Below are positions 1 through 64,000 of a stretch of 64,000 bases of DNA, piece after piece. The stretch's first letter is position 1. Each line of letters begins with the position of its first letter. Location: assembly GCF_019443405.1 (NCBI RefSeq), contig NZ_CP080376.1, positions 2,542,001 through 2,606,000 on the forward strand, in the 5' to 3' direction. Source of the stretch: Brevundimonas sp. PAMC22021 (GTDB lineage Bacteria > Pseudomonadota > Alphaproteobacteria > Caulobacterales > Caulobacteraceae). The notes under the pieces are model-generated. The model saw only the letters and a program-made list of their open reading frames with translations. It ran no database searches and was not told the DNA's origin. The position numbers and the translations under genes were made by a program.

Positions 1-1251
1 GACGGGGCGATGGCTGCGGTCATTCCTCTGCAGACACTGCAGCCGGACATCGACGATCCGTCCCTGCCTGAGGATTCCCAGGCCGCCCTGACCGATGCGG
101 CCGGACAGCTGCTGGTGGCCACCGACCCCGACACCTTTCGTCTTTCGGGAGATCAGGCGCTGAGCGGATGGGTCGCGCGCGCCAACGAGGGCGCGTCGGT
201 ATTCCAGGGCAAGGACGCGCATGGAGAGCGGCGCTACTACGCCGGCTCCGTCCTGGCCGGCGGCGATATCTACGCGCTGTTGTCGGCGCCGGCGCCCGGC
301 CTTCTGTCCTGGGCGCGCCTGAACCCGATCGGCACGCTGCTGCTGCCGCTGGGGGCTTGGCTGACGGCGTTCGCGGCGGTGATGCTGCTGTCGGAGCGCA
401 TCTTTATCCGCTGGCTCGACTATCTGGAGCGGATCGCCGCCATCTACGCCAAGGGTCGGTTCTCTGTGCGCCCTCTGCAGGCGACGAACGCCCCCTCGGA
501 AATCCGCACCATGGCGCGGACCCTGGACGAAATGGCCGAAGCCATTGTCGCGCGCGACCGTTCACTGACGGAAAGCCTGATGGAAAAGGACGCGCTGATG
601 CGCGAAATCCATCACCGAGTGAAGAACAACCTCCAGATCATCTCTTCGCTGCTGTCGATGCAGCAGAGGGCCCTGACGGATGCGCCGGCCAAGGCGGCGC
701 TCGGCGACACGCGTCAGCGCATCTCCGCCTTGGCCCTGATTTATCGCACGCTTTATCAAAGTGAAGACATCCGCCACGCCGATGCGCGCGAGTTCCTGAC
801 CGAGCTGGTGGGTCAGCTGGTCGCCAGCGAAGCGTCGCGCGGGCCTGTGGTGGTCTCCAGGATCGACGCCGACTCCCTGGTGGTCGATCCGGACAAACTG
901 GCGCCCCTGGCCCTGTGGCTGGTCGAGGCGGTCACCAATGCGCAGAAGCACGCCTTTGCCGGTCGCGGCGGGCGGCTGGACGTGCGCTTCCGCGTCAATG
1001 GCGACACGAGCGTTCTGGAGGTCGAGGATGACGGCCCGGGCGCCTCGGCCGCCGGCGCCCAGTCCGGCGTGGGCCGCACCCTGATGGGCGCCTTCGCCAA
1101 GCAGCTGCGCGGAGAGTTCGAACTGGTCGCCGCGCCGTCGGGCGGGGCCATCGCACGGATGACCTTCGCCACGCCCGAAGCCCTGACCCCGGTGGATCCG
1201 ACCGACCAGCCCGTTCGGCCGTTCGGAACCGTCGCCCGGCCGTCGCGTTGA
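1..1251 (+). CDS. HisKA_2-family sensor histidine kinase, 5' end cut by the window (PhyK-like?)
   Basis: The reading frame is open from base 1, so the true start probably lies upstream; numbering here is from the first in-frame ATG at 10. Residues 1-95 look like the end of a periplasmic sensor domain. A membrane segment follows at about 106-129, then a HAMP-like linker (130-180). The HisKA_2 box has H201-H202 followed by RVKNNLQ; H202 is the likely phosphorylated residue. The ATPase domain has N310 in the N box and DDGPG at 340-344. This kinase family phosphorylates response regulators. An entericidin gene with a sigma-EcfG-type promoter starts inside its 3' end, so it may be the general-stress kinase PhyK. 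That is inference, because the phyR-nepR-ecfG genes would lie outside the window. Confidence 0.85.
   Translation, partial: DGAMAAVIPLQTLQPDIDDPSLPEDSQAALTDAAGQLLVATDPDTFRLSGDQALSGWVARANEGASVFQGKDAHGERRYYAGSVLAGGDIYALLSAPAPGLLSWARLNPIGTLLLPLGAWLTAFAAVMLLSERIFIRWLDYLERIAAIYAKGRFSVRPLQATNAPSEIRTMARTLDEMAEAIVARDRSLTESLMEKDALMREIHHRVKNNLQIISSLLSMQQRALTDAPAKAALGDTRQRISALALIYRTLYQSEDIRHADAREFLTELVGQLVASEASRGPVVVSRIDADSLVVDPDKLAPLALWLVEAVTNAQKHAFAGRGGRLDVRFRVNGDTSVLEVEDDGPGASAAGAQSGVGRTLMGAFAKQLRGEFELVAAPSGGAIARMTFATPEALTPVDPTDQPVRPFGTVARPSR
1225..1249 (+). promoter_or_regulatory. Sigma-EcfG-type promoter for the entericidin gene
   Basis: GGAAC at 1225-1229 and CGTT at 1246-1249 are separated by exactly 16 bases. 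This matches the GGAAC-N16/17-CGTT consensus of alphaproteobacterial general-stress sigma factors (EcfG/SigT). It overlaps the last codons of the kinase gene and would start transcription near 1256, about 45 bases before the entericidin ATG. Confidence 0.7.
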
Positions 1252-1301
1252 CTTTGAACAGCCGACGTCAACAACGCCGGCGCCCCATCGGAGCCGCTCC
1301 C

Positions 1302-1439
1302 ATGCGCAAGCTGTTCGTTCTCGTCGCCGCGGCCGCCGCCCTGACGACCGCCGCCTGCAACACCATTTCCGGCGTGGGCCGCGACACCCAGGCGGCCGGT
1401 CAGGCCGTCACCGACTGCGCCCAGGGCCAGACCTGCTGA
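1302..1439 (+). CDS. Entericidin-like small lipoprotein
   Basis: A 45-residue protein with an N-terminal signal and a lipobox ending at C19 (LTTAAC), so the mature lipopeptide is about 27 residues. The tail (ISGVGRDTQAAGQAV, then C39 and C45) is typical of the entericidin A/B family, small envelope lipoproteins linked to stress and stationary phase. A longer frame starts at 1248, but the signal peptide begins at the ATG at 1302. An EcfG-type promoter lies just upstream and a hairpin terminator just downstream, so it is probably a monocistronic stress gene. Confidence 0.85.
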   Translation: MRKLFVLVAAAAALTTAACNTISGVGRDTQAAGQAVTDCAQGQTC

Positions 1440-1471
1440 GTCGCTCGGACGCGCAACTGAAGACAACACGG

Positions 1472-1499
1472 GAGGCTCGCCACACGGCGGGCCTCTTTT
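1472..1499 (+). terminator. Rho-independent terminator after the entericidin gene
   Basis: A 10-bp stem (1472-1481 with 1486-1495, one G-U pair) has an ACAC loop and is followed by TTTT at 1496-1499. It separates the entericidin gene from gabD. Confidence 0.8.
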
Positions 1500-1518
1500 G
1501 CTTTGTGGAGACAGACCG

Positions 1519-2973
1519 ATGACCCAAGATCCTCGCCAGGCCGGCCTCGCTCTGCTGCGCGAACATGCCTTGATCGGCAAAACACCATCGCGTGGATCCG
1601 GCGAGAGTATCGCGGTCGATGATCCGGCTACCGGCGAGATCATCGGCCATGTTCCCAGGCTGGGCGCTTCCGAAACCGAACAGGCGATCCAGGCCGCCCA
1701 TGATGCGTTTCCCGCATGGTCCCAAGGCGATTCCCATGCGCGTGGTCGGTTCCTGCGCGACTGGGCCGGGCTGATCGACGACAACACCGACGGCCTCGCC
1801 GCCCTGATGTCGATAGAGAACGGCAAGCCGTTCGAGGAGGCCAAGGGCGAGGTCGCCTACGCCAACGGCTTCATCAAATGGTTCGCCGGCGAGGCCGAAC
1901 GCCTGGTCGGCGAAACGCACGACACCCCGCTCGGCCACCTGATCCTGACCTTCCGCGAGGCGGTGGGGCCCTGCGCCCTGATCACGCCGTGGAACTTCCC
2001 CGCCGCCATGCTGACGCGCAAGCTGGGGCCGGCCTTCGCGGCCGGCTGCACAGCCGTGGTCAAACCGGCGAGCCAGACGCCCTTCACCGCCATCGCCTTG
2101 GCGGAGCTGGCCTACCAGGCCGGGCTGCCGGAGGGCGTGCTCAGCGTCGTCACCGGAGACGCGGCCACGATCGGCGGCGCCCTGACCGCTTCGCCCCTGA
2201 TCCGAAAGCTGTCGTTCACCGGCTCGACGCCCGTGGGTCGGATGCTGGCCGAGCAGTGCGCGCCGACGCTGAAGCGCGTGTCGATGGAACTTGGGGGCGC
2301 TGCGCCGCTCATCGTCTTCGCCGACGCCGACCTGGACCTCGCTGTCCGTGAGACCATCAAGGGCAAGTTCCGCAACTCGGGCCAGACCTGCGTCTGTCCC
2401 AACCGCGTCTATGTCGAGCGATCGGTGGCGCGCGAGTTCGCGCAACTTCTGGCGGCCGAGGTCGCCAAACTGCCGGTCGGCGGCGGCTTCGACGAGGGCG
2501 TCAAGGTCGGGCCCTTGATCGAGGACAAGGCGCTGGACAAGGTCGAGAAGCACGTGGCTGCGGTCCTCGCGGACGGCGGCGAAGTTCTGACCGGAGGGTC
2601 CCGTCACCAGCGCGGCGGACGCTTCTTCCAGCCCACGGTGACGCTCGGCGGCGACGATGCCTTGTTCCGCGAGGAAGAGACCTTCGGTCCGCTGGTGCCC
2701 GTTTTTCCCTTCGACAGCGAGGAAGAGGTGCTGGGCAAGGCCAACGCCAGCGATCTAGGTCTCGCCTCCTATCTGTTCACGCGCGATCTGGACCGGGCCA
2801 TGCGGCTGGGCCGACGGATCGAAGCGGGCATGTGCGGGATCAACACCGGCATCATCTCCACCGCGGTCGCGCCGTTCGGCGGCGTCAAACAGTCCGGCTA
2901 CGGCCGGGAAGGTTCGCACCACGGCGTCGACGAATATGTGAACGTCAAGGCCGTCACCCTGGCCCTTCGCTAG
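1519..2973 (+). CDS. gabD: NAD(P)-dependent succinate-semialdehyde dehydrogenase
   Basis: A 484-residue aldehyde dehydrogenase, the usual length for GabD. It oxidises succinate semialdehyde to succinate, linking GABA breakdown to the TCA cycle. Visible family residues are N159 in PWNFP, K182 in VKPAS, E257 in MELGG and the catalytic C291 in NSGQTC. The ATG at 1519 is preceded by GTGGAG eight bases away and is preferred to an upstream start at 1498 that lies inside the preceding terminator. No GABA transaminase gene is adjacent, so the exact aldehyde substrate is inferred from overall similarity. Confidence 0.88.
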   Translation: MTQDPRQAGLALLREHALIGKTPSRGSGESIAVDDPATGEIIGHVPRLGASETEQAIQAAHDAFPAWSQGDSHARGRFLRDWAGLIDDNTDGLAALMSIENGKPFEEAKGEVAYANGFIKWFAGEAERLVGETHDTPLGHLILTFREAVGPCALITPWNFPAAMLTRKLGPAFAAGCTAVVKPASQTPFTAIALAELAYQAGLPEGVLSVVTGDAATIGGALTASPLIRKLSFTGSTPVGRMLAEQCAPTLKRVSMELGGAAPLIVFADADLDLAVRETIKGKFRNSGQTCVCPNRVYVERSVAREFAQLLAAEVAKLPVGGGFDEGVKVGPLIEDKALDKVEKHVAAVLADGGEVLTGGSRHQRGGRFFQPTVTLGGDDALFREEETFGPLVPVFPFDSEEEVLGKANASDLGLASYLFTRDLDRAMRLGRRIEAGMCGINTGIISTAVAPFGGVKQSGYGREGSHHGVDEYVNVKAVTLALR

Positions 2974-2979
2974 AAACCG

Positions 2980-3012
2980 CAAGGGGCGCGGCCTTTCGGC
3001 GCCCGCCCCTTG
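2980..3012. terminator. Hairpin between the convergent gabD and cupin genes
   Basis: A perfect 9-bp stem (2980-2988 with 3004-3012, CAAGGGGCG/CGCCCCTTG) sits in the 57-base gap between the two convergent genes. T-rich sequence follows weakly on either strand, so it could stop transcription in both directions. Confidence 0.55.
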
Positions 3013-3030
3013 TTCAGCATGACAGGGGGA

Positions 3031-3402
3031 TCAGTCCTCTTCGGCCGCTTCCGCCTCTGCCTTGGTCTTGTGCGACACGCCTTCTTCTTCGGCGGGCGGC
3101 GAATAGACGGTGAACAGCTTCAGCGGCTCCTCGCCCTTGTTGATGATGTTGTGCAGGGCGCCCTTGGGGATGACCACGATGTGGTTTGGCGTGACCTTGG
3201 ACCGCGAGCCGTCGACCACGACCTGACCCTCGCCGGCCACGAAAAAGGTGGTCTGGTCGGCGTCGTGCGTTTCTTCGCCGATGTCGTCGCCGGGCTCGAT
3301 GCTCATCATCACGATCTGGCACTGCTCGTCGTAGTACACCTCCTTCTGGAAGTGCTTGTTGTCGGTGGTCAGCTTGATGATGTCTTTGTTGAAGACGGCC
3401 AT
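3031..3402 (-). CDS. Cupin-domain protein
   Basis: A 123-residue single-domain cupin. The metal-site region reads EETHDADQ (E44, H46, Q50), with H84 in the second motif (PKGALHN). The last 20 residues are rich in glutamate, alanine and lysine. Small cupins of this kind bind a metal or sugar-like ligand, but the substrate cannot be told from the sequence. It is transcribed divergently from obg across a 101-base gap and converges on gabD. Confidence 0.75.
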   Translation of the reverse strand: MAVFNKDIIKLTTDNKHFQKEVYYDEQCQIVMMSIEPGDDIGEETHDADQTTFFVAGEGQVVVDGSRSKVTPNHIVVIPKGALHNIINKGEEPLKLFTVYSPPAEEEGVSHKTKAEAEAAEED

Positions 3403-3404
3403 GA

Positions 3405-4553
<1,149 letters not shown>

Positions 4554-4625
4554 TCCGACATCGCCCGACAACGGTTTGCCGCCGGCTGCGTTCAGGCTAC
4601 GAACGGTGAAGCTGAGGAGACGCCG

Positions 4626-5582
4626 GTGACCGCCTTGAGACGCGTGCTGATCTGGTCGATCCTGGCCCTCGTCGTCGGGGCGCTGCTGGTCGCGGCGGGC
4701 TATTGGGCCTACTGGAACTTCTATTCCCGCTTTCAGCCGGTGACGATCAGCCGCGCGCCGGCCGAGATCCAGCGCCTGCTGGACGAGGCCTCCTGGGTGT
4801 CGCCGGGCGGCGGGGACACGCCGCTCTATATCGTCGCCTACCACGACAACCCGGCCGCCCGTCGCTTCGAGCGCGAGGAAGCGCCGCGACTGCGGGCGGC
4901 CGGCGTTGATGTCCGCGCCATTGTCTTTGCGCGGCCTGACCGCAACGGGCAGAGGCAGTCCACGGCGGCCGAGCGCGCCACGGTCGCAGAACTGTGGCTG
5001 ACGCGCGACTGGACCCTCTATGAGCGGTGGAGCGCCACGCCCGCCAGGCAATGGCCCGCCGAAGACCTGCCAAACGCCGATCGCAATCTGGCTCGCGCGG
5101 CGGTGGTCGAGGCCGGACAGGTCTTCGCCGAACGGCTGACGACGCTGCTGCGCGAGGCGGGCGTGGAGGCGCGCTATCCCATCGTGCTGTGGCGCGACCG
5201 CCAAGGCTTCCTCAAGGCCTGCGCCTGCGCTGACGACCGATCCTGGGCCTTTGTCCGAGACGACCTCGACGCCTCTGGTCGCTCAACTCCGGCGCGGACG
5301 CCTACAGACGCCGAACCGCCCGCCGAGGAGCCGCCGGCCCCTGAGCCGCAACCGGCGCCCGTCGATCCTGGCCTTCCCTATCCGAATCTGCCCGCCATTC
5401 CGCCGTCAGCGACGCCTCCAGGGGCGTCTCCACCGTCCGTGAACCCGCCCGCGGCGCCGACACCCCAGACTGCCCCGAACACCCAACCACAGGCTCCGGC
5501 CGCAGCGCCTCGATCCCCGCGTCCCGCGCAGCCGCGCCAGCCCCCACAGGCGAAACGCGGCGACGACACCACCTTCTATTGA
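4626..5582 (+). CDS. Membrane-anchored periplasmic protein with proline-rich tail, function unknown
   Basis: A 318-residue protein with a GTG start preceded by CTGAGGAGA. A single N-terminal membrane segment (about residues 8-30) is followed by a soluble domain to about 210. The stretch PLYIVAYHDNPAARRFEREE and the later YPIVLWRDRQGFLKACACAD recall a thioredoxin-like fold, but the only close cysteines (CAC) are not a CxxC pair. The last 100 residues are low-complexity proline and alanine. It follows obg by 72 bases and converges on the PLP-enzyme gene with a 4-base gap. I do not recognise the family. Confidence 0.65.
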   Translation: MTALRRVLIWSILALVVGALLVAAGYWAYWNFYSRFQPVTISRAPAEIQRLLDEASWVSPGGGDTPLYIVAYHDNPAARRFEREEAPRLRAAGVDVRAIVFARPDRNGQRQSTAAERATVAELWLTRDWTLYERWSATPARQWPAEDLPNADRNLARAAVVEAGQVFAERLTTLLREAGVEARYPIVLWRDRQGFLKACACADDRSWAFVRDDLDASGRSTPARTPTDAEPPAEEPPAPEPQPAPVDPGLPYPNLPAIPPSATPPGASPPSVNPPAAPTPQTAPNTQPQAPAAAPRSPRPAQPRQPPQAKRGDDTTFY

Positions 5583-5586
5583 CCGT

Positions 5587-6747
5587 TCAAAGCTGGGCGC
5601 AGGCGGCGATCAGGCGCTCGACGTCATCCGCGTCTTGATAAAGGCCGAAGCCGAAGCGGATCACATCGTCGCGCACGTCGGTGACGATGTCGCGGGCCAA
5701 GAGCGCCTCGCGCCAGCGCGCCGCCTCCGGATGGCGCAGCGCCAGGAAGCGCGCGCGCGCGCCCTCCCCATCGAGCGGATTGAGCAGGGCCGCCTGCGAC
5801 AAGGGACCGGCTTGGCCGTCCGCCGCCGCGTCCTGGAACAAACGCATCAGGGTGCGGGCGTGGTCCGCGACCGCAGCCGTATCCAGCCCTCGTTCCGCCA
5901 GCATCCTGCGCGCTGCGTTGAAGCGATACAGCGCCGAACAATCAAACGTCGCGCCCCAGAAGCGACCGCCGTCGCTGCGGTACTGGACCCCGCCTGGCGG
6001 CCCCGACAGGTCGCCGAACTCCGCGAACCAGCCGGTGATCGCCGGACGCGGGCAGAAGCCGTCCGGCGCATGCAGGAAGCAGGCCCCCTCTCCCGCCATG
6101 GCGTATTTGTATCCGCCTGCGGTGTAGAACACCCGATCCGCCACGCGCGACAGGTCGGTCGGCGTCGCCATGAAGCCGTGGTAGCCGTCGATCAACACCC
6201 AGGGCCCTTCCGGCCGCGCCAGCTCCGCCAGCGCCTCGAACCGATCGAACACCTGACCGGTGCGGAAAAAGACGTGGCTCGCCACGATCCAGTCGTAGGC
6301 GCCCTGTTCGGCCGCTGCGAGGAACCGCTCGCTGAAAGTGCCGAACGGCTCCAGCGGCACGCGCGTGACCACCGCCTCGCCCGTTTCGATCCAGCGATCC
6401 GCCTGGCGGCGGAACGAGTGAAACTCGCCGTCCGTGGACAGGATACGGACCGGCCGGCGCTCGAACCCGGAGAAGATGCGCAGCAGAAAATCGTGGGTGT
6501 TGGACGAGAACACCACGCTGTCCGGCGAAGGCAGGTTCAGCTCGCGCGCGACATGCCCCTGAGCCTCCGGGATCACCTGTCCGAACACCAGGTCCCACTT
6601 GCGATCCGCATGGGCGTTCGCGTCGATCCACGCCTGCTGCTGCGCCTCGAAGCTCGCATCGGGCCACAGATGATGGCTGTGCGCGGCGAAATGCAGCCGG
6701 TCCGGCGCAAGCGACAGGGCGCGAGAGAACAGGGGCTTGAACGTCAT
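5587..6747 (-). CDS. Aminotransferase class V-fold PLP-dependent enzyme (kynureninase-like)
   Basis: A 386-residue fold-type I PLP enzyme. The cofactor lysine is K214 in AGGYKYAMAGEG; D187 and H190 (LIDGYHG) form the usual pyridine and phosphate contacts, and SSNTHDF near 81-87 is the small-domain PLP loop. The overall pattern resembles the kynureninase/cysteine-desulfurase class, but no kyn genes are nearby, so the substrate is open. Its ATG overlaps the stop codon of the ParE-like toxin gene by 4 bases, so it is probably the third gene of the parD-parE transcript. Confidence 0.75.
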   Translation of the reverse strand: MTFKPLFSRALSLAPDRLHFAAHSHHLWPDASFEAQQQAWIDANAHADRKWDLVFGQVIPEAQGHVARELNLPSPDSVVFSSNTHDFLLRIFSGFERRPVRILSTDGEFHSFRRQADRWIETGEAVVTRVPLEPFGTFSERFLAAAEQGAYDWIVASHVFFRTGQVFDRFEALAELARPEGPWVLIDGYHGFMATPTDLSRVADRVFYTAGGYKYAMAGEGACFLHAPDGFCPRPAITGWFAEFGDLSGPPGGVQYRSDGGRFWGATFDCSALYRFNAARRMLAERGLDTAAVADHARTLMRLFQDAAADGQAGPLSQAALLNPLDGEGARARFLALRHPEAARWREALLARDIVTDVRDDVIRFGFGLYQDADDVERLIAACAQL

Positions 6748-7043
6748 CTTCGCACCAGATCGAACAACACCGCATCATGCGCACGCGATCCATGTACGAT
6801 CGCAAGGATGCGAAGTTCGGCAGGCAGAACGGCGTAATAGATGTTGCAGGACCCATGGACCGCACGCCGGATGCGCGCGTCGAAGCTGGCGCTTGGATGG
6901 ATCAACGGAGACGCGCTCAACTCCAACGCCGCTTGACGAAGCTCCGCGACGAAACTGCGTGCTCTTCGCGGGTTGTCCTTGGAAATGTGGTCGGCGATAT
7001 CTTCCAGGTCGCGGGCGCTCCCCAAGGAGAAGACGACCTTCAT
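6744..7043 (-). CDS. parE: ParE/RelE-superfamily toxin
   Basis: A 99-residue toxin of the ParE/RelE fold: N-terminal MKVVFSLGSARDLEDIADHI helix, then NPRRARSFVAELRQ, a central R-R-x-V-H-G-x-CNIYYAV strand pair and a C-terminal LAIVHGSRAHDAVLF strand. ParE toxins usually poison DNA gyrase, whereas RelE relatives cut mRNA; the sequence favours ParE without proving the target. The start overlaps the antitoxin stop by 4 bases (ATGA) and its own stop overlaps the next gene's start in the same way. Confidence 0.82.
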   Translation of the reverse strand: MKVVFSLGSARDLEDIADHISKDNPRRARSFVAELRQAALELSASPLIHPSASFDARIRRAVHGSCNIYYAVLPAELRILAIVHGSRAHDAVLFDLVRR

Positions 7044-7321
7044 TCTCCCCGCTCTTGAGCGTCGATCATCGCCTGGTACTTCGCTTCAAGGCGTGTGAAG
7101 ACCACGTCAGCGTCTATCCCGGCGCCATCCAGTCCGGCCGAGAGACGACGTTTCAAGGCACTCGCCTCAGGATCTTCGGCGCCACGGCCGATGAGCCAGT
7201 GATGCACGGCCTCAGTCAGTGCGTCTCCAGTCGAGGCGAACTCTCCCGACGAGACGGCGGAACGGAGGCCGTCAGCGATCTCCGCCGACGCCTCGAAGGT
7301 GATGCGCTCAGGCTTGCCCAT
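7040..7321 (-). CDS. parD: ParD-like antitoxin
   Basis: A 93-residue antitoxin with an N-terminal ribbon-helix-helix-like segment (ITFEASAEIADGLRSAVSSGEFASTGDALTEAVHHWL), typical of CopG/ParD DNA-binding domains. The C-terminal half (LKRRLSAGLDGAGIDADVVFTRLEAKY) would wrap the toxin. The ATG at 7321 has a strong AAAGGAGG site; an upstream frame from 7369 lacks one. Such antitoxins usually repress their own promoter, which would lie in 7322-7396. It is first in a three-gene overlapping set with the toxin and the PLP enzyme. Confidence 0.82.
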   Translation of the reverse strand: MGKPERITFEASAEIADGLRSAVSSGEFASTGDALTEAVHHWLIGRGAEDPEASALKRRLSAGLDGAGIDADVVFTRLEAKYQAMIDAQERGE

Positions 7322-7396
7322 GGCAACCTCCTTTCCGCTCAAGATCGTGCAACGACGCACTCGCGGCAAGAGCGGAGGCCCCGAAAGCCTCTCGCG

Positions 7397-10246
<2,850 letters not shown>

Positions 10247-10491
10247 GTTGGATCCGGTAGGCGGTCAGGCGTCTGGAGCTTGAGCGGCTCTGAAATCCCG
10301 AGTGGGGCGGCGGTGATGCGGACCAGCCAGGCGTCCGACCGGCGGCGACCCCGTCGCCGTGAAACTGGCGCACGCGAAGGGCCGCGCGGACGATCAAAAC
10401 CCCTCGACTTGGGCGCAGGCCGGACTTAAGCACCGCCTCTACCCCTGTCAACGCAAGGGGTTTTCACGCCCCCTGCGACGGAGCGCGCCCC
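10247..10491. other. Divergent intergenic region secA / ppiC, no gene
   Basis: A 245-base gap. Apart from the secA promoter candidate near 10423-10451, I see no open frame with a ribosome site, no repeat and no clear promoter for the plus-strand operon. Confidence 0.5.
10423..10451 (-). promoter_or_regulatory. Probable vegetative promoter of secA
   Basis: On the minus strand a perfect -35 box TTGACA (10451-10446) is followed after 17 bases by TAAGTC (10428-10423), within GCTTAAGTC, which resembles the Caulobacter housekeeping -10 element. Transcription from here would leave a secA leader of about 170 bases. Confidence 0.45.
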
Positions 10492-11385
10492 ATGAGCCCC
10501 ATCCGGCGAACTCCCGGTCCCATCGTGATCCTGCTCGCCGCCAGCCTGGCGATGTCGGCCTGTGGGCGCGGCGGCGGCGATCGTGCGCCGGAGCCGAACG
10601 ATCGCGCCGTGGCCGCCGTGCAGGGCCAGACCATCTGGGCCTCGGACGTCAAGCGCGAGGCGGTGGCGCAGGGGCTGATCGGCGAAGGCGAGACTCTGGA
10701 CGTCACCTCCGACCTGTTCCGCCGGGTGCTGGACGAGGTCATCGACCAGAAGCTGCTGGCGCGCGAGGCCGAGCGCCGCAAGCTGGACGACTCGCCGCTG
10801 GCCGAGCGACGGCTCGAGGCCACGCGCGAGCGTATCCTGGGGGACATGCTGGTCGAGACGGTGGTCAACGGCGCCGTGTCCGAGAAGGCCGTCGAGACCC
10901 TCTACAACGAGCAGCTCAGGCTGGCGAAGAGCTCCGAAGAAGTGCGGGTGCGCCTGATCCTGTCGCGCACAAAGCCGGAGGCCGACGCGGTGCTGGGCAT
11001 CCTGGGCCAGGGCGCAGCGTTCGAGGCGGTGGCCAGCGAGCGGTCAGTTGACGAGGCGACGCGCTTTTCCGGCGGCGACCTCGGCTATTCCACACTGGAC
11101 GTGATGCCCCAGGCCTATGCCGATGCACTGCGCGACCGGCCCGCCGGATCGGTCGTCGGGCCGTTCCAGACGGAGGGCGGCTGGGCGGTGCTGCGGGTCG
11201 AGGATCGCCGGCGCGAGACGCCGCCGACGCTGGAACAGGCGCGCCCGCAGATCGTCCGCTATCTGACCTATGAAGGCGTGCGCCAATTGCTGGAGCAGTT
11301 GCGGGGCAAGGCCGAGGTCGATGTGATGCTTCCCGCCGACACGCCCGTCACGCCCCGTCCGGGCGCCTCCGCGCCGGCGGCATGA
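10492..11385 (+). CDS. PpiC-type peptidyl-prolyl isomerase lipoprotein (SurA/PrsA-like)
   Basis: A 297-residue periplasmic foldase. The signal peptide ends in a lipobox at C24 (LAMSAC). Residues 35-140 form the helical SurA-N-like domain, and a rotamase domain covers about 148-240 (RVRLILSRTKPEAD, GGDLGYSTLDVMPQAYADAL, GPFQTEGGWAVLRV). It probably helps outer-membrane protein folding. It lies back to back with secA, and its stop overlaps the argJ start by 4 bases. Confidence 0.88.
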   Translation: MSPIRRTPGPIVILLAASLAMSACGRGGGDRAPEPNDRAVAAVQGQTIWASDVKREAVAQGLIGEGETLDVTSDLFRRVLDEVIDQKLLAREAERRKLDDSPLAERRLEATRERILGDMLVETVVNGAVSEKAVETLYNEQLRLAKSSEEVRVRLILSRTKPEADAVLGILGQGAAFEAVASERSVDEATRFSGGDLGYSTLDVMPQAYADALRDRPAGSVVGPFQTEGGWAVLRVEDRRRETPPTLEQARPQIVRYLTYEGVRQLLEQLRGKAEVDVMLPADTPVTPRPGASAPAA

Positions 11386-12782
11386 TCATGAGCAAGCCCC
11401 CCTCCAGGACCGTCTCTACCGGCCACAAGATCGAACAGGCGCTTGAGAAGGCGCTGGATCCGCTGGCGTCGGCGCTGAAGCGCGCCACACGCACGTCCGG
11501 CGGAGCCGCCGCAACGCCGGAAGCCGCGCCGGCGGGAAAGCCCGGCCTCAAGGTCTCGCCTTTGGCCGTGCCGTTCCCGGCCATTCCGCCCATCGGAGGC
11601 GTAGAGATCGCGACGACCCGCGCCGGCTTCTACAAGCATGAGCGCGACGATCTGGTGGTGTTCCGCTTCGCCGAGGACACCAACTGCGCCGGCGTCCTGA
11701 CCCGGCACAAGGTGGGGTCGGCCCCGGTGGACTGGTGCCGTCGGCGTCTGGAGGCGGCGGACGGCGGCAAGGGCGTGCGCGCCCTGGTGGTCAACGCGGG
11801 ATGCGCCAACGCCTTTACCGGCAAGCAGGGCGCCGACGCGGCCCGGCGCACGGCCTCCGAGGTCGCCAAGCGGTTCGGCTGTCGCCAGCGCGACGTGATG
11901 CTCGCCTCGACCGGCGTGATCGGCGTGGTGCTGGACGACGGCAAGATAGCCGCGCGGTTGCCGCAGATCACCGCTTCGCTCCACGCCGACAACTGGGCGG
12001 CGGCCGGTCGCGGCATCATGACCACCGACACCTTCCCCAAGGGCGCCTACGCCGAGGCCGAGATCGAGGGGCATACGGTCCGCATCGCCGGGATCGCCAA
12101 GGGCTCGGGCATGATCGCGCCCGACATGGCGACCATGCTGGCCTTTATCGTCACCGACGCCTGCATCGCGCCGCCGGTCCTGAAGGCGCTGCTGGGCTTG
12201 CATGTGCGGACCACCTTCAACTCGGTGACGGTGGACGGCGACACCTCCACCAATGACGCCTGTCTGATGTTCGCCACCGGCGCATCCGGCGCGCCGCGCA
12301 TCGGCCGCGTCGGCGACCGACGGCTGAAGGATTTCTCGGCCGCGCTCGACCGCGTCATGCTGGACCTAGCGCACCAGCTGGTGCGCGACGGCGAGGGCGC
12401 CACCAAGTTCGTGCGGGTCCAGGTGGACGGCGCCGCCTCTCCCGCCTCGGCCCGCAAGCTCGCCAAGTCAATCGCCGACAGCCCTCTGGTCAAAACCGCC
12501 ATCGCCGGCGAGGACGCCAACTGGGGCCGGGTGGTCATGGCGGTCGGGAAAACCGAAGAGCCGGTGGACCGCGACCGTCTCGCCATCCGCTTCGGCCCCC
12601 ACGTCGCGGCGATCGACGGCGCGCCCGCCGCCGACTACGACGAGGCGACCATGAGCGCCTACATGAAGAACGCCGAGATCGACATCAGCGTGGACGTCGG
12701 CTCCGGCCGCGCCTCCGCCACCGTCTGGACCTGCGATCTCACCAAGGGCTACATCGAAATCAACGGCGACTATCGCAGCTGA
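11382..12782 (+). CDS. argJ: Bifunctional glutamate N-acetyltransferase / amino-acid acetyltransferase ArgJ
   Basis: A 466-residue ornithine acetyltransferase that recycles the acetyl group in arginine synthesis. The self-cleavage and nucleophile motif is KGSGMIAPDMAT, with T251 as the new N-terminal nucleophile of the beta chain. The family C-terminus (TCDLTKGYIEINGDYRS) is intact. About 55 extra residues, low in complexity, precede the conserved core. Two start codons lie in ATGATCATG (11382 or 11388). The gene overlaps the isomerase gene upstream and its stop touches the E5-RNase start downstream. Confidence 0.95.
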   Translation: MIMSKPPSRTVSTGHKIEQALEKALDPLASALKRATRTSGGAAATPEAAPAGKPGLKVSPLAVPFPAIPPIGGVEIATTRAGFYKHERDDLVVFRFAEDTNCAGVLTRHKVGSAPVDWCRRRLEAADGGKGVRALVVNAGCANAFTGKQGADAARRTASEVAKRFGCRQRDVMLASTGVIGVVLDDGKIAARLPQITASLHADNWAAAGRGIMTTDTFPKGAYAEAEIEGHTVRIAGIAKGSGMIAPDMATMLAFIVTDACIAPPVLKALLGLHVRTTFNSVTVDGDTSTNDACLMFATGASGAPRIGRVGDRRLKDFSAALDRVMLDLAHQLVRDGEGATKFVRVQVDGAASPASARKLAKSIADSPLVKTAIAGEDANWGRVVMAVGKTEEPVDRDRLAIRFGPHVAAIDGAPAADYDEATMSAYMKNAEIDISVDVGSGRASATVWTCDLTKGYIEINGDYRS

Positions 12783-13006
12783 TGGTCAAGTCGTCCGAGA
12801 AGCTGGCGCGCCAGATGGCGGCCCGCGGCTGGACGATGGCGCAGGTCGAGGAGGCGGTGGAGCGTGGGCTCAGGCACGCCGCCGTCCGTCGCGAGACAAA
12901 CAGCCCGGCCACGCGTTATGTTCATCCACAAACAGGGCGTTCGGTCGTGATTGACGACAGGTCCGGAGAGATCATTCATGTCGGCGGTGACGGCTTCATC
13001 TATTGA
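12782..13006 (+). CDS. Colicin E5-type ribonuclease domain protein (putative anticodon nuclease toxin)
   Basis: A 74-residue free-standing domain. Compared from memory with the colicin E5 RNase domain, K7-L-A-R-Q11-M-A-A-R15-G-W17 aligns with that enzyme's K-I-R-G-Q-M-P-E-R-G-W, including the lysine, glutamine and arginine implicated in catalysis. NSPATRYVHP and VVIDDRSGEI match its NDPAT and VVVNDRTGEV. Colicin E5 cuts the anticodons of queuosine-type tRNAs (Tyr, His, Asn, Asp). The loop between the two blocks is shorter here, so activity is not certain. It starts one base inside the argJ stop and overlaps the next gene by 29 bases. Confidence 0.78.
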   Translation: MVKSSEKLARQMAARGWTMAQVEEAVERGLRHAAVRRETNSPATRYVHPQTGRSVVIDDRSGEIIHVGGDGFIY

Positions 13007-13262
13007 ATGGATCGACATCCACGTTCGTCTTCTCGACGAGGCCGTCGACGTCTGGCGGCCTGTTCCCGCTCGCTCGATCAGCGAGCATGTGTACCGTTTG
13101 GCCAGCACACCCGCGCCGCTTGACGAGACCTGGGCCTTCCGACCCGGTGAGGAGGTCGTGGTCGAGCACCGGCTGACGGACGGACGGGACGTCATGGTCG
13201 CTGTGGCCCGCGCCGTGGACGTGGACGAGCGGTCCCGCTCCTGGCTCAGGAAGGCGGGGTGA
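12978..13262 (+). CDS. Small acidic protein, possible antitoxin of the E5-like RNase
   Basis: A 94-residue protein. The ATG at 12978 has GGAG ten bases before it and lies inside the RNase gene, giving a 29-base overlap that implies coupled expression. The core (HVRLLDEAVDVWRPVPARSI, then LDETWAFRPGEEVVVEHRL) resembles a widespread family of about 80-residue uncharacterised proteins. It has no DNA-binding motif and no similarity that I can see to the colicin E5 immunity protein. The antitoxin role is inferred from position and size only. Its stop overlaps the mutT GTG start. Confidence 0.6.
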   Translation: MSAVTASSIEWIDIHVRLLDEAVDVWRPVPARSISEHVYRLASTPAPLDETWAFRPGEEVVVEHRLTDGRDVMVAVARAVDVDERSRSWLRKAG

Positions 13263-13669
13263 CCGCGCCGTTGAAGACTGTCTTCGTCGTCGCCGTCGCC
13301 CTGATCGACCCCGACGGACGGGTGCTGATCGCGCAACGGCCCGAGGGCAAGCCGTTGGCCGGCCTTTGGGAGTTTCCTGGCGGCAAGGTCGAGGCGGGCG
13401 AGCGGCCGGAACAGGCTCTGATCCGTGAGCTGAAGGAAGAGCTCGGCATCGACGTCAATGAAGCGTGTCTCGCGCCGTTCGTTTTCGCCAGCCACGCTTA
13501 CGATTCGTTTCACCTGTTCATGCCATTGTACCTGTGCCGGCGCTGGTCCGGCGTGGTCGTCGCGCGCGAGCACGCCGGCCTGGCCTGGGTGAAGCCGAAC
13601 CGATTGTCGGACTATCCCATGCCTCCGGCCGACGAACCCCTGGTCGCCTGGCTGCGCGACTTGCTCTGA
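13259..13669 (+). CDS. mutT: 8-oxo-dGTP diphosphatase MutT (Nudix)
   Basis: A 136-residue Nudix hydrolase. The complete Nudix box G-x5-E-x7-R-E-L-K-E-E-L-G-I runs from residue 42 to 64. The preceding LAGLWEFPGG and the following LFMPLYLCRRW fit MutT, which removes oxidised guanine nucleotides and prevents A:T to C:G mutations. The start is GTG, overlapping the previous stop (GTGA). In Caulobacterales mutT commonly follows argJ; here two extra small genes lie between them. Confidence 0.88.
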   Translation: MTAPLKTVFVVAVALIDPDGRVLIAQRPEGKPLAGLWEFPGGKVEAGERPEQALIRELKEELGIDVNEACLAPFVFASHAYDSFHLFMPLYLCRRWSGVVVAREHAGLAWVKPNRLSDYPMPPADEPLVAWLRDLL

Positions 13670-13693
13670 CGTTTCGCCATAAGGAGGGCGGCC

Positions 13694-13870
13694 ATGCGAC
13701 GACCATCGCTTTCCATCCTCAGACGGCTGACGCGCGACCGGAAGGGCGCCACGGCCATGGAGTACGGCCTGATCGTCGCTCTGATCTCCATCGCCATCGT
13801 GGCCGCTCTCGGCGGGATCGGCTCCAAGATCGGCGCCGCACTGATCCGGCTCGCGGAGGCCCTCGGCTAG
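13694..13870 (+). CDS. Flp/Fap-type pilin subunit
   Basis: A 58-residue type IVb pilin precursor. A basic 18-residue leader ends in KG18, followed by A-T-A-M-E23-Y24 and a hydrophobic helix (GLIVALISIAIVAAL). The glutamate at mature position 5 and the adjacent tyrosine are the Flp signature for prepilin peptidase. A strong AAGGAGGG site lies 5 bases before the ATG. No tad assembly genes adjoin it; TadE/TadG-like genes lie 30 kb away, so it may be an extra pilin or a competence-type one. Confidence 0.88.
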   Translation: MRRPSLSILRRLTRDRKGATAMEYGLIVALISIAIVAALGGIGSKIGAALIRLAEALG

Positions 13871-13875
13871 TCGGG

Positions 13876-14769
13876 CTACTCGCCCGTTTGTTCCTTGACG
13901 CCCAGCGCGTCCGCCAGCCGCATCTTCGCCGAGCCGCGCGGCAGCGGCTTTTGCTGGCTCTCATGCGGCGCCCAGCCGGCCAGATGGATGATCTCGAAGC
14001 TGGCCGGGATGCGCCCGTCCGCCTCGCCATGACGCTCGGCGTAGAGCGCCGCCGCGCGTGCGATCACGCCTCGGCTTAACGGTCGAACGGCTCCGGCCAG
14101 CCCGTTGGTCTCGCCCATCGCCCGCAGGTCGCGGATCAGGGCGAACACATCCGGATAGCGGACGGTGAAACGGTCCACGTCCGAGACCGGCAGGGCGAAC
14201 CCGGCCCGCTGCAGCAGCGCCGCGCCGTCATAGGCGTCGGCGAATGGCGAGACCCGCGCCTGCGCCCCGCCGCGCTCGGCCAGTTCAGCCTCGGTCAGCA
14301 CGGCGCGCAGTTCCTTCAGCGTGCCGGCCCCGAACAGCGCGCCGATGAACAGGCCGTCGGGCTGCAAGGCGCGCCGGATCTGCGCCAGCGCCCCGGGCAG
14401 ATCGTTGGCCCAGTGCAGCGTCAGAAGCGACACGATCAGGTTTGCGGACGCGTCCGCGATCGGCAGGGCTTCGGCCCCTGGCGCCGCGCGCTGGCGCAAG
14501 CTCGCCGGCCTAGCAACGGGTCCCACGCGGTCCGAGGCGTCGCTTGTGCGAACCGCCGCTTCGAACACGCCTGCGTGCGCCGACAGGTCGACGGCGACGG
14601 GGAAATCCCGCAGGATCGCCTCCAGGCTGCCGGCCGCGTTCTCGGCCGCTCTTTGGTGCAGGAAGTCGGCCTGGGCAAAGGTCGAGGCCGCTCGGCGCAG
14701 GCGGGCTTCGCGTCTTGCGGGATCAAAGATGCGGGGCGGTCCGGACGGGTCTGGGGGGGAAGGCGTCAT
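13876..14769 (-). CDS. BioC/NDUFAF5-like SAM methyltransferase family protein
   Basis: A 297-residue protein with the layout of the BioC/NDUFAF5 class: FDPARREARLRRAA at the N-terminus, then LIVSLLTLHWANDLPGALAQIRRALQPDGLFIGALFG in the fold's second half. The usual SAM-binding motif I (D-x-G-x-G-x-G) is replaced by VDLSAHAGVF, so cofactor binding may be altered or lost. The NDUFAF5 group modifies a complex I subunit; the role here is inferred. The ATG overlaps, on the opposite strand, the ATG of comF (shared CATG at 14767-14770). Confidence 0.7.
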   Translation of the reverse strand: MTPSPPDPSGPPRIFDPARREARLRRAASTFAQADFLHQRAAENAAGSLEAILRDFPVAVDLSAHAGVFEAAVRTSDASDRVGPVARPASLRQRAAPGAEALPIADASANLIVSLLTLHWANDLPGALAQIRRALQPDGLFIGALFGAGTLKELRAVLTEAELAERGGAQARVSPFADAYDGAALLQRAGFALPVSDVDRFTVRYPDVFALIRDLRAMGETNGLAGAVRPLSRGVIARAAALYAERHGEADGRIPASFEIIHLAGWAPHESQQKPLPRGSAKMRLADALGVKEQTGE

Positions 14770-15562
14770 GCACGACCAAGATGGAGGCTGGCGGGGCGCG
14801 TGCAAAGCCGCCTCCCTGCATTTGCGCGAGGCCGGTCGCGGACTGGCCGACCTGATCCTGCCGCCGGTCGCCCACGACAGCCGCGAGGCCAGCGCCTCGG
14901 CCGGCCTGCCGCCCGACGCCTGGAGCCGCATCGTCTTTCTGGAGGCGCCGGTGTGCGACGGCTGCGGCGCGGCGTTCGAGTTCGACGGCGGCGTCTTCGC
15001 CTCCGACCGGTGCGCCGCCTGCATCGCCCAGCCCTACGCCTTTGCGCGGGCGCGGGCGGCCTGCGTCTACGACGAGGCGTCACGCGGGCCGATCCTGCGC
15101 TTCAAACATGGCGACCAGCAGCAGTTCGGCCCACTGTTCGCCCGGTGGATAGGCCGCTCTGCCGCCGATCTGCTGATCGAAGCGGATGCAATCGCGCCCG
15201 TGCCGCTGCACCCCTTTCGCCTCCTGTCACGCCGCTTCAACCAGGCGGCCGAGATCGCCCGGCCGCTCGCCCGGCATGCCCGCCTCGACTATCTGCCCGA
15301 CGCCCTGGTTCGTACGACGCACACCACCAGCCAGGGCGGCAAGAGCGCCCGCGGCCGCCGGCTGAACGTCAAGAAGGCCTTTGTCGTCACGGAAATTGGC
15401 CGCAGACGGATCAAGGGGCGGCGCATCCTTCTGGTGGACGACGTGTTGACCACGGGCGCGACGGCCGAGGCCTGCGCTCGCGCCCTGATCGACGCCGGGG
15501 CGAGGGCGGTGGACCTGGCGGTCGTCGCCCGGGTGCGAACCGCCCGGCAACTGACTATCTAG
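14768..15562 (+). CDS. comF: ComF family phosphoribosyltransferase-like protein
   Basis: A 264-residue protein. A four-cysteine zinc module (C63, C66, C82, C85) precedes a phosphoribosyltransferase fold with the PRPP loop ILLVDDVLTTGATAEACA. ComF proteins take part in DNA uptake in competent bacteria, but in alphaproteobacteria the role is untested. The ATG at 14768 has GGGGGGAAGG upstream; the open frame back to 14321 is shadow of the methyltransferase gene. It heads a comF-grxC-nitrilase-DUF1178-GNAT cluster. Confidence 0.85.
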   Translation: MHDQDGGWRGACKAASLHLREAGRGLADLILPPVAHDSREASASAGLPPDAWSRIVFLEAPVCDGCGAAFEFDGGVFASDRCAACIAQPYAFARARAACVYDEASRGPILRFKHGDQQQFGPLFARWIGRSAADLLIEADAIAPVPLHPFRLLSRRFNQAAEIARPLARHARLDYLPDALVRTTHTTSQGGKSARGRRLNVKKAFVVTEIGRRRIKGRRILLVDDVLTTGATAEACARALIDAGARAVDLAVVARVRTARQLTI

Positions 15563-15588
15563 GCGCCATCAACTTCAGGAGTTCTCCC

Positions 15589-15846
15589 TTGGCCGACATC
15601 GTCATCTACACCAAGCCCGGCTGCCCCTACTGCTCGCGCGCCAAGGCGCTGCTGGAGCGCAAGGGCGCGGACTACCAGGAGATCGTCGCCTCGAACGATC
15701 CGGCGCTGAAGGCCGAGATGGTGGAGAAGTCGGGCGGCAAGGCCACCTTCCCGCAGATCTTCATCGACGGACAGCACGTCGGCGGCTGCGACGACATCCA
15801 CGCCCTGGACGCGCGCGGCGGTCTGGATCCCCTGCTCGCCGCCTGA
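15589..15846 (+). CDS. grxC: Glutaredoxin 3
   Basis: An 85-residue monothiol/dithiol reductase. The active site C12-P-Y-C15 lies in YTKPGCPYCSRAKALL, and TFPQIFIDGQHVGGCDD carries the cis-proline and glutathione-binding loop. It reduces protein and glutathione disulfides using glutathione. The start is TTG at 15589, placed 7 bases after AGGAG; no ATG is available before the first beta strand. The comF-grxC pair is a common alphaproteobacterial arrangement. Confidence 0.93.
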   Translation: MADIVIYTKPGCPYCSRAKALLERKGADYQEIVASNDPALKAEMVEKSGGKATFPQIFIDGQHVGGCDDIHALDARGGLDPLLAA

Positions 15847-15854
15847 GCCCGAGG

Positions 15855-16694
15855 ATGGACGGCGGCCTCGACATCGCGCTGATCCAGACGCGCACGCCGG
15901 CGACGGCGGAGGCGGCGTTGGCGCATGTCGAGCCGCTGATCCGGCAGGCGGCGGCGCAAGGCGCGCGCTTCATTCTGACGCCGGAAGGGACCAACCTTCT
16001 GGAGCAGCGCCGAGACCATCGCCTGGCCGTTCTGGCCGGTGAGGACGAAGACGTGGCCGTGATCAGCCTGCGGCGACTGGCGGCGGAACTCGGCGTCTGG
16101 TTGCTGATCGGCTCGGCCATCGTCAGGTCAGAGCGATCGGGCGACGATCGCGCCGCCAACCGCTCGCTGCTGATCGATCCGAACGGCGGCGTCGCGGCGC
16201 GCTACGACAAGCTGCATGTGTTCGACGTCGATCTGCCGAACGGCGAAACCTATCGTGAGAGCGCGGGCGTCCGCCCGGGCGACGGCGCGGCGGTGGCGGA
16301 GACGCCCTGGGGCCGGCTGGGCCTCAGCGTCTGCTACGACATCCGCTTTCCGCACCTGTACCGACAGCTTGCCAAGGCCGGCGCGCGCATGATCGCCGTG
16401 CCCGCCGCCTTCACCGCACCGACGGGCGAGGCGCACTGGGAGGTGCTGTTGCGCGCCCGGGCCATCGAGACGGGAGCCTTTATCCTGGCCCCGGCGCAGG
16501 GCGGTCTGCACGAGGACTGCCGCCGCACCTGGGGCCGCTCGACCGTGGTGTCGCCCTGGGGCGAGGTTCTGGCGCGCGCAGATCACGACGAGCCTTGCAT
16601 CGTGACGGCAAAGCTGGACATGGAGGCGGTGGAAAAGGCTCGACAAGCCATCCCGTCCCTGCTCCACGACCGCGAGTTCGCTCCCGCCCGATGA
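15855..16694 (+). CDS. Carbon-nitrogen hydrolase (Nit1/omega-amidase-type)
   Basis: A 279-residue nitrilase-superfamily amidase. The catalytic triad is visible as E44 (LTPEGTNLL), K119 (ARYDKLHVFD) and C160 (LSVCYDIRFPHLYR). The sequence is closest to the Nit1 group, which hydrolyses deaminated glutathione and related alpha-keto amides. That role fits its position next to glutaredoxin but is inferred. It starts 8 bases after grxC and overlaps the DUF1178 gene by 4 bases. Confidence 0.88.
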   Translation: MDGGLDIALIQTRTPATAEAALAHVEPLIRQAAAQGARFILTPEGTNLLEQRRDHRLAVLAGEDEDVAVISLRRLAAELGVWLLIGSAIVRSERSGDDRAANRSLLIDPNGGVAARYDKLHVFDVDLPNGETYRESAGVRPGDGAAVAETPWGRLGLSVCYDIRFPHLYRQLAKAGARMIAVPAAFTAPTGEAHWEVLLRARAIETGAFILAPAQGGLHEDCRRTWGRSTVVSPWGEVLARADHDEPCIVTAKLDMEAVEKARQAIPSLLHDREFAPAR

Positions 16695-17125
16695 TCCGCT
16701 ACGCCCTCCGCTGCGATCAGGCCCATGGCTTCGAGGCCTGGTTCGGCTCCTCTTCCGACTATGACGACCAGGCCGCACGCGGACTGGTCGAATGCCCGTT
16801 CTGCGGCTCGCATGCGGTGGAGAAGGCGATCATGTCCCCCGCCGTTGGTGGGACGCGCACATCGGCCGACGCGCCTGACGTCGCTCGCAAGATGCAGACG
16901 ATGATGATGGAGGCCGCGCGCGAGGTCCGCGCCCATGTCGAGGCCAACTTCGACTACGTCGGCGACCGCTTCGCCTGCGAGGCCCGCGACATTCACGAAG
17001 GTCGTTCCGAGAAGCGCGATATCTACGGCGAGGCGACGCCTGTCGAGGTCAAAAAGCTGAAGGAAGACGGCGTGCCCGTCTCCGCCCTCCCCGCGCCGCC
17101 GCCCGAACCTGAGAAGCTGAATTGA
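16691..17125 (+). CDS. DUF1178 family protein
   Basis: A 144-residue uncharacterised protein. A rubredoxin-like start, MIRYALRCDQAHGFEAWF, is followed by VECPFCGS, giving one CxxC pair and a single earlier cysteine. The rest includes a conserved YVGDRFACEARDIHEG segment and a proline-rich end. The family is widespread in alphaproteobacteria next to nitrilase and grxC genes; its function is unknown to me. The ATG overlaps the nitrilase stop (ATGA). Confidence 0.88.
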   Translation: MIRYALRCDQAHGFEAWFGSSSDYDDQAARGLVECPFCGSHAVEKAIMSPAVGGTRTSADAPDVARKMQTMMMEAAREVRAHVEANFDYVGDRFACEARDIHEGRSEKRDIYGEATPVEVKKLKEDGVPVSALPAPPPEPEKLN

Positions 17126-17622
17126 CCGACCTGATTTGGCGGCCAATGCGGTTGGCGGATGTCGACGCCGTGGTCGAGATCGCTCGCCTGTCCTTTCCCG
17201 ACCACCCGGAAGACCGCTTCTGTTTCGAGAACCGCCTAGGGCTCTATCCGGAGGGCGGCTTTGTTCTGGCGGCGGGCGACGGCAAGGCGTGCGGCTACCT
17301 GATCGCCTATCCCTGGCGGGCGGACGCCGCACCCCCGCTGAACAGCTGTTTCGAACGCCTGCCGGACGACGCCGCCCTGATCTATCTGCACGACCTCGCC
17401 ATCCACCCGGAGGCGCGCGGCGGCGGGACGACGGCGGCGATCATCGAACGCCTGGCGGATCAGGCCCGTGCGGACGCCTGGCCTGCGCTGGCCCTGGTCG
17501 CCGTTAACGCCGCCGCCCCTTTCTGGATGCGTCACGGCTTCGAGCCGCGCGATCCGCCGGGCATGGCCGAGAAGCTGGCGACCTACGGTCCGGACGCCCG
17601 CTACATGGTTCGCCTGCTCTAA
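17122..17622 (+). CDS. GNAT family N-acetyltransferase
   Basis: A 166-residue acetyltransferase. The acetyl-CoA loop is LHDLAIHPEARGGGTTAAIIERL, and the final block NAAAPFWMRHGFEPRD is the standard GNAT motif B region. The substrate is unknown. The start is TTG, overlapping the DUF1178 stop by 4 bases (TTGA), and translation is probably coupled. It is the last gene of the comF cluster and converges on ubiG with a 4-base gap. Confidence 0.83.
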   Translation: MTDLIWRPMRLADVDAVVEIARLSFPDHPEDRFCFENRLGLYPEGGFVLAAGDGKACGYLIAYPWRADAAPPLNSCFERLPDDAALIYLHDLAIHPEARGGGTTAAIIERLADQARADAWPALALVAVNAAAPFWMRHGFEPRDPPGMAEKLATYGPDARYMVRLL

Positions 17623-17626
17623 ACCG

Positions 17627-18442
17627 CTAGTCGCGCAGCGCGACCATCATATAGTTGACGGCCGCGTCGTCCGTCTCGCTCCAGCGATCCGACAGCGGAT
17701 CGTAGGCCAGGCCATAGGGGCCATGCACCGACAGCGGCTCGCCCGACAGCATCAGTCGCATCTCGTCCGGCTGAAGGAACTGGCGCCAGTCGTGGGTGCC
17801 GGCCGGCACCCAGCGCAGCACATACTCGGCCGCCACCTTGCCCAGCAGCAGCGAGCGCAGCGTGCGGTTCAGCGTCATCACCATCAGCATGCCGCCGGGC
17901 TTCACCAGGCGGGCGCAGGTTCGGATGAAAGCCTCCGGATCGGCGACGTGCTCGATCACCTCCATGGCCAGCACCACATCGAAGGGGCCGGCGCCGTCCG
18001 CTTCCATCTGCTCCACCGTCGCCGCGCGATAGCGGATGTCGAGACCGACCTGGATCGCATGCGCGCGCGCCGTGCCGATGTTCTCGGACGAGGCGTCTAT
18101 GGCGGTGACTTCGAAGCCCATCCGCCGCATCGGCTCGGCCAAGAGGCCGCCGCCGCAGCCGATATCGATCAGGCTCAATCCCCCGAAGGGCGAGCGCGCC
18201 TTGGGATCACGCCCGAACCGCGTCGCCGCATGATCCCGGATCAGCTTCAGCCGCGCGGGATTGAACCGGTGCAGCGGCGCGAATGGCCCGCGCGCATCCC
18301 ACCATTCGGCGGCTTGCGCGGAGAAGCGCGCCACATCGGCCGGGTCGATCGAGGCGCCGGAGGCGATCTCCTCGCCGCTTGCAGAAAAACCCTCTTGCGG
18401 GCGGGGTAGGCGAGGCGTGGCTGTGCCGTTAGAAGCGCTCAT
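17627..18442 (-). CDS. ubiG: Bifunctional ubiquinone biosynthesis O-methyltransferase UbiG
   Basis: A 271-residue class I SAM methyltransferase that does both O-methylations in ubiquinone synthesis. SAM motif I is [14 protein letters not shown]. The family signatures [22 protein letters not shown] and [14 protein letters not shown] are present. The ATG at 18442 begins MSASNGTA; a longer frame to 18532 overlaps the lysC leader. It is divergent from lysC with a 68-base gap that must hold both promoters. Confidence 0.95.
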
Positions 18443-18510
18443 GGACGGGAGGGATGGACCCTCGCGCCCGCTCACGCAAGACAGCCAGCACCAAGGGGCG
18501 ACACGCGACG

Positions 18511-19800
18511 ATGACGCGGCCGGACAGTTCACCGCAGACGACTTCGCGACTGGTGATGAAGTTCGGCGGCACCTCCATGGGCGACCTGGAGCGCATCCGC
18601 AGGGCCGCCCGGATCGTCGCGGCGGAGGCCGCTTCCGGCAAGAAGGTGGCCGTGGTCGTCTCGGCCATGGCCGGCAAGACCAACGAGTTGGTGGCCTGGA
18701 CCGACGGCGCGGGACCGTCGGCCGTCGATGGCGTCCTGCCGGACGATGAATACGACGTGGTGGTCGCCTCGGGCGAACAGGTCACCTCGGGGCTTCTGGC
18801 GCTGACGCTGCGCAACATGGGGCTGAACGCCCGGTCGTGGATGGGGTGGCAGGTGCCGATCCTGACCGACGAGGCGCACGGCCGCGCGCGCATCGTCGAC
18901 ATCCCCGGCGAGGCGCTGGGCGCCGCGCTGGACGGCGGCGAAATCGCGGTGGTGCCGGGCTTCCAGGGCGTGACGCCGGGCGGGCGGATCACCACCCTGG
19001 GACGCGGCGGCTCGGACACCTCGGCGGTGGCGGTGGCGGCGGCGCTGGAATGTCCCTGCGACATCTACACTGACGTGGACGGCGTCTACACCACCGACCC
19101 CCGCATCGAGAGCCGCGCCCGGCGCCTGAACAAGGTCTCCTACGAGGAGATGCTGGAAATGGCGTCGCTGGGAGCCAAGGTGCTGCAGACCCGCTCGGTC
19201 GAACTGGCGATGGCCAAGCAGGTGCCGGTGCGGGTGCTGTCCAGCTTTATCGAACCCGATGCGGACGGCGTCATGCCGGACAAGGGCGGGACCCTGATCT
19301 GCGACGAGGAGGAAATCGTGGAAAAGCGCATCGTGTCCGGCGTGACCATGAGCCGCGACGAGGCTCGGATCACCTTGCTGGGCCTGTCCGACCGGGTAGA
19401 CGCCCCGGCCGATGTCTTCACCCGCCTGGCCGAGGCCAACGTCAACGTCGACATGATCGTGCAAAGTCAGGCGCGCACGGCGGGAACGGTGAACCTGACC
19501 TTCACCACCGGCCGCCGCGACGCGGTGCGGGCGGCCGAGCTGATGCGCGCGGCGAAGGAGCAGCTGTCGTTTGAGGAAATCCGCGTCGACGAGGACGTGG
19601 CCAAGGTTTCGGTCGTCGGCGTCGGCATGCGCAGCCACGCGGGCGTGGCCCAGACCATGTTCAAGGCGCTGGCCGACAAGGGCGTCAAGTTCCAGGCCAT
19701 CTCGACTTCCGAGATCAAGATCAGCGTCCTGATCGACGCCGCCTATGCGGAACTGGCGGTGCGCGCACTACATTCGGCCTACGGCCTGGAAGCGGTCTAG
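18511..19800 (+). CDS. lysC: Aspartate kinase
   Basis: A 429-residue enzyme that phosphorylates aspartate, the first step to lysine, threonine, methionine and diaminopimelate. KFGGTS lies at residues 17-22 and [11 protein letters not shown] near 170. Two ACT domains form the C-terminal third ([15 protein letters not shown] and [19 protein letters not shown]), giving feedback control by lysine or threonine. The ATG at 18511 is chosen; a longer frame starts at 18454. No lysine riboswitch is visible in the short leader. Confidence 0.96.
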
Positions 19801-19848
19801 GAAGCAACGGAAACGGCGCGTCTCTTGCGCTGAGGAACAGGAGCCAGG

Positions 19849-22125
19849 ATGCCGGCGGGCGGAGCGATGACGAGGGGGCCGAGAAACCTCCTGCGCCAGA
19901 TCCGCGAGGCGCTGGGCGGGGCCGGCGCGGGCGCGACTCCGGCGCAGGACCGGCTGAACATGGTGGTGCGGATCATCGCCCGCTCCATGGTCGCCGAAGT
20001 CTGCTCCATCTATCTGCGCAGGGCTTCGGGCGAGCTTGAGCTGTTCGCCACCGAAGGCCTGAACCCCGAGGCCGTGCACAACACCCGCCTGCGCCCAGGC
20101 GAAGGCCTGGTCGGCGAGGTCGCGCGGCTGGCCCAGCCGGTCAGCCTGTCGGATGCGCCGACGCACCCCAGCTTCTCCTATCGGCCGGAAACGGGCGAAG
20201 ACCCCTATCACGCCTTCCTCGGCGCGCCGCTGCTGCGGGGCGGTCGGGCGATCGGCGTGCTGGTGGTGCAGAACCGCACCGAGCGCCGCTACGACGAGGA
20301 CGAGGTCGAGGACATCCAGACCATCGCCATGGTGCTGGCCGAAACCGTCGCCTCCGGCGAGCTGCTGGGCCCCGACGAGCTGCGCGACGTGGAGCTGGCT
20401 CCCCATCGGCCCGAACGGCTACGCGGCCAACGGTTCGCCGAAGGCCTGGCTTATGGCCATGTCGTGCTGCACGAGGCGCCGCTGGCGCCCGAGCGGCTGC
20501 TGTCCGACGACCCGGCCATGGAAGAGGCCCGGCTGAAGCTGGGCCTGGCGGCGCTGAAGTCGGGTCTCGACGCCATGCTGGAGGGCGGCCAGGGTCTGGC
20601 TGGCCCGTCGTTCGAGGTGCTGGAAACCTATCGCATGTTCGCCGACGACCGGGGCTGGAACCGGTCGCTGGAGGAGGCGGTGCGCAACGGCCTTACCGCC
20701 GAGGCGGCCGTGGACCGCGTGCGCAACGAACACCGCGCCCGCTTCGCCCAAGCGCGCGACCCCTACATCCGCGAGCGGCTGCACGACTTCGAGGACTTGG
20801 CCAACCGCCTGTTGCGCGTGCTGGCGGGCGACAAGCCGGGCGAGCGTGAACTGCCGGACGATGCCATCCTGGTGGCGCGCAACCTGGGGCCGGCCGATCT
20901 GCTGGAATATCCGCGCGACAAGCTGAAGGGTCTGCTGCTGGAGGAAGGCTCGGCCGCCAGCCACGCCGCCATCGTCGCCCGCGCGCTGCAGATTCCCTGC
21001 GTCGGGCGCCTGGCCGGCCTGCGCGACCGGTTGTCCGAGAACGACATGGTCATCGCCGACGGCGAAACCGGCGAAGCCTATCTGCGGCCCCGACCCGACA
21101 TGCTGGAGGCGGTGCAGTCGCGCATGGCCGTGCGGGACCAGCGCCGCGCCGAGTTCGCCCTGCTGCGCGACACCCCGGCCATGACGCTGGACGGCCAGCG
21201 GATCACCCTGTTGACCAACGCCGGTCTGGCCGTCGATCTGGAGAACCTAAACGAGACGGGCGCGGAGGGCATCGGCCTGTTCCGCACCGAGTTCCAGTTC
21301 ATGGTCTCCGACGAACTGCCGCGGCTGGATGCGCAGACCGCGCTCTACCGGCTGGTTCTGGACTCCGCCGGCAGCCGCCCTGTCGTGTTCCGCACCCTGG
21401 ACATCGGCGGCGACAAGGTGCTGCCCTATCTCGAAGCCGAGCGGGAGGAGAACCCGGCGCTCGGCCGCCGCGCCATTCGTCTGGGGCTGGACCGGCCCTC
21501 GCTGCTGCGGCTCCAGCTGCGGGCCCTGCTGACCGCCGCCGCCGGGCGAGAGCTGCGGGTCATGTTCCCGATGATCGCCACGGTGGACGAGTTCCGCGCC
21601 GCGCGCGAACTGGTCGACATCGAATGCGCCTGGGCTCGCCGTCGGGGCCGCGCCCTGCCGGCGCTGCTGCGCGTGGGCGCGATGATCGAGTGCCCTTCGG
21701 TGCTGTGGCACCTGGACGCCCTGCTGCCGCTGACGGACTTCGTCTCGATCGGCACCAACGACCTGTTCCAGTACATGTTCGCTGCCGATCGCACCAATCC
21801 GCTGGTGTCGGATCGCTACGACCCGCTATCGCCGCCGGCGCTGCGTGCGCTGCAGACGATCCAGAAGGCCTGTGCCGACACCGGCACGCCCGTGTCCATC
21901 TGCGGCGAGCTGGCGGGACGGCCGCTGGAGGCGTTCGTGCTGATCACCCTGGGCTTCACCCGCCTATCGGCGCCCGCCGGCGGCGTGGGGCCGGTCAAGC
22001 GCATGATCCTGTCGACCGATCTTTCGGCCGCAAGGCGCGGCATGAACACGCTTCTGGGCCTGTCCTCGAGTTCGATCCGGGGCGAAATCGAGTCGCTGGC
22101 GCGCAAGCTGAACATCGCGGTCTGA
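19849..22125 (+). CDS. ptsP: PEP-protein phosphotransferase of the nitrogen PTS (EI-Ntr)
   Basis: A 758-residue enzyme I paralogue. Residues 1-165 are a GAF domain. The phosphohistidine is H372 in EEGSAASHAAIVARAL, and the PEP-binding barrel follows (GIGLFRTEFQFM, FRTLDIGGDKVLPYL, and SICGELAG with its catalytic cysteine). It passes phosphate to NPr and EIIA-Ntr to signal nitrogen and potassium status. The GAF domain may sense glutamine. CAGGAG lies 5 bases before the ATG at 19849. lysC-ptsP is a conserved Caulobacterales pair. Confidence 0.95.
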   Translation: MPAGGAMTRGPRNLLRQIREALGGAGAGATPAQDRLNMVVRIIARSMVAEVCSIYLRRASGELELFATEGLNPEAVHNTRLRPGEGLVGEVARLAQPVSLSDAPTHPSFSYRPETGEDPYHAFLGAPLLRGGRAIGVLVVQNRTERRYDEDEVEDIQTIAMVLAETVASGELLGPDELRDVELAPHRPERLRGQRFAEGLAYGHVVLHEAPLAPERLLSDDPAMEEARLKLGLAALKSGLDAMLEGGQGLAGPSFEVLETYRMFADDRGWNRSLEEAVRNGLTAEAAVDRVRNEHRARFAQARDPYIRERLHDFEDLANRLLRVLAGDKPGERELPDDAILVARNLGPADLLEYPRDKLKGLLLEEGSAASHAAIVARALQIPCVGRLAGLRDRLSENDMVIADGETGEAYLRPRPDMLEAVQSRMAVRDQRRAEFALLRDTPAMTLDGQRITLLTNAGLAVDLENLNETGAEGIGLFRTEFQFMVSDELPRLDAQTALYRLVLDSAGSRPVVFRTLDIGGDKVLPYLEAEREENPALGRRAIRLGLDRPSLLRLQLRALLTAAAGRELRVMFPMIATVDEFRAARELVDIECAWARRRGRALPALLRVGAMIECPSVLWHLDALLPLTDFVSIGTNDLFQYMFAADRTNPLVSDRYDPLSPPALRALQTIQKACADTGTPVSICGELAGRPLEAFVLITLGFTRLSAPAGGVGPVKRMILSTDLSAARRGMNTLLGLSSSSIRGEIESLARKLNIAV

Positions 22126-22186
22126 CGTCGCCTGTCGCGGCGTTCCGCGTTGAGCCCCCCGGGCCGATCGGCTATGTCTCTCGTCC

Positions 22187-23293
22187 ATGACGCGAACGGC
22201 TGTGGACCCTGTCCAGGCGCAACCTTCTGGCGAGGTCGACCCGGTCGATGCGGCCTCGACGCTCGGCGACGCCTTGCGTCAGGCGCGCGAAGCCTCCGGC
22301 TGGTCGCTGGCGCAGCTATCGACGGAAACCCGCGTCCACCCGCGCTTTCTCATCGCGCTGGAGCAGAACGACTGGTCGTCGCTGCCGTCACGGGTGTTCG
22401 CCGCCGGCTATGTGCGCGCCTACGCCAGTGCGCTGCGGCTGAACGAGGCTGCAGCGGTTGAGCGGTTCAAGCGGGACAGTCCTGACACCTCGACCCCGCT
22501 CAAGGCCCCCATCGGCATCGCCTTCGAGGATGTTCGCCGGCAGTCGCCGCGCGTGATCGCGGCGGTGGCGGTGCTGGTCGTCGCGGTGATCGGCTGGAAC
22601 ATCTTTCAGCGCGCCAGCCTGCGCCAGGCCCCGCACCCGTCCGACATCGCCGCCGTTCCCAAGACCTGGGCCGAGCAGGACGCGGCCAGCCAACTGAAGG
22701 CCGTCGCCCTGAACGCGCCGCGGCAGGCGCCGCCGGACCAGACCACGCCGGAACTCTACGTCACGCCCGGGCTGGAGATGCAGTTGACCGGGATCGATCC
22801 CGCGGACCCTGAAGCGGTCGCGGCGGCGGCGGCCCTGAAGGCGCAACCGGTGCAGCGCGCCTTTAATCCGCGCGGCGCGGTCTATGGCGCGCCGGCGACG
22901 GCCTCGCAGGTGGTGCTGCAAGCCAAGAAGCCGACCGGCCTGGTGGTGCGCCTGAACAGCGGCCAGGTGCTGTTCGCCCGGCAGCTGGCCCGGGGCGAAT
23001 CCTGGCGCGCGCCGCTGAACGTGCCGGCGGTGGTGGACGCCTCAGAGCCGGCCGCCTTCGACGTCTATCTGAACGGCGAGCACGCCGGCGCCCTGGAACA
23101 GCCGCTGACGCCCTTGCAGACGTTGAACGGCCGCGCCCAGACCATGGCGCGGGACGTGCAGGCCCAGGCCGCCGCCGAAGCCGAGGCGAACGCCCGGCGT
23201 CTGGCGGCTCAGCAGCAGGCGGCCCAACAAGAGGCGGCTCGGCGGGCCGTCCAGCCCCCGGCCGGCGCATCGCCGTCAACGCCCGCCGGCTGA
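22187..23293 (+). CDS. RodZ-like HTH membrane protein with DUF4115 domain
   Basis: A 368-residue protein. A cytoplasmic HTH_25 domain covers about residues 25-92 ([34 protein letters not shown]). One membrane segment lies at 122-140, followed by a periplasmic DUF4115 domain ([25 protein letters not shown]) and a glutamine- and alanine-rich tail. RodZ links MreB to cell-wall synthesis in rod-shaped cells. The placement just before ispG matches many gammaproteobacteria. I keep the gene symbol empty because paralogues share this layout. Confidence 0.8.
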
Positions 23294-23342
23294 TGCGCGG
23301 GGCCGTGGTTCCGCCGTCATCGAACTCCTATATGCTGGCCGC

Positions 23343-24491
23343 ATGAGCGACCACACCCACGTCCGTCCCTGGCGCCACATCGAGCGTCGCAAGAGCCGCA
23401 AGATCCGCGTCGGCTCCGTCGAGGTCGGCGGCGATGCGCCGATCAGCGTCCAGTCGATGACCAACACCCCGACCACGGACGCGGCCGCCACCATTGACCA
23501 GATCCGCCAGCTTGAAGAGGCCGGCGCCGACATCGTCCGCGTTTCCTGCCCCGACGAGGAGTCGACCGCCGCCTTTCGCACCATCGCGCGCGAGGCCAAG
23601 GTGCCGCTGGTCGCGGACATCCACTTCCATTACCGCCGCGGCATCGAGGCGGCCCAGGCGGGCGCGGCCTGCCTGCGCATCAATCCCGGCAACATCGGCT
23701 CGCCCGAGCGCGTGCGGGAAGTGGTCCAGGCGGCCAAGGACTATGGCTGCTCGATGCGCATCGGCGTCAACGCCGGCTCGCTCGAGCGCGAGCTGCTGGA
23801 GAAGTATGGCGAGCCCTGCCCCGACGCCATGGTCGAGTCAGCCCTGAACCACGCCCGCATCCTGCAGGATCACGACTTTCACGAATTCAAGATTTCGGTA
23901 AAGGCGTCCGATCCGTTCCTGACCGTCGCCGCCTATCAGCAGCTGGCCGAGGCCATCGACTGTCCCCTCCACCTGGGGGTTACCGAGGCCGGGCCCCTGC
24001 GCACCGGCACGATCAAGTCGGCCATCGGCATGGGCTCCATGCTGTGGGCGGGCATCGGCGACACCATCCGCGTATCGCTGGCCGCCGATCCCGTCGAGGA
24101 GATCAAGGTCGGCTTCGACATCCTGAAGTCGCTGGGCCTGCGTCACCGGGGCGTGAACATCATCGCCTGCCCGTCCTGCGCGCGCCAAGGCTTCAACGTC
24201 ATCGAGACCGTGGCCCTGCTCGAGGAGCGGCTGGCCCATATCGCCACGCCGATGTCGCTGTCGATCATCGGCTGCGTCGTCAACGGTCCTGGCGAGGCGC
24301 TTTATACCGACATCGGCTTCACCGGCGGCGGCAAGGGGGCGGGCATGATCTATCTGAACGGCAAGATCGCCCATAAGCTGTCCAACGACGGCATGGTCGA
24401 GCACATCGTCGGCCTGGTCGAGGAAAAGGCCGCCGAGCTCAACGCCGCCCGCCAGGCCGACGTGCAGGACCTGGCGCGTCAGGTGGCCTGA
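23343..24491 (+). CDS. ispG: (E)-4-hydroxy-3-methylbut-2-enyl-diphosphate synthase IspG
   Basis: A 382-residue iron-sulfur enzyme of the MEP isoprenoid pathway. It reduces the cyclic diphosphate to HMBPP using electrons from flavodoxin or ferredoxin. The 4Fe-4S ligands are C276, C279 ([11 protein letters not shown]) and C311, with E318 as the fourth ligand ([10 protein letters not shown]). The TIM-barrel part ([29 protein letters not shown]) is complete. The start is 49 bases after the RodZ-like gene. Confidence 0.97.
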
Positions 24492-24496
24492 CCTTC

Positions 24497-25276
24497 CTAG
24501 GCCATTACGCCCGCCAACTGCAGGCCCTGGAACAGCGACAAGGCCAACAGCAGGCCCCCGACGGCGAAGGTCAGCACCCGCTGCGGGGCCTTTTTGACGA
24601 TGTAGCCGGCGAAGGGCGCGGCGAGCAGGCCGCCGACAACCAGACCGGCCACGGCCGCCGCATGGTCGGTCAGGGCCTCGGCGTCCTCCCAGTGGCCGGT
24701 GACCAAAGCCCAGACAAAGGTGGCCGAGATCGCCACGGTCAGAAAGAACTCGGCCGTGTTGACGGTGCCGATGGCGCGGCGCGGCTCCTGACCCGCCCCG
24801 ACCATGGCCGAGGAGACGGTGGGACCCCAGCCGCCGCCGCCGATGGCGTCGAAAAAGCCGCCGATCAGGCCGAGCGGCCCGGTGGTCCAGGTCGGCAGGC
24901 GGCGCGGCCTGGCCTTTCGGAACCCTCGCCACAGGATGTAGAATCCGATCAGCGCCAGATAGACGACGATGAACGGCTTGATGACGTCGCCGTCGATCCC
25001 GCTGAGGACATAGGCGCCCAGCACGCCACCAATGATCCCGGCGATGGCCAGGGGCAGAAACAGCCGCCATTCGACGTTCTTGTGCAGCACGTGACTGCCG
25101 GCCGATGCGGCGGTGGTGAACACCTCCGCGCCATGCACGCTGGCCGAGGCCGTTGCCGGCGGCACGCCGAACGCCAGCAGCACCGAGGACGAAATCACGC
25201 CGTAGGCCATGCCGAGCGCGCCGTCGATCGCCTGCGCCAGCGCACCGACCAGCAGAAACATCAGAAAGGTGTCCAT
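24497..25276 (-). CDS. TauE/SafE (TSUP) family membrane permease
   Basis: A 259-residue protein with about eight hydrophobic segments. It carries the two TSUP repeats, seen as ALAQAIDGALGMAYGVISSSVLLAFGVPP near the N-terminus and LIGGFFDAIGGGGWGPTVSSAMV in the middle. The family exports sulfite, sulfoacetate or related organosulfur anions, but no sulfur genes are nearby. It converges on ispG with a 5-base gap. Confidence 0.87.
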   Translation of the reverse strand: MDTFLMFLLVGALAQAIDGALGMAYGVISSSVLLAFGVPPATASASVHGAEVFTTAASAGSHVLHKNVEWRLFLPLAIAGIIGGVLGAYVLSGIDGDVIKPFIVVYLALIGFYILWRGFRKARPRRLPTWTTGPLGLIGGFFDAIGGGGWGPTVSSAMVGAGQEPRRAIGTVNTAEFFLTVAISATFVWALVTGHWEDAEALTDHAAAVAGLVVGGLLAAPFAGYIVKKAPQRVLTFAVGGLLLALSLFQGLQLAGVMA

Positions 25277-25438
25277 CGAGCCCCCATGTGCGTAGCCCGC
25301 GCGCCACGCCGCAGCGGCAAAGCCTCGGGCGCGCTCTTGGTTGCGCCCGCTCCTCTGACATTTGCGTCACCGCGCCTTCGCATCGACAGGAGGCGGGCGG
25401 GCCGCTAAGCCTCCGCGTCTTCAAGGAGAACCCCGGCT

Positions 25439-26506
25439 TTGCGTCTGCCCCAGGCCCGTCTCGATCAGGTGCTCGACCGCTTCCACGAGGTCGAGGCGCG
25501 CATGGGCGCGGCGACCGACGGGACCGAGATCGTGCGCCTGTCCAAGGAGCACGCCGAGTTGAAGCCGGTGGCGGATGCGGTCGGCGGCCTGGCCCGCGCC
25601 CGCGACGAGATCGAGGACCTGCGCGCGCTGGCCGACGACCCTGAGATGGCGGCGATGGCGGGCGACGAGCTGCGCGCCCTGAACGACCGCCTGCCCGAGC
25701 TGGAGCGCGAGGTCGCGCTGCTGCTGGCGCCCTGCGACGCCGATGAGAACGCCTCTGCGGTGCTGGAAGTGCGCGCCGGCACCGGCGGCGACGAGGCGGC
25801 GCTGTTCGCCGGCGACCTGTTCCGGATGTATTCGCGCTACGCCTCCACGCGCGGCTGGCGGGTCGAGGTCGATTCCGCCACCGAGGGCGAGGCCGGCGGC
25901 TACAAGGAGGTGATCGCCACCGTCACAGGCGACGGCGTGTTCGGCCGGCTGAAGTTCGAGAGCGGCGTCCACCGGGTCCAGCGCGTGCCGGCGACCGAGG
26001 CGGGCGGACGCATCCACACCTCGGCCGCCACTGTCGCCGTCCTGCCCGAAGTCGAGGACGTGGAGATCGAGATCCGCGACCAGGACATCCGCATCGACAC
26101 CTATCGCTCTTCCGGCGCGGGCGGCCAGCACGTCAACAAGACGGATTCGGCCGTTCGCATCACCCACCTGCCGACCGGCATCGTGGTGACGTCGTCGGAG
26201 AAGTCGCAGCACGTCAACCGCGACAAGGCGATGAAGAACCTGCGCGTGCGCCTGTACGACATGCAGCGCCAGGCCAAGGACGCGGCGCGATCCGACGCCC
26301 GCAAGTCTCAGGTCGGTTCAGGCGACCGGTCCGAGCGCATCCGCACCTACAACTTTCCGCAAGGCCGGGTGACAGACCACCGGATCGGCCTGACCCTGCA
26401 CAGCCTGCCGCAGGTGATGGAAGGCGAGATCGACCCGGTGCTGGACGCCCTGATCGCCGAGGACCAGGCCGCGCGCCTGGCCGATCTGGAGGCCGAGTTC
26501 GGCTAA
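25439..26506 (+). CDS. prfA: Peptide chain release factor 1
   Basis: A 355-residue factor that terminates translation at UAA and UAG. The peptidyl-transferase motif GGQ is at residues 228-230 ([20 protein letters not shown]), and [22 protein letters not shown] is the domain 2 signature. [17 protein letters not shown] contains the PAT anticodon-like motif expected for RF1, not RF2. The start is TTG with AAGGAG ten bases upstream. The prmC methylase that usually follows is not adjacent. Confidence 0.96.
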
Positions 26507-26510
26507 GAAG

Positions 26511-26539
26511 AAGGGCGGCGGGATGATCCCGCCGCCCTT
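26511..26539. terminator. Bidirectional terminator between prfA and sucB
   Basis: A near-perfect palindrome pairs AAGGGCGGCGGGAT (26511-26524) with its complement at 26526-26539. T-rich sequence follows on the plus strand and AAGAAG precedes it, giving a U-rich end on the minus strand. It lies between the two convergent genes. Confidence 0.85.
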
Positions 26540-26546
26540 GCTTGTC

Positions 26547-28124
26547 TTACAGGTCCAGCAGCACGCGCTGCGGATCTTCCAGATGTTCCTTCAACCGCAC
26601 CAGGAAGGTCACCGCTTCCTTGCCGTCGACGATGCGGTGATCGTAGCTGAGCGCCAGATACATCATCGGCCGGATCTTGACCTCGCCGTTCACCGCCATC
26701 GGGCGCTGGACGATGTTGTGCATGCCCAGAATGCCCGACTGCGGCGCGTTCAGGATCGGCGTCGACATCAGCGAGCCATAGGTGCCGCCGTTGGTGATGG
26801 TGAAGGTGCCGCCCTGCATCTGGTCCATGGTCAGGGCGCCGTCGCGCGCCGCCTTGCCCAGCGCCGCGATGCCCTTCTCGATGCCGGCCAGTGACAGCGC
26901 ATCGGCGTCGCGCAGCACCGGCACGACCAGACCCTTGTCGGTCCCGACGGCGATGCCGATGTCGTAGTGGTTCTTGTAGATGATGTCCGTGCCGTCGATC
27001 TCGGCATTGATCGCCGGGATCTCCTTCAGCCCGGCGACCACCGCCTTGGTGAAGAAGCTCATGAAGCCGAGCTTGGCGCCGTGACGCTTTTCGAAGGCTT
27101 CCTTGTACTGGCTGCGCAGCGCCATCACAGCCGTCATGTCCACCTCGTTGAAGGTGGTCAGCTGGGCGGCCGTGTTCTGCGACTCCTTCAGGCGGCGAGC
27201 GATGGTCTGACGCAGCCGCGTCATCTTCACCCGCTCTTCGCGCGGAGCCAGGTCGCGCGGAGCGGCGGATGCGGCGGCCGGAGCCTGGGACACGGCCTGC
27301 GCAGCCTGGCCGATGGCGGCCAGCGCGTCGGCCTTGGTGATATTGCCCTTGGGTCCCGAGGCCTGGATCGACTTGGGATCGAGGTTGTTCTCGCCCACCA
27401 CCCGCTGCACCGCCGGCGACAGGGTCGCATTCTGCGCGGGCGCGGCCTGGGCCGAGCCGGTGTTGGCCGAGGCGGCCGCAGGGGCGCCGCTTTCAGGCGC
27501 GGGCGCGCCGCCGTAGCCCGCGCTCGAGCTGAAGCCGCCGATGGTGGCGATGGCCTGGCCCGGGGTGACGGTCGCGCCCTCGTCTACCGAGATGGTCAGC
27601 ACGCCGTCCGCCGGCGACGACACTTCGACCGCGACCTTGTCGGTCTCGATCTCGACCAGCAGTTCGTCCTTCTTGACGGTGTCGCCGCTCTTCTTGGTCC
27701 ACTTGCCGATCGTGCCCTCGGCGACACTTTCGCCCATGGTCGGCACCGCCACCGTCAGGCTCTCGCCCGATCCGCCGGAGGCCATGGGGGCGTCGGCCCG
27801 CACCGGCTCGCCGGCCTTGGGAGCCGCCGCTTGAGGCGCCTCGGCCTTGGCAGCGGCCGGCTTCGCGGTCGGCGCAGCGGCCGCCGCGCCGCCTTCGGAC
27901 ACCACGCCCAGCACCGCGCCCGGCGTCACCGTGTCGCCCTCAGCGAACCGAATTTCGCCCAGTACGCCATCGGCGGGGGCCACGACCTCGAGCGAGACCT
28001 TGTCGGTTTCCAGCTCAACCAGCATCTCGTCCTTCTTCACCGGCTCGCCCGCCTTCTTGGTCCACTTGGCGATGGTGGCTTCGGTGACGGATTCACCAAG
28101 GGTCGGGGTCAGGATGTCGGCCAT
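26547..28124 (-). CDS. sucB: 2-oxoglutarate dehydrogenase E2 (dihydrolipoyl succinyltransferase) with two lipoyl domains
   Basis: A 525-residue E2 core, about 110 residues longer than typical SucB. Lipoyl domain 1 (residues 1-77) has K42 in ETDKVSLEV, and lipoyl domain 2 (about 122-197) has K163 in ETDKVAVEV. Alanine- and proline-rich linkers separate them. A peripheral-subunit-binding domain ([19 protein letters not shown]) follows near 235, then the catalytic domain ending in [11 protein letters not shown] with H496 and D500. It transfers succinyl groups from SucA to CoA. It lies 40 bases after sucA. Confidence 0.95.
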
Positions 28125-28164
28125 GTCGGGTCCAGCTGCGCTCTAGTCGTTCAGTCTTAGGGTA

Positions 28165-31100
28165 TCAGGCGAAGGCTTCGGTGGTGAAGGCTTCCAGTTC
28201 CTTCAGGTGGCGGCTCATCAGGCCGGCGGCGGTCGAGGCCGAGCCGGGACGGCCGACGTAGCGCGCGCGCTTGGCGGCGACGTCCAGCTTGTCCAGCGTC
28301 AGCTCCAGCCACGGATCGACGAACGTCCAGCCGCCCATGTTCTTGGGCTCTTCCTGGCACCACACCAGTTCGGCCTTGGGGAAGCGCGCCAGTTCCTTGC
28401 GCAGCGACTGGATCGGCCACGGATAGAACTGCTCAAGCCGCAGGATGTAGACGTCGTCGACCTTCTGGCCGTCCTTGGCCTTCTTTTCGCGCGCGTCCAG
28501 CAGGTCATAGTAGACCTTGCCCGAGCACAGCACGACGCGGCGGATGTCCTTGTCGGCCTTGATCTTGACGCCCGCGACGTCCGGACGCGTCTGGGCGTCG
28601 TCGTGCAGCACGCGGTGGAAGGCCGAGCCCTCGGCCAGGTCCTTGAGGCTCGACACCGCCTTCTTGTGACGCAGCAGCGACTTGGGCGTCATCAGGATCA
28701 GCGGCTTCCTGAACGGCCGGTGCATCTGGCGACGCAGGATATGGAAGTAGTTGGCCGGCGTGGTGCAGTTGGCGACCTGCATGTTGTCCTCGGCGCAAGC
28801 CTGAAGGAACCGCTCCAGACGCGCCGACGAGTGTTCCGGCCCCTGGCCTTCGTAGCCGTGGGGCAGCAGCATGGTCAGGCCGCTCATCCGCAGCCACTTG
28901 CGTTCGCCCGAGGAGATGAACTGGTCGATCACCACCTGGGCGCCGTTCACGAAGTCGCCGAACTGCGCCTCCCACAGCACCAGGGTGTTGGGGTCCGCCA
29001 GCGAGTAGCCGTATTCGAAGCCCAGCACCGCCTCTTCCGACAGGGCCGAGTCGATCACCTCGAAGTCGGCCTGACCCTCGCGCAGGTTGTTCAGCGGGAA
29101 GTAGCGTTCCTCCGTGGTCTGATCGACGATGCCGGAGTGCCGCTGCGAGAAGGTGCCGCGCACCGAATCTTGGCCCGACAGGCGAACGGGGAAGCCTTCG
29201 TCCACCAGGCTGGCGAAGGCCAGGCTCTCGGCGGTGGACCAGTCCAGGCCCTCTCCGCTGGTGATCGCCTCGCGCCGGCCGTCGATGACCCGCTTCAGCG
29301 TCTTGTGCATGTCGACGCTGTTGGGGATGGTGGTCAGCCGGTGGCCCAGGTCGTTGAGCTTGTCCAGCGGCACGGCGGTGTCGCCACGCAGCTCTTCCTT
29401 GGGCGCTTGGAAGCCCTGCCACTGGCCGTCCAGCCAATCGGCGCGCTCGGCCTTGAAGCTCTTGCCGGCCTCGAACTGCTCGTCGAGGAAGGTCTCGAAG
29501 CGCGACAGCTCGGCGTCCACCTCGGCCTGGCTGATCACGCCTTCGGCCACCAGACGCTGCGAATAGATCTCGCGCGTCGACGGCTGGGCGCGGATCTTGG
29601 CGTACATGACCGGTTGGGTGAAGGTCGGATCGTCGCCTTCGTTGTGGCCGAAGCGGCGGTAGCAGAACATGTCCACCACCACGTCCTTGTGGAATTTCTG
29701 CCGATATTCGGTCGCCACCTTTGCGGCGAACACCACCGCTTCCGGGTCGTCGCCGTTGACGTGGAAGATCGGCGCCTGAACCATCAGGGCCACGTCCGAC
29801 GGATAGGGCGAAGAGCGCGAGTTGCGCGGGCTGGTGGTGAAGCCGATCTGGTTGTTGATGACGAAGTGCAGGGTGCCGCCGGTGCGATAGCCCTTCAGCC
29901 CCATCAGGGCGAAGCACTCGGCCACCACGCCCTGACCGGCGAAGGCGGCGTCGCCGTGGATCAGGATCGGTGCGACCTTGGCGCGGTCCAGCGCCTGTTG
30001 CGCATCGCCCTCGCCGCGAGCGGCGTCGCGCAGGTCGAACGCCTGCTTGGCGCGCGCCTTGCCCAGCACCACCGGATTGACGATCTCGAGGTGCGACGGG
30101 TTGGCGGTCAGCGACAGGTGGACCTTGGCGCCGTCGAACTCGCGGTTGGACGAGGCGCCCATGTGGTATTTGACGTCGCCCGAACCCTCGATATCGCTCG
30201 GCACGGTCGAGCCGCCCTGGAACTCGTGGAAGATGGCGCGATAAGGCTTGCCCATCACGGCGGCCAGCACGTTCAGGCGGCCCCGGTGGGCCATGCCGAA
30301 CACGACCTCATCGACGCCCAAGGCGCCGCCGCGCTTGATCACCTGCTCCAGCGCCGGGACCATGGCCTCGCCGCCGTCCAGGCCGAACCGCTTGGTGCCG
30401 GGGAAGCGCTTGTGCAGGAAGCGCTCGAATCCTTCCGCCTCGATCAGCTTGTTCAGGATGGCCAGCTTGCCTTCCTTGGTGAAGCCGTTCTGCTCGAACT
30501 TGTCCGAGCCCTCGAAACGCTGCTGCAGCCAGGACTTCTCTTCCGGCTCGGCGATATGCATGAACTGCACGCCGATATTGCCGCAGTAGGTGCGCTTCAG
30601 CAGCGCCAGCACCTCACGAATGGTGCCTGTCTGCAGCCCCAGCACGCCGTCCAGGAAGATCGGCCGGTCCAGATCGCCTGCTCCGAAGCCGTGGAATTCC
30701 GGCGTCAGCTCCGGATTGTCGATCGGCTGCTCGATGCCCAGCGGGTCGAGATTGGCCTGCAGGTGGCCGCGCACGCGATAGCTGCGGATCAGCATCAGGG
30801 CGCGGATGGAGTCGTGGGCCGCCGCCCGCACGTCCTCGGCGGTGACGCCGGACGCGGCCGGCACCGTCGTCGTCGCAGACTTGTCGGCCTTTGCGACCGC
30901 CTTGGGATCAGGCTTGGGCGCCGGCCAGCGGCCGTCAAACACGGCGGTCTGCTCGGTGGGCTCGGTCGCGGTCGAACGGCCCCAGCCGCCCGCCTCCGCA
31001 TTGGCCTTTACCGAGGCGGCGTTGTCGCGAAGCTGGTCAAAGAAGGCCCGCCATTCGCCCGAGACCGAGGCCGGATCGCCGGCCCATTTCTCGTGCAGTT

Positions 31101-31182
31101 CCTCGATATAGGCGGCGTTCGCGCCATAGAGAAAGGAGGTCTCGGCAAAGACCTGGTTCAGCCGACCCGCATCGTCCGCCAT
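28165..31182 (-). CDS. sucA: 2-oxoglutarate dehydrogenase E1 component
   Basis: A 1005-residue thiamine-diphosphate enzyme that decarboxylates 2-oxoglutarate in the TCA cycle. The ATG at 31182 gives [33 protein letters not shown], the usual E2-binding N-terminus. Other landmarks are [19 protein letters not shown], the ThDP motif [17 protein letters not shown] through [10 protein letters not shown], and [20 protein letters not shown]. Length is normal. It starts a sucA-sucB transcript after the sucD terminator; an E3 (lpd) gene is not in the window. Confidence 0.97.
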   Translation of the reverse strand: [1005 protein letters not shown]

Positions 31183-31315
31183 TATGCTTCGTGTCCGTCT
31201 CTGAAGCCCTCGCGCACACAACCGCGTGAAGGCGCGCCCGTCATATAGGCCCGGTTTCCTGACGGGTCATGACCGAAAGGGGGCGCTCAGGCGAGAAATT
31301 GGTCGGATGGACAAA

Positions 31316-31347
31316 GAAAAACGCCCCCGGCGCGAACCGAGGGCGTT
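31316..31347 (-). terminator. Rho-independent terminator after sucD
   Basis: Read on the minus strand, AACGCCC (31347-31341) pairs with GGGCGTT (31326-31320), extended by CGG/CCG inside, and is followed by TTTTC. It should end the sucC-sucD message 24 bases after sucD, so sucA needs its own promoter in 31183-31315. Confidence 0.85.
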
Positions 31348-31370
31348 CATCCTTGGCGGAAGAGGCGAAA

Positions 31371-32273
31371 TCAGCCCTTCAGCACGTCCACCAGCGTCTT
31401 GCCCAGACGCGCCGGCGACGGCGACACGGTGATGCCGGCCGCTTCCATCGCCGCGATCTTGGATTCCGCGTCGCCCTTGCCGCCGGAGACGACGGCGCCG
31501 GCGTGGCCCATGGTGCGGCCCTTGGGCGCCGTGCGGCCCGCGATAAAGCCGGCCATCGGCTTCTTGCGGCCCTTCTTGGCTTCGTCGATCAGGAACTGGG
31601 CCGCGTCTTCCTCGGCCGAGCCGCCGATCTCGCCGATCATGATGATCGACTGGGTCTCGTCGTCGGCCAGGAACATCTCCAGCACGTCGATGAACTCGGT
31701 GCCCTTGACCGGGTCGCCGCCGATGCCGACCGCCGTGGTCTGGCCCAGGCCCTCGTTGGTGGTCTGGAACACCGCCTCATAGGTCAGGGTGCCCGAGCGC
31801 GAGACGATGCCGACGTTGCCCTTCTTGAAGATCGAGCCCGGCATGATGCCGATCTTGCACTCGTCCGGCGTCATGATGCCCGGGCAGTTGGGGCCGAGCA
31901 GACGCGAGTTGGAGCGGTCCAGCCGCGCCTTGACCCGCACCATGTCCAGCACCGGAATGCCCTCGGTGATGCAGGTGATGAAGGGGATCTCGGCGTCGAT
32001 CGCCTCGATGATGGCGTCGGCGGCGCCCGCCGGCGGGACATAAATGACCGAGGCGTCGGCGCCGGTCGCTTCCTTGCCTTCGGCGACGGTGGCGAAGATC
32101 GGCAGGTTCTCGCCGTTCGCGCCCGTCCAGGTCTCGCCGCCCTTCTTGGGATGAATGCCGCCGACCATCTGCGTGCCGTGGTAGGCCAGCGCCTGTTCGG
32201 TGTGGAAGCTGCCGGTCTTGCCGGTCAGCCCCTGAACCAGGATCTTGGTGTTCTTGTTGACCAGAATGGACAT
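31371..32273 (-). CDS. sucD: Succinyl-CoA synthetase alpha subunit
   Basis: A 300-residue subunit that carries the phosphohistidine of succinyl-CoA synthetase. The N-terminus [29 protein letters not shown] forms the CoA-binding Rossmann fold. The phosphohistidine lies in [17 protein letters not shown], and [20 protein letters not shown] is a second family signature. It generates ATP or GTP from succinyl-CoA with SucC. It is separated from sucC by a 178-residue secreted protein gene, which is unusual. Confidence 0.97.
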
Positions 32274-32308
32274 GTTTGTGTCGCCTTAGAACTGTGCTGA
32301 GGGCGGCG

Positions 32309-32845
32309 CTAATGGGCCGCCAGAGTGGTGTCGTTGCGAACCCTGGCGATCCGCATGGAACTTTGAGCGCGCCGAAATTGCGCGTCTATGTAGCCGTCGT
32401 CCGCCTGCCAGGCAGCTGTCTGGAAATCGCCATCCGGGTTGCGCCGCACGGCGGGCCGCATGCGAACCATCCCGAGCCGATCCTCTGCGATGGCGCGTAG
32501 AGGCTCCCGCCACTCTTCCCATCGATCACTGAGGACACCGCAGACGGTGCCTGCCGGGTACACGACGCTTACTGCGCGAGAGGGGTCGACCTGACCCGCG
32601 GGATAGGCACCCGTAAAGACCGTTATGGGCCCGGCCTGATAGGCATCCGCCCACAAGAAGCCGTCGTGTCCCTCCGTTTGCGGGTAGGGAACCTCGGCCC
32701 AGTCGCGCTCTGCTGCGAGCTTCTGAATGGCCTTCCGATCACCGGCGACGGTCCCACATGTGTCGGCGAAGACCGCCACGGCTGAAGGTGAGCCGAGATC
32801 AGCCGCCTGAAGATTCAGGGACAGCAGAACGGCCAAACCCAGCAT
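32309..32845 (-). CDS. Secreted hypothetical protein inserted between sucC and sucD
   Basis: A 178-residue protein. Residues 1-15 form a short signal peptide ending near LNLQAAD. The mature part has two cysteines ([23 protein letters not shown] and [14 protein letters not shown]) that could form one disulfide, and the repeated [20 protein letters not shown] and [10 protein letters not shown] segments. I do not recognise the family. Its ATG overlaps the sucC stop by one base (TGATG), so it is translated from the suc message. The gap to sucD is 35 bases. Confidence 0.7.
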
Positions 32846-34035
32846 CAGCCGACCGCCGCGACGATCTTCTGGGCGGCGTCGTCCAGGTCGTCGGCGGCCG
32901 TGATGGCGAGGCCGGACTGGTTCAGGATCGTCTTGCCCTTTTCGACGTTGGTGCCTTCCAGGCGCACCACCAGCGGCACGGTCAGGCCCACTTCCTTGAC
33001 CGCCGCGACCACGCCCTCGGCGATCACGTCGCACTTCATGATGCCGCCAAAGATGTTGACCAGGATGCCCTGCACCTTGGGATCGGCGGTGATGATCTTG
33101 AAGGCCGCCGCGACCTTTTCCTTGGAGGCGCCGCCGCCGACGTCGCAGAAATTGGCCGGCTCCTTGCCGTACAGCTTGATGATGTCCATCGTCGCCATGG
33201 CCAGGCCTGCGCCGTTCACCATGCAGCCGATGTTGCCGTCCAGCGCCACATAGGCGAGGTCCCACTTGGAAGCCTCGATCTCCTTGGCGTCCTCTTCGGT
33301 CTCGTCGCGCAGCGCCTTCATGTCGTCGTGACGGAACAGTGCGTTGCCGTCGAACGAGACCTTGGCGTCCAGCACGCGCAGACGGCCGTCGGTCATGACG
33401 ATCAGCGGGTTCACCTCCAGCAGCGCCATGTCCTTCTCGACAAACGCCTTGTAGAGCGCGGGGAACAGAGACTTGGCGTCCTCGGCCGCGGCGTCCGACA
33501 GGCCGTAGGCGTCGGAGATGGCCTTGACGTCGGCCCCGGTCACGCCCGCTTCCGGGTCGATGGCGACGGTGATGATCTTTTCGGGCGTGTCGTGGGCCAC
33601 GGCCTCGATGTCCATGCCGCCTTCGGTCGAGACAACGAACGACACGCGGCCGGTCGAGCGATCAACCAGCAGAGAGCAGTACAGCTCGCGCTCGATGTCG
33701 GCGCCGTCCTCGATGTAGAGGCGGTTCACCTGCTTGCCGGCGTCGCCCGTCTGGGCGGTGACCAGGGTGTTGCCCAGCATGTCGGTGGCGTGGGCGACGA
33801 CCTCTTCGATCGACTTGGCCAGGCGCACGCCGCCCTTGGCCTCGGCGCCCAGTTCCTTGAACTTGCCCTTGCCGCGGCCGCCGGCGTGGATCTGCGACTT
33901 CACCACATAGAGCGGGCCGGGCAGCTGGCGGGCGGCGGCTTCCGCCTCGTCCGCCGAAGTGATGGCGACGCCCGAGGCAACCGGAGCGCCGAAGCCCTTG
34001 AGGACCTGCTTGGCCTGATATTCGTGGATGTTCAT
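32845..34035 (-). CDS. sucC: Succinyl-CoA synthetase beta subunit
   Basis: A 396-residue ATP-grasp subunit. The start [19 protein letters not shown] is canonical, [19 protein letters not shown] is the nucleotide-binding loop, and [19 protein letters not shown] and [13 protein letters not shown] mark the C-terminal CoA-ligase domain. It works with SucD in the TCA cycle. The sequence before the ATG at 34035 is pyrimidine-rich (TTCCTCCCC) with no Shine-Dalgarno match, and an in-frame TTG lies at 34053, so the exact start deserves care. Confidence 0.96.
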
Positions 34036-34078
34036 GGGGAGGAACCGCCGCAATCGCTGCTGGGAGAAGGTTGCGGGG

Positions 34079-34108
34079 CTTATAGGCCCCCGTTCTTTAC
34101 GGGCGCAA
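34079..34108 (-). promoter_or_regulatory. Possible promoter for sucC
   Basis: On the minus strand TTGCGC (34108-34103) and TATAAG (34084-34079) are 18 bases apart. The -10 box is one base from consensus; the -35 box is weak. Transcription would begin near 34072, leaving a leader of about 37 bases. Confidence 0.4.
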
Positions 34109-34126
34109 CCGTCTGGCGGATCGGCC

Positions 34127-35611
34127 TCAGTCGACCCAGTCGCGCTTCAGCGTGCGCGAGGCGCCGATCAGCAGGACGGACGCCAGGATGTAGAAGCCCA
34201 AGCCGCTGTAGATGGCCCAGCGCAGGCTTTCCTCGCCGAACCGCGGCGCCAGGAGGTCGCTCATCCAGCCGAAGTAGGAAAAGCCCACCGCCAGTCCCAG
34301 CAGGTTGTTGATCAGCAAAAACAGGGCGGACGCCGTGGAGCGCATCGGCGCCGGAACCAGCGACTGAACCGCCGCCGTCAGCGGCCCAAGCCACGTGAGG
34401 TTCAGCCCCGTCGGGATCAGGAAGATCAGAAAGGCCAAAACCAGCGCTTGCCCCTGCGATCCGCCGCCTGGCAGCAGCTGGCCGATCAGCCAATGCGAGT
34501 TCATCGCCAGGACGAAACAGGGCGCCGAGATCAAAAAGGCGATGGCGGGCGTCAGCGGGTAGGCGCCCTTGCTCTTTTGCGCCAGCCGATCGGCCACCAC
34601 GCCGCCGCCCCAGATGCCGGCCAGACCTCCGATCAGGGCGATGCCGGAATAGTACCAGCTGGTCTGGGCCAGGGTCAGATCAAAGGAGCGCATGAAGAAC
34701 AGCGGCAACCAACCCGCCACGCCATAGCCGCACACCGACGACGACGCCGCGCCCAGCGCCAGGAGCCAGAAGCTGGGCTTTGGGATCACCACCGACGCGG
34801 CCTGCTTCGCCACCGCCAGTGACAGGCCGATCACCAGCAGCAACCCGCCGCCGAAAGCGAGGGCCGTCCAGCCGGCGCCGACGGCCGCGGCGACACCCGC
34901 CCCCATCAGCAACAAGGCTCCCAGCCCGAGCATGACCGTCGCCGCCCGCCGCCCGAGGCGGTCTGACGCCGGCGCATCTCCCTGCGGCAGCGACGTCTCG
35001 GCCGCCTCGCGTCGCGCCCGTCGAGGCTCGCGCACCGTGAACAGCAGCAGGGGCGCCACGACCAGGCCGAGCAGGCCGACCACCACAAAGGCTGTGCGCC
35101 AGCCCCAGGTCGCCGCCAGCAATCCGCCGACCAGCGTGCCGCCGGCCATGCCGATCGGGATGCCGAAGGCGAAGCCCGCCAATGCGCGCGCCCGCTGCTC
35201 GGGCGGAAAATAGTCAGCGATCAGGGAATAGGCCGGGGCCACCCCGCCCGCCTCGCCCACGCCCACGCCCATGCGGCACAGGAACAGCTGGCCGAAACCG
35301 CCCGCCGCGCCGCACAGGGCGGTGAAGCCCGACCAGACCGCCAGCGCCCCCGTCATGATCCAGACCCGGCTGGTGCGGTCCGCCAGCCAGGCCAGCGGGA
35401 TGGCCAGGGTCGAATAGACGCTGGCGAAGGCGATGCCGCCCAACAGTCCGAACTGGGTGTCCGACAGGCCGAACTCGGCCTTCAGCGGCGCGGCCAGGAT
35501 GCCGATGATCTGCCGGTCGATGAAGTTCAGCGCATAGACGACGATCAGCACGCCCAGCACATAGAAGCGGTAGGCCGAGCGCGGCGGCAAGGAAGTTTCC
35601 TGCATCGACAT
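34127..35611 (-). CDS. MFS transporter, spinster-like
   Basis: A 494-residue major-facilitator protein with about 12 membrane helices. The N-terminal half carries [26 protein letters not shown] and [18 protein letters not shown] (motif A), plus [29 protein letters not shown]. This pattern is typical of the spinster/hexuronate-like group found in many copies in Caulobacterales. The substrate is not predictable. Two nearby ATGs (35611 and 35605) are possible starts. It lies upstream of sucC on the same strand, where mdh is often found. Confidence 0.87.
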
Positions 35612-35633
35612 CGGGGCGTTCCGGCGCGGCGGA

Positions 35634-36074
35634 CTAACCCGCCGCCTCGCCCTGCAGCAAGGCGGCGGCGGACGCGGCGCAGCCGTTCAGTCGCGTCTCG
35701 CCCAGCTCCACAAGCGCCGTCAGAGGATAAAGCCGGTCGCTCATGCCGTCCGAACATTCCGTCGCCATCAGGATGACGATGAAGGGTTCGCCCTCCGAGG
35801 GCTTAACGGTCCAGGTCGCGGTCGTGCCCTGCACCACCGGACCGGCGTTGGCGCCCCGGCGCTCGGCCTGTTCGATATCGGAATAGACCACCGCATCCGC
35901 ATCGATCGCGACGCCCCAGAAGGGCTCGGTCCCCACCGCCCGCACCGGCTGGGTCAGATCGACCCCGCCCAGCGTCGCCGGCTCCGCCGCATCGGCCTTG
36001 CGCGACGGCGCGTCATTGTCCGAACAGGCGGCAAGGGCCAACGCCGCGGCGAGGCCGATAGTGATGCGGGACAC
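35634..36074 (-). CDS. COG3650-like lipoprotein
   Basis: A 146-residue lipoprotein. The GTG at 36074 has AGGAGGAG six bases upstream and is far better than upstream in-frame ATGs. The signal peptide ends in the lipobox LALAAC. The mature part has the TEPFWGVAID motif and a C-terminal ATECSDGMSDRLYPLTALVEL segment seen in a family of uncharacterised envelope proteins. Two further cysteines may pair. It is divergent from the cytosine methyltransferase gene with a 52-base gap. Confidence 0.75.
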   Translation of the reverse strand: MSRITIGLAAALALAACSDNDAPSRKADAAEPATLGGVDLTQPVRAVGTEPFWGVAIDADAVVYSDIEQAERRGANAGPVVQGTTATWTVKPSEGEPFIVILMATECSDGMSDRLYPLTALVELGETRLNGCAASAAALLQGEAAG

Positions 36075-36126
36075 GGCGGCTCCTCCTGCGCTGCGCGAAG
36101 GGACATGCTGCGCTATAGCTGGACAC

Positions 36127-37251
36127 ATGTCGATTCGACCGGTCGCCCATGAGTTCTTCGCCGGCGGCGGCCTGGCCGGAATCGGGCTGTCCGGCGACTT
36201 CGACATCGGCTTCGCCAACGACATGGATGCGATGAAGGCGGCGGCTTTCCGCGCCAATCATCCGCAGGTTCCCTTCCATCAAGGCGACGTCTGGGACCTT
36301 GGATCCTTGGAGCTGCCCGGTCGGCCCGACCTGTGCTGGGCCTCCTCGCCGTGCCAGGACGTCAGCCTGGCCGGCGCGCGCGGAGGGCTGGAGGCGCGGC
36401 GGTCCGGCGCCTTCTGGGGCTTCTGGCGGTTGATGCAGGGACTGGAGGCGCAGGGACGCGCGCCCCGGCTGATCGTGCTGGAGAATGTGGTCGGCCTGCT
36501 GTCCTCTGGTGGAGGCGCGGACTTCGCCGCCGTCTGCTGGGCCATGACCGAGCTGGGCTACGTCGTCGGCGCGCTGGAGATCGACGCGGCGCTGTGGCTG
36601 CCGCAATCGCGACCCCGGCTGTTCGTGGTGGCCATGAAGGATGCGCAGGGACCATCGACGGCAGGTCCGCGCACGCCCTTCCACTCGCCCCGCCTGATCG
36701 CCGCCCAGGCCGCCCTGCCCGACGCGGTGCGGCGGCGCTGGCGCTGGTGGTCGCTGACGCCGCCGCCCCTGCGCAACCTCGATCTGGCGTCGGTCCTCGC
36801 GCCGGATGCGGCCTGCGACTGGTTCGACGCGCCAAGGGCCGAGGCCCTGCTGTCGCTGCTGGCGCCGCTTCACCGGCAGAAGCTGGAAGCTGTCGCGGCG
36901 TCCGGCGAGCGCCGGATCGGCGCGGCCTATCGTCGGGTTCGGCGCGAGGGCGATGGAAAGCATCAGCGGCTGGAGCTTCGCTTCGACGGCCTGGCCGGGT
37001 GCCTGCGCACCCCCGCGGGCGGGTCGTCCCGGCAGTATGTGGTGGCGGCCGAGCAGGGCCGCGTGCGCATTCGCTATCTGACCGCGCGGGAGGCGGCGCG
37101 GTTGATGGGTCTGCCGGACGATTATCGGTTGCCGGCGCGCGAGTCGGCCGGTCTGAAGCTGACGGGAGACGCAGTCGCCGTGCCGGTGGTGCGCACCCTC
37201 AGCCAAGAATTGCTGCGGCCCGCGCTGACCGCCGCCGCACGCGCCGCCTAG
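36127..37251 (+). CDS. DNA (cytosine-5-)-methyltransferase, solitary
   Basis: A 374-residue enzyme with the C5-methyltransferase motifs in order: FAGGGLAGIGL (motif I, residues 11-21), SSPCQDVSLAG with catalytic C76 (IV), ENV at 119-121 (VI), QSRPRLF at 160-166 (VIII) and GDAVAVPVV near the end (X). The target-recognition region is about 210-300. The sequence it modifies cannot be read from the protein. No restriction endonuclease or vsr gene adjoins it, so it looks like an orphan methylase. The ATG at 36127 starts at the fold boundary. Confidence 0.9.
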   Translation: MSIRPVAHEFFAGGGLAGIGLSGDFDIGFANDMDAMKAAAFRANHPQVPFHQGDVWDLGSLELPGRPDLCWASSPCQDVSLAGARGGLEARRSGAFWGFWRLMQGLEAQGRAPRLIVLENVVGLLSSGGGADFAAVCWAMTELGYVVGALEIDAALWLPQSRPRLFVVAMKDAQGPSTAGPRTPFHSPRLIAAQAALPDAVRRRWRWWSLTPPPLRNLDLASVLAPDAACDWFDAPRAEALLSLLAPLHRQKLEAVAASGERRIGAAYRRVRREGDGKHQRLELRFDGLAGCLRTPAGGSSRQYVVAAEQGRVRIRYLTAREAARLMGLPDDYRLPARESAGLKLTGDAVAVPVVRTLSQELLRPALTAAARAA

Positions 37252-37529
37252 CGGTCTTCTTCGGGGCGGCCGGGATCGAAGGTGTTGTCGACGCCGTCGT
37301 CCCAGCCTTCGCGGTCGGAGCGGAAGGCCAGGCTCATCAGGCCCCAGGTCAGGCCCAGGGTGCCGATGACGCCGAGCCCCAGCGCGATCCAGCCATGGAT
37401 CGACATTGCGCCGCCGCCGATGAAGGCCCAGAAGGCGCCCAGCGCCCAGGTCGCGCCGGCCCCGATCGCCGTCGCCAGGGCCAGCCGGATCAGGAAGCGG
37501 CGCGTCCGACCTGGCCCAGGTTCAGGCAT
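37248..37529 (-). CDS. Small two-helix membrane protein
   Basis: A 93-residue protein with a basic N-terminus (MPEPGPGRTRRFLIR), two hydrophobic segments at about 13-37 and 42-68, and an acidic C-terminus (DREGWDDGVDNTFDPGRPEEDR). Function is unknown. It follows ydbL on the same strand by 18 bases, so it is likely co-transcribed with the ydbH-ynbE-ydbL envelope set. Its 3' end overlaps the methyltransferase stop region by 4 bases. Confidence 0.65.
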   Translation of the reverse strand: MPEPGPGRTRRFLIRLALATAIGAGATWALGAFWAFIGGGAMSIHGWIALGLGVIGTLGLTWGLMSLAFRSDREGWDDGVDNTFDPGRPEEDR

Positions 37530-37547
37530 GGCCTCAGCCCGCCGGTG

Positions 37548-37907
37548 TTACCGCTGGACCCACTGGCCCTGGGCGTTGCGATACCACTGGCCCGAAGAGA
37601 TGCGGGGCAACAGCTGGCTTTCGAACATGCGGGCGCCGGCCACGTCGGCGCTGGTGCCCGCGTCCGCCGCGCTGCGAGCATAGGCCTGGCGGCGACCGGC
37701 GTTGGTGGCGTCCACCGCCGCGCGCAGGGCGGGGTCGCTGCTGGACGTGCGGAAGCCGACAAAGCCGTCGGCCTGCTCGCCCACCACGCCCTGGCTCTTG
37801 GCCTGGTCGATCAGCGCCTTCTGGGCGCCCGTCTGGGCGATGGCCGCGCCGGCCACGCCCAGCGCGAGAACGGAGGCGGCGATCACAAAGGTTTTGCGGA
37901 AGGTCAT
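37548..37907 (-). CDS. ydbL: YdbL family periplasmic protein (DUF1318)
   Basis: A 119-residue protein with a signal peptide cleaved near AAIAQ25. The core LIDQAKSQGVVGEQADGFVGF and AAVDATNAGRRQAYARSAADAGTSADVAGARMFESQLLP match DUF1318. In E. coli YdbL acts with YnbE and YdbH, where it appears to chaperone assembly of the bridge. It is the third gene of the operon, 29 bases after ynbE. Confidence 0.88.
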   Translation of the reverse strand: MTFRKTFVIAASVLALGVAGAAIAQTGAQKALIDQAKSQGVVGEQADGFVGFRTSSSDPALRAAVDATNAGRRQAYARSAADAGTSADVAGARMFESQLLPRISSGQWYRNAQGQWVQR

Positions 37908-37936
37908 TTCAGCCTGCCCTTTCAAAAAAGACGGCG

Positions 37937-38128
37937 TCAAAACAGGTTCGGATTGTCCTGGAGCAGCTGCTGCAGCTCCCGATCCAGACGAACGCGCACG
38001 TCGGCGTCGAGTTTTGCGTAAATCTGGATCGGGGCCACTTCCAGCTTGATCGTCGGCGCGCAGGCTCCAAGGCTCGCGGTCAGAAGGCCGGCGCCGAGAA
38101 GGGCGAGAACGAGCGGGCGCTGGGTCAT
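37937..38128 (-). CDS. ynbE: YnbE family lipoprotein
   Basis: A 63-residue outer-membrane lipoprotein. The lipobox ends at C23 (ASLGAC) and the mature part is IKLEVAPIQIYAKLDADVRVRLDRELQQLLQDNPNLF. In E. coli YnbE multimerises with the C-terminus of YdbH to form an envelope-spanning bridge. The ATG at 38128 gives the signal peptide; the longer frame to 38164 does not. It lies 85 bases after ydbH. Confidence 0.88.
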   Translation of the reverse strand: MTQRPLVLALLGAGLLTASLGACAPTIKLEVAPIQIYAKLDADVRVRLDRELQQLLQDNPNLF

Positions 38129-38213
38129 GGCGGCGGGGCTCCGTTTGAATGCGACTGGGGGCATTTAGCATGCCCGTGGGTGAACGCCGCCTGAATGGGG
38201 AGGATTACCCTGT

Positions 38214-41200
38214 TCATGGCGCCGGCTCCGAGCTCGCCTGCCCTGCCCGGGCGCGGTTCAGCGCCAGAATGTCCGACACCAGCTGGTTCATGTTCAGCGT
38301 CGTATCGAGCGTCAGGTCGATGCCGGTGTCCGACGGCAGCGGCAGCTGGCGCTTCAGGAAATCCCGGGTGATCAGATCGCGCAGCGTCAGCCGCAGCTCC
38401 TGCCGCTTCGGCGGATCGTGGCGTCCCTTGATGTGGAAGAGGACGGAGGCGCGCCCGCCGTCCAAGCTGTTGACCTCGGCGGTCAGCATGTCGAAGGCCA
38501 GGTTCTCCATCGCCTGATAGGCCAGGTCCTCGACCGTGCCGGGCGGCGCCGCGTCTCCTGCGCCGCCGGCGCTGACATCGCTCAGCACTTCGCGCTGGAT
38601 CGACAGCCGGCCCGGCTGCACCGCCTGAAGCGTCCCGCCGGTGATGCGCACGCCGGCCTTGGGATCGGACACAAACGGCAGACGACCCGACACCACCGCG
38701 TCCAGCCGGACCTTGTCGTCCAGCCCGGCGTCGGACACCACGTCGCCCAGTTGCACGCGCTCCAGCACGATGACGCCGTTGAACGGCTGTGTCGGGTCCA
38801 GGGGGATCGACAGCGGCTCGACCGAGATCACGCCGCCGCCCGCCGCGACCCGCGCGCCGGCCACGGTGATCGCCGTCTCGTCCAGCCCGAACGTCAGGTC
38901 CAGGTCGGTGATGTCGGTTCCCGCATCCAGGCTGGCGACACGCAGCCGCTGGTCGGGCGCGGTGACCAGGGGCGCGAGGCTGGCGAAGTCGATCTCGCCC
39001 TGCAGCCCCTTCACAGACCCGGCGGGGCTGGTGAAGTCGAGATTCGGGATCACGAGCCGCCCGCTGCTGGTCCCCTCCTCCGGCGTGTCGGTCCAGCCGA
39101 ACCGGCCGTCGAACCGAACCGAGCCCGTCACCGGCGATTGGACAAAGGCGTCAAGCAGCGGGGTCAGCGTCTGCGGCTGCAGTCCGTTCTCGGCAAAGGT
39201 CAGCTCAGGCGCGCTGATCTCCAGCCCGCCCGTGCGCGTCGTCCCGTCATGTTGAAAGGTCAGGTGTCCGATCGCGTGCGGCCCCGACGCCAGGTCGAAG
39301 CCGCCGGTCCACCGCTCGGATCGCAGCCGCGCCTCACCCGACGCCGACAGCGGATTGAACCGGCGCGGCGTCATCGTGTCGGCGACCTGGACCGAGGCCA
39401 CGTCAGCGTCGACCGAAAGGCCGGCCGCCGCGCCATTGACCGTGACTCCGCCCGCCGCCTCGTCGAAACGCATACCCAGGAACGGCGCCTCGCCTCGTAC
39501 CTGCCGAAATGCGCCGGCCATGCGCCAGCGGCCATTCTGCGAAACCAGCAATGGCTGCGTCGTCGGACACAAATCCCCCGCCACGGCCGCGACATCGTTC
39601 TCGCCCAGTTCCAGCCGCTCGACGGTAAAGGGCGAGCAGGCTTGCGGCGCATAGGTCAGGCGACCGCCGGCGTTGGCCAGCCGTCCCCGCGTCTGGACCA
39701 CGAGACCCTGTGCGATGTCGAAATCCAGCCCGGCGCGCGCATCCACCTGCGCCTCGAAGCCGGTCGGCGTCAGCCGCCAGGACGGCACGGCCGCCTGCAT
39801 CTGCGGCAGCCCTCGTCCGCGCGTCGCGGTCAGCGTCAGGGCGCCGCCGCCCAAACGGCCGGGCCGAGCCTCATACGCTGGCGTGCGCGCTGGCTGAACC
39901 GTCAGGACGCCGCCATTGGCGGGTCGCACCGTCGCCGGCTGCTGCAGACGCACCCGCGTTCCGCCCCGATCCGTCCGCACCGACACCTGCGGCGCGGAGA
40001 GGGTGAAACGGCCCAGCGCGCGCTTCATCTCGATGAGGTCCGCGCCATCCCTCGGACCCGACGGGCCGAACAGAGGCCATGCACCGTCGCCGGCCGACAG
40101 GCCGCCGTCGATCGCCAGCCGCAAGCCTCCATCCTGCACCAGATCGAGGTCAAAGCCGGAGCGCGCCCGCGAAAGCCGCAGGTCGCCGAACACGAAGCGG
40201 TCCGTCGCGGCATCGACCCGACCCGTGGCCTCCACCGCCGCGCCGCGCCCGCCGATCGCGAGCGCGCCGGATCGCGCATCGAGACCGTCCATCACCACGC
40301 CGGACGTGGACAGACGCGCCGACCTCAGCCGCATGGGGCCGCGCACGCTCCAGCGCAGAGCGCCGTCGGACGGGCGGCGGAGTTCGGCTGCGCCCTCCAC
40401 GCGGACGTCCAGACCGCGCCCTTGCAGCGCCGGCCCGTCGATGCGCGCCGCCGTCATCGTCGTGGCCGTGCGTCCCGCCAGCCGAAAAGCCTCGATCCAG
40501 CCGCTGGTCGCGCCGTCGAAATGGGTCCGCACCACGGCGTCGGTCATGCGCGTTCCGCCGCCGGACAGCGCATCCGCCGCCAGCGCCGCCTCGACCACCG
40601 CGCGCCCGTCGCCCTTGCGGCTGTTCAGGTCGGGATAGGGCAGCTCGCCGCTCAGGTTCAGGCGTGCGCCCTCAGCCTCACCGCCCTCGGTGGTGAAGCC
40701 GGTGACCGAGGCGTTCAGTTTCAGGGCGATGCGGTCGCCGCGCGTCAAAAGGCCGACATCTCCGGACAGGCCGCGCGCGGCAATTGATCCGCTTTTCAGC
40801 GCCGCTTCCGGCACGCGGGCCGTCAGCCGCATCAGCTTGCCGTCTTCCAGCCTCGCGTCGCCCAGCGCCTCGACCGGCCCATATTCGCTGTCGAGCCTCA
40901 GACGGCCCTGTTCGATGATCACCAGCGGCGCGCGCGCATCCGGGCGCGGCGGTCGGCCGGTGAAACGCTGCACCAGCGGGTCCAGCGATCCGAGCGACAG
41001 CTTGCCCTGCCGCCAGCTCGCCCGCACCACCGGCCTCAGCAGGCGGATGCGGCTGGGCGTCACCCCAAGGCCGGCCTGCGACCAGGGCGCGCCGACGGCG
41101 TAGTCCACCTCGACCCGCTCGACCACCACGTCGGGGTCGCGGGGATCGCCGATCCGGATGCGCCCGACGAAGCCGTCCAGCTCGATCCGCTCGACCTCGA

Positions 41201-41384
41201 CGTCGGCGGGCACGCCCTGCCGTTCCAGCCAACCGACCAGCACCTCGCGCGCGGCGATCCGGCGGTTCAGATAGGCCAGCGCCAGCAGCACCAGCAGGAC
41301 CGCCGTGATCGTGGCGACAAGGATCAGCGCCCGCTGGGCGCGGGGGCGTCGGGCGGGCGGGGGCGCCGGCGTCTCGGTCAACAC
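38214..41384 (-). CDS. ydbH: YdbH-like AsmA-type intermembrane lipid transport protein
   Basis: A 1056-residue inner-membrane protein. One N-terminal helix (about residues 19-41, LILVATITAVLLVLLALAYL) anchors a very long periplasmic beta-rich body, and the YdbH domain (SGSVRFDGRFGWTDTPEEGTSSGRLVIPNLDFTSPAG) lies in the last third. In E. coli YdbH, with TamB and YhdP, helps move phospholipids to the outer membrane. The start is GTG, with AAGAAAGG upstream. It heads the ydbH-ynbE-ydbL operon. Confidence 0.86.
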   Translation of the reverse strand: MLTETPAPPPARRPRAQRALILVATITAVLLVLLALAYLNRRIAAREVLVGWLERQGVPADVEVERIELDGFVGRIRIGDPRDPDVVVERVEVDYAVGAPWSQAGLGVTPSRIRLLRPVVRASWRQGKLSLGSLDPLVQRFTGRPPRPDARAPLVIIEQGRLRLDSEYGPVEALGDARLEDGKLMRLTARVPEAALKSGSIAARGLSGDVGLLTRGDRIALKLNASVTGFTTEGGEAEGARLNLSGELPYPDLNSRKGDGRAVVEAALAADALSGGGTRMTDAVVRTHFDGATSGWIEAFRLAGRTATTMTAARIDGPALQGRGLDVRVEGAAELRRPSDGALRWSVRGPMRLRSARLSTSGVVMDGLDARSGALAIGGRGAAVEATGRVDAATDRFVFGDLRLSRARSGFDLDLVQDGGLRLAIDGGLSAGDGAWPLFGPSGPRDGADLIEMKRALGRFTLSAPQVSVRTDRGGTRVRLQQPATVRPANGGVLTVQPARTPAYEARPGRLGGGALTLTATRGRGLPQMQAAVPSWRLTPTGFEAQVDARAGLDFDIAQGLVVQTRGRLANAGGRLTYAPQACSPFTVERLELGENDVAAVAGDLCPTTQPLLVSQNGRWRMAGAFRQVRGEAPFLGMRFDEAAGGVTVNGAAAGLSVDADVASVQVADTMTPRRFNPLSASGEARLRSERWTGGFDLASGPHAIGHLTFQHDGTTRTGGLEISAPELTFAENGLQPQTLTPLLDAFVQSPVTGSVRFDGRFGWTDTPEEGTSSGRLVIPNLDFTSPAGSVKGLQGEIDFASLAPLVTAPDQRLRVASLDAGTDITDLDLTFGLDETAITVAGARVAAGGGVISVEPLSIPLDPTQPFNGVIVLERVQLGDVVSDAGLDDKVRLDAVVSGRLPFVSDPKAGVRITGGTLQAVQPGRLSIQREVLSDVSAGGAGDAAPPGTVEDLAYQAMENLAFDMLTAEVNSLDGGRASVLFHIKGRHDPPKRQELRLTLRDLITRDFLKRQLPLPSDTGIDLTLDTTLNMNQLVSDILALNRARAGQASSEPAP

Positions 41385-41713
41385 GCGGCCTTTCTTGCGG
41401 TCGGATAGCAGGTCCTGGACATCGCCATGATCGATGCTGGATCGGCAGAGATGCTTCTGTCGCTAGGGCTTAACGGTTTGCAAAGCGTTGCCGCAAAGCG
41501 CGGCGACATTCGGGCGGGCGACGCTTTCGCGGCCGGTTTCCTGAACGGGAATGTCTTAAGACACGAGCCGCGTCTTAACCCTTTGTAACGATCTGCTTCC
41601 CAAAGTGAGACAGGCGCGATATAGGACGCGTCTCGCGCTCGGGGCCTGAGTTGAGCGCGTCCTTGATAGTGAACGATTGGGCGCCGCGCGGCGTCGCAAA
41701 CCGACGGGGACCG
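41385..41713. promoter_or_regulatory. Divergent regulatory region ydbH / M23 peptidase with GTCTTAA repeats
   Basis: This 329-base gap holds no gene I can support. It contains the perfect 10-bp palindrome GTCTTAAGAC (41553-41562) and, 9 bases on, another GTCTTAA (41572-41578) that forms an inverted repeat with TTAAGAC at 41556-41562. TTAACCCTTTGTAAC follows at 41575-41589; it recalls a CtrA site but has one base too few between the halves. Promoters for both flanking genes must lie here. Confidence 0.4.
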
Positions 41714-43069
41714 ATGGCTCAGTTCGACCCACGCCGCCAGCCGACGCGTCTCGCGCCGCATCTGCTCACCACAGCCGCCGCGGTCACCGTGGCCCTGCTG
41801 GCGGGACGGGCCTATGAACCCGCCAAGGCCGAAGAAGTTCCGGTCATCACAGCCGCCCAGATGGACAGCCTGGAGGCCCAGGCCTTCGCCGCCGCCGGCG
41901 CGCCGCAAGGCTTGACCGCGCCCGAAGCCATTCCCGTCCAGATCCGCCGCGGCGAAAGCTTCGAGGACGCCGTGCGCCGCACCGGCGTGACCTCCGAGGA
42001 AGCCAGCGCTGTCGCCGCCACCGTGGCCGGCGCCTTCGATCTCGCCGATCTGCGCGCCGGATTGAAGTTCGAAACCGCCATCGCCAAGCCGCGCGACGGA
42101 CGCGGCGACGCCCGCCTGATCGGCCTGACCATGCGCACGGGCCCCGCCAGCCAGCTGACGGTGTCGCGCAGCTTTGACGGCGCCCTGCGCCTGCGCTCGC
42201 TCGAGGAAAAGGTCGCCCACGAGACGGTTGTGCTGAAGGGCGACGTGGAGCGTTCGCTGTCGTCCAGCGCGCGTGAGCTGGGCGCCACGTCCGGCATCGT
42301 GCGGGCCGCCAGCCGACTGTTCGCCACCAAGTTCGACATGCAGCGCGACATCCGCGCCTCCGACGAGTTCACCCTGGTGTTCGACCGCGAGATCACCGAG
42401 GCCGGCCGCGTCGTCGCCGCCGGCGACCTGCTCTACGCCGAGCTGCGCGGCCGCACGTTTTACCGCTTTCAGCCGGCCGGCGCGAAGGAAGCCCAGTTCT
42501 TCGACGCCGAGGGCAAGAACCTGCGCTCGGCCATGATGCGCACGCCGCTGCAAAGCTTCCGCCGCGTATCGTCCAACTTCGGTTTCCGCACCCATCCGAT
42601 CTCCGGCTACAAGAAGATGCACCAGGGCATCGATTTCGCGGCCGGCACCGGCACGCCGATCGTGGCGCCCGCCGACGGCGTGGTGGTCGAGGCCCGCCGC
42701 TGGGGCGGCTACGGCAACTGGCTGCGCATTCGTCACGCCAACGGCCTGGAAAGCGGCTACGGCCACCTGTCGCGCTACGGCTCGGGCATCCGCGCCGGCC
42801 AGCGCGTCAGCCAGGGCCAGGTGGTCGCCTATGTAGGCTCCACCGGCGCCTCCACGGGTCCGCACCTGCATTATGAGCTGTGGCGCAACGGCCAGCGCAT
42901 CAATCCGGCGGGCGTGAAGACGCAGGAAGGCTCCGAGCTGTCCGGCGCCGACCTCGCCGCCTTCCGCGCGGAGAAATCGCGCATCGACCGCATCATCGCC
43001 GCCGGCGGTCAGAAGCGCCCGGCGTTGCAGCAGGCTTCGGCCGACGGCCTGCGCGCCGCCCGCGGCTGA
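41714..43069 (+). CDS. M23 family metallopeptidase
   Basis: A 451-residue periplasmic endopeptidase of the LytM/MepM group. A hydrophobic N-terminal segment (about 16-31) exports it, a long intermediate region covers 40-280 (with IPVQIRRGESFEDAVRRTGVT as a LysM-like or Csd3-like part), and the peptidase domain is 285-400. Zinc ligands H303, D307 (HQGIDFAAG) and H386 (PHLHYELW) plus H351 and H384 are intact, so it should cut peptidoglycan cross-links. The ATG at 41714 has GGGGA upstream and is preferred to a TTG at 41651. Confidence 0.9.
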   Translation: MAQFDPRRQPTRLAPHLLTTAAAVTVALLAGRAYEPAKAEEVPVITAAQMDSLEAQAFAAAGAPQGLTAPEAIPVQIRRGESFEDAVRRTGVTSEEASAVAATVAGAFDLADLRAGLKFETAIAKPRDGRGDARLIGLTMRTGPASQLTVSRSFDGALRLRSLEEKVAHETVVLKGDVERSLSSSARELGATSGIVRAASRLFATKFDMQRDIRASDEFTLVFDREITEAGRVVAAGDLLYAELRGRTFYRFQPAGAKEAQFFDAEGKNLRSAMMRTPLQSFRRVSSNFGFRTHPISGYKKMHQGIDFAAGTGTPIVAPADGVVVEARRWGGYGNWLRIRHANGLESGYGHLSRYGSGIRAGQRVSQGQVVAYVGSTGASTGPHLHYELWRNGQRINPAGVKTQEGSELSGADLAAFRAEKSRIDRIIAAGGQKRPALQQASADGLRAARG

Positions 43070-43082
43070 GACCCGTCCTCCG

Positions 43083-44750
43083 CTAGCCGACCAGCACCGG
43101 CGGCGCTGCGCCGCCGCGCGGGCAGGACACGCCGTGCACCGTCACGTCGGCCTCTCCCACGTGCAGACCCAGCGGCGCCAGCACGCCGTTCAGCACCCCG
43201 TCCAGAACCGGCCCCAGCGGCGTCAGCAGCAGGCCCACGCCCTGCGTGATCGCTCCGACGTTCACCCCTAGCCCCAGCGCCGACACCTCCAGGTCCAGCC
43301 GCTGCAGCAGGCTGGTCACCGCCCCGCTGGCGAAGGCGCGCGACTGAACCGTTTGCATGCGCTGCTCGGCGATGTCGGCGGCTGAAAAGGCCACAGACTG
43401 GAACCCTGAGTCCGCCGCCGCCACCTCGGCTCGCCCCTTGATCGTCGCCACGCCGAGGACCGAAATCAGCACCGTCGGCCGCGCCGGCAGGGGCGTCTTG
43501 AAGTCTCGCAAGGTCCGTCCGTCGACCCGGCCGATCAGGACGCGCGCCACGCCCGGCCGCACGCCCAGACGCACCTCCGCGTCCGGCGCGCAGCGGATGC
43601 CGGCCAGCCTGGCCTCTGAAGACGCCACCTCGACCACCAGCGGCAGCTCGACCCGTCCCAAGAGCGCCAGCGCGCGGCTGGTCTTCGCCGTGACGGCAAG
43701 CCGTGCCTGCGCCGTGCGGATCACCGGCTCGCCCTCAGCCGTGACCGTGAGCCATGGGCTGTTGTTCGGGCGCTCGCCGATCGCCAGCATGACCTCGAGG
43801 TCCGCCAGACCGGTCGGCGCCGCCAGGTCGAGCGCCGCCTGTCGCTCGCCGCCGCCGACTTCCAGGGTGGCCATGGCCAGATCCAGCGCCGAGACCTGGA
43901 CGTCAAGCGCCCCTTTCAGCCCGCGCGGGGCGGCCGCCTCGACGCCGACCAGTTCGCCGACCCTTAGCCGGCTGCGACCTGCGCCGGCGGCCATCTTGTT
44001 CAACGCCGAGGCGGCGCCCGGCGGCGCCAGCGCCGCGATCCGCCGCAAGGCCGCGCCGGCTTCGATCTCGGCGTCGGCGAGACCGTCATAGTCGCCGGCC
44101 TTCAGGTCCGCCTCCAGCGCCAGCGCGTCGATCGTGTCCAGCAGGCTGACCCGCGCCTCCGCCAGGGCGCGGTAGTCGAGTGCCGAAAGCGACACTTCGC
44201 CGCCGGTCAGGGCCTTCAGCAGCTGGTTGGCCACGCCCCCATCCAGGCGCGCCAGGCGCGATCCGATGGAAAAGGTCGCCGCCGCCTGGTGCGGCCGCGC
44301 CGCCGTCGCCTCGCGCGTCAAGAGCACGCTGTCGCGCCCCAGGATCACCCGTCCGAAGTGCAGTGACGCCGGACCCGACACCCGCACGCGCGCGGCGTTC
44401 GGGTCCTCGGCCTTGGCGCGAAAACGATCGCGCGGCGCCGTTTTCGGGTCCGCGTCATAGGCGCCGGTGCGGGTCTCGATCGCATAGGCCGCCCTCATGC
44501 TCCCGGACAGGTTGTCCCGCGCCGTGGCCTCGGCCGCCGCCGCCGCCCGGTCCAGATCACGCGCCGCCGCCATCGCCGCGAGGTCCGCGGCGGACTGCAG
44601 CCGCCGCCCCTCCATCTCCAGAAAAGCGAGATCGATCGACAGGGCTGCGAGCACGCTGAACAGCGCCATCCCCGCCGCGCCCATCAGGCCGACGCCGCCG
44701 CGCCGATCGCCCAGCCACGACCCTATCCAGGACGCAATCGGCCGAGCCAC
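43083..44750 (-). CDS. TadG-like pilus assembly/secreted protein
   Basis: A 555-residue protein. The N-terminus (DRRGGVGLMGAAGMALFSVLAALSIDLAFLEMEGRRLQSAADLAAMAAARDL) is the TadG-type pseudopilin-like anchor with the RLQSAADLAALA signature. The rest is a long periplasmic region with two cysteines near the end. It pairs with the TadE-like gene, which it follows with no gap (TGA then GTG). Other tad genes (cpaA-F, tadB-D) are not in the window. Confidence 0.75.
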   Translation of the reverse strand: MARPIASWIGSWLGDRRGGVGLMGAAGMALFSVLAALSIDLAFLEMEGRRLQSAADLAAMAAARDLDRAAAAAEATARDNLSGSMRAAYAIETRTGAYDADPKTAPRDRFRAKAEDPNAARVRVSGPASLHFGRVILGRDSVLLTREATAARPHQAAATFSIGSRLARLDGGVANQLLKALTGGEVSLSALDYRALAEARVSLLDTIDALALEADLKAGDYDGLADAEIEAGAALRRIAALAPPGAASALNKMAAGAGRSRLRVGELVGVEAAAPRGLKGALDVQVSALDLAMATLEVGGGERQAALDLAAPTGLADLEVMLAIGERPNNSPWLTVTAEGEPVIRTAQARLAVTAKTSRALALLGRVELPLVVEVASSEARLAGIRCAPDAEVRLGVRPGVARVLIGRVDGRTLRDFKTPLPARPTVLISVLGVATIKGRAEVAAADSGFQSVAFSAADIAEQRMQTVQSRAFASGAVTSLLQRLDLEVSALGLGVNVGAITQGVGLLLTPLGPVLDGVLNGVLAPLGLHVGEADVTVHGVSCPRGGAAPPVLVG

Positions 44751-45176
44751 TCAGTAGCCGCCCACGCGCACCACCGCGCGTCGCTCGATCCGCCTGGACG
44801 GGCCAGGCACCAGGTCCATCAGCTGCAGGATCGGATGGTCGCTCGCGTCATAAACCAGCACCACCTCGATGCGCTGGTCGTCGCTGACGATCCGGGTGGA
44901 CATGTGATCGGCGTCCAGCGCGCGCGACGCCTGCGCCAGGCCCAGTTCCACCTCGGTGCGCGCCAGGCTCTCGCGCTCTTCGTGGTCCAATCCCGCCACA
45001 GCGGCTCTCGCCGCTTCCGAGGCGATCGACTGCACCGACTGCGCCAGCCACAGCCAGCCGCCATAGACCACCACGCCTGCGAGCAGCAGCACGAACAGCG
45101 GTCCGACCAGCGCGAACTCCACCGCCGCAGCCCCGCCCTCGTCCCGAGCCCACGGTCTCCATCCCCTACGCGCCAT
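44751..45176 (-). CDS. TadE-like minor pseudopilin
   Basis: A 141-residue protein starting MARRGWRPWARDEGGAAAVEFALVGPLFVLLLAGVVVYGG. The GAAAVEFALV motif and following hydrophobic helix are the TadE signature for prepilin peptidase cleavage and pilus assembly. A G-rich stretch 3 bases before the ATG serves as ribosome site; the open frame to 45371 is rejected for lack of one. A CtrA-like box lies 40 bases upstream. Confidence 0.83.
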   Translation of the reverse strand: MARRGWRPWARDEGGAAAVEFALVGPLFVLLLAGVVVYGGWLWLAQSVQSIASEAARAAVAGLDHEERESLARTEVELGLAQASRALDADHMSTRIVSDDQRIEVVLVYDASDHPILQLMDLVPGPSRRIERRAVVRVGGY

Positions 45177-45215
45177 CTGCCCCCCCTGCACTGCTGACGA
45201 CAATGCCAAAGGATC

Positions 45216-45231
45216 GTTAAACGATGGTTTT
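45216..45231 (-). promoter_or_regulatory. Possible CtrA-binding site upstream of the tadE-like gene
   Basis: Read on the minus strand, AAAACCATCGTTTAAC (45231-45216) matches the Caulobacter CtrA box TTAACCATNNNTTAAC except for AA in place of the first TT. It lies 40 bases before the tadE-like start; pilus genes are CtrA targets in Caulobacter. Confidence 0.35.
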
Positions 45232-45390
45232 CCGACCTTATCCGTATTCAAAAGATCAGATCGACTGCCTGTGATCAAAGCGAAAGTCGGCACCACCGCA
45301 AAATGGGCGATGCGAGCAGGTTGAATAGGCCGGAGCGCAACCGCCTTTGCGGGCTTCTCGTTGCTTGACACTCAGTCCCCAGAGCCTGGC

Positions 45391-46194
45391 ATGCGACCTG
45401 ATCAAGCACGGACGCTCGAAGCCTCGGACATCGACGCCTTTGTCCGCGACGGCTTTGTGAAGATCCAGGCGGCCTTCTCCCCCGAGCTTGCGGAGCGATG
45501 CCGCGCGATCCTGTGGCAGGACCTGGACTGCAGTGCGGACGATCCAACGACGTGGACCCAGCCGGTCGTCTGGCTCTGGGACTACGCCCAGCCGCCCTTT
45601 GTAGAGGCCGCCAACACGCCGGTGCTGCACCGCGCCTTTGACAGCCTTGTTGGACAGGGCCGCTGGCGTCCTCGCACCAGCATCGGAACCTTTCCGGTTC
45701 GCTTTCCGTCAACCGAGGACACCGGCGACACCGGCTGGCACATCGACGCCAGCCTGCCGCCATTGGACGACAATCCGGAGGATCAGGCCGACTTTTCCAA
45801 GTGGCGGGTCAACATCCAGTCGGACGGCCGGGCGCTGCTTATGCTGTTTCTGTTTTCCGACGTGGGCGAAACCGATGCGCCCACCCGCATTCGCGTCGGT
45901 TCACATCGTCCGATCGCCCGATATCTCGCGCCGCTGGGCGATGACGGCGCCGCGCAGATCGACGTGAGCCTGAGCGACGGGTGTCCGGAAACGCTCGCCA
46001 CCGGAAACGCCGGCGACGTCTATCTCTGTCATCCGTTCCTGGTTCATGCCGCGCAGATCAACCGAGGCGCGGCGCCCCGCTTCATGGCTCAACCGCCCTT
46101 GTTTCAGCAGGAGCCGAACCGCCTCGATCGTACGGACGGCGACTATTCGCCCGTCGAACGCGCCATCCTCAAGGCGATCGGCGACGAGGCTTGA
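45391..46194 (+). CDS. Phytanoyl-CoA dioxygenase family Fe(II)/2-oxoglutarate oxygenase
   Basis: A 267-residue oxygenase. The metal triad is H117-x-D119 (GWHIDASLP) and H219 (CHPFLVHAAQ), and R230 (RGAAPRF) fits the 2-oxoglutarate carboxylate contact. Substrates of PhyH-family enzymes vary widely and none is suggested by the neighbours. The ATG at 45391 begins the conserved core; an in-frame TTG at 45361 would add ten residues. It is divergent from the TadE-like gene and ends 70 bases before the tRNA. Confidence 0.83.
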   Translation: MRPDQARTLEASDIDAFVRDGFVKIQAAFSPELAERCRAILWQDLDCSADDPTTWTQPVVWLWDYAQPPFVEAANTPVLHRAFDSLVGQGRWRPRTSIGTFPVRFPSTEDTGDTGWHIDASLPPLDDNPEDQADFSKWRVNIQSDGRALLMLFLFSDVGETDAPTRIRVGSHRPIARYLAPLGDDGAAQIDVSLSDGCPETLATGNAGDVYLCHPFLVHAAQINRGAAPRFMAQPPLFQQEPNRLDRTDGDYSPVERAILKAIGDEA

Positions 46195-46264
46195 GCCCCT
46201 TCACCAGGCTCGCTCGCACCGGATCGCCACCGCCGCGCGCCCTCATCGCCAAGTCACAGAAGAA

Positions 46265-46339
<75 letters not shown>

Positions 46340-46383
46340 GCCGTGGCGGCCCTGGACGCGGGGTCCGGGGCGGGAAGGCGCGG

Positions 46384-46413
46384 TCTATAACCCAGGGGGT
46401 TCCCGAACCGCAA
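46384..46413 (-). promoter_or_regulatory. Possible promoter for tRNA-Val
   Basis: On the minus strand TTGCGG (46413-46408) and TATAGA (46389-46384) are 18 bases apart, about 45 bases before the tRNA. Both boxes are imperfect. Confidence 0.35.
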
Positions 46414-46434
46414 GGGGCAAAAAGCGTGGCGCAG

Positions 46435-46791
46435 TCAGGCGGCGACCATGCGCTCGACTTCATTGACCAAGTCGCGCAGGTGCACGGGCTTGGACAGAAC
46501 CTTGGCCTGGGGCGAGGCCTGGGCGGCGGTCAGGGCCACGGCGGCGAAGCCGGTGATGAACATGATGCGCAGGCCCGGCTGGCGGGCGGCGGCCACGCGG
46601 GCGACCTCGATGCCGTCGGCGCCCGGCATGACGATGTCGGTCAGCAACAGGTCGTAGGGCCCGTGCTCCAGCGCGTCGATGGCGTCGTCGCCGTTCTCGC
46701 AATCGATGACCTGGTGGCCGGCGCGCTCCAGGGCGCGCGTCAGGAAGCCGCGCAGGGAACCGTCGTCTTCCGCAAGAAGGATACGCGCCAT
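46435..46791 (-). CDS. cpdR: Response regulator CpdR (cell-cycle proteolysis adaptor)
   Basis: A 118-residue single receiver domain with no output domain. Acidic pocket E8-D9-D10, phosphoacceptor D52 in LLTDIVMPGADG, T/K residues in FITGFAAVALTAAQ and VLSKPVHLRDL. The sequence closely matches Caulobacter CpdR, whose unphosphorylated form takes ClpXP to the pole and promotes destruction of CtrA, PopZ partners and other substrates. It is divergent from the N-formylglutamate amidohydrolase gene, as in Caulobacter. Confidence 0.93.
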   Translation of the reverse strand: MARILLAEDDGSLRGFLTRALERAGHQVIDCENGDDAIDALEHGPYDLLLTDIVMPGADGIEVARVAAARQPGLRIMFITGFAAVALTAAQASPQAKVLSKPVHLRDLVNEVERMVAA

Positions 46792-46895
46792 GACCGAAGT
46801 CCTCGTCGAAAACAGGCGCGGACGCTAGCGGCGGAACGGTAAACCGCGCGTGAAAACCCGGCCGCCCCGCTATGCCGGCGGTGGAGAAACAGCCT

Positions 46896-47726
46896 ATGGC
46901 GACAGGCATGAGCCCCCTTGGAGAGGTTTTTCGCATCAGCCGCCCGCCGCCCGGCGCGGCCTCGATCCCGCTGGTGTTCGCATCTCCACATTCGGGCGAC
47001 GTCTATCCGCCCTGTCCGGCCGCGGCCGATGTGCCTGTGTCGAGCCTGCGAAGCGCGGAGGATGCGATGATGCACCGGCTGATCGACGCGGGTCCGACCC
47101 ACGGCGCGGTGCTGATCGCCGCCGGCGTCGGCCGGTCCTTTGTGGACCTGAACCGCGATCCGGACGAGCTCGATCCCTTGGCGGTGGAGGGTGCGCGGGC
47201 GGAGCCCGTGTCCCCACGTGTGCGCGCCGGCTATGGCGTCATTCCCCGGCTGAGCGGCGACGGTCTGGCCCTGCATCGACGACGGCTGACGCGGGAGGAG
47301 GCGCAGGTGCGGCTGGACGGCGTGCACCGGCCCTATCACGCCGCCATCGCCGACCTGATGCAGCAGGCGAAGACGCGACATGGTCGAGCGGTCCTGATCG
47401 ACTGGCATTCCATGCCCAGTCGCGCCGGCGACATGGACGTGGTGCTGGGCACGCGGCACGGCGCCGCCTGCGGATCGGCGCTCAGCCAACATCTGCGTAA
47501 GCTGATGGAGGCGCAGGGCTGGCGGGTGTCGCTGAACCACCCCTATGCAGGCGGTTACTCGACCCAGAAATGGGGACGCCCCGACGAGGGGTTCGAGGCG
47601 GTGCAGATCGAGATCAACCGTCGGCTCTACCTAAACGAGGACACTCTGGAGGCGTCGCCCGGCTATGGCGCGCTTGCAAACGCCTTGTCGCGGATCATCG
47701 CGGAGCTCTGCGGATCCTACCGCTGA
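46896..47726 (+). CDS. N-formylglutamate amidohydrolase
   Basis: A 276-residue zinc-dependent hydrolase of the HutG2 type. Family signatures are VFASPHSGDVYP, FVDLNRDPDELDP, VLIDWHSMPS and HPYAGGYSTQKWGRP. It releases glutamate and formate from N-formylglutamate, the last step of one histidine-breakdown route. Other hut genes are not in the window. Several starts are possible; the ATG at 46896 is chosen because GGTGGAG lies 9 bases upstream, against 46872 without a site. Confidence 0.88.
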   Translation: MATGMSPLGEVFRISRPPPGAASIPLVFASPHSGDVYPPCPAAADVPVSSLRSAEDAMMHRLIDAGPTHGAVLIAAGVGRSFVDLNRDPDELDPLAVEGARAEPVSPRVRAGYGVIPRLSGDGLALHRRRLTREEAQVRLDGVHRPYHAAIADLMQQAKTRHGRAVLIDWHSMPSRAGDMDVVLGTRHGAACGSALSQHLRKLMEAQGWRVSLNHPYAGGYSTQKWGRPDEGFEAVQIEINRRLYLNEDTLEASPGYGALANALSRIIAELCGSYR

Positions 47727-47734
47727 GCCGCAGG

Positions 47735-47764
47735 AAAAAAAAGCCGCGCCAGACCGGCGCGGCT
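47735..47764 (-). terminator. Strong intrinsic terminator of the sRNA candidate
   Basis: A perfect 9-bp stem (47756-47764 with 47742-47750) with a 5-base loop is followed on the minus strand by eight T (47742-47735). Confidence 0.85.
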
Positions 47765-47820
47765 ATGTAAAGTCTATAGGGAGGAAACGCCCAGGAAGGG
47801 CAAGACGCCCGAAGGCGTCG
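47735..47820 (-). ncRNA. Candidate small regulatory RNA with CU-rich loops, own promoter and terminator
   Basis: On the minus strand a start near 47818-47820 would give an RNA of about 83 bases. In order it shows a GACGCC-TTCG-GGCGTC hairpin, a GCCC-TTCCT-GGGC hairpin, a single-stranded TTTCCTCCCTATAG stretch and a terminator (AGCCGCGCC/GGCGCGGCT stem, then T8). Two CU-rich TTCCT segments could pair with Shine-Dalgarno sequences, as in known alphaproteobacterial trans-acting sRNAs. A well-spaced promoter precedes it and no open reading frame covers it. I cannot match it to a named family. Confidence 0.65.
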
Positions 47821-47826
47821 AGGAAC

Positions 47827-47855
47827 AATCTAGGGACGCAGGCCCGATGCGTCAA
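47827..47855 (-). promoter_or_regulatory. Promoter of the sRNA candidate
   Basis: On the minus strand TTGACG (47855-47850) and TAGATT (47832-47827) are separated by exactly 17 bases, a good vegetative promoter. A direct repeat GGTAAGTTA (plus strand 47867-47875 and 47881-47889, 14 bases apart) lies just upstream and could bind a regulator. Confidence 0.6.
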
Positions 47856-47961
47856 GGCTGACCGCTGGTAAGTTATTCACGGTAAGTTACACGGTGCGAC
47901 GAGACGACGCACGGAATGTGCGTCTTTCTGATGGTGTGACCGTTCACAGCGAAAAACTCGT

Positions 47962-48636
47962 CTACTCCAGCAGGCGGCGCGCCGCGCGAATGGCGCGGGC
48001 GGCGGGCGAGGCTTCCTGGCGCCACAGCAGAAGCGCAAATGCGGAGAACACGCCCGCCCCCAGCCACAGGGGTCCGAACAGCCAGGCCGCCGCCGCCAGG
48101 GCGAAATAATAGCCGCGCACGCCCTGGCTGAACGACGCCAGCGCCGGATTGATGAGATTGGCGGCCGCTTCGCCGAAGGCGATGTTTTCCCGGTCGTCCT
48201 CGGGCGCCGCGCCGATCAGGGCCAGGGTGTAGTTCAGCTGACGCAGCGCCCAGATGAAATCCAGGAACCCGCGCGCCAGGCAGATCAGCACCAGGGCCAG
48301 CTTGCCCTCCAGAAGGCGCAGCGGCACGTCCTCGGCCCCGACGGCGGCGAAGCCCTGCAGCCGGCTTTCGCCTCCAAACAGAATGCCGGCGACGGCGGCG
48401 ATCAGCAGCAGGTTGGTGGAGGCGAAAAACGAGGCCGAGTTGATGGAATGGCCCATCAGCTGGCTGTCCACCAGACGCATCTCGCGGCGCCCCATGGTCT
48501 GCATCCAGACGCGGCGCACATGCAGCATGTCGTCGTTCAGCGACCCGCCCTTGCGGCCGATCAAGCCAAGCAGCGGGCCGTAGCCGAGCCAGCACAGAAA
48601 GAAGAGGGCCAGGGCGGCCCCGTCCAGAAAGGTCAT
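47962..48636 (-). CDS. DUF599 family membrane protein
   Basis: A 224-residue protein with about four or five hydrophobic segments (residues 6-26, 72-88, 108-130, 177-210). The signature RRVWMQTMGRREMRLVDSQLMGHSINSASFFASTNLLL is typical of DUF599, a family of unknown function common in proteobacteria. Its stop lies 107 bases before the sRNA promoter and it has no obvious terminator of its own. It is divergent from ppa across 135 bases. Confidence 0.88.
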   Translation of the reverse strand: MTFLDGAALALFFLCWLGYGPLLGLIGRKGGSLNDDMLHVRRVWMQTMGRREMRLVDSQLMGHSINSASFFASTNLLLIAAVAGILFGGESRLQGFAAVGAEDVPLRLLEGKLALVLICLARGFLDFIWALRQLNYTLALIGAAPEDDRENIAFGEAAANLINPALASFSQGVRGYYFALAAAAWLFGPLWLGAGVFSAFALLLWRQEASPAARAIRAARRLLE

Positions 48637-48771
48637 GGCGTCATTCCTGCCGTGCGCCGGGCCGCCCCCGCAAGGGCCTGTGCAAAGCCCTGCTGCTTGC
48701 CCGCCGGCTTACGGCGTCCTATCACGCCAGCCGCTTTTCCGCTCAAGACATACAGCCAGGCAGACACCGCC

Positions 48772-49326
48772 ATGAACATCGACGCCATTTCGGTCGGCCC
48801 CAAGCCTCCCTACGACATCCATGTCGTGATCGAAATTCCGGCCGGCGGCCTGCCGGTCAAGTACGAGATGGACAAGGCCTCGGGCGCCCTGTTCGTGGAC
48901 CGGTTCCTGAACACGGCCATGTACTATCCGGGCAATTACGGCTTCATCCCGCATACCCTGGCGGACGACGGCGACCCGTGCGACGTGATCGTGATCAACC
49001 CGACGCCGGTGGTGCCGGGCGCAGTGATCCGCGCGCGTCCGATCGGCGTGCTGCTGATGGAAGACGAGGCCGGCCGCGACGAGAAGATCCTGGCCGTGCC
49101 GGTCGACAAGCTGAACCCCTACTATTCGGATATCCAGAGCTATACCCAGCTGCCCAAGATCCTGATCGAGCAGATCGAGCACTTCTTCACACGCTACAAG
49201 GACCTGGAAAAGGGCAAGATGGTCCGCGTCGACAAATGGGCCGAGGCCGACAAGGCCGCCGAGCTGATCGAGATCGGCATGAAGGCCCACGAGGAAGCCA
49301 AGGCCAAGGGCGAAAAGACGCTTTGA
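48772..49326 (+). CDS. ppa: Inorganic pyrophosphatase
   Basis: A 184-residue family I soluble pyrophosphatase. It hydrolyses pyrophosphate made by biosynthesis. The active-site region KYEMDKASGALFVDRFL, YPGNYGFIPHT and the metal signature DDGDPCDVIVI are intact. The hexameric bacterial form has this length. The ATG at 48772 starts MNIDAISVG, with no strong Shine-Dalgarno site. A palindromic repeat lies just after the gene. Confidence 0.97.
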   Translation: MNIDAISVGPKPPYDIHVVIEIPAGGLPVKYEMDKASGALFVDRFLNTAMYYPGNYGFIPHTLADDGDPCDVIVINPTPVVPGAVIRARPIGVLLMEDEAGRDEKILAVPVDKLNPYYSDIQSYTQLPKILIEQIEHFFTRYKDLEKGKMVRVDKWAEADKAAELIEIGMKAHEEAKAKGEKTL

Positions 49327-49342
49327 ACCGCAACAGAAGCCA

Positions 49343-49492
49343 CTCTCCCTCCCCGGTCGGGGAGGGTGGCCGCGAAGCGGCCGGGTGGGGGCGGCGAGGC
49401 GATAGCCCACAGGCCTGAATCTGTGTCGTCTGGCCCCTCCTACCCGGTCTCGCCTGCGGCTTGACCTCCCTCCCCGGTCGGGGAGGGAGAAC
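49343..49492. repeat. Paired REP-like palindromes between ppa and hslU
   Basis: The 20-base palindrome CCCTCCCCGGTCGGGGAGGG occurs at 49347-49366 and again at 49468-49487, with the same flanking CT. After the first copy comes a GGCCG-CGAAG-CGGCC hairpin (49368-49382). This 216-base gap (49327-49542) holds no gene I can support. Confidence 0.75.
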
Positions 49493-49542
49493 AGACGTCG
49501 CATCCTCTCCCGCTTCGTCCGCGCTGCTCCTATGTGCGGGGC

Positions 49543-50841
49543 ATGACAGACCTTTCCCCCCGCGAGATCGTCTCCGAGCTCGATCGCTTCATTGTCGGCC
49601 AGGACGACGCCAAGCGCGCCGTGGCCGTGGCGCTGAGGAACCGCTGGCGCAGGAAGCGCGTGCCGGAGGACCTGCGCGACGAGGTCACGCCCAAGAACAT
49701 CCTGATGATCGGACCCACGGGCGTCGGCAAGACCGAGATCGCCCGGCGGCTGGCGCGGCTGGCCGGCTCGCCCTTCCTCAAGGTCGAGGCCACCAAGTTC
49801 ACCGAGGTCGGCTATGTCGGCCGCGACGTGGACCAGATCATGCGCGACCTGGTCGAAAGCGCCCTTGTCATGGTGCGCGACAAGCGTCGGGTCGAGGTGC
49901 GCGCTCGGGCCGAGGCCGCCGCAGAGAACCGCATCCTCGACGCCCTGGTCGGACCGGGCGCCGGTCAGGCCACGCGCGACGCCTTTCGGACGCGCCTGCG
50001 CGCCGGCGAACTGGACGACAAGGAAATCGAGGTCGCGCTTTCCGACACCGCCTCGCCGATCCAGGGGCTGGACATCCCCGGCGGTCAGGTCGGCCTGCTG
50101 AACCTGTCGGAGATGCTGGGCAAGATGGGTGGCGGGCGCACCAAGACGGTTCGCCTGACCGTGCGCGACGCGACCGGTCCCCTGACCACCGAGGAAGGCG
50201 ACAAGCTTCTGGATCAGGACAGCCTGACCAAGGAAGCCCTGCTGCTGGCCGAGAACGAGGGCATCGTCTTCCTGGACGAGATCGACAAGGTGGCCGGCCG
50301 TCAGGACCGCGGCGGTGCGGACGTCAGCCGCGAGGGCGTTCAGCGCGACCTGCTGCCGCTGATCGAGGGCACCACCGTCTCGACCAAATACGGGCCGGTA
50401 AAGACCGACCACGTGCTGTTCATCGCCTCGGGCGCGTTCCACGTCGCCAAGCCCTCGGACCTGCTGCCCGAGCTTCAGGGCCGGCTGCCGATCCGGGTGG
50501 AGCTGAAGGCCCTGACACGCGACGACTTCAAGCGCATCCTGACCGAGCCCGAGGCCAATCTGATCCGCCAGAACCAGGCGCTGCTGGCCACCGAAGAGGT
50601 GACCCTGACCTTTACCGACGATGCGGTGGAGGCGCTGGCGGACGCAGCGGTGGCGGCCAACTCCGCGGTCGAGAACATCGGCGCACGCCGGCTGCAGACC
50701 GTGCTGGAGCGGGTGCTGGAGGAAACCAGCTTTCGCGCCTCCGACCTGTCTGGCCAGACGATCGCCTTCGACGGCGACGCGGTGCGCGAAAAGGTCGGCA
50801 ACCTCGCCAGAAACGCCGACCTCTCGAGATTCATCCTCTAA
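49543..50841 (+). CDS. hslU: ATP-dependent protease ATPase subunit HslU
   Basis: A 432-residue AAA+ unfoldase that feeds proteins to the HslV peptidase. Walker A is GPTGVGKT (57-64), GYVGRDVD is the pore loop, Walker B is IVFLDEIDK, and the C-terminal LSRFIL docks into HslV. The intermediate I-domain (about 110-230) is present. The ATG at 49543 gives [10 protein letters not shown]. hslV, usually the preceding gene, is not in the window. Confidence 0.96.
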
Positions 50842-50992
50842 GGTCGCTCTCGCCTCTCGCTCTCCGTCATCCTTAGGCCTTGTGCCTAGGATCAGAGACT
50901 CCGGCCTCCGGCATGAACCGGCCCGGGCGCTCGGCCGCACCGGGAGTCTGGATCCTCGCCACAAGGGCGAGGATGACGGGAGAGGCGTAGGC
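50842..50992. other. Gap between hslU and the convergent oligopeptidase gene
   Basis: A 151-base convergent gap almost filled by the compound palindromic repeat; the hairpins may end transcription from both sides. Confidence 0.5.
50861..50985. repeat. Compound palindromic repeat between hslU and the first oligopeptidase gene
   Basis: CCGTCATCCT at 50864-50873 is repeated in inverse at 50970-50979. Between them lie two shorter hairpins (CCTTAGGC/GCCTAGG, and ATCCTCGCC-ACAA-GGGCGAGGAT at 50952-50974) and a GACTCCGG/CCGGGAGTC pair. Such layered palindromes are typical of multicopy intergenic elements in alphaproteobacteria. Confidence 0.65.
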
Positions 50993-53212
50993 TCAGTCCA
51001 TCAGCTGCTGGGCCAGGTAGACGTAGTGCCGAGCCCAGCGGCGAGCGTTGGCGACCGGATCGGCGTCGTTGGAGTGGCCGCCGGCCGTGTCCTCGAAATA
51101 CAGGTGGTCGTGGCCCTGCTCGCCCAGGCGCGCGGCGAACTTGCGGGCATGGCCGGGATGCACCCGATCATCGCGCGTGTTGGTGGTGATGTAGACGCGC
51201 GGATAGTCCACGTCGGGCCGCAGCTGCTGATAGGCCGAGTATTTCGCGATCCAGGCCGCCTCTTCCGGGATGCGCGGGTCGCCGTATTCGCCGATCCACG
51301 ACGCGCCGGCCGGCAGCTCGTGATAGCGCAGCATGTCGATCAGCGGGCTTTCGATCACCGCCGCGTTGAACAGCTCCGGATGCTGGGTGATCGATACGCT
51401 GGTCAGCACCCCGCCGTTCGAGCGACCATAGATGCCCAGGCGACGCGGCGAGGTAATGCCCCGTTGTTGCAGGTCGCGCGCAACGGCGGCGAAATCGTCG
51501 AACGCCTTTTGCCGCTCGCCGTCGAGCGCCGCCTGGTGCCAGTCCGGCCCGAACTCGCCGCCGCCCCGGATGTTGGCCTGGACGAAGACGCCGCCGTTCT
51601 CCAGCCACAGCTTGCCCATCTCGGGCTTGTAGGCCGGGTTCAGGCTGACCTGGAAACCGCCATAGCCGAACAGGATCGTCGGCGCCGATCCGTCCATCGC
51701 CAGGTCTCGCGGACGGGTGATGAAATAGGGGATCTTGGTCCCATCGCTCGACGTCGCCTCGAACTGCTCCACCACATGGGTCGAGGCATCGAACTTGGCG
51801 GGCGCTGATTTCAGCTCGGCCAGGGAGGCTTCGCCGGCATCCGCCAGGCTCAGCGTCTGGGGCGTCAGGAAGCCTTGGAAGGAGACAAACGCCTCGTCGC
51901 GCGCCTTGGATGAGTCGCCCAGTCCGACGGCGACATTGGCGGGCACATCGACAGAGGCTCCGCCCCAAACCGGCTTGCCGTCCCGTTCAAAGGCGAAGCG
52001 GGTCAGCCGGCCCGCCACGTTGTCGGACAATGCGACCAGCACCGCGTCGCTCATCACCGCGACAGACTGCAGAGACTGCCGTGCTTCCGGCGTGAACAGG
52101 GTCTCTGGGTCTGTATCGGGATAAAGACCGCCCGAGCCGCGCGCCAGCTCGTCCATGGAAACCGCCAGCAGCGAGCCCGCCGCCACGTCACGTCCGCCCC
52201 AGCGCCATGCCTCGTCGTTGGACAGGATCAAGCGATCGCCGATCGCGCCATACACCGACACCCGCGCCGGGGCCGCCAGCTTCACCGGCTTGCCGTCCAC
52301 CAGCCGCCAGGTCTCGGATCTGAAGGTGTCCAAGGGGCGGGTGATGATGACCGCCAGCACCTGGCCGTCCTTGTCGCGATAGACCGAGGGGCTGACGCCA
52401 TAGCCGCCGTCGCCCTGCTCGCCGCGATAGACTTCGGTCGCGTCCGCCAGCGACTGCCCGCGCTCCAGCGTCTTGACGATGAAGGGATAGCCCGACTCCG
52501 TCATCGTACCGGCGCCGAAGTCGGTCGCCACCAGAAGCGTGTCGCGGTCCAGCCATTCGATCCGGTGCTTGCCTTCGGGCAGGACGAAGCCGTTCCCAGA
52601 ATCCGGAGTGAGGAACGCCTTGGACGCCACGTCGAACTCGCGCACCACCACCGCGTCCTTGCCGCCGTCCGACAGCATGATCAGGCAGCGGTCGTCGTCC
52701 GGCGCCAGGCAGCTTGCGCCCTTGAACACCCAGTCGCGCCCTTCGGCCTTCGCCAGGGCGTCGATGTCGATCAGCGTCTCCCACCGGGGCGCCTCGGTGC
52801 GGTAGCTGTCCAGCGTCGTGCGCCGCCACACGCCCTTGGGGTTGGTCGCATCCTGCCAGAAGTTGCCGATGCCATCGCCGAGGAAGCTCGGCTGCGGAAT
52901 GCGGTCTGTGGCCGTAAGGATCGCCTCGGCCTGCTGCCGGAACGGCTCGTAGCGACGGTCGCCGGTGAGGGTCGCCAGCGCCTTGCGGTTCTCCTCGGCC
53001 ACGAACGCCATGGCCTCGGCGCCGTCCACCTCTTCCAGCGCCAGATGGTCGTCGGCGGCCTTGACGCCTTCTACCGTCAGATCGCGCGGATAGTGCGGCG
53101 GCGGCGTGGTCGCTGGCGCGGACGAGGCGGCGGCGGGCGCCTGGGCGAAGGCGGCGGGCGCCGCGGCCAGCAACAGCGCCGGAAGGGCGGCGGACAGGAT
53201 CAGGTGACGCAT
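50993..53212 (-). CDS. Prolyl oligopeptidase family serine peptidase (S9A), copy 1
   Basis: A 739-residue periplasmic peptidase. A signal peptide ends near AAFAQ24. The beta-propeller region covers about 70-470 and the hydrolase domain the rest. The nucleophile is S598 in YGRSNGG, with the acid in NTRDDRVHPGHARKF and the histidine in AGGHSND. S9A enzymes cut short peptides after proline or, in some branches, other residues. A second S9A gene lies just upstream on the same strand, suggesting tandem duplication followed by divergence. Confidence 0.9.
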   Translation of the reverse strand: MRHLILSAALPALLLAAAPAAFAQAPAAASSAPATTPPPHYPRDLTVEGVKAADDHLALEEVDGAEAMAFVAEENRKALATLTGDRRYEPFRQQAEAILTATDRIPQPSFLGDGIGNFWQDATNPKGVWRRTTLDSYRTEAPRWETLIDIDALAKAEGRDWVFKGASCLAPDDDRCLIMLSDGGKDAVVVREFDVASKAFLTPDSGNGFVLPEGKHRIEWLDRDTLLVATDFGAGTMTESGYPFIVKTLERGQSLADATEVYRGEQGDGGYGVSPSVYRDKDGQVLAVIITRPLDTFRSETWRLVDGKPVKLAAPARVSVYGAIGDRLILSNDEAWRWGGRDVAAGSLLAVSMDELARGSGGLYPDTDPETLFTPEARQSLQSVAVMSDAVLVALSDNVAGRLTRFAFERDGKPVWGGASVDVPANVAVGLGDSSKARDEAFVSFQGFLTPQTLSLADAGEASLAELKSAPAKFDASTHVVEQFEATSSDGTKIPYFITRPRDLAMDGSAPTILFGYGGFQVSLNPAYKPEMGKLWLENGGVFVQANIRGGGEFGPDWHQAALDGERQKAFDDFAAVARDLQQRGITSPRRLGIYGRSNGGVLTSVSITQHPELFNAAVIESPLIDMLRYHELPAGASWIGEYGDPRIPEEAAWIAKYSAYQQLRPDVDYPRVYITTNTRDDRVHPGHARKFAARLGEQGHDHLYFEDTAGGHSNDADPVANARRWARHYVYLAQQLMD

Positions 53213-53223
53213 GGCTCGACTTT

Positions 53224-53352
53224 CCGCTCATCCCCGCGAAGGCGGGGACCCAGACCTTTGGGCGTTCGGCGTCGCCCGTTCCTAACCGACCCCGATCCCA
53301 GGCGCCGATGCTCGCGAAAGCACTGGGTCCCCGCCTTCGCGGGGATGAGCGG
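53224..53352. repeat. Perfect 30-bp inverted repeat between the two oligopeptidase genes
   Basis: The arm at 53224-53253 is the exact reverse complement of 53323-53352, with 69 bases between. Each arm contains its own CCCCGC-GAAG-GCGGGG hairpin. Nothing else is coded in the 150-base gap. It looks like a mobile palindromic intergenic element and could end transcription of the upstream gene. Confidence 0.85.
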
Positions 53353-53362
53353 GCCTAGATGT

Positions 53363-55534
53363 CTACTCCTGCGCCGGCGTGTCCATCAGCCGGCGCGACA
53401 GATAGGTGTACTCCAGCGCCAGCCGACGAGCGGTCTCGCGCAGGTTCGCGCCCGCCGCATGGCCGCCGTCGGTGTTCTCGTAGAACAGCACCGGATAGCC
53501 CAGATCTTCCAGCCGCGCCGCCGCCTTGCGGGCGTGGCCGGGGTGGACGCGGTCGTCCTTGGTCGAGGTGTGGATGAACACCTCCGGATAGGGCTGGCCC
53601 GCCCGCAGCGCCTGATAGGGCGAATAGCGTTCGATCCAGGCGCGCTCCTCCGGGACGTCGGGGTTTCCGTACTCGCCGATCCAGCTGGCGCCGGCCAGAA
53701 GCTTGTGGAAGCGCAGCATGTCGAACAGCGGCACCTGGATCACCGCGCCGTTGATCAGGTCCGGCCGTTGGGTCAGCATCGCCCCCATGAACAGTCCGCC
53801 CTGCGAGCCGCCCATGATCGCCAGCTTGGGCTGGGAGGTGATGCGCCGCGCGGTCAGGTCCAGCGCCACGGCCTGGAAGTCCTCGTGCGCCCGCTGGCGG
53901 TTCTCCTGCAGCGCCGCATCGTGCCAGCGCGGCCCGAACTCGCCGCCGCCGCGCGTGTTGGCGATCACATAGACCCCGCCCCGCTCCAGCCACAGCTTGC
54001 CGACCGTCGGCGAATAGCCGGGCAGCAGCGAGCTCTGGAACCCGCCATAGCCATAAAGCAGCGTCGGGTTGGAGCCGTCCAACGCGATGTCCGCCTTGTG
54101 CACCACGAAATAGGGGATCATCGTCCCGTCGGCCGAGCGGGCCTCGTACTGGTCCACCGTCATGCCGGCGGCGTCGAACTTGGCCGGCGTGGACTTGACC
54201 TGTTCGACCGCGCCGGTCGCGGCGTCGGCCAGATACAGGCTGGACGGGTTCAGATAGCCCGAGACGCTGACGAAGACGCGGTCGTCCGCCTCAGACGCCG
54301 AGCCGACCCCCACCGAGACGTTCTGCGGCAGCTCAAGCGTGCTGTAGGCCCACTCGCCCTCGCCCGGCGTATAGACGCGCACCGCGCCCTTCACATTCTC
54401 GAACAGGGCGACGATCAGGCGGTTGCGGCTGGCGGTGATCCCCTCCACCGCCTGGCGCTCGGTCGGGCGCAGCACCAGCTGGGCCTGCACCGTGGGATCG
54501 GCCATCCAGCCCTTCAGCGGATAGGCGATCACGTCCCCCGACTGGAACGTCTGGCCCGAGGGCGCGGTCCAGTCTTCCTTGGTGGTGAACACCAGCCGGC
54601 CGTCCACCAGGGCGTCGATGTCCGACTTGGCCGGCAGGCTGAGCTTGGTCAGCTTGCCGTCGTTGCCCAGGCTGAAGACCTCGCTGGAGTAGAAATCCAC
54701 CGCGCGGGTGATCAGCGTCGCCTGGATGTTTCCGTCGGCGTCGCGCAGGGTCGAGCCCTGCACCGACACGTCGGTCGGCTGGCCGGTGAAGATCGTCTCG
54801 GCCTGCTCCATCGGCTGGCCGCGCTTCATCCGCTTGACCACCATCGGGTAGCCCGAGTTGGTCAGGCTGCCTTCGCCGAAGTCGCGCGCGATCAGCAGGG
54901 TGTCCGCATCGATCCAGGCGGCGTTCCCCTTGGATTCCGGCAGCACGATCCCGCCATCGACGAACGTCTTGGTCTCGGCGTCGAACTCGCGCAGCGTCAC
55001 CGCGTCCTTGCCGCCGTCCGACAGCGACACTAGGCACAGCCGCTCGTCCGGCTGCAGGCAGTTGACGCCCTTGTAGACCCAGTTCTTGCCCTCGGCCGCG
55101 GCCAGGGCGTCGATGTCGAGGATCGTCTCCCACTCGGGCGCCTGGGTGCGATAGCTGTTCACCGTGGTCTGGCGCCACACGCCGCGCACATGCTGGGCGT
55201 CCTGCCAGAAGTTCCTCAGGCTTCCATCGCGGTTGAAGCCGACGCCCGGGATGCGGTCGCGCGCCTGGACGATCTCCAGCGCCTGCTGGTGCAGCGGCTC
55301 GTAGCGGGCGTCGGCCTGCAGCACGCCCAGCGACTTTTCATTGTGTTCGCGCACCCACTGCATGGCGCGCTCGCCCTCGACCTCTTCCAGCCACAGATAG
55401 GGGTCGGTCGCATCCGACGTAGCGAAGGCGGCCGGCACGGACGAGGAAGGGGATGCGACTTGCGCCATGGCGAGGCTCGACAGCGAGGTGGAGGCGAGCA
55501 GCGCGGCGAACGCTGCGGCGGAGGTGCGGATCAT
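53363..55534 (-). CDS. Prolyl oligopeptidase family serine peptidase (S9A), copy 2
   Basis: A 723-residue peptidase related to its downstream neighbour. The ATG at 55534 gives a signal peptide cut near LAMAQ25. The conserved start of the mature part is DATDPYLWLEEVEGERAMQWV, and the nucleophile is S577 in MGGSQGG, with TSTKDDRVHPGHARKAA and TDGGHAAG for the acid and base. The nucleophile motif GGSQGG differs from GRSNGG in copy 1, so specificity may differ. The longer frame to 55615 is rejected. Confidence 0.9.
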   Translation of the reverse strand: MIRTSAAAFAALLASTSLSSLAMAQVASPSSSVPAAFATSDATDPYLWLEEVEGERAMQWVREHNEKSLGVLQADARYEPLHQQALEIVQARDRIPGVGFNRDGSLRNFWQDAQHVRGVWRQTTVNSYRTQAPEWETILDIDALAAAEGKNWVYKGVNCLQPDERLCLVSLSDGGKDAVTLREFDAETKTFVDGGIVLPESKGNAAWIDADTLLIARDFGEGSLTNSGYPMVVKRMKRGQPMEQAETIFTGQPTDVSVQGSTLRDADGNIQATLITRAVDFYSSEVFSLGNDGKLTKLSLPAKSDIDALVDGRLVFTTKEDWTAPSGQTFQSGDVIAYPLKGWMADPTVQAQLVLRPTERQAVEGITASRNRLIVALFENVKGAVRVYTPGEGEWAYSTLELPQNVSVGVGSASEADDRVFVSVSGYLNPSSLYLADAATGAVEQVKSTPAKFDAAGMTVDQYEARSADGTMIPYFVVHKADIALDGSNPTLLYGYGGFQSSLLPGYSPTVGKLWLERGGVYVIANTRGGGEFGPRWHDAALQENRQRAHEDFQAVALDLTARRITSQPKLAIMGGSQGGLFMGAMLTQRPDLINGAVIQVPLFDMLRFHKLLAGASWIGEYGNPDVPEERAWIERYSPYQALRAGQPYPEVFIHTSTKDDRVHPGHARKAAARLEDLGYPVLFYENTDGGHAAGANLRETARRLALEYTYLSRRLMDTPAQE

Positions 55535-55636
55535 GTGCGTCTTTCCCCGAAGATCTGGCACGCACCTTAACCGTCGGACTTCGCTCCACAAGCCGCGCGC
55601 GCCTTGTCTCGCCATTTTGTCACATGACGGCCGGGC

Positions 55637-56434
55637 TCAGTCCTCGTCCGGGATGCACAGCAGGTTGCCGCAAGCCTTGCAGTGGACCGCGTCCGGGTCA
55701 TGCGTCTGCAGGCCGCATCGGTCGCAAGGGTACCGCACCTTGTTCGGCTTGATCACCGTCTGCGCCACCCGCAGAAACAGGGTGATCCCCGTCAACATGA
55801 TGACGATGGACAACAGCTTGCCGACCGAACCCGGCAGGGTCACGTCGCCAAAGCCCGTCGTGGTCAGCGCCGCCACGGTGAAATACAGCGCGTCCACATA
55901 GCCGGCGATGCCGTCGTGTCCGCGAAAGAAGGCGTAGACGAAGCCCGTAGCCACAAAGACGAAGGTGACCAGTCCGGCCAGCGCACGCACGACGCCCTCG
56001 ACCCGCGTGTCGTCGAAGCGGTGGCCCACGGTGCGCCAGAAGAAGTCGGAGTTCAGCACCGTCCAGATGCGCAGCAGCCGCAGGAAGCCGAGGTTGGCCG
56101 CCCAGGCAGGCACCAGCAGCGTCAGCAGGATGAACAGGTCCATCCACACGATCGGCCGCTTCAGCCAGTCCTTCCAGTCGGAATAGGCCCAGGCCCGCGC
56201 CGCCAGGTCCAGCGCCAGCAGGGTCGCCACGAAATAGTCCGCGACATAAAAGGCCCATCCCGCCTCGCGCAGGATCGGCGCGGCCAGAAAGAAGCCGATG
56301 ATCAGCACGTCGATGACGATCACCGCCATGCGGAACCGCACGGCCGGCGGCTGGGAGCCGTGATAGAGATAGCGCACCCGCGCCCGCAGGCGCAGGCCCT
56401 CGCCGTTCCTTGGGGTCGGCTTTCCAGACTTCAC
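55637..56434 (-). CDS. Six-helix ion channel (voltage-gated type) with C-terminal zinc ribbon
   Basis: A 265-residue channel. Segments S1-S3 are at about 37-54, 62-83 and 96-112, an arginine-bearing S4-like stretch (FLRLLRIWTVL) is at 118-128, S5 at 152-170, the pore has TTTGFGD at 191-197, and S6 at 207-227. The selectivity filter suggests K+ with a TGFGD variant. The tail has C237-x2-C240 and C252-x2-C255, a zinc-ribbon pattern unusual for bacterial channels. The GTG at 56434 has GGAG seven bases upstream. It is divergent from dapF with a 39-base gap. Confidence 0.82.
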   Translation of the reverse strand: MKSGKPTPRNGEGLRLRARVRYLYHGSQPPAVRFRMAVIVIDVLIIGFFLAAPILREAGWAFYVADYFVATLLALDLAARAWAYSDWKDWLKRPIVWMDLFILLTLLVPAWAANLGFLRLLRIWTVLNSDFFWRTVGHRFDDTRVEGVVRALAGLVTFVFVATGFVYAFFRGHDGIAGYVDALYFTVAALTTTGFGDVTLPGSVGKLLSIVIMLTGITLFLRVAQTVIKPNKVRYPCDRCGLQTHDPDAVHCKACGNLLCIPDED

Positions 56435-56473
56435 GCGGTTCTCCGAAAGCGCGGGCGGCGCTATAGGACGGGC

Positions 56474-57304
56474 ATGACACGCCCCTTCGTCAAGATGAAC
56501 GGCGCCGGCAACGATTTCGTCGTGGTCAATGCGCTGGAAACGCCGTTTGCGCCGACCGAGGAGCAGGTGCGGACGCTCGCCGACCGCTCGACCGGCGAAG
56601 GCTTTGACCAGCTGATCGCCATCGAGCCCTCGACCACGGCCGACGCCTTCATGCGGGTGTGGAACGCCGACGGCTCCCTGGTGCAGACCTGCGGCAACGC
56701 CCTGCGCTGCGTCGGCTGGCTGCTGATGCAGGCGAACAGCTCGGACCGCGTGAAGATCGACACCTTGGGCGGCCCCACCGTCGCCACGCGCGCTGGCGAT
56801 CGGCGCGTCACCGTGGACATGGGCGAACCCCGCCTCGACTGGACGGACGTGCCGCTGGCCGAGGAGATGGACACACGCGGCATCGAGCTTCAGGTCGGGC
56901 CGATCGACGATCCGGTGCTGCACACGCCGGGCGCCGTCTCCATGGGCAATCCGCACGTCGTCTTCTTCACCGACCGGCAGGACGACGGCTTCATCACCGG
57001 CTCGGGCTCGCTGGTCGAGCACCACCCGCTGTTCCCTGAAGGGGTCAACGTCGGCTTTGCTAACATTCTGGAGCGCGACCACATCCGCCTGCGGGTTTGG
57101 GAGCGCGGGGCCGGCCTGACCCAGGCCTGCGGCACCGGCGCCTGCGCCGCGCTGGTCGCCAGCGCCCGGCGCGGCCTGGTGAACCGCAAGGCGCGCGTCA
57201 CTGTGGATGGCGGCGAGTTGCTCATCGATTGGGACGAGGCGTCCGGCCACGTCTTCATGACTGGCCCCGTCGAGATCGAACGCACGGGAACGCTCGCGCT
57301 CTGA
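56474..57304 (+). CDS. dapF: Diaminopimelate epimerase
   Basis: A 276-residue cofactor-free epimerase that makes meso-diaminopimelate for lysine and peptidoglycan. The two catalytic cysteines are C73 (QTCGNALRC) and C219 (QACGTGACA). The N-terminus FVKMNGAGNDFVVVNAL and the SMGNPHVVFF segment are typical. The ATG at 56474 is the only sensible start. It shares a short divergent region with the ion-channel gene. Confidence 0.97.
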   Translation: MTRPFVKMNGAGNDFVVVNALETPFAPTEEQVRTLADRSTGEGFDQLIAIEPSTTADAFMRVWNADGSLVQTCGNALRCVGWLLMQANSSDRVKIDTLGGPTVATRAGDRRVTVDMGEPRLDWTDVPLAEEMDTRGIELQVGPIDDPVLHTPGAVSMGNPHVVFFTDRQDDGFITGSGSLVEHHPLFPEGVNVGFANILERDHIRLRVWERGAGLTQACGTGACAALVASARRGLVNRKARVTVDGGELLIDWDEASGHVFMTGPVEIERTGTLAL

Positions 57305-57427
57305 AGCTGGAAAGGCCGAGCTGAGGCCGCCGTCTGACCGCACGATGTTCCGTCGGGTAAACTGTTGTTACGGCCGGCGGGCGGTTCTAGGACTGGCGGA
57401 CACCCGCCGCCGACGCCTGGACGACCG

Positions 57428-59758
57428 ATGCCCGACCTGACCGACAAGCAGACCTTTTCCGACAACGAGGCGCTGGAATTTCACCGCGTGCCCACGCCGG
57501 GCAAGATCTCCATGGCGCCGACCAAGCCGATGGCGACGCAGCGCGACCTGTCGCTGGCCTATTCGCCGGGCGTGGCCGTGCCGGTGCTGGCCATCGCCGC
57601 CGATCCGGACAAGGCCTACGACTACACCGCCAAGGGCAACATGGTGGCGGTGATCTCCAACGGCACGGCGATCCTTGGCCTTGGCAACCTCGGCCACATG
57701 GCGTCCAAGCCGGTGATGGAAGGCAAGTCGGTGCTGTTCAAGCGCTTCGCCGACGTGGACAGCTTCGACGTCGAGGTGAAGACCACCGACCCGGCCGAGT
57801 TCGTCACCGTGGTCAAGAACATCGGCGACACCTGGGGCGGCATCAATCTGGAGGACATCAAGTCCCCCGAATGCTTCGTGATCGAAAGCGAGCTTCAGGA
57901 CCTGCTGGACATCCCGGTCTTCCATGACGACCAGCACGGCACCGCGATCATCTCCACCGCCGGCCTGATCAACGCCTGCCATGTCGCCGGCAAGAAGCTG
58001 GAGGAGGTCAAGGTTGTGCTGGCGGGGGCGGGCGCCGCCGGCCTGTCCTCCATCGCCCTGATGAAGGCGGCGGGGGTGAAGGCGGAGAACACCGTCATCG
58101 TCGATCGCGACGGCGTGGTCTTCAAGGGCCGCGACCACGGCATGGACCAGTGGAAGGCCGCCCACGCCACCGACACGCCGCACCGCACCTTGGCAGAGGC
58201 CATGGTCGGCGCCGACGTGGTGCTGGGCCTGTCGGCCAAGGGCGCCATCACCACCGAGATGGTGGCCTCCATGGCGCCGCGCCCGATCATCTTCGCCATG
58301 GCCAATCCCGATCCGGAGATCACCCCGGAAGACGTGATGAGCGTGCGCTCGGACGCCATCATCGCCACGGGGCGGTCCGACTACGTCAACCAGGTCAACA
58401 ACGTCCTGGCCTTCCCCTATCTGTTCCGGGGCGCGCTGGACGTGCGCGCGCGGCGGGTGAATCACGAGATGAAGGTCGCCTGCGCCCGCGCGCTGGCGGC
58501 GCTCGCCCGCGAGGACGTGCCGGACGAGGTCGCCGCCGCCTATCGCGGCCGCAAGCTCAAGTTCGGCCCCGACTACATCATCCCGACGCCGTTCGATCCG
58601 CGCCTGATCTGGTACATCCCGCCGTTCGTCGCCCAGGCGGCGATGGACACGGGCGTGGCGCGCCAGCCGATCCCGGACATGGACGCCTATCGCACCGAGC
58701 TGCGCTCGCGCGTCGATCCGTCGGCGGCCCTGATGCAGAAGATTTCCTCGGCCGTGCGCAGCGGGCCCAACAAGCGGGTGGTCTTCGCCGAGGGCGAGGA
58801 GCCGGCCGTGATCCGCGCCGCCTGGGGCTTCAAACAGGCCGAGCTGGGCACGCCCGTGCTGGTGGGGCGCGAAGACCTGATCCGCCAGAACGCCCAGGAA
58901 GCCGGGCTCAACTTCGACGAACTCGGCATCGAGATCACCAACGCCCGCGTGTCCGGCCGCAACGTCGAATACACCGACTGGCTGTACGAAAAGCTTCAGC
59001 GTCGTGGTTATCTGCGCCGCGACGTGCAGCGGATGATCAATCAGGACCGCAACTACTTCGGCGCGACCCTGGTGGCCCAGGGCGAGGCCGACGCCATGGT
59101 CACGGGCGTCACCCGCAACTTCAACATGGCGCTGCGCGAGGTTCAGCGCGTGCTGGAGGTCAAGGAGACACTGATCGGCCTGTCGATCCTCTTGGCCAAA
59201 GGCCGCACCCTGTTCGTGGCCGACACCTCGATCCATGAGCTGCCCGACGCCTGCGACCTGGCCGAGATCGCCATCCAGGCGGCGGCCTCGGTGCGGCGGC
59301 TGGGTCGCAATCCGCGCGTGGCCTTTCTGTCCTATTCGACCTTCGGCAACCCGCCGGGTGACCGGGGCGAAAAGGTGCGCGAGGCCATCCGCATCCTGGA
59401 CCGTCGCGGCGTCGACTTCGAATACGAAGGCGAAATGCCGCCCGAGATCGCGCTCGACCCTAAGGGTCACCCCGCCTATGCCTTCAACCGGCTCAGCAAG
59501 CCGGCCAACATCCTGGTCATGCCCGCGATCCACTCGGCCGCCATATCCACCAAGCTGGTGCAGGCGCTGGGCGGCGCGACCGTGATCGGGCCGCTGCTGG
59601 TCGGTTTGGAGAAATCGGTGCAGATCGTGCCTCTGGGCGCCTCGGTCAGCGAGATCATCACCGCCGCCACCTTCGCCGCCTATCACGAAGGCCCCGTGTT
59701 CCACGGCGAGGGCGTGTCATCGGCGCCCAAGCCGCCAGCGCCGTTCATCGAGGACTGA
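57428..59758 (+). CDS. maeB: NADP-dependent malic enzyme with phosphotransacetylase-like domain
   Basis: A 776-residue fusion. Residues 1-430 are the malic enzyme domain (SLAYSPGVAVPV, the catalytic Tyr/Lys region VFHDDQHGTAI, and the NADP Rossmann motif VVLAGAGAAGLSS), which converts malate to pyruvate and CO2. From about 440 to the end is a phosphotransacetylase-like domain (VVFAEGEEPAVIRAA, MVTGVTRNFNMALREV) thought to regulate the enzyme. Length and layout are normal for alphaproteobacterial TME. The ATG at 57428 starts MPDLTDKQ. Confidence 0.95.
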   Translation: MPDLTDKQTFSDNEALEFHRVPTPGKISMAPTKPMATQRDLSLAYSPGVAVPVLAIAADPDKAYDYTAKGNMVAVISNGTAILGLGNLGHMASKPVMEGKSVLFKRFADVDSFDVEVKTTDPAEFVTVVKNIGDTWGGINLEDIKSPECFVIESELQDLLDIPVFHDDQHGTAIISTAGLINACHVAGKKLEEVKVVLAGAGAAGLSSIALMKAAGVKAENTVIVDRDGVVFKGRDHGMDQWKAAHATDTPHRTLAEAMVGADVVLGLSAKGAITTEMVASMAPRPIIFAMANPDPEITPEDVMSVRSDAIIATGRSDYVNQVNNVLAFPYLFRGALDVRARRVNHEMKVACARALAALAREDVPDEVAAAYRGRKLKFGPDYIIPTPFDPRLIWYIPPFVAQAAMDTGVARQPIPDMDAYRTELRSRVDPSAALMQKISSAVRSGPNKRVVFAEGEEPAVIRAAWGFKQAELGTPVLVGREDLIRQNAQEAGLNFDELGIEITNARVSGRNVEYTDWLYEKLQRRGYLRRDVQRMINQDRNYFGATLVAQGEADAMVTGVTRNFNMALREVQRVLEVKETLIGLSILLAKGRTLFVADTSIHELPDACDLAEIAIQAAASVRRLGRNPRVAFLSYSTFGNPPGDRGEKVREAIRILDRRGVDFEYEGEMPPEIALDPKGHPAYAFNRLSKPANILVMPAIHSAAISTKLVQALGGATVIGPLLVGLEKSVQIVPLGASVSEIITAATFAAYHEGPVFHGEGVSSAPKPPAPFIED

Positions 59759-59804
59759 GCCGAAGCGGCTTGAGGCGGCGGGGTCCGGCTGGCACGGTCG
59801 GCCA

Positions 59805-60680
59805 ATGACCGACGCCGCCCCGCCGTTTCCGCCCACAGCGCCTCCGCCCCGCCGCGTGGCGTCCGGCCTTTATCTGGTCGCTACGCCGATCGGGAACCTG
59901 CGCGACATCACCCTGCGCGCGCTGGACGTGCTTCAGGCGGCCGACCTGGTGCTGGCGGAGGACACCCGCGTCACCGCCAAGCTGCTGCAGGCCTATGGGC
60001 TGAAGGCGCGGCTGGAACGCTGCGACGATCATGCCTCGGCGCGTGCGGCTGAGATCGCCGTCGAGCGGCTGCAGGCCGGCGAGGTCGTGGCCTTGGTATC
60101 AGACGCGGGCACCCCGATGGTCAGCGACCCCGGCTTCGTGGTCGCCCGCGCCGCGATCACCGCCGACCTGCCCGTCCATCCGATCCCCGGCCCGTCCAGC
60201 CTGCTCGCGGCCCTGTGCATCGCCGGCCTGCCTGCCGACCGCGTGCTGTTCGCCGGCTTCCTGCCGCCCAAGTCCGCCGCCCGCCGCACCCTGCTGGAAA
60301 GCCTGAAGGGGCCGGGCCAGACCCTGGTCTTCTTCGAAAGCGGTCCGCGCCTGGCCGACAGCCTCAAGGACATGGCCGCCGTGCTGGGCTCCCGCCCCGC
60401 CGCCGTCGCCCGCGAGCTGACCAAGCTGTACGAAGAGTGCGTGCGCGGCGCGCTGGACGTCCTCGCCGTCGATCCGCGCCTGCAGTCGCCCAAGGGCGAG
60501 ATCGTCGTGGTGGTGGCGCCCGGCGCGGCCGAGGTCGTGTCGGAGGCCGACGCCGATGCGGCTCTGGCCGAGGCCCTGACGCGCCTGCCGCCGGGCGAGG
60601 CTGCGTCCGAAGTCTCCCGCGCCCTCGATCTGCCGCGCAAGGCCCTCTATCGCCGCGCGCTGGAGATGCAGGGACGGTGA
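59805..60680 (+). CDS. rsmI: 16S rRNA (cytidine(1402)-2'-O)-methyltransferase
   Basis: A 291-residue tetrapyrrole-methylase-fold enzyme that methylates C1402 in the ribosomal decoding site. Signatures: LYLVATPIGNLRDITLRALDVL, AEDTRVTAKLLQAY, VSDAGTPMVSDPGF and GPSSLLAALCIAGLP. The C-terminal part is the family's own extension. Its stop overlaps the yraN GTG start, a typical gene pair. Confidence 0.95.
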   Translation: MTDAAPPFPPTAPPPRRVASGLYLVATPIGNLRDITLRALDVLQAADLVLAEDTRVTAKLLQAYGLKARLERCDDHASARAAEIAVERLQAGEVVALVSDAGTPMVSDPGFVVARAAITADLPVHPIPGPSSLLAALCIAGLPADRVLFAGFLPPKSAARRTLLESLKGPGQTLVFFESGPRLADSLKDMAAVLGSRPAAVARELTKLYEECVRGALDVLAVDPRLQSPKGEIVVVVAPGAAEVVSEADADAALAEALTRLPPGEAASEVSRALDLPRKALYRRALEMQGR

Positions 60681-61117
60681 AGCCGGAACGGCTTCGTCCG
60701 AATGCGCCCGCACGGACGGCAAAGCGGCCGTGGCGCCAGGCCTTGGGCGGTCGCGCGCACCGGCAGGGGCACGGCGCCGAGTGGATCGCCGCCGCCTGGC
60801 TGATGCTGAAGGGCTATCAGGTCCTCGGCTTTCGCCTGAAGACCCGCGCGGGCGAGATCGACCTGCTGGTCCGACGCGGCTCCGTCCTGGCGGTGGTCGA
60901 GGTCAAGCGACGCCGCTCGATGGTCGAGGCGCAGGCCGCACTCGCCGCCGACCAATACGCCCGCCTCCTCGCGGCGGGCGAGGCCGCGATGCGTCATCGG
61001 CCGGCTTTAAAAGACCTGCGGTTGCGAATCGATATGGTGGCGCTGGCTCCCGGCCGTTTTCCAAGGCATCTTTGTGGCGTTGACCGCTCCGCGCCCGGAG
61101 ACCGGAGGATCAGGTGA
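60677..61117 (+). CDS. yraN: YraN family putative endonuclease (UPF0102)
   Basis: A 146-residue protein with a basic N-terminal extension and a restriction-endonuclease-like core: GAEWIAAAWLMLKGYQVLGFRLKTRAGEIDLLVRRGSVLAVVEVKRR carries the D-x8-E-x-K type active site. Family function is suspected in Holliday-junction or DNA repair work but not settled. The GTG at 60677 overlaps the rsmI stop (GTGA), and its own stop overlaps the next GTG. Confidence 0.93.
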   Translation: MKPERLRPNAPARTAKRPWRQALGGRAHRQGHGAEWIAAAWLMLKGYQVLGFRLKTRAGEIDLLVRRGSVLAVVEVKRRRSMVEAQAALAADQYARLLAAGEAAMRHRPALKDLRLRIDMVALAPGRFPRHLCGVDRSAPGDRRIR

Positions 61118-61929
61118 CGCGAGAGGAAGCCGAGGACACGCTGACGCAAGCCGGTCCATGCGAGGACGGCGACTTTCCGCTTCTGGAAGCGGCCATTGCC
61201 TGCGCCATCCACGACTATCCGTTCCGCGATTGCGAGCCGGTGCGGGTTCTGGCCCGCAACGCCGGCGAACGGCTGAAGGAGCGGATCGGCGGCGAAAGTC
61301 CCGACGACGCCCTGGCCGAAACCATGGCCGCCGACCTTCGGCTCAACGGCGACCTGCTCAGCTACGACCATCCCTGCAATACCGACATCATCGATGTGGC
61401 GGAGCGCCGGCGTGGCCTGTCGGCCGCCCTGGCCATCTTCTATCTCGACGCGGCGCGACGCGCGGGGCTTCAGGCGGCGGGCGTCGATTTTCCGGGCCAC
61501 TTCCTGATGCGGGTTGAGACGCCGGACGGGCCGGTCGCCCTGGATCCGTTCAGCCAGGGCCGTCTGGTTCTGCCCAGCGAGCTGACGCGGCGCGCGCTGC
61601 GGGCGGGCCTGACGCCGCACGTGGCCGACCGGCTGGACCTGTTGATGGCGCCGGTCAGCGACCGCCACGCCCTGATCCGCCTTCAGAACGTGCTGTTCAG
61701 CCGCGCCATCAAGGCTTCGGATTATGAGGCGGCCGAACGGGCGGCCCTGCGACGCGCCCTGCTGGACCCGACCGACCACCGGCCGTGGCTGGATGTCGCG
61801 GCCGCGCGCGAGAAACAAGGCGCGCTCGCTGGCGCGCTGGACGCGCTGTCGCGCGCCCGCAGCCTGGACGGCCCGGCCGAGGCCCTGCGCTCCACCAGCT
61901 TCGATCGCGTGCGGATGCAGCTGAACTGA
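61114..61929 (+). CDS. SirB1/transglutaminase-like TPR protein
   Basis: A 271-residue protein of the SirB1 group. The transglutaminase-like core is in RRRGLSAALAIFYLDAARRAGLQAAGVDFPGHFLMRVETPDGPVALDPFSQG, where the usual cysteine is not seen, so it is probably non-catalytic. A tetratricopeptide-like tail (AAERAALRRALLDPTDHRPWLDVAAAREKQGALAGALDAL) follows. Its role is unknown. The GTG start overlaps the yraN stop by 4 bases, so it is third in the rsmI-yraN operon. Confidence 0.8.
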   Translation: MTREEAEDTLTQAGPCEDGDFPLLEAAIACAIHDYPFRDCEPVRVLARNAGERLKERIGGESPDDALAETMAADLRLNGDLLSYDHPCNTDIIDVAERRRGLSAALAIFYLDAARRAGLQAAGVDFPGHFLMRVETPDGPVALDPFSQGRLVLPSELTRRALRAGLTPHVADRLDLLMAPVSDRHALIRLQNVLFSRAIKASDYEAAERAALRRALLDPTDHRPWLDVAAAREKQGALAGALDALSRARSLDGPAEALRSTSFDRVRMQLN

Positions 61930-61991
61930 CGCATCCGGTTCACCGGCGGCTTCGTAAATAGCTCAAGCATTTCGCTGGGTTGCCTCGCACT

Positions 61992-62016
61992 GGAACGGCC
62001 TTGTTCATGTCCCGTT
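61992..62016 (+). promoter_or_regulatory. Sigma-EcfG-type promoter for the CC0125/CC1285-like lipoprotein gene
   Basis: GGAAC at 61992-61996 and CGTT at 62013-62016 are separated by exactly 16 bases, a perfect match to the general-stress sigma consensus and the same spacing as the promoter at 1225. Transcription would start near 62023, giving a leader of about 35 bases. Confidence 0.72.
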
Positions 62017-62057
62017 CAACTACAAAGCGCGATCATTGGTCGCTTAGGAGATCATCC

Positions 62058-62621
62058 ATGAAAACCCCCTCGCTGAAGACCCTCGCGCTGGTTGCGACGG
62101 CGGGCCTGACGCTCGCCGCCTGCGCCACCGCGACCCCCTATCAACCCGCCGGCTTCAACGGCCAGCGCAACGGCTATGCCGAGCAGCGGCTGGAGAGCAA
62201 CCGCTTCCGCGTCAGCTTCTCGGGCAATTCCCTGACCTCGCGCGAGCAGGTCGAGATGAGCCTGTTGCTGCGCTCGGCCGAAGTGGCGGCTGAGAACGGC
62301 TACGACTGGTTCGCCACGGTGAACCGCGCCACCGAACGCGACACCCGCTTCTACACCACGCCCGACCCCTTCTATAACCGCTACTACGGCCCGGCGCGGG
62401 GTCCGTACTGGAGCCCGTCCTGGCGGTTCTATCGCAGCGGCTTCTGGAGCCCGTGGGGTCCGACCTGGGGCAACGACTTCGACATCCGTCAGGTCGACCG
62501 CTACGAGGCCAACGCCGAGATCATCCTCGGCCGCGGTCCCAAGCCCGCCGGCGATCCCAACGCCTTTGACGCCCGCGAGGTGATCCAGAACCTGGCCCCG
62601 CGCGTGACGCGTCCGTCGTAA
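62058..62621 (+). CDS. CC0125/CC1285 family lipoprotein
   Basis: A 187-residue lipoprotein with the lipobox ending at C22 (TLAAC). The core YAEQRLESNRFRVSFSGNSLTSREQVEMSLLLRSAEVAAENGYDWFATVNRATERDT is the family signature; an aromatic, glycine-rich stretch (YYGPARGPYWSPSWRFYRSGFWSPWG) follows. Function is unknown. AGGAG lies 8 bases before the ATG. The EcfG-type promoter upstream suggests it is induced in general stress. Confidence 0.88.
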   Translation: MKTPSLKTLALVATAGLTLAACATATPYQPAGFNGQRNGYAEQRLESNRFRVSFSGNSLTSREQVEMSLLLRSAEVAAENGYDWFATVNRATERDTRFYTTPDPFYNRYYGPARGPYWSPSWRFYRSGFWSPWGPTWGNDFDIRQVDRYEANAEIILGRGPKPAGDPNAFDAREVIQNLAPRVTRPS

Positions 62622-62627
62622 GGATTG

Positions 62628-62760
62628 TCTCCTCCCCGTCGTCTCGCGATGGGGAGGGGGACCGCCCGCGCAGCGGGGGTGGAGGGGTTCCTGAGGTCTC
62701 ACAACCCCTCCGTCACGGCGCAAGTGCGCCGCGCCACCTCCCCACATGTGGGGAGGTGAG
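62628..62760. repeat. Palindromic intergenic repeat after the lipoprotein gene
   Basis: The 24-base stretch 62735-62758 is a perfect palindrome centred on ACATGT with CCTCCCC/GGGGAGG arms. Just before it GGAGGGGTT is inverted as AACCCCTCC, and CTCCCC...GGGGAG flanks a further hairpin at 62631-62658. The CCTCCCC/GGGGAGG arms resemble those at 49347. No gene is visible in the 152-base gap. Confidence 0.75.
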
Positions 62761-62773
62761 CTCAACTTTGTCC

Positions 62774-63541
62774 TCAGCCGACGCGCGGCGTCTTCAGCCG
62801 GCGCTTGTTGGCGTGGCTGGCGGGCGCCTGGCCCATGGCTTCGGGCAGTTCGCCCTTGAAGTAGAACCGCTGCCACGCCTCCTTGGCCGCATCGGGGTCG
62901 CCGGAGGCCAGTCGGTTGTTGAAGTCGGTGCGCTGGCGGTTCCAGGCCTCGAACTGATCCCGCATCGTCGGGTTGGAATCCAGGCTGCGGATCACCGGCT
63001 GAAACTGCTCGACCTTCTTGTGCTCGATCAGGTTGATGAAGCAGAAGGGCTCGCCCTTTTCGAACTTCACCCGCCCCGGCCGCGTGAAGATCCAGTTCAT
63101 GGTGAAGGGGAACGGCAGCCAGTCGGTCTCGATCAGGCCGACCAACGGCTGAATGCCGTCCTTCACATGATTGGGCGACCCCGAGCACATCATCCCCCAG
63201 CCCGGCGGCGTGCGGAACAGATACTGCGGATGCATCGTCAGCACCCCGCGCGAGAAGTGCGAGGTGACGAAGTGATCCAGCTCCGGCTGGGGCCGGTCGG
63301 GCGTGATCGTGATGTCTTCCTGACGCGGCCCGCCGGTCCACTCGGCGGCGAAGCCGAACGGGCACAGGATTTCCCACCCCGTGGTGTTGGCCATGTTCAG
63401 CGGCAGGCAGCGATAGGGATGCCGGCTGGCGAAGGCGTCCATCCAGTTGCGTGACTGGCGGCCGGGCACCAGGTCCGGCGGCCGCGCCGACATCGGATAG
63501 CACTCCAGTTCCAACGGGCGATTTTGAACGCTAGTGACCAT
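62774..63541 (-). CDS. DUF6065 family protein
   Basis: A 255-residue cytoplasmic protein. The signatures [31 protein letters not shown] and [37 protein letters not shown] segments are those of DUF6065, found mainly in alphaproteobacteria. Function is unknown. A basic C-terminus ([11 protein letters not shown]) ends it. It is divergent from the ProXp gene across 23 bases. Confidence 0.88.
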
Positions 63542-63564
63542 GCAGCCTTCGTAACGCGCCGCTG

Positions 63565-64000
63565 ATGACCGCTCAACCGATCCCCGCCCCCTTGTTCGAC
63601 CGCACGGCGCTTGAAGCCTGGCTCCACGACCACGCCATTCCCTTCCAAACCACCGAACACCCGGCCGTGTTCCGCGTCGAGGAAGGGCTGGACCTCAAGG
63701 CCGCCCTGCCCGGCGCCCACACCAAGAACCTGTTCCTGAAGGACAAGACCGGTCGCCTCTGGCTGATCTCGGCGCGGCAGGACACCACCATCGACCTGAA
63801 GCGAACGCCCGCCGCCATCGGATCGGACCGCCTGTCGTTCGCAAACGAAGCCCTGATGTACGAGACCCTCGGCGTTCGTCCCGGCTCGGTCACGGCGCTC
63901 GGCCTGATCAACGACGCGGACGCCCGCGTGACCTTTGTGCTCGACCAACGCCTGTGGGAAGCCGACACTATCAACTTCCACCCGCTGACCAACACCGCCA
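63565..64000 (+). CDS. Prolyl-tRNA deacylase / YbaK-domain editing protein, 3' end cut by the window
   Basis: The frame is open to the window edge, giving 145 residues of an expected about 165-170. [53 protein letters not shown] matches the ProXp-ala/PrdX group of YbaK-like trans-editing proteins, which clear alanine wrongly attached to tRNA-Pro. [21 protein letters not shown] is the second conserved block. The ATG at 63565 overlaps an upstream TGA (TGATGA), and it starts a new transcript away from the DUF6065 gene. Confidence 0.87.

Follow-up and report, generated by a model that had tools for sequence, protein, structure and literature searches.

A standalone colicin E5-type ribonuclease and its partner gene as a putative chromosomal toxin-antitoxin module in the argJ-mutT slot of Brevundimonas

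In Brevundimonas sp. PAMC22021, two small genes lie between argJ and a mutT-type gene, within a stretch of 64,000 nucleotides that was analysed as a whole and is referred to here as the window. The features of this locus, in window coordinates, are as follows.

11382..12782, forward strand: argJ, the upstream border of the slot (PF01960, TIGR00120, PRK05388)
12782..13006, forward strand: standalone colicin E5-type RNase domain of 74 amino acids, a putative toxin (PF12106 match)
12965..12970, forward strand: GGAGAG, the likely ribosome-binding stretch of the partner gene, inside the RNase gene (from the sequence)
12978..13006, forward strand: 29-nt overlap in which the last RNase codons (HVGGDGFIY) serve as the first partner codons in another frame (from the sequence)
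12978..13262, forward strand: partner gene of 94 amino acids, a putative immunity protein or antitoxin (motif V.LL.EG..V.RP......W.F.PG)
13259..13669, forward strand: mutT-type Nudix gene, the downstream border of the slot (PF14815 and PF00293 over cut-off)

Because the RNase gene starts where argJ stops and itself contains the likely ribosome-binding stretch of its partner, the two proteins would be produced together, probably by coupled translation; constitutive expression with arginine synthesis, as proposed in the earlier note, is likewise something that we infer from the gene overlaps. The mutT-type gene scores 93.8 bits against the MutT equivalog TIGR00586, below the cut-off of 97.9, and is followed immediately on its 3' side by a frame for a 58-residue protein that resembles a Flp pilin by eye (13694-13870, forward strand). 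Elsewhere in the window, a ParE-type toxin gene (6744-7043) and an antitoxin-like gene (7040 to about 7321) form a pair on the reverse strand (6744-7321), right behind secA and 5.7 kb from the E5 pair; PF05016 has four matches in the source genome, this ParE-type gene included.

The first gene of the pair encodes a member of a known ribonuclease family. The PF12106 (Colicin_E5) profile matches the 74-residue protein at 39.4 bits, against a curated cut-off of 25, and matches 36 of its 38 aligned relatives at E 1e-3. A fold test places the protein in the colicin E5-like BECR fold, which agrees with the assignment made in the earlier note, and the source annotation already carries the name 'colicin E5-related ribonuclease' (P0029, P0030). 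Residues 7, 11 and 15, singled out previously as a K/Q/R pattern, correspond to K25, Q29 and R33 of colicin E5 (an offset of 18, taken from structure chain ranges); we take Q29, the counterpart of residue 11, to belong alongside K25 and R33. The pattern is borne out by the 38-row alignment, where K occupies position 7 in 26 rows and R in 7 (33 rows with either), Q occupies position 11 in 33, and R occupies position 15 in 37. The catalytic K25 and R33, which form the acid-base pair of colicin E5 according to the accessible text of PMC9990079, are present as K7 and R15.

Inspection of the same alignment revealed that A25, A43, T51, R53, S54 and V55 are invariant, with H48, H66 and D70 nearly so. 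The most strongly conserved blocks, ATRYxHPxTGRSVV and HVGGDGF, are both just partly present in colicin E5, and for this reason target specificity cannot be carried over from that toxin; tRNA cut sites are also described as differing between members of the colicin D/E5 clan (PMC9990079, accessible text). Because a gene of the TGT family occurs in the source genome, queuosine tRNAs may exist there, which carries no implication for the identity of the target. Judged by the domains that define a colicin, the protein stands alone, as had been claimed: its 74 residues comprise the RNase domain, with no receptor-binding or translocation domain. The pair is under purifying selection, with dN/dS below 1 in every pair computed.

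The 94-residue partner has no match in Pfam, NCBIfam or PADLOC, and no DNA-binding family was found by Pfam or NCBIfam in it or in other members of its family. Its AF2 model (pLDDT 80.1) is mostly beta with a C-terminal helix. Three candidate identities were rejected. A PreAtp-grasp match, at best E 0.0036 among 29 members, was dismissed as chance. PDB profile matches to designed propellers reached E 8e-14 and were read as repeat effects, because nearly none of them gives a single stretch that passes alone. ImmE5 (PF11480), whose profile was in the library, was absent among the matches of the 29 members at E 1 with HMMER filters on; run over the source genome, this profile gave no match and the control likewise matched nowhere, and no ImmE5 chain appeared among the structure matches listed for the partner, which may still adopt an ImmE5 fold. 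Similarity at the very start of the partner is not independent, since its first codons are the last codons of the RNase in another frame; the partner motif given above lies outside this overlap, and the identical 29-nt overlap recurs in all seven pairs of the genus and in a remnant in genome G091. We consider the partner a small candidate immunity-protein family of its own, new within the searches made.

Viewed from the RNase side, the two genes are closely linked. A scan of genome contigs yielded 25 RNase loci (four of them also counted below as genus genomes G017, G063, G095 and G148), at which the partner was sought with a profile built from six partner sequences only. The partner lies downstream in 24, adjoining the RNase in 23 and about 570 nt away in L028, indicating that the second gene proposed in the earlier note is real; the remaining locus, L029, is cut off by the end of its contig. 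The four that are also counted as genus genomes are the Brevundimonas or Caulobacteraceae loci among the 25, and the titles of linked loci name Proteobacteria, Planctomycetes, Bacteroidota and Thermoanaerobaculia. Within the genus, the RNase occurs in 7 of 131 genomes, each time with the partner, so that none of the 131 carries an RNase alone, and the partner occurs in eight, namely these seven and G091. In G091 the frame that follows argJ encodes a partner of 87 residues (counted from its ATG), a little short of the length of its relatives, and only the last 13 codons of the RNase are recognisable. The RNase has thus been lost and the partner kept, which points toward neutralisation by the partner. 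An inverted-repeat stretch (L202) occupies the expected position of the RNase gene upstream of the G091 partner; repeats of this kind may be involved in gene loss, and the core of this one is absent from the window at up to two mismatches.

Outside the genus the linkage is less uniform. The RNase was found in none of 24 genomes from other families of Caulobacterales (single-sequence search) and in one Hyphomonadaceae MAG (L012), so the Caulobacterales-wide scope of the survey suggested in the earlier note is too broad. In a class sample of 385 genomes the partner matched in 11, the source genome and ten others; an E5 domain lies directly upstream in three of the ten (G353, G202, G333) and in none of the other seven, so the partner family is also found alone. 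Among these seven, G326 and G424 have their match at a contig end and G225 is a weak match (E 7.5e-5), leaving four clear cases (G193, G195, the stop-interrupted G294, and G503). At L211 and L212 the partner domain is doubled within one 150-residue protein at a contig end, the form present in G326 and G424. Conservation of the pair of the kind expected for type II toxin-antitoxin systems is thus evident from the RNase side (24/25 loci and 7/7 genus carriers). As for a partner found mostly without its RNase, which the earlier note had named as evidence against its proposal, this is not the case in the genus, where seven of eight are paired and the eighth retains a remnant, and is partly the case in the class sample, where three of ten are paired.

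The junction between argJ and mutT could be read in 127 of the 131 genus genomes, 103 of which have the two genes linked. They abut or overlap in 79 (-7 to +29 nt) and are separated by an insert in 24: four E5 pairs, 16 two-gene ParE-type modules and four others (two genes of 73-76 residues, one of 103 and one of 263). In the ParE-type modules (L036, L037, L045, L053, L068, L077, L086, L090, L127, L136, L140, L155, L160, L163, L166 and L175) an antitoxin-like gene comes first and a ParE-type gene second. A PF05016 scan of 12 of the 16 ParE-type proteins, those of G088, G126, G133 and G137 being left out, placed ten over the cut-off of 23 bits and two below it (20.8 and 17.8); the antitoxin-like proteins gave sub-cut-off PaaA2/ParD matches or none in three Pfam and two NCBIfam scans. 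By eye, the 16 modules fall into at least four sequence types, and some may share insertions. In L085 (G029) and L147 (G106) a gene of 73-76 residues occupies the slot alone, the G029 protein having no Pfam match at E 0.1 and no NCBIfam match; FkbM was suggested for the 263-residue insert by eye, with no family search behind it. The junction on the upstream side of argJ served as a control: it is filled in none of the 56 loci that show the upstream gene, a 297-residue gene labelled prsA by eye, and spans no more than 144 nt with unaligned ends counted; seven further loci, too short or showing no upstream gene, were left out.

The RNase and partner lie behind argJ in six of the seven carrier genomes, followed by mutT in G000, G017, G071 and G095 and by a convergent rlmN-like gene in G063 and G115. 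In G148 the pair has no argJ next to it and sits beside a convergent rlmN-like gene (a label given by eye in G063, G091, G115 and G148). In a tree built from argJ and mutT, the slot states are scattered and slightly clustered (22 changes against a shuffled mean of 23.7, a value as low being reached in 10 of 200 shuffles), and the four slot copies of the E5 pair fall in four separate places; this tree is weakly resolved, 46 of its 99 inner branches being open, and the locus may have recombined. The same address behind argJ is therefore empty in some relatives and holds a ParE-type module, an E5 pair or occasionally another gene in others.

We propose that the E5 pair probably consists of the warhead of a polymorphic toxin and the corresponding immunity gene, which together would act as a toxin-antitoxin module on the chromosome, at a site where such modules dock repeatedly, so that a part of a weapon may have been turned into an internal system. 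The 74-residue protein would be a cytoplasmic, colicin E5-like ribonuclease with the BECR fold, stopping translation by cutting RNA, most likely in tRNA anticodon loops, and the 94-residue protein would bind and neutralise it. Toxin-antitoxin modules would be gained and lost behind argJ within the genus, presumably to the benefit of the host or of the module itself. Purifying selection, the lack of any genus RNase without its partner, and the one partner that outlived its RNase fit what a toxin-antidote module predicts, and the occupation of the same slot by ParE-type modules in relatives makes the toxin-antitoxin reading of the earlier note stronger than it was. Several observations weigh against such a module. 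No DNA-binding family was found in the partner, whose gene follows that of the toxin, in contrast to the ParE-type modules at this slot, although both features suit an immunity protein, which need not act as an unstable antitoxin. Class-sample partners mostly lack an upstream E5 domain (seven of ten, four of them clear), and not all of the 24 linked loci have an intact RNase frame: those of L028, L031 and L032 are incomplete and that of L030 is degenerate. The slot has also taken four inserts that are not of the toxin-antitoxin pair kind, the division into ParE types was made by eye, and the slot tree is weak with slightly clustered states.

An alternative that we judge unlikely is that the genes are an orphan warhead-immunity cassette: the C-terminal part of a polymorphic toxin, displaced and retained as spare material or as a store of immunity that can recombine with the gene of a secreted toxin, and not a toxin-antitoxin system in itself. 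Longer open frames that end in the RNase domain do exist elsewhere (1447, 537, 430, 382, 376, 333 and 280 residues, measured stop to stop and in some cases cut by the locus end), and in L017 (1447 residues), L025 (537) and L021 (376) the domain closes the frame with the partner also present. The RHS context of these far loci comprises one Pfam match below cut-off, to the L021 frame, and a loose motif search. G353 (L206/L216) carries, in tandem, a long protein that ends in E5, a partner, a 36-residue frame holding an E5 remnant, and another partner; toxin cassettes that stand alone near polymorphic toxins have been described (PMC3482391, accessible text). Against an orphan cassette, the source genome has no match to RHS repeats, the one carrier family searched, the pair resides in a housekeeping operon and is under purifying selection, and the slot is otherwise mostly occupied by ParE-type modules.

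Still less probable is an anti-phage module in which infection frees the RNase through loss or titration of the partner and tRNA cutting aborts the infection. Host defences that target tRNA have been described (PMC10264068, accessible text) and turnover at the slot would fit defence genes, but PADLOC returned no match to a known defence family, and defence would describe how the module is used, leaving its anatomy the same. Origin from a phage or plasmid was rejected: the RNase has no match in plasmid or phage records and none was confirmed in viral contigs, and the partner has no match in plasmids. It is very improbable that the protein is a domesticated RNase that processes host RNA in tRNA regulation or quality control, tied to arginine synthesis with the partner as regulator, since its operon position, its overlaps with argJ and mutT and the queuosine tRNAs that may exist are set against a patchy occurrence (7/131 genomes, with slot copies in four tree places), a slot that is empty or otherwise filled in relatives, and a G148 copy located elsewhere without argJ.

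We also advance a broader proposal tentatively, at slightly under even chances: the 3' end of Brevundimonas argJ would be a standing toxin-antitoxin dock, where a warhead and immunity family replaces ParE-type modules, and parts of inter-bacterial weapons could trade places with intra-genomic addiction modules at a single location, in step with expression of an amino-acid operon. The locus would offer a natural case of a colicin-type warhead as an internal module at a classical toxin-antitoxin address, making exchange between both worlds directly testable, and it points to a candidate immunity-protein family and a repeatedly used docking site inside a housekeeping operon.

Much of what makes up this system is already known: the domain and its fold, its use as a polymorphic-toxin warhead, standalone cassettes, domains common to polymorphic toxins and toxin-antitoxin systems, and the name of the RNase. 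Colicin E5 domains are listed among polymorphic toxins with ImmE5 as partner, in beta- and gamma-proteobacteria and firmicutes, and some domains are held in common with toxin-antitoxin systems (PMC3482391, accessible text). We found no description of the argJ-mutT slot or of a standalone E5 toxin-antitoxin pair in the accessible text of the openly licensed literature; within the searches made, the standalone E5 pair as a putative chromosomal module, the partner family, and a slot common with ParE-type modules appear to be new. Compared with colicin E5 (PF12106) and ImmE5 (PF11480), the pair is chromosomal, in argJ-mutT, and lacks a receptor or translocation domain; its RNase has the additional conserved ATRYxHPxTGRS and HVGGDGF blocks, and its partner has no match to the ImmE5 profile. 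The polymorphic toxins of the colicin D/E5 clan (CDI, Rhs) resemble it in the order of toxin then partner, and in other phyla the RNase domain and partner end long open frames; the E5 pair differs in that the delivery part is wholly absent. With type II modules such as ParDE and RelBE it has in common two small overlapping genes, one of them toxic by homology, and a slot that holds ParE-type modules in 16 relatives, whereas it differs in placing the toxin gene first, in a partner for which no DNA-binding family was found, and in a toxin of the E5 type instead of ParE.
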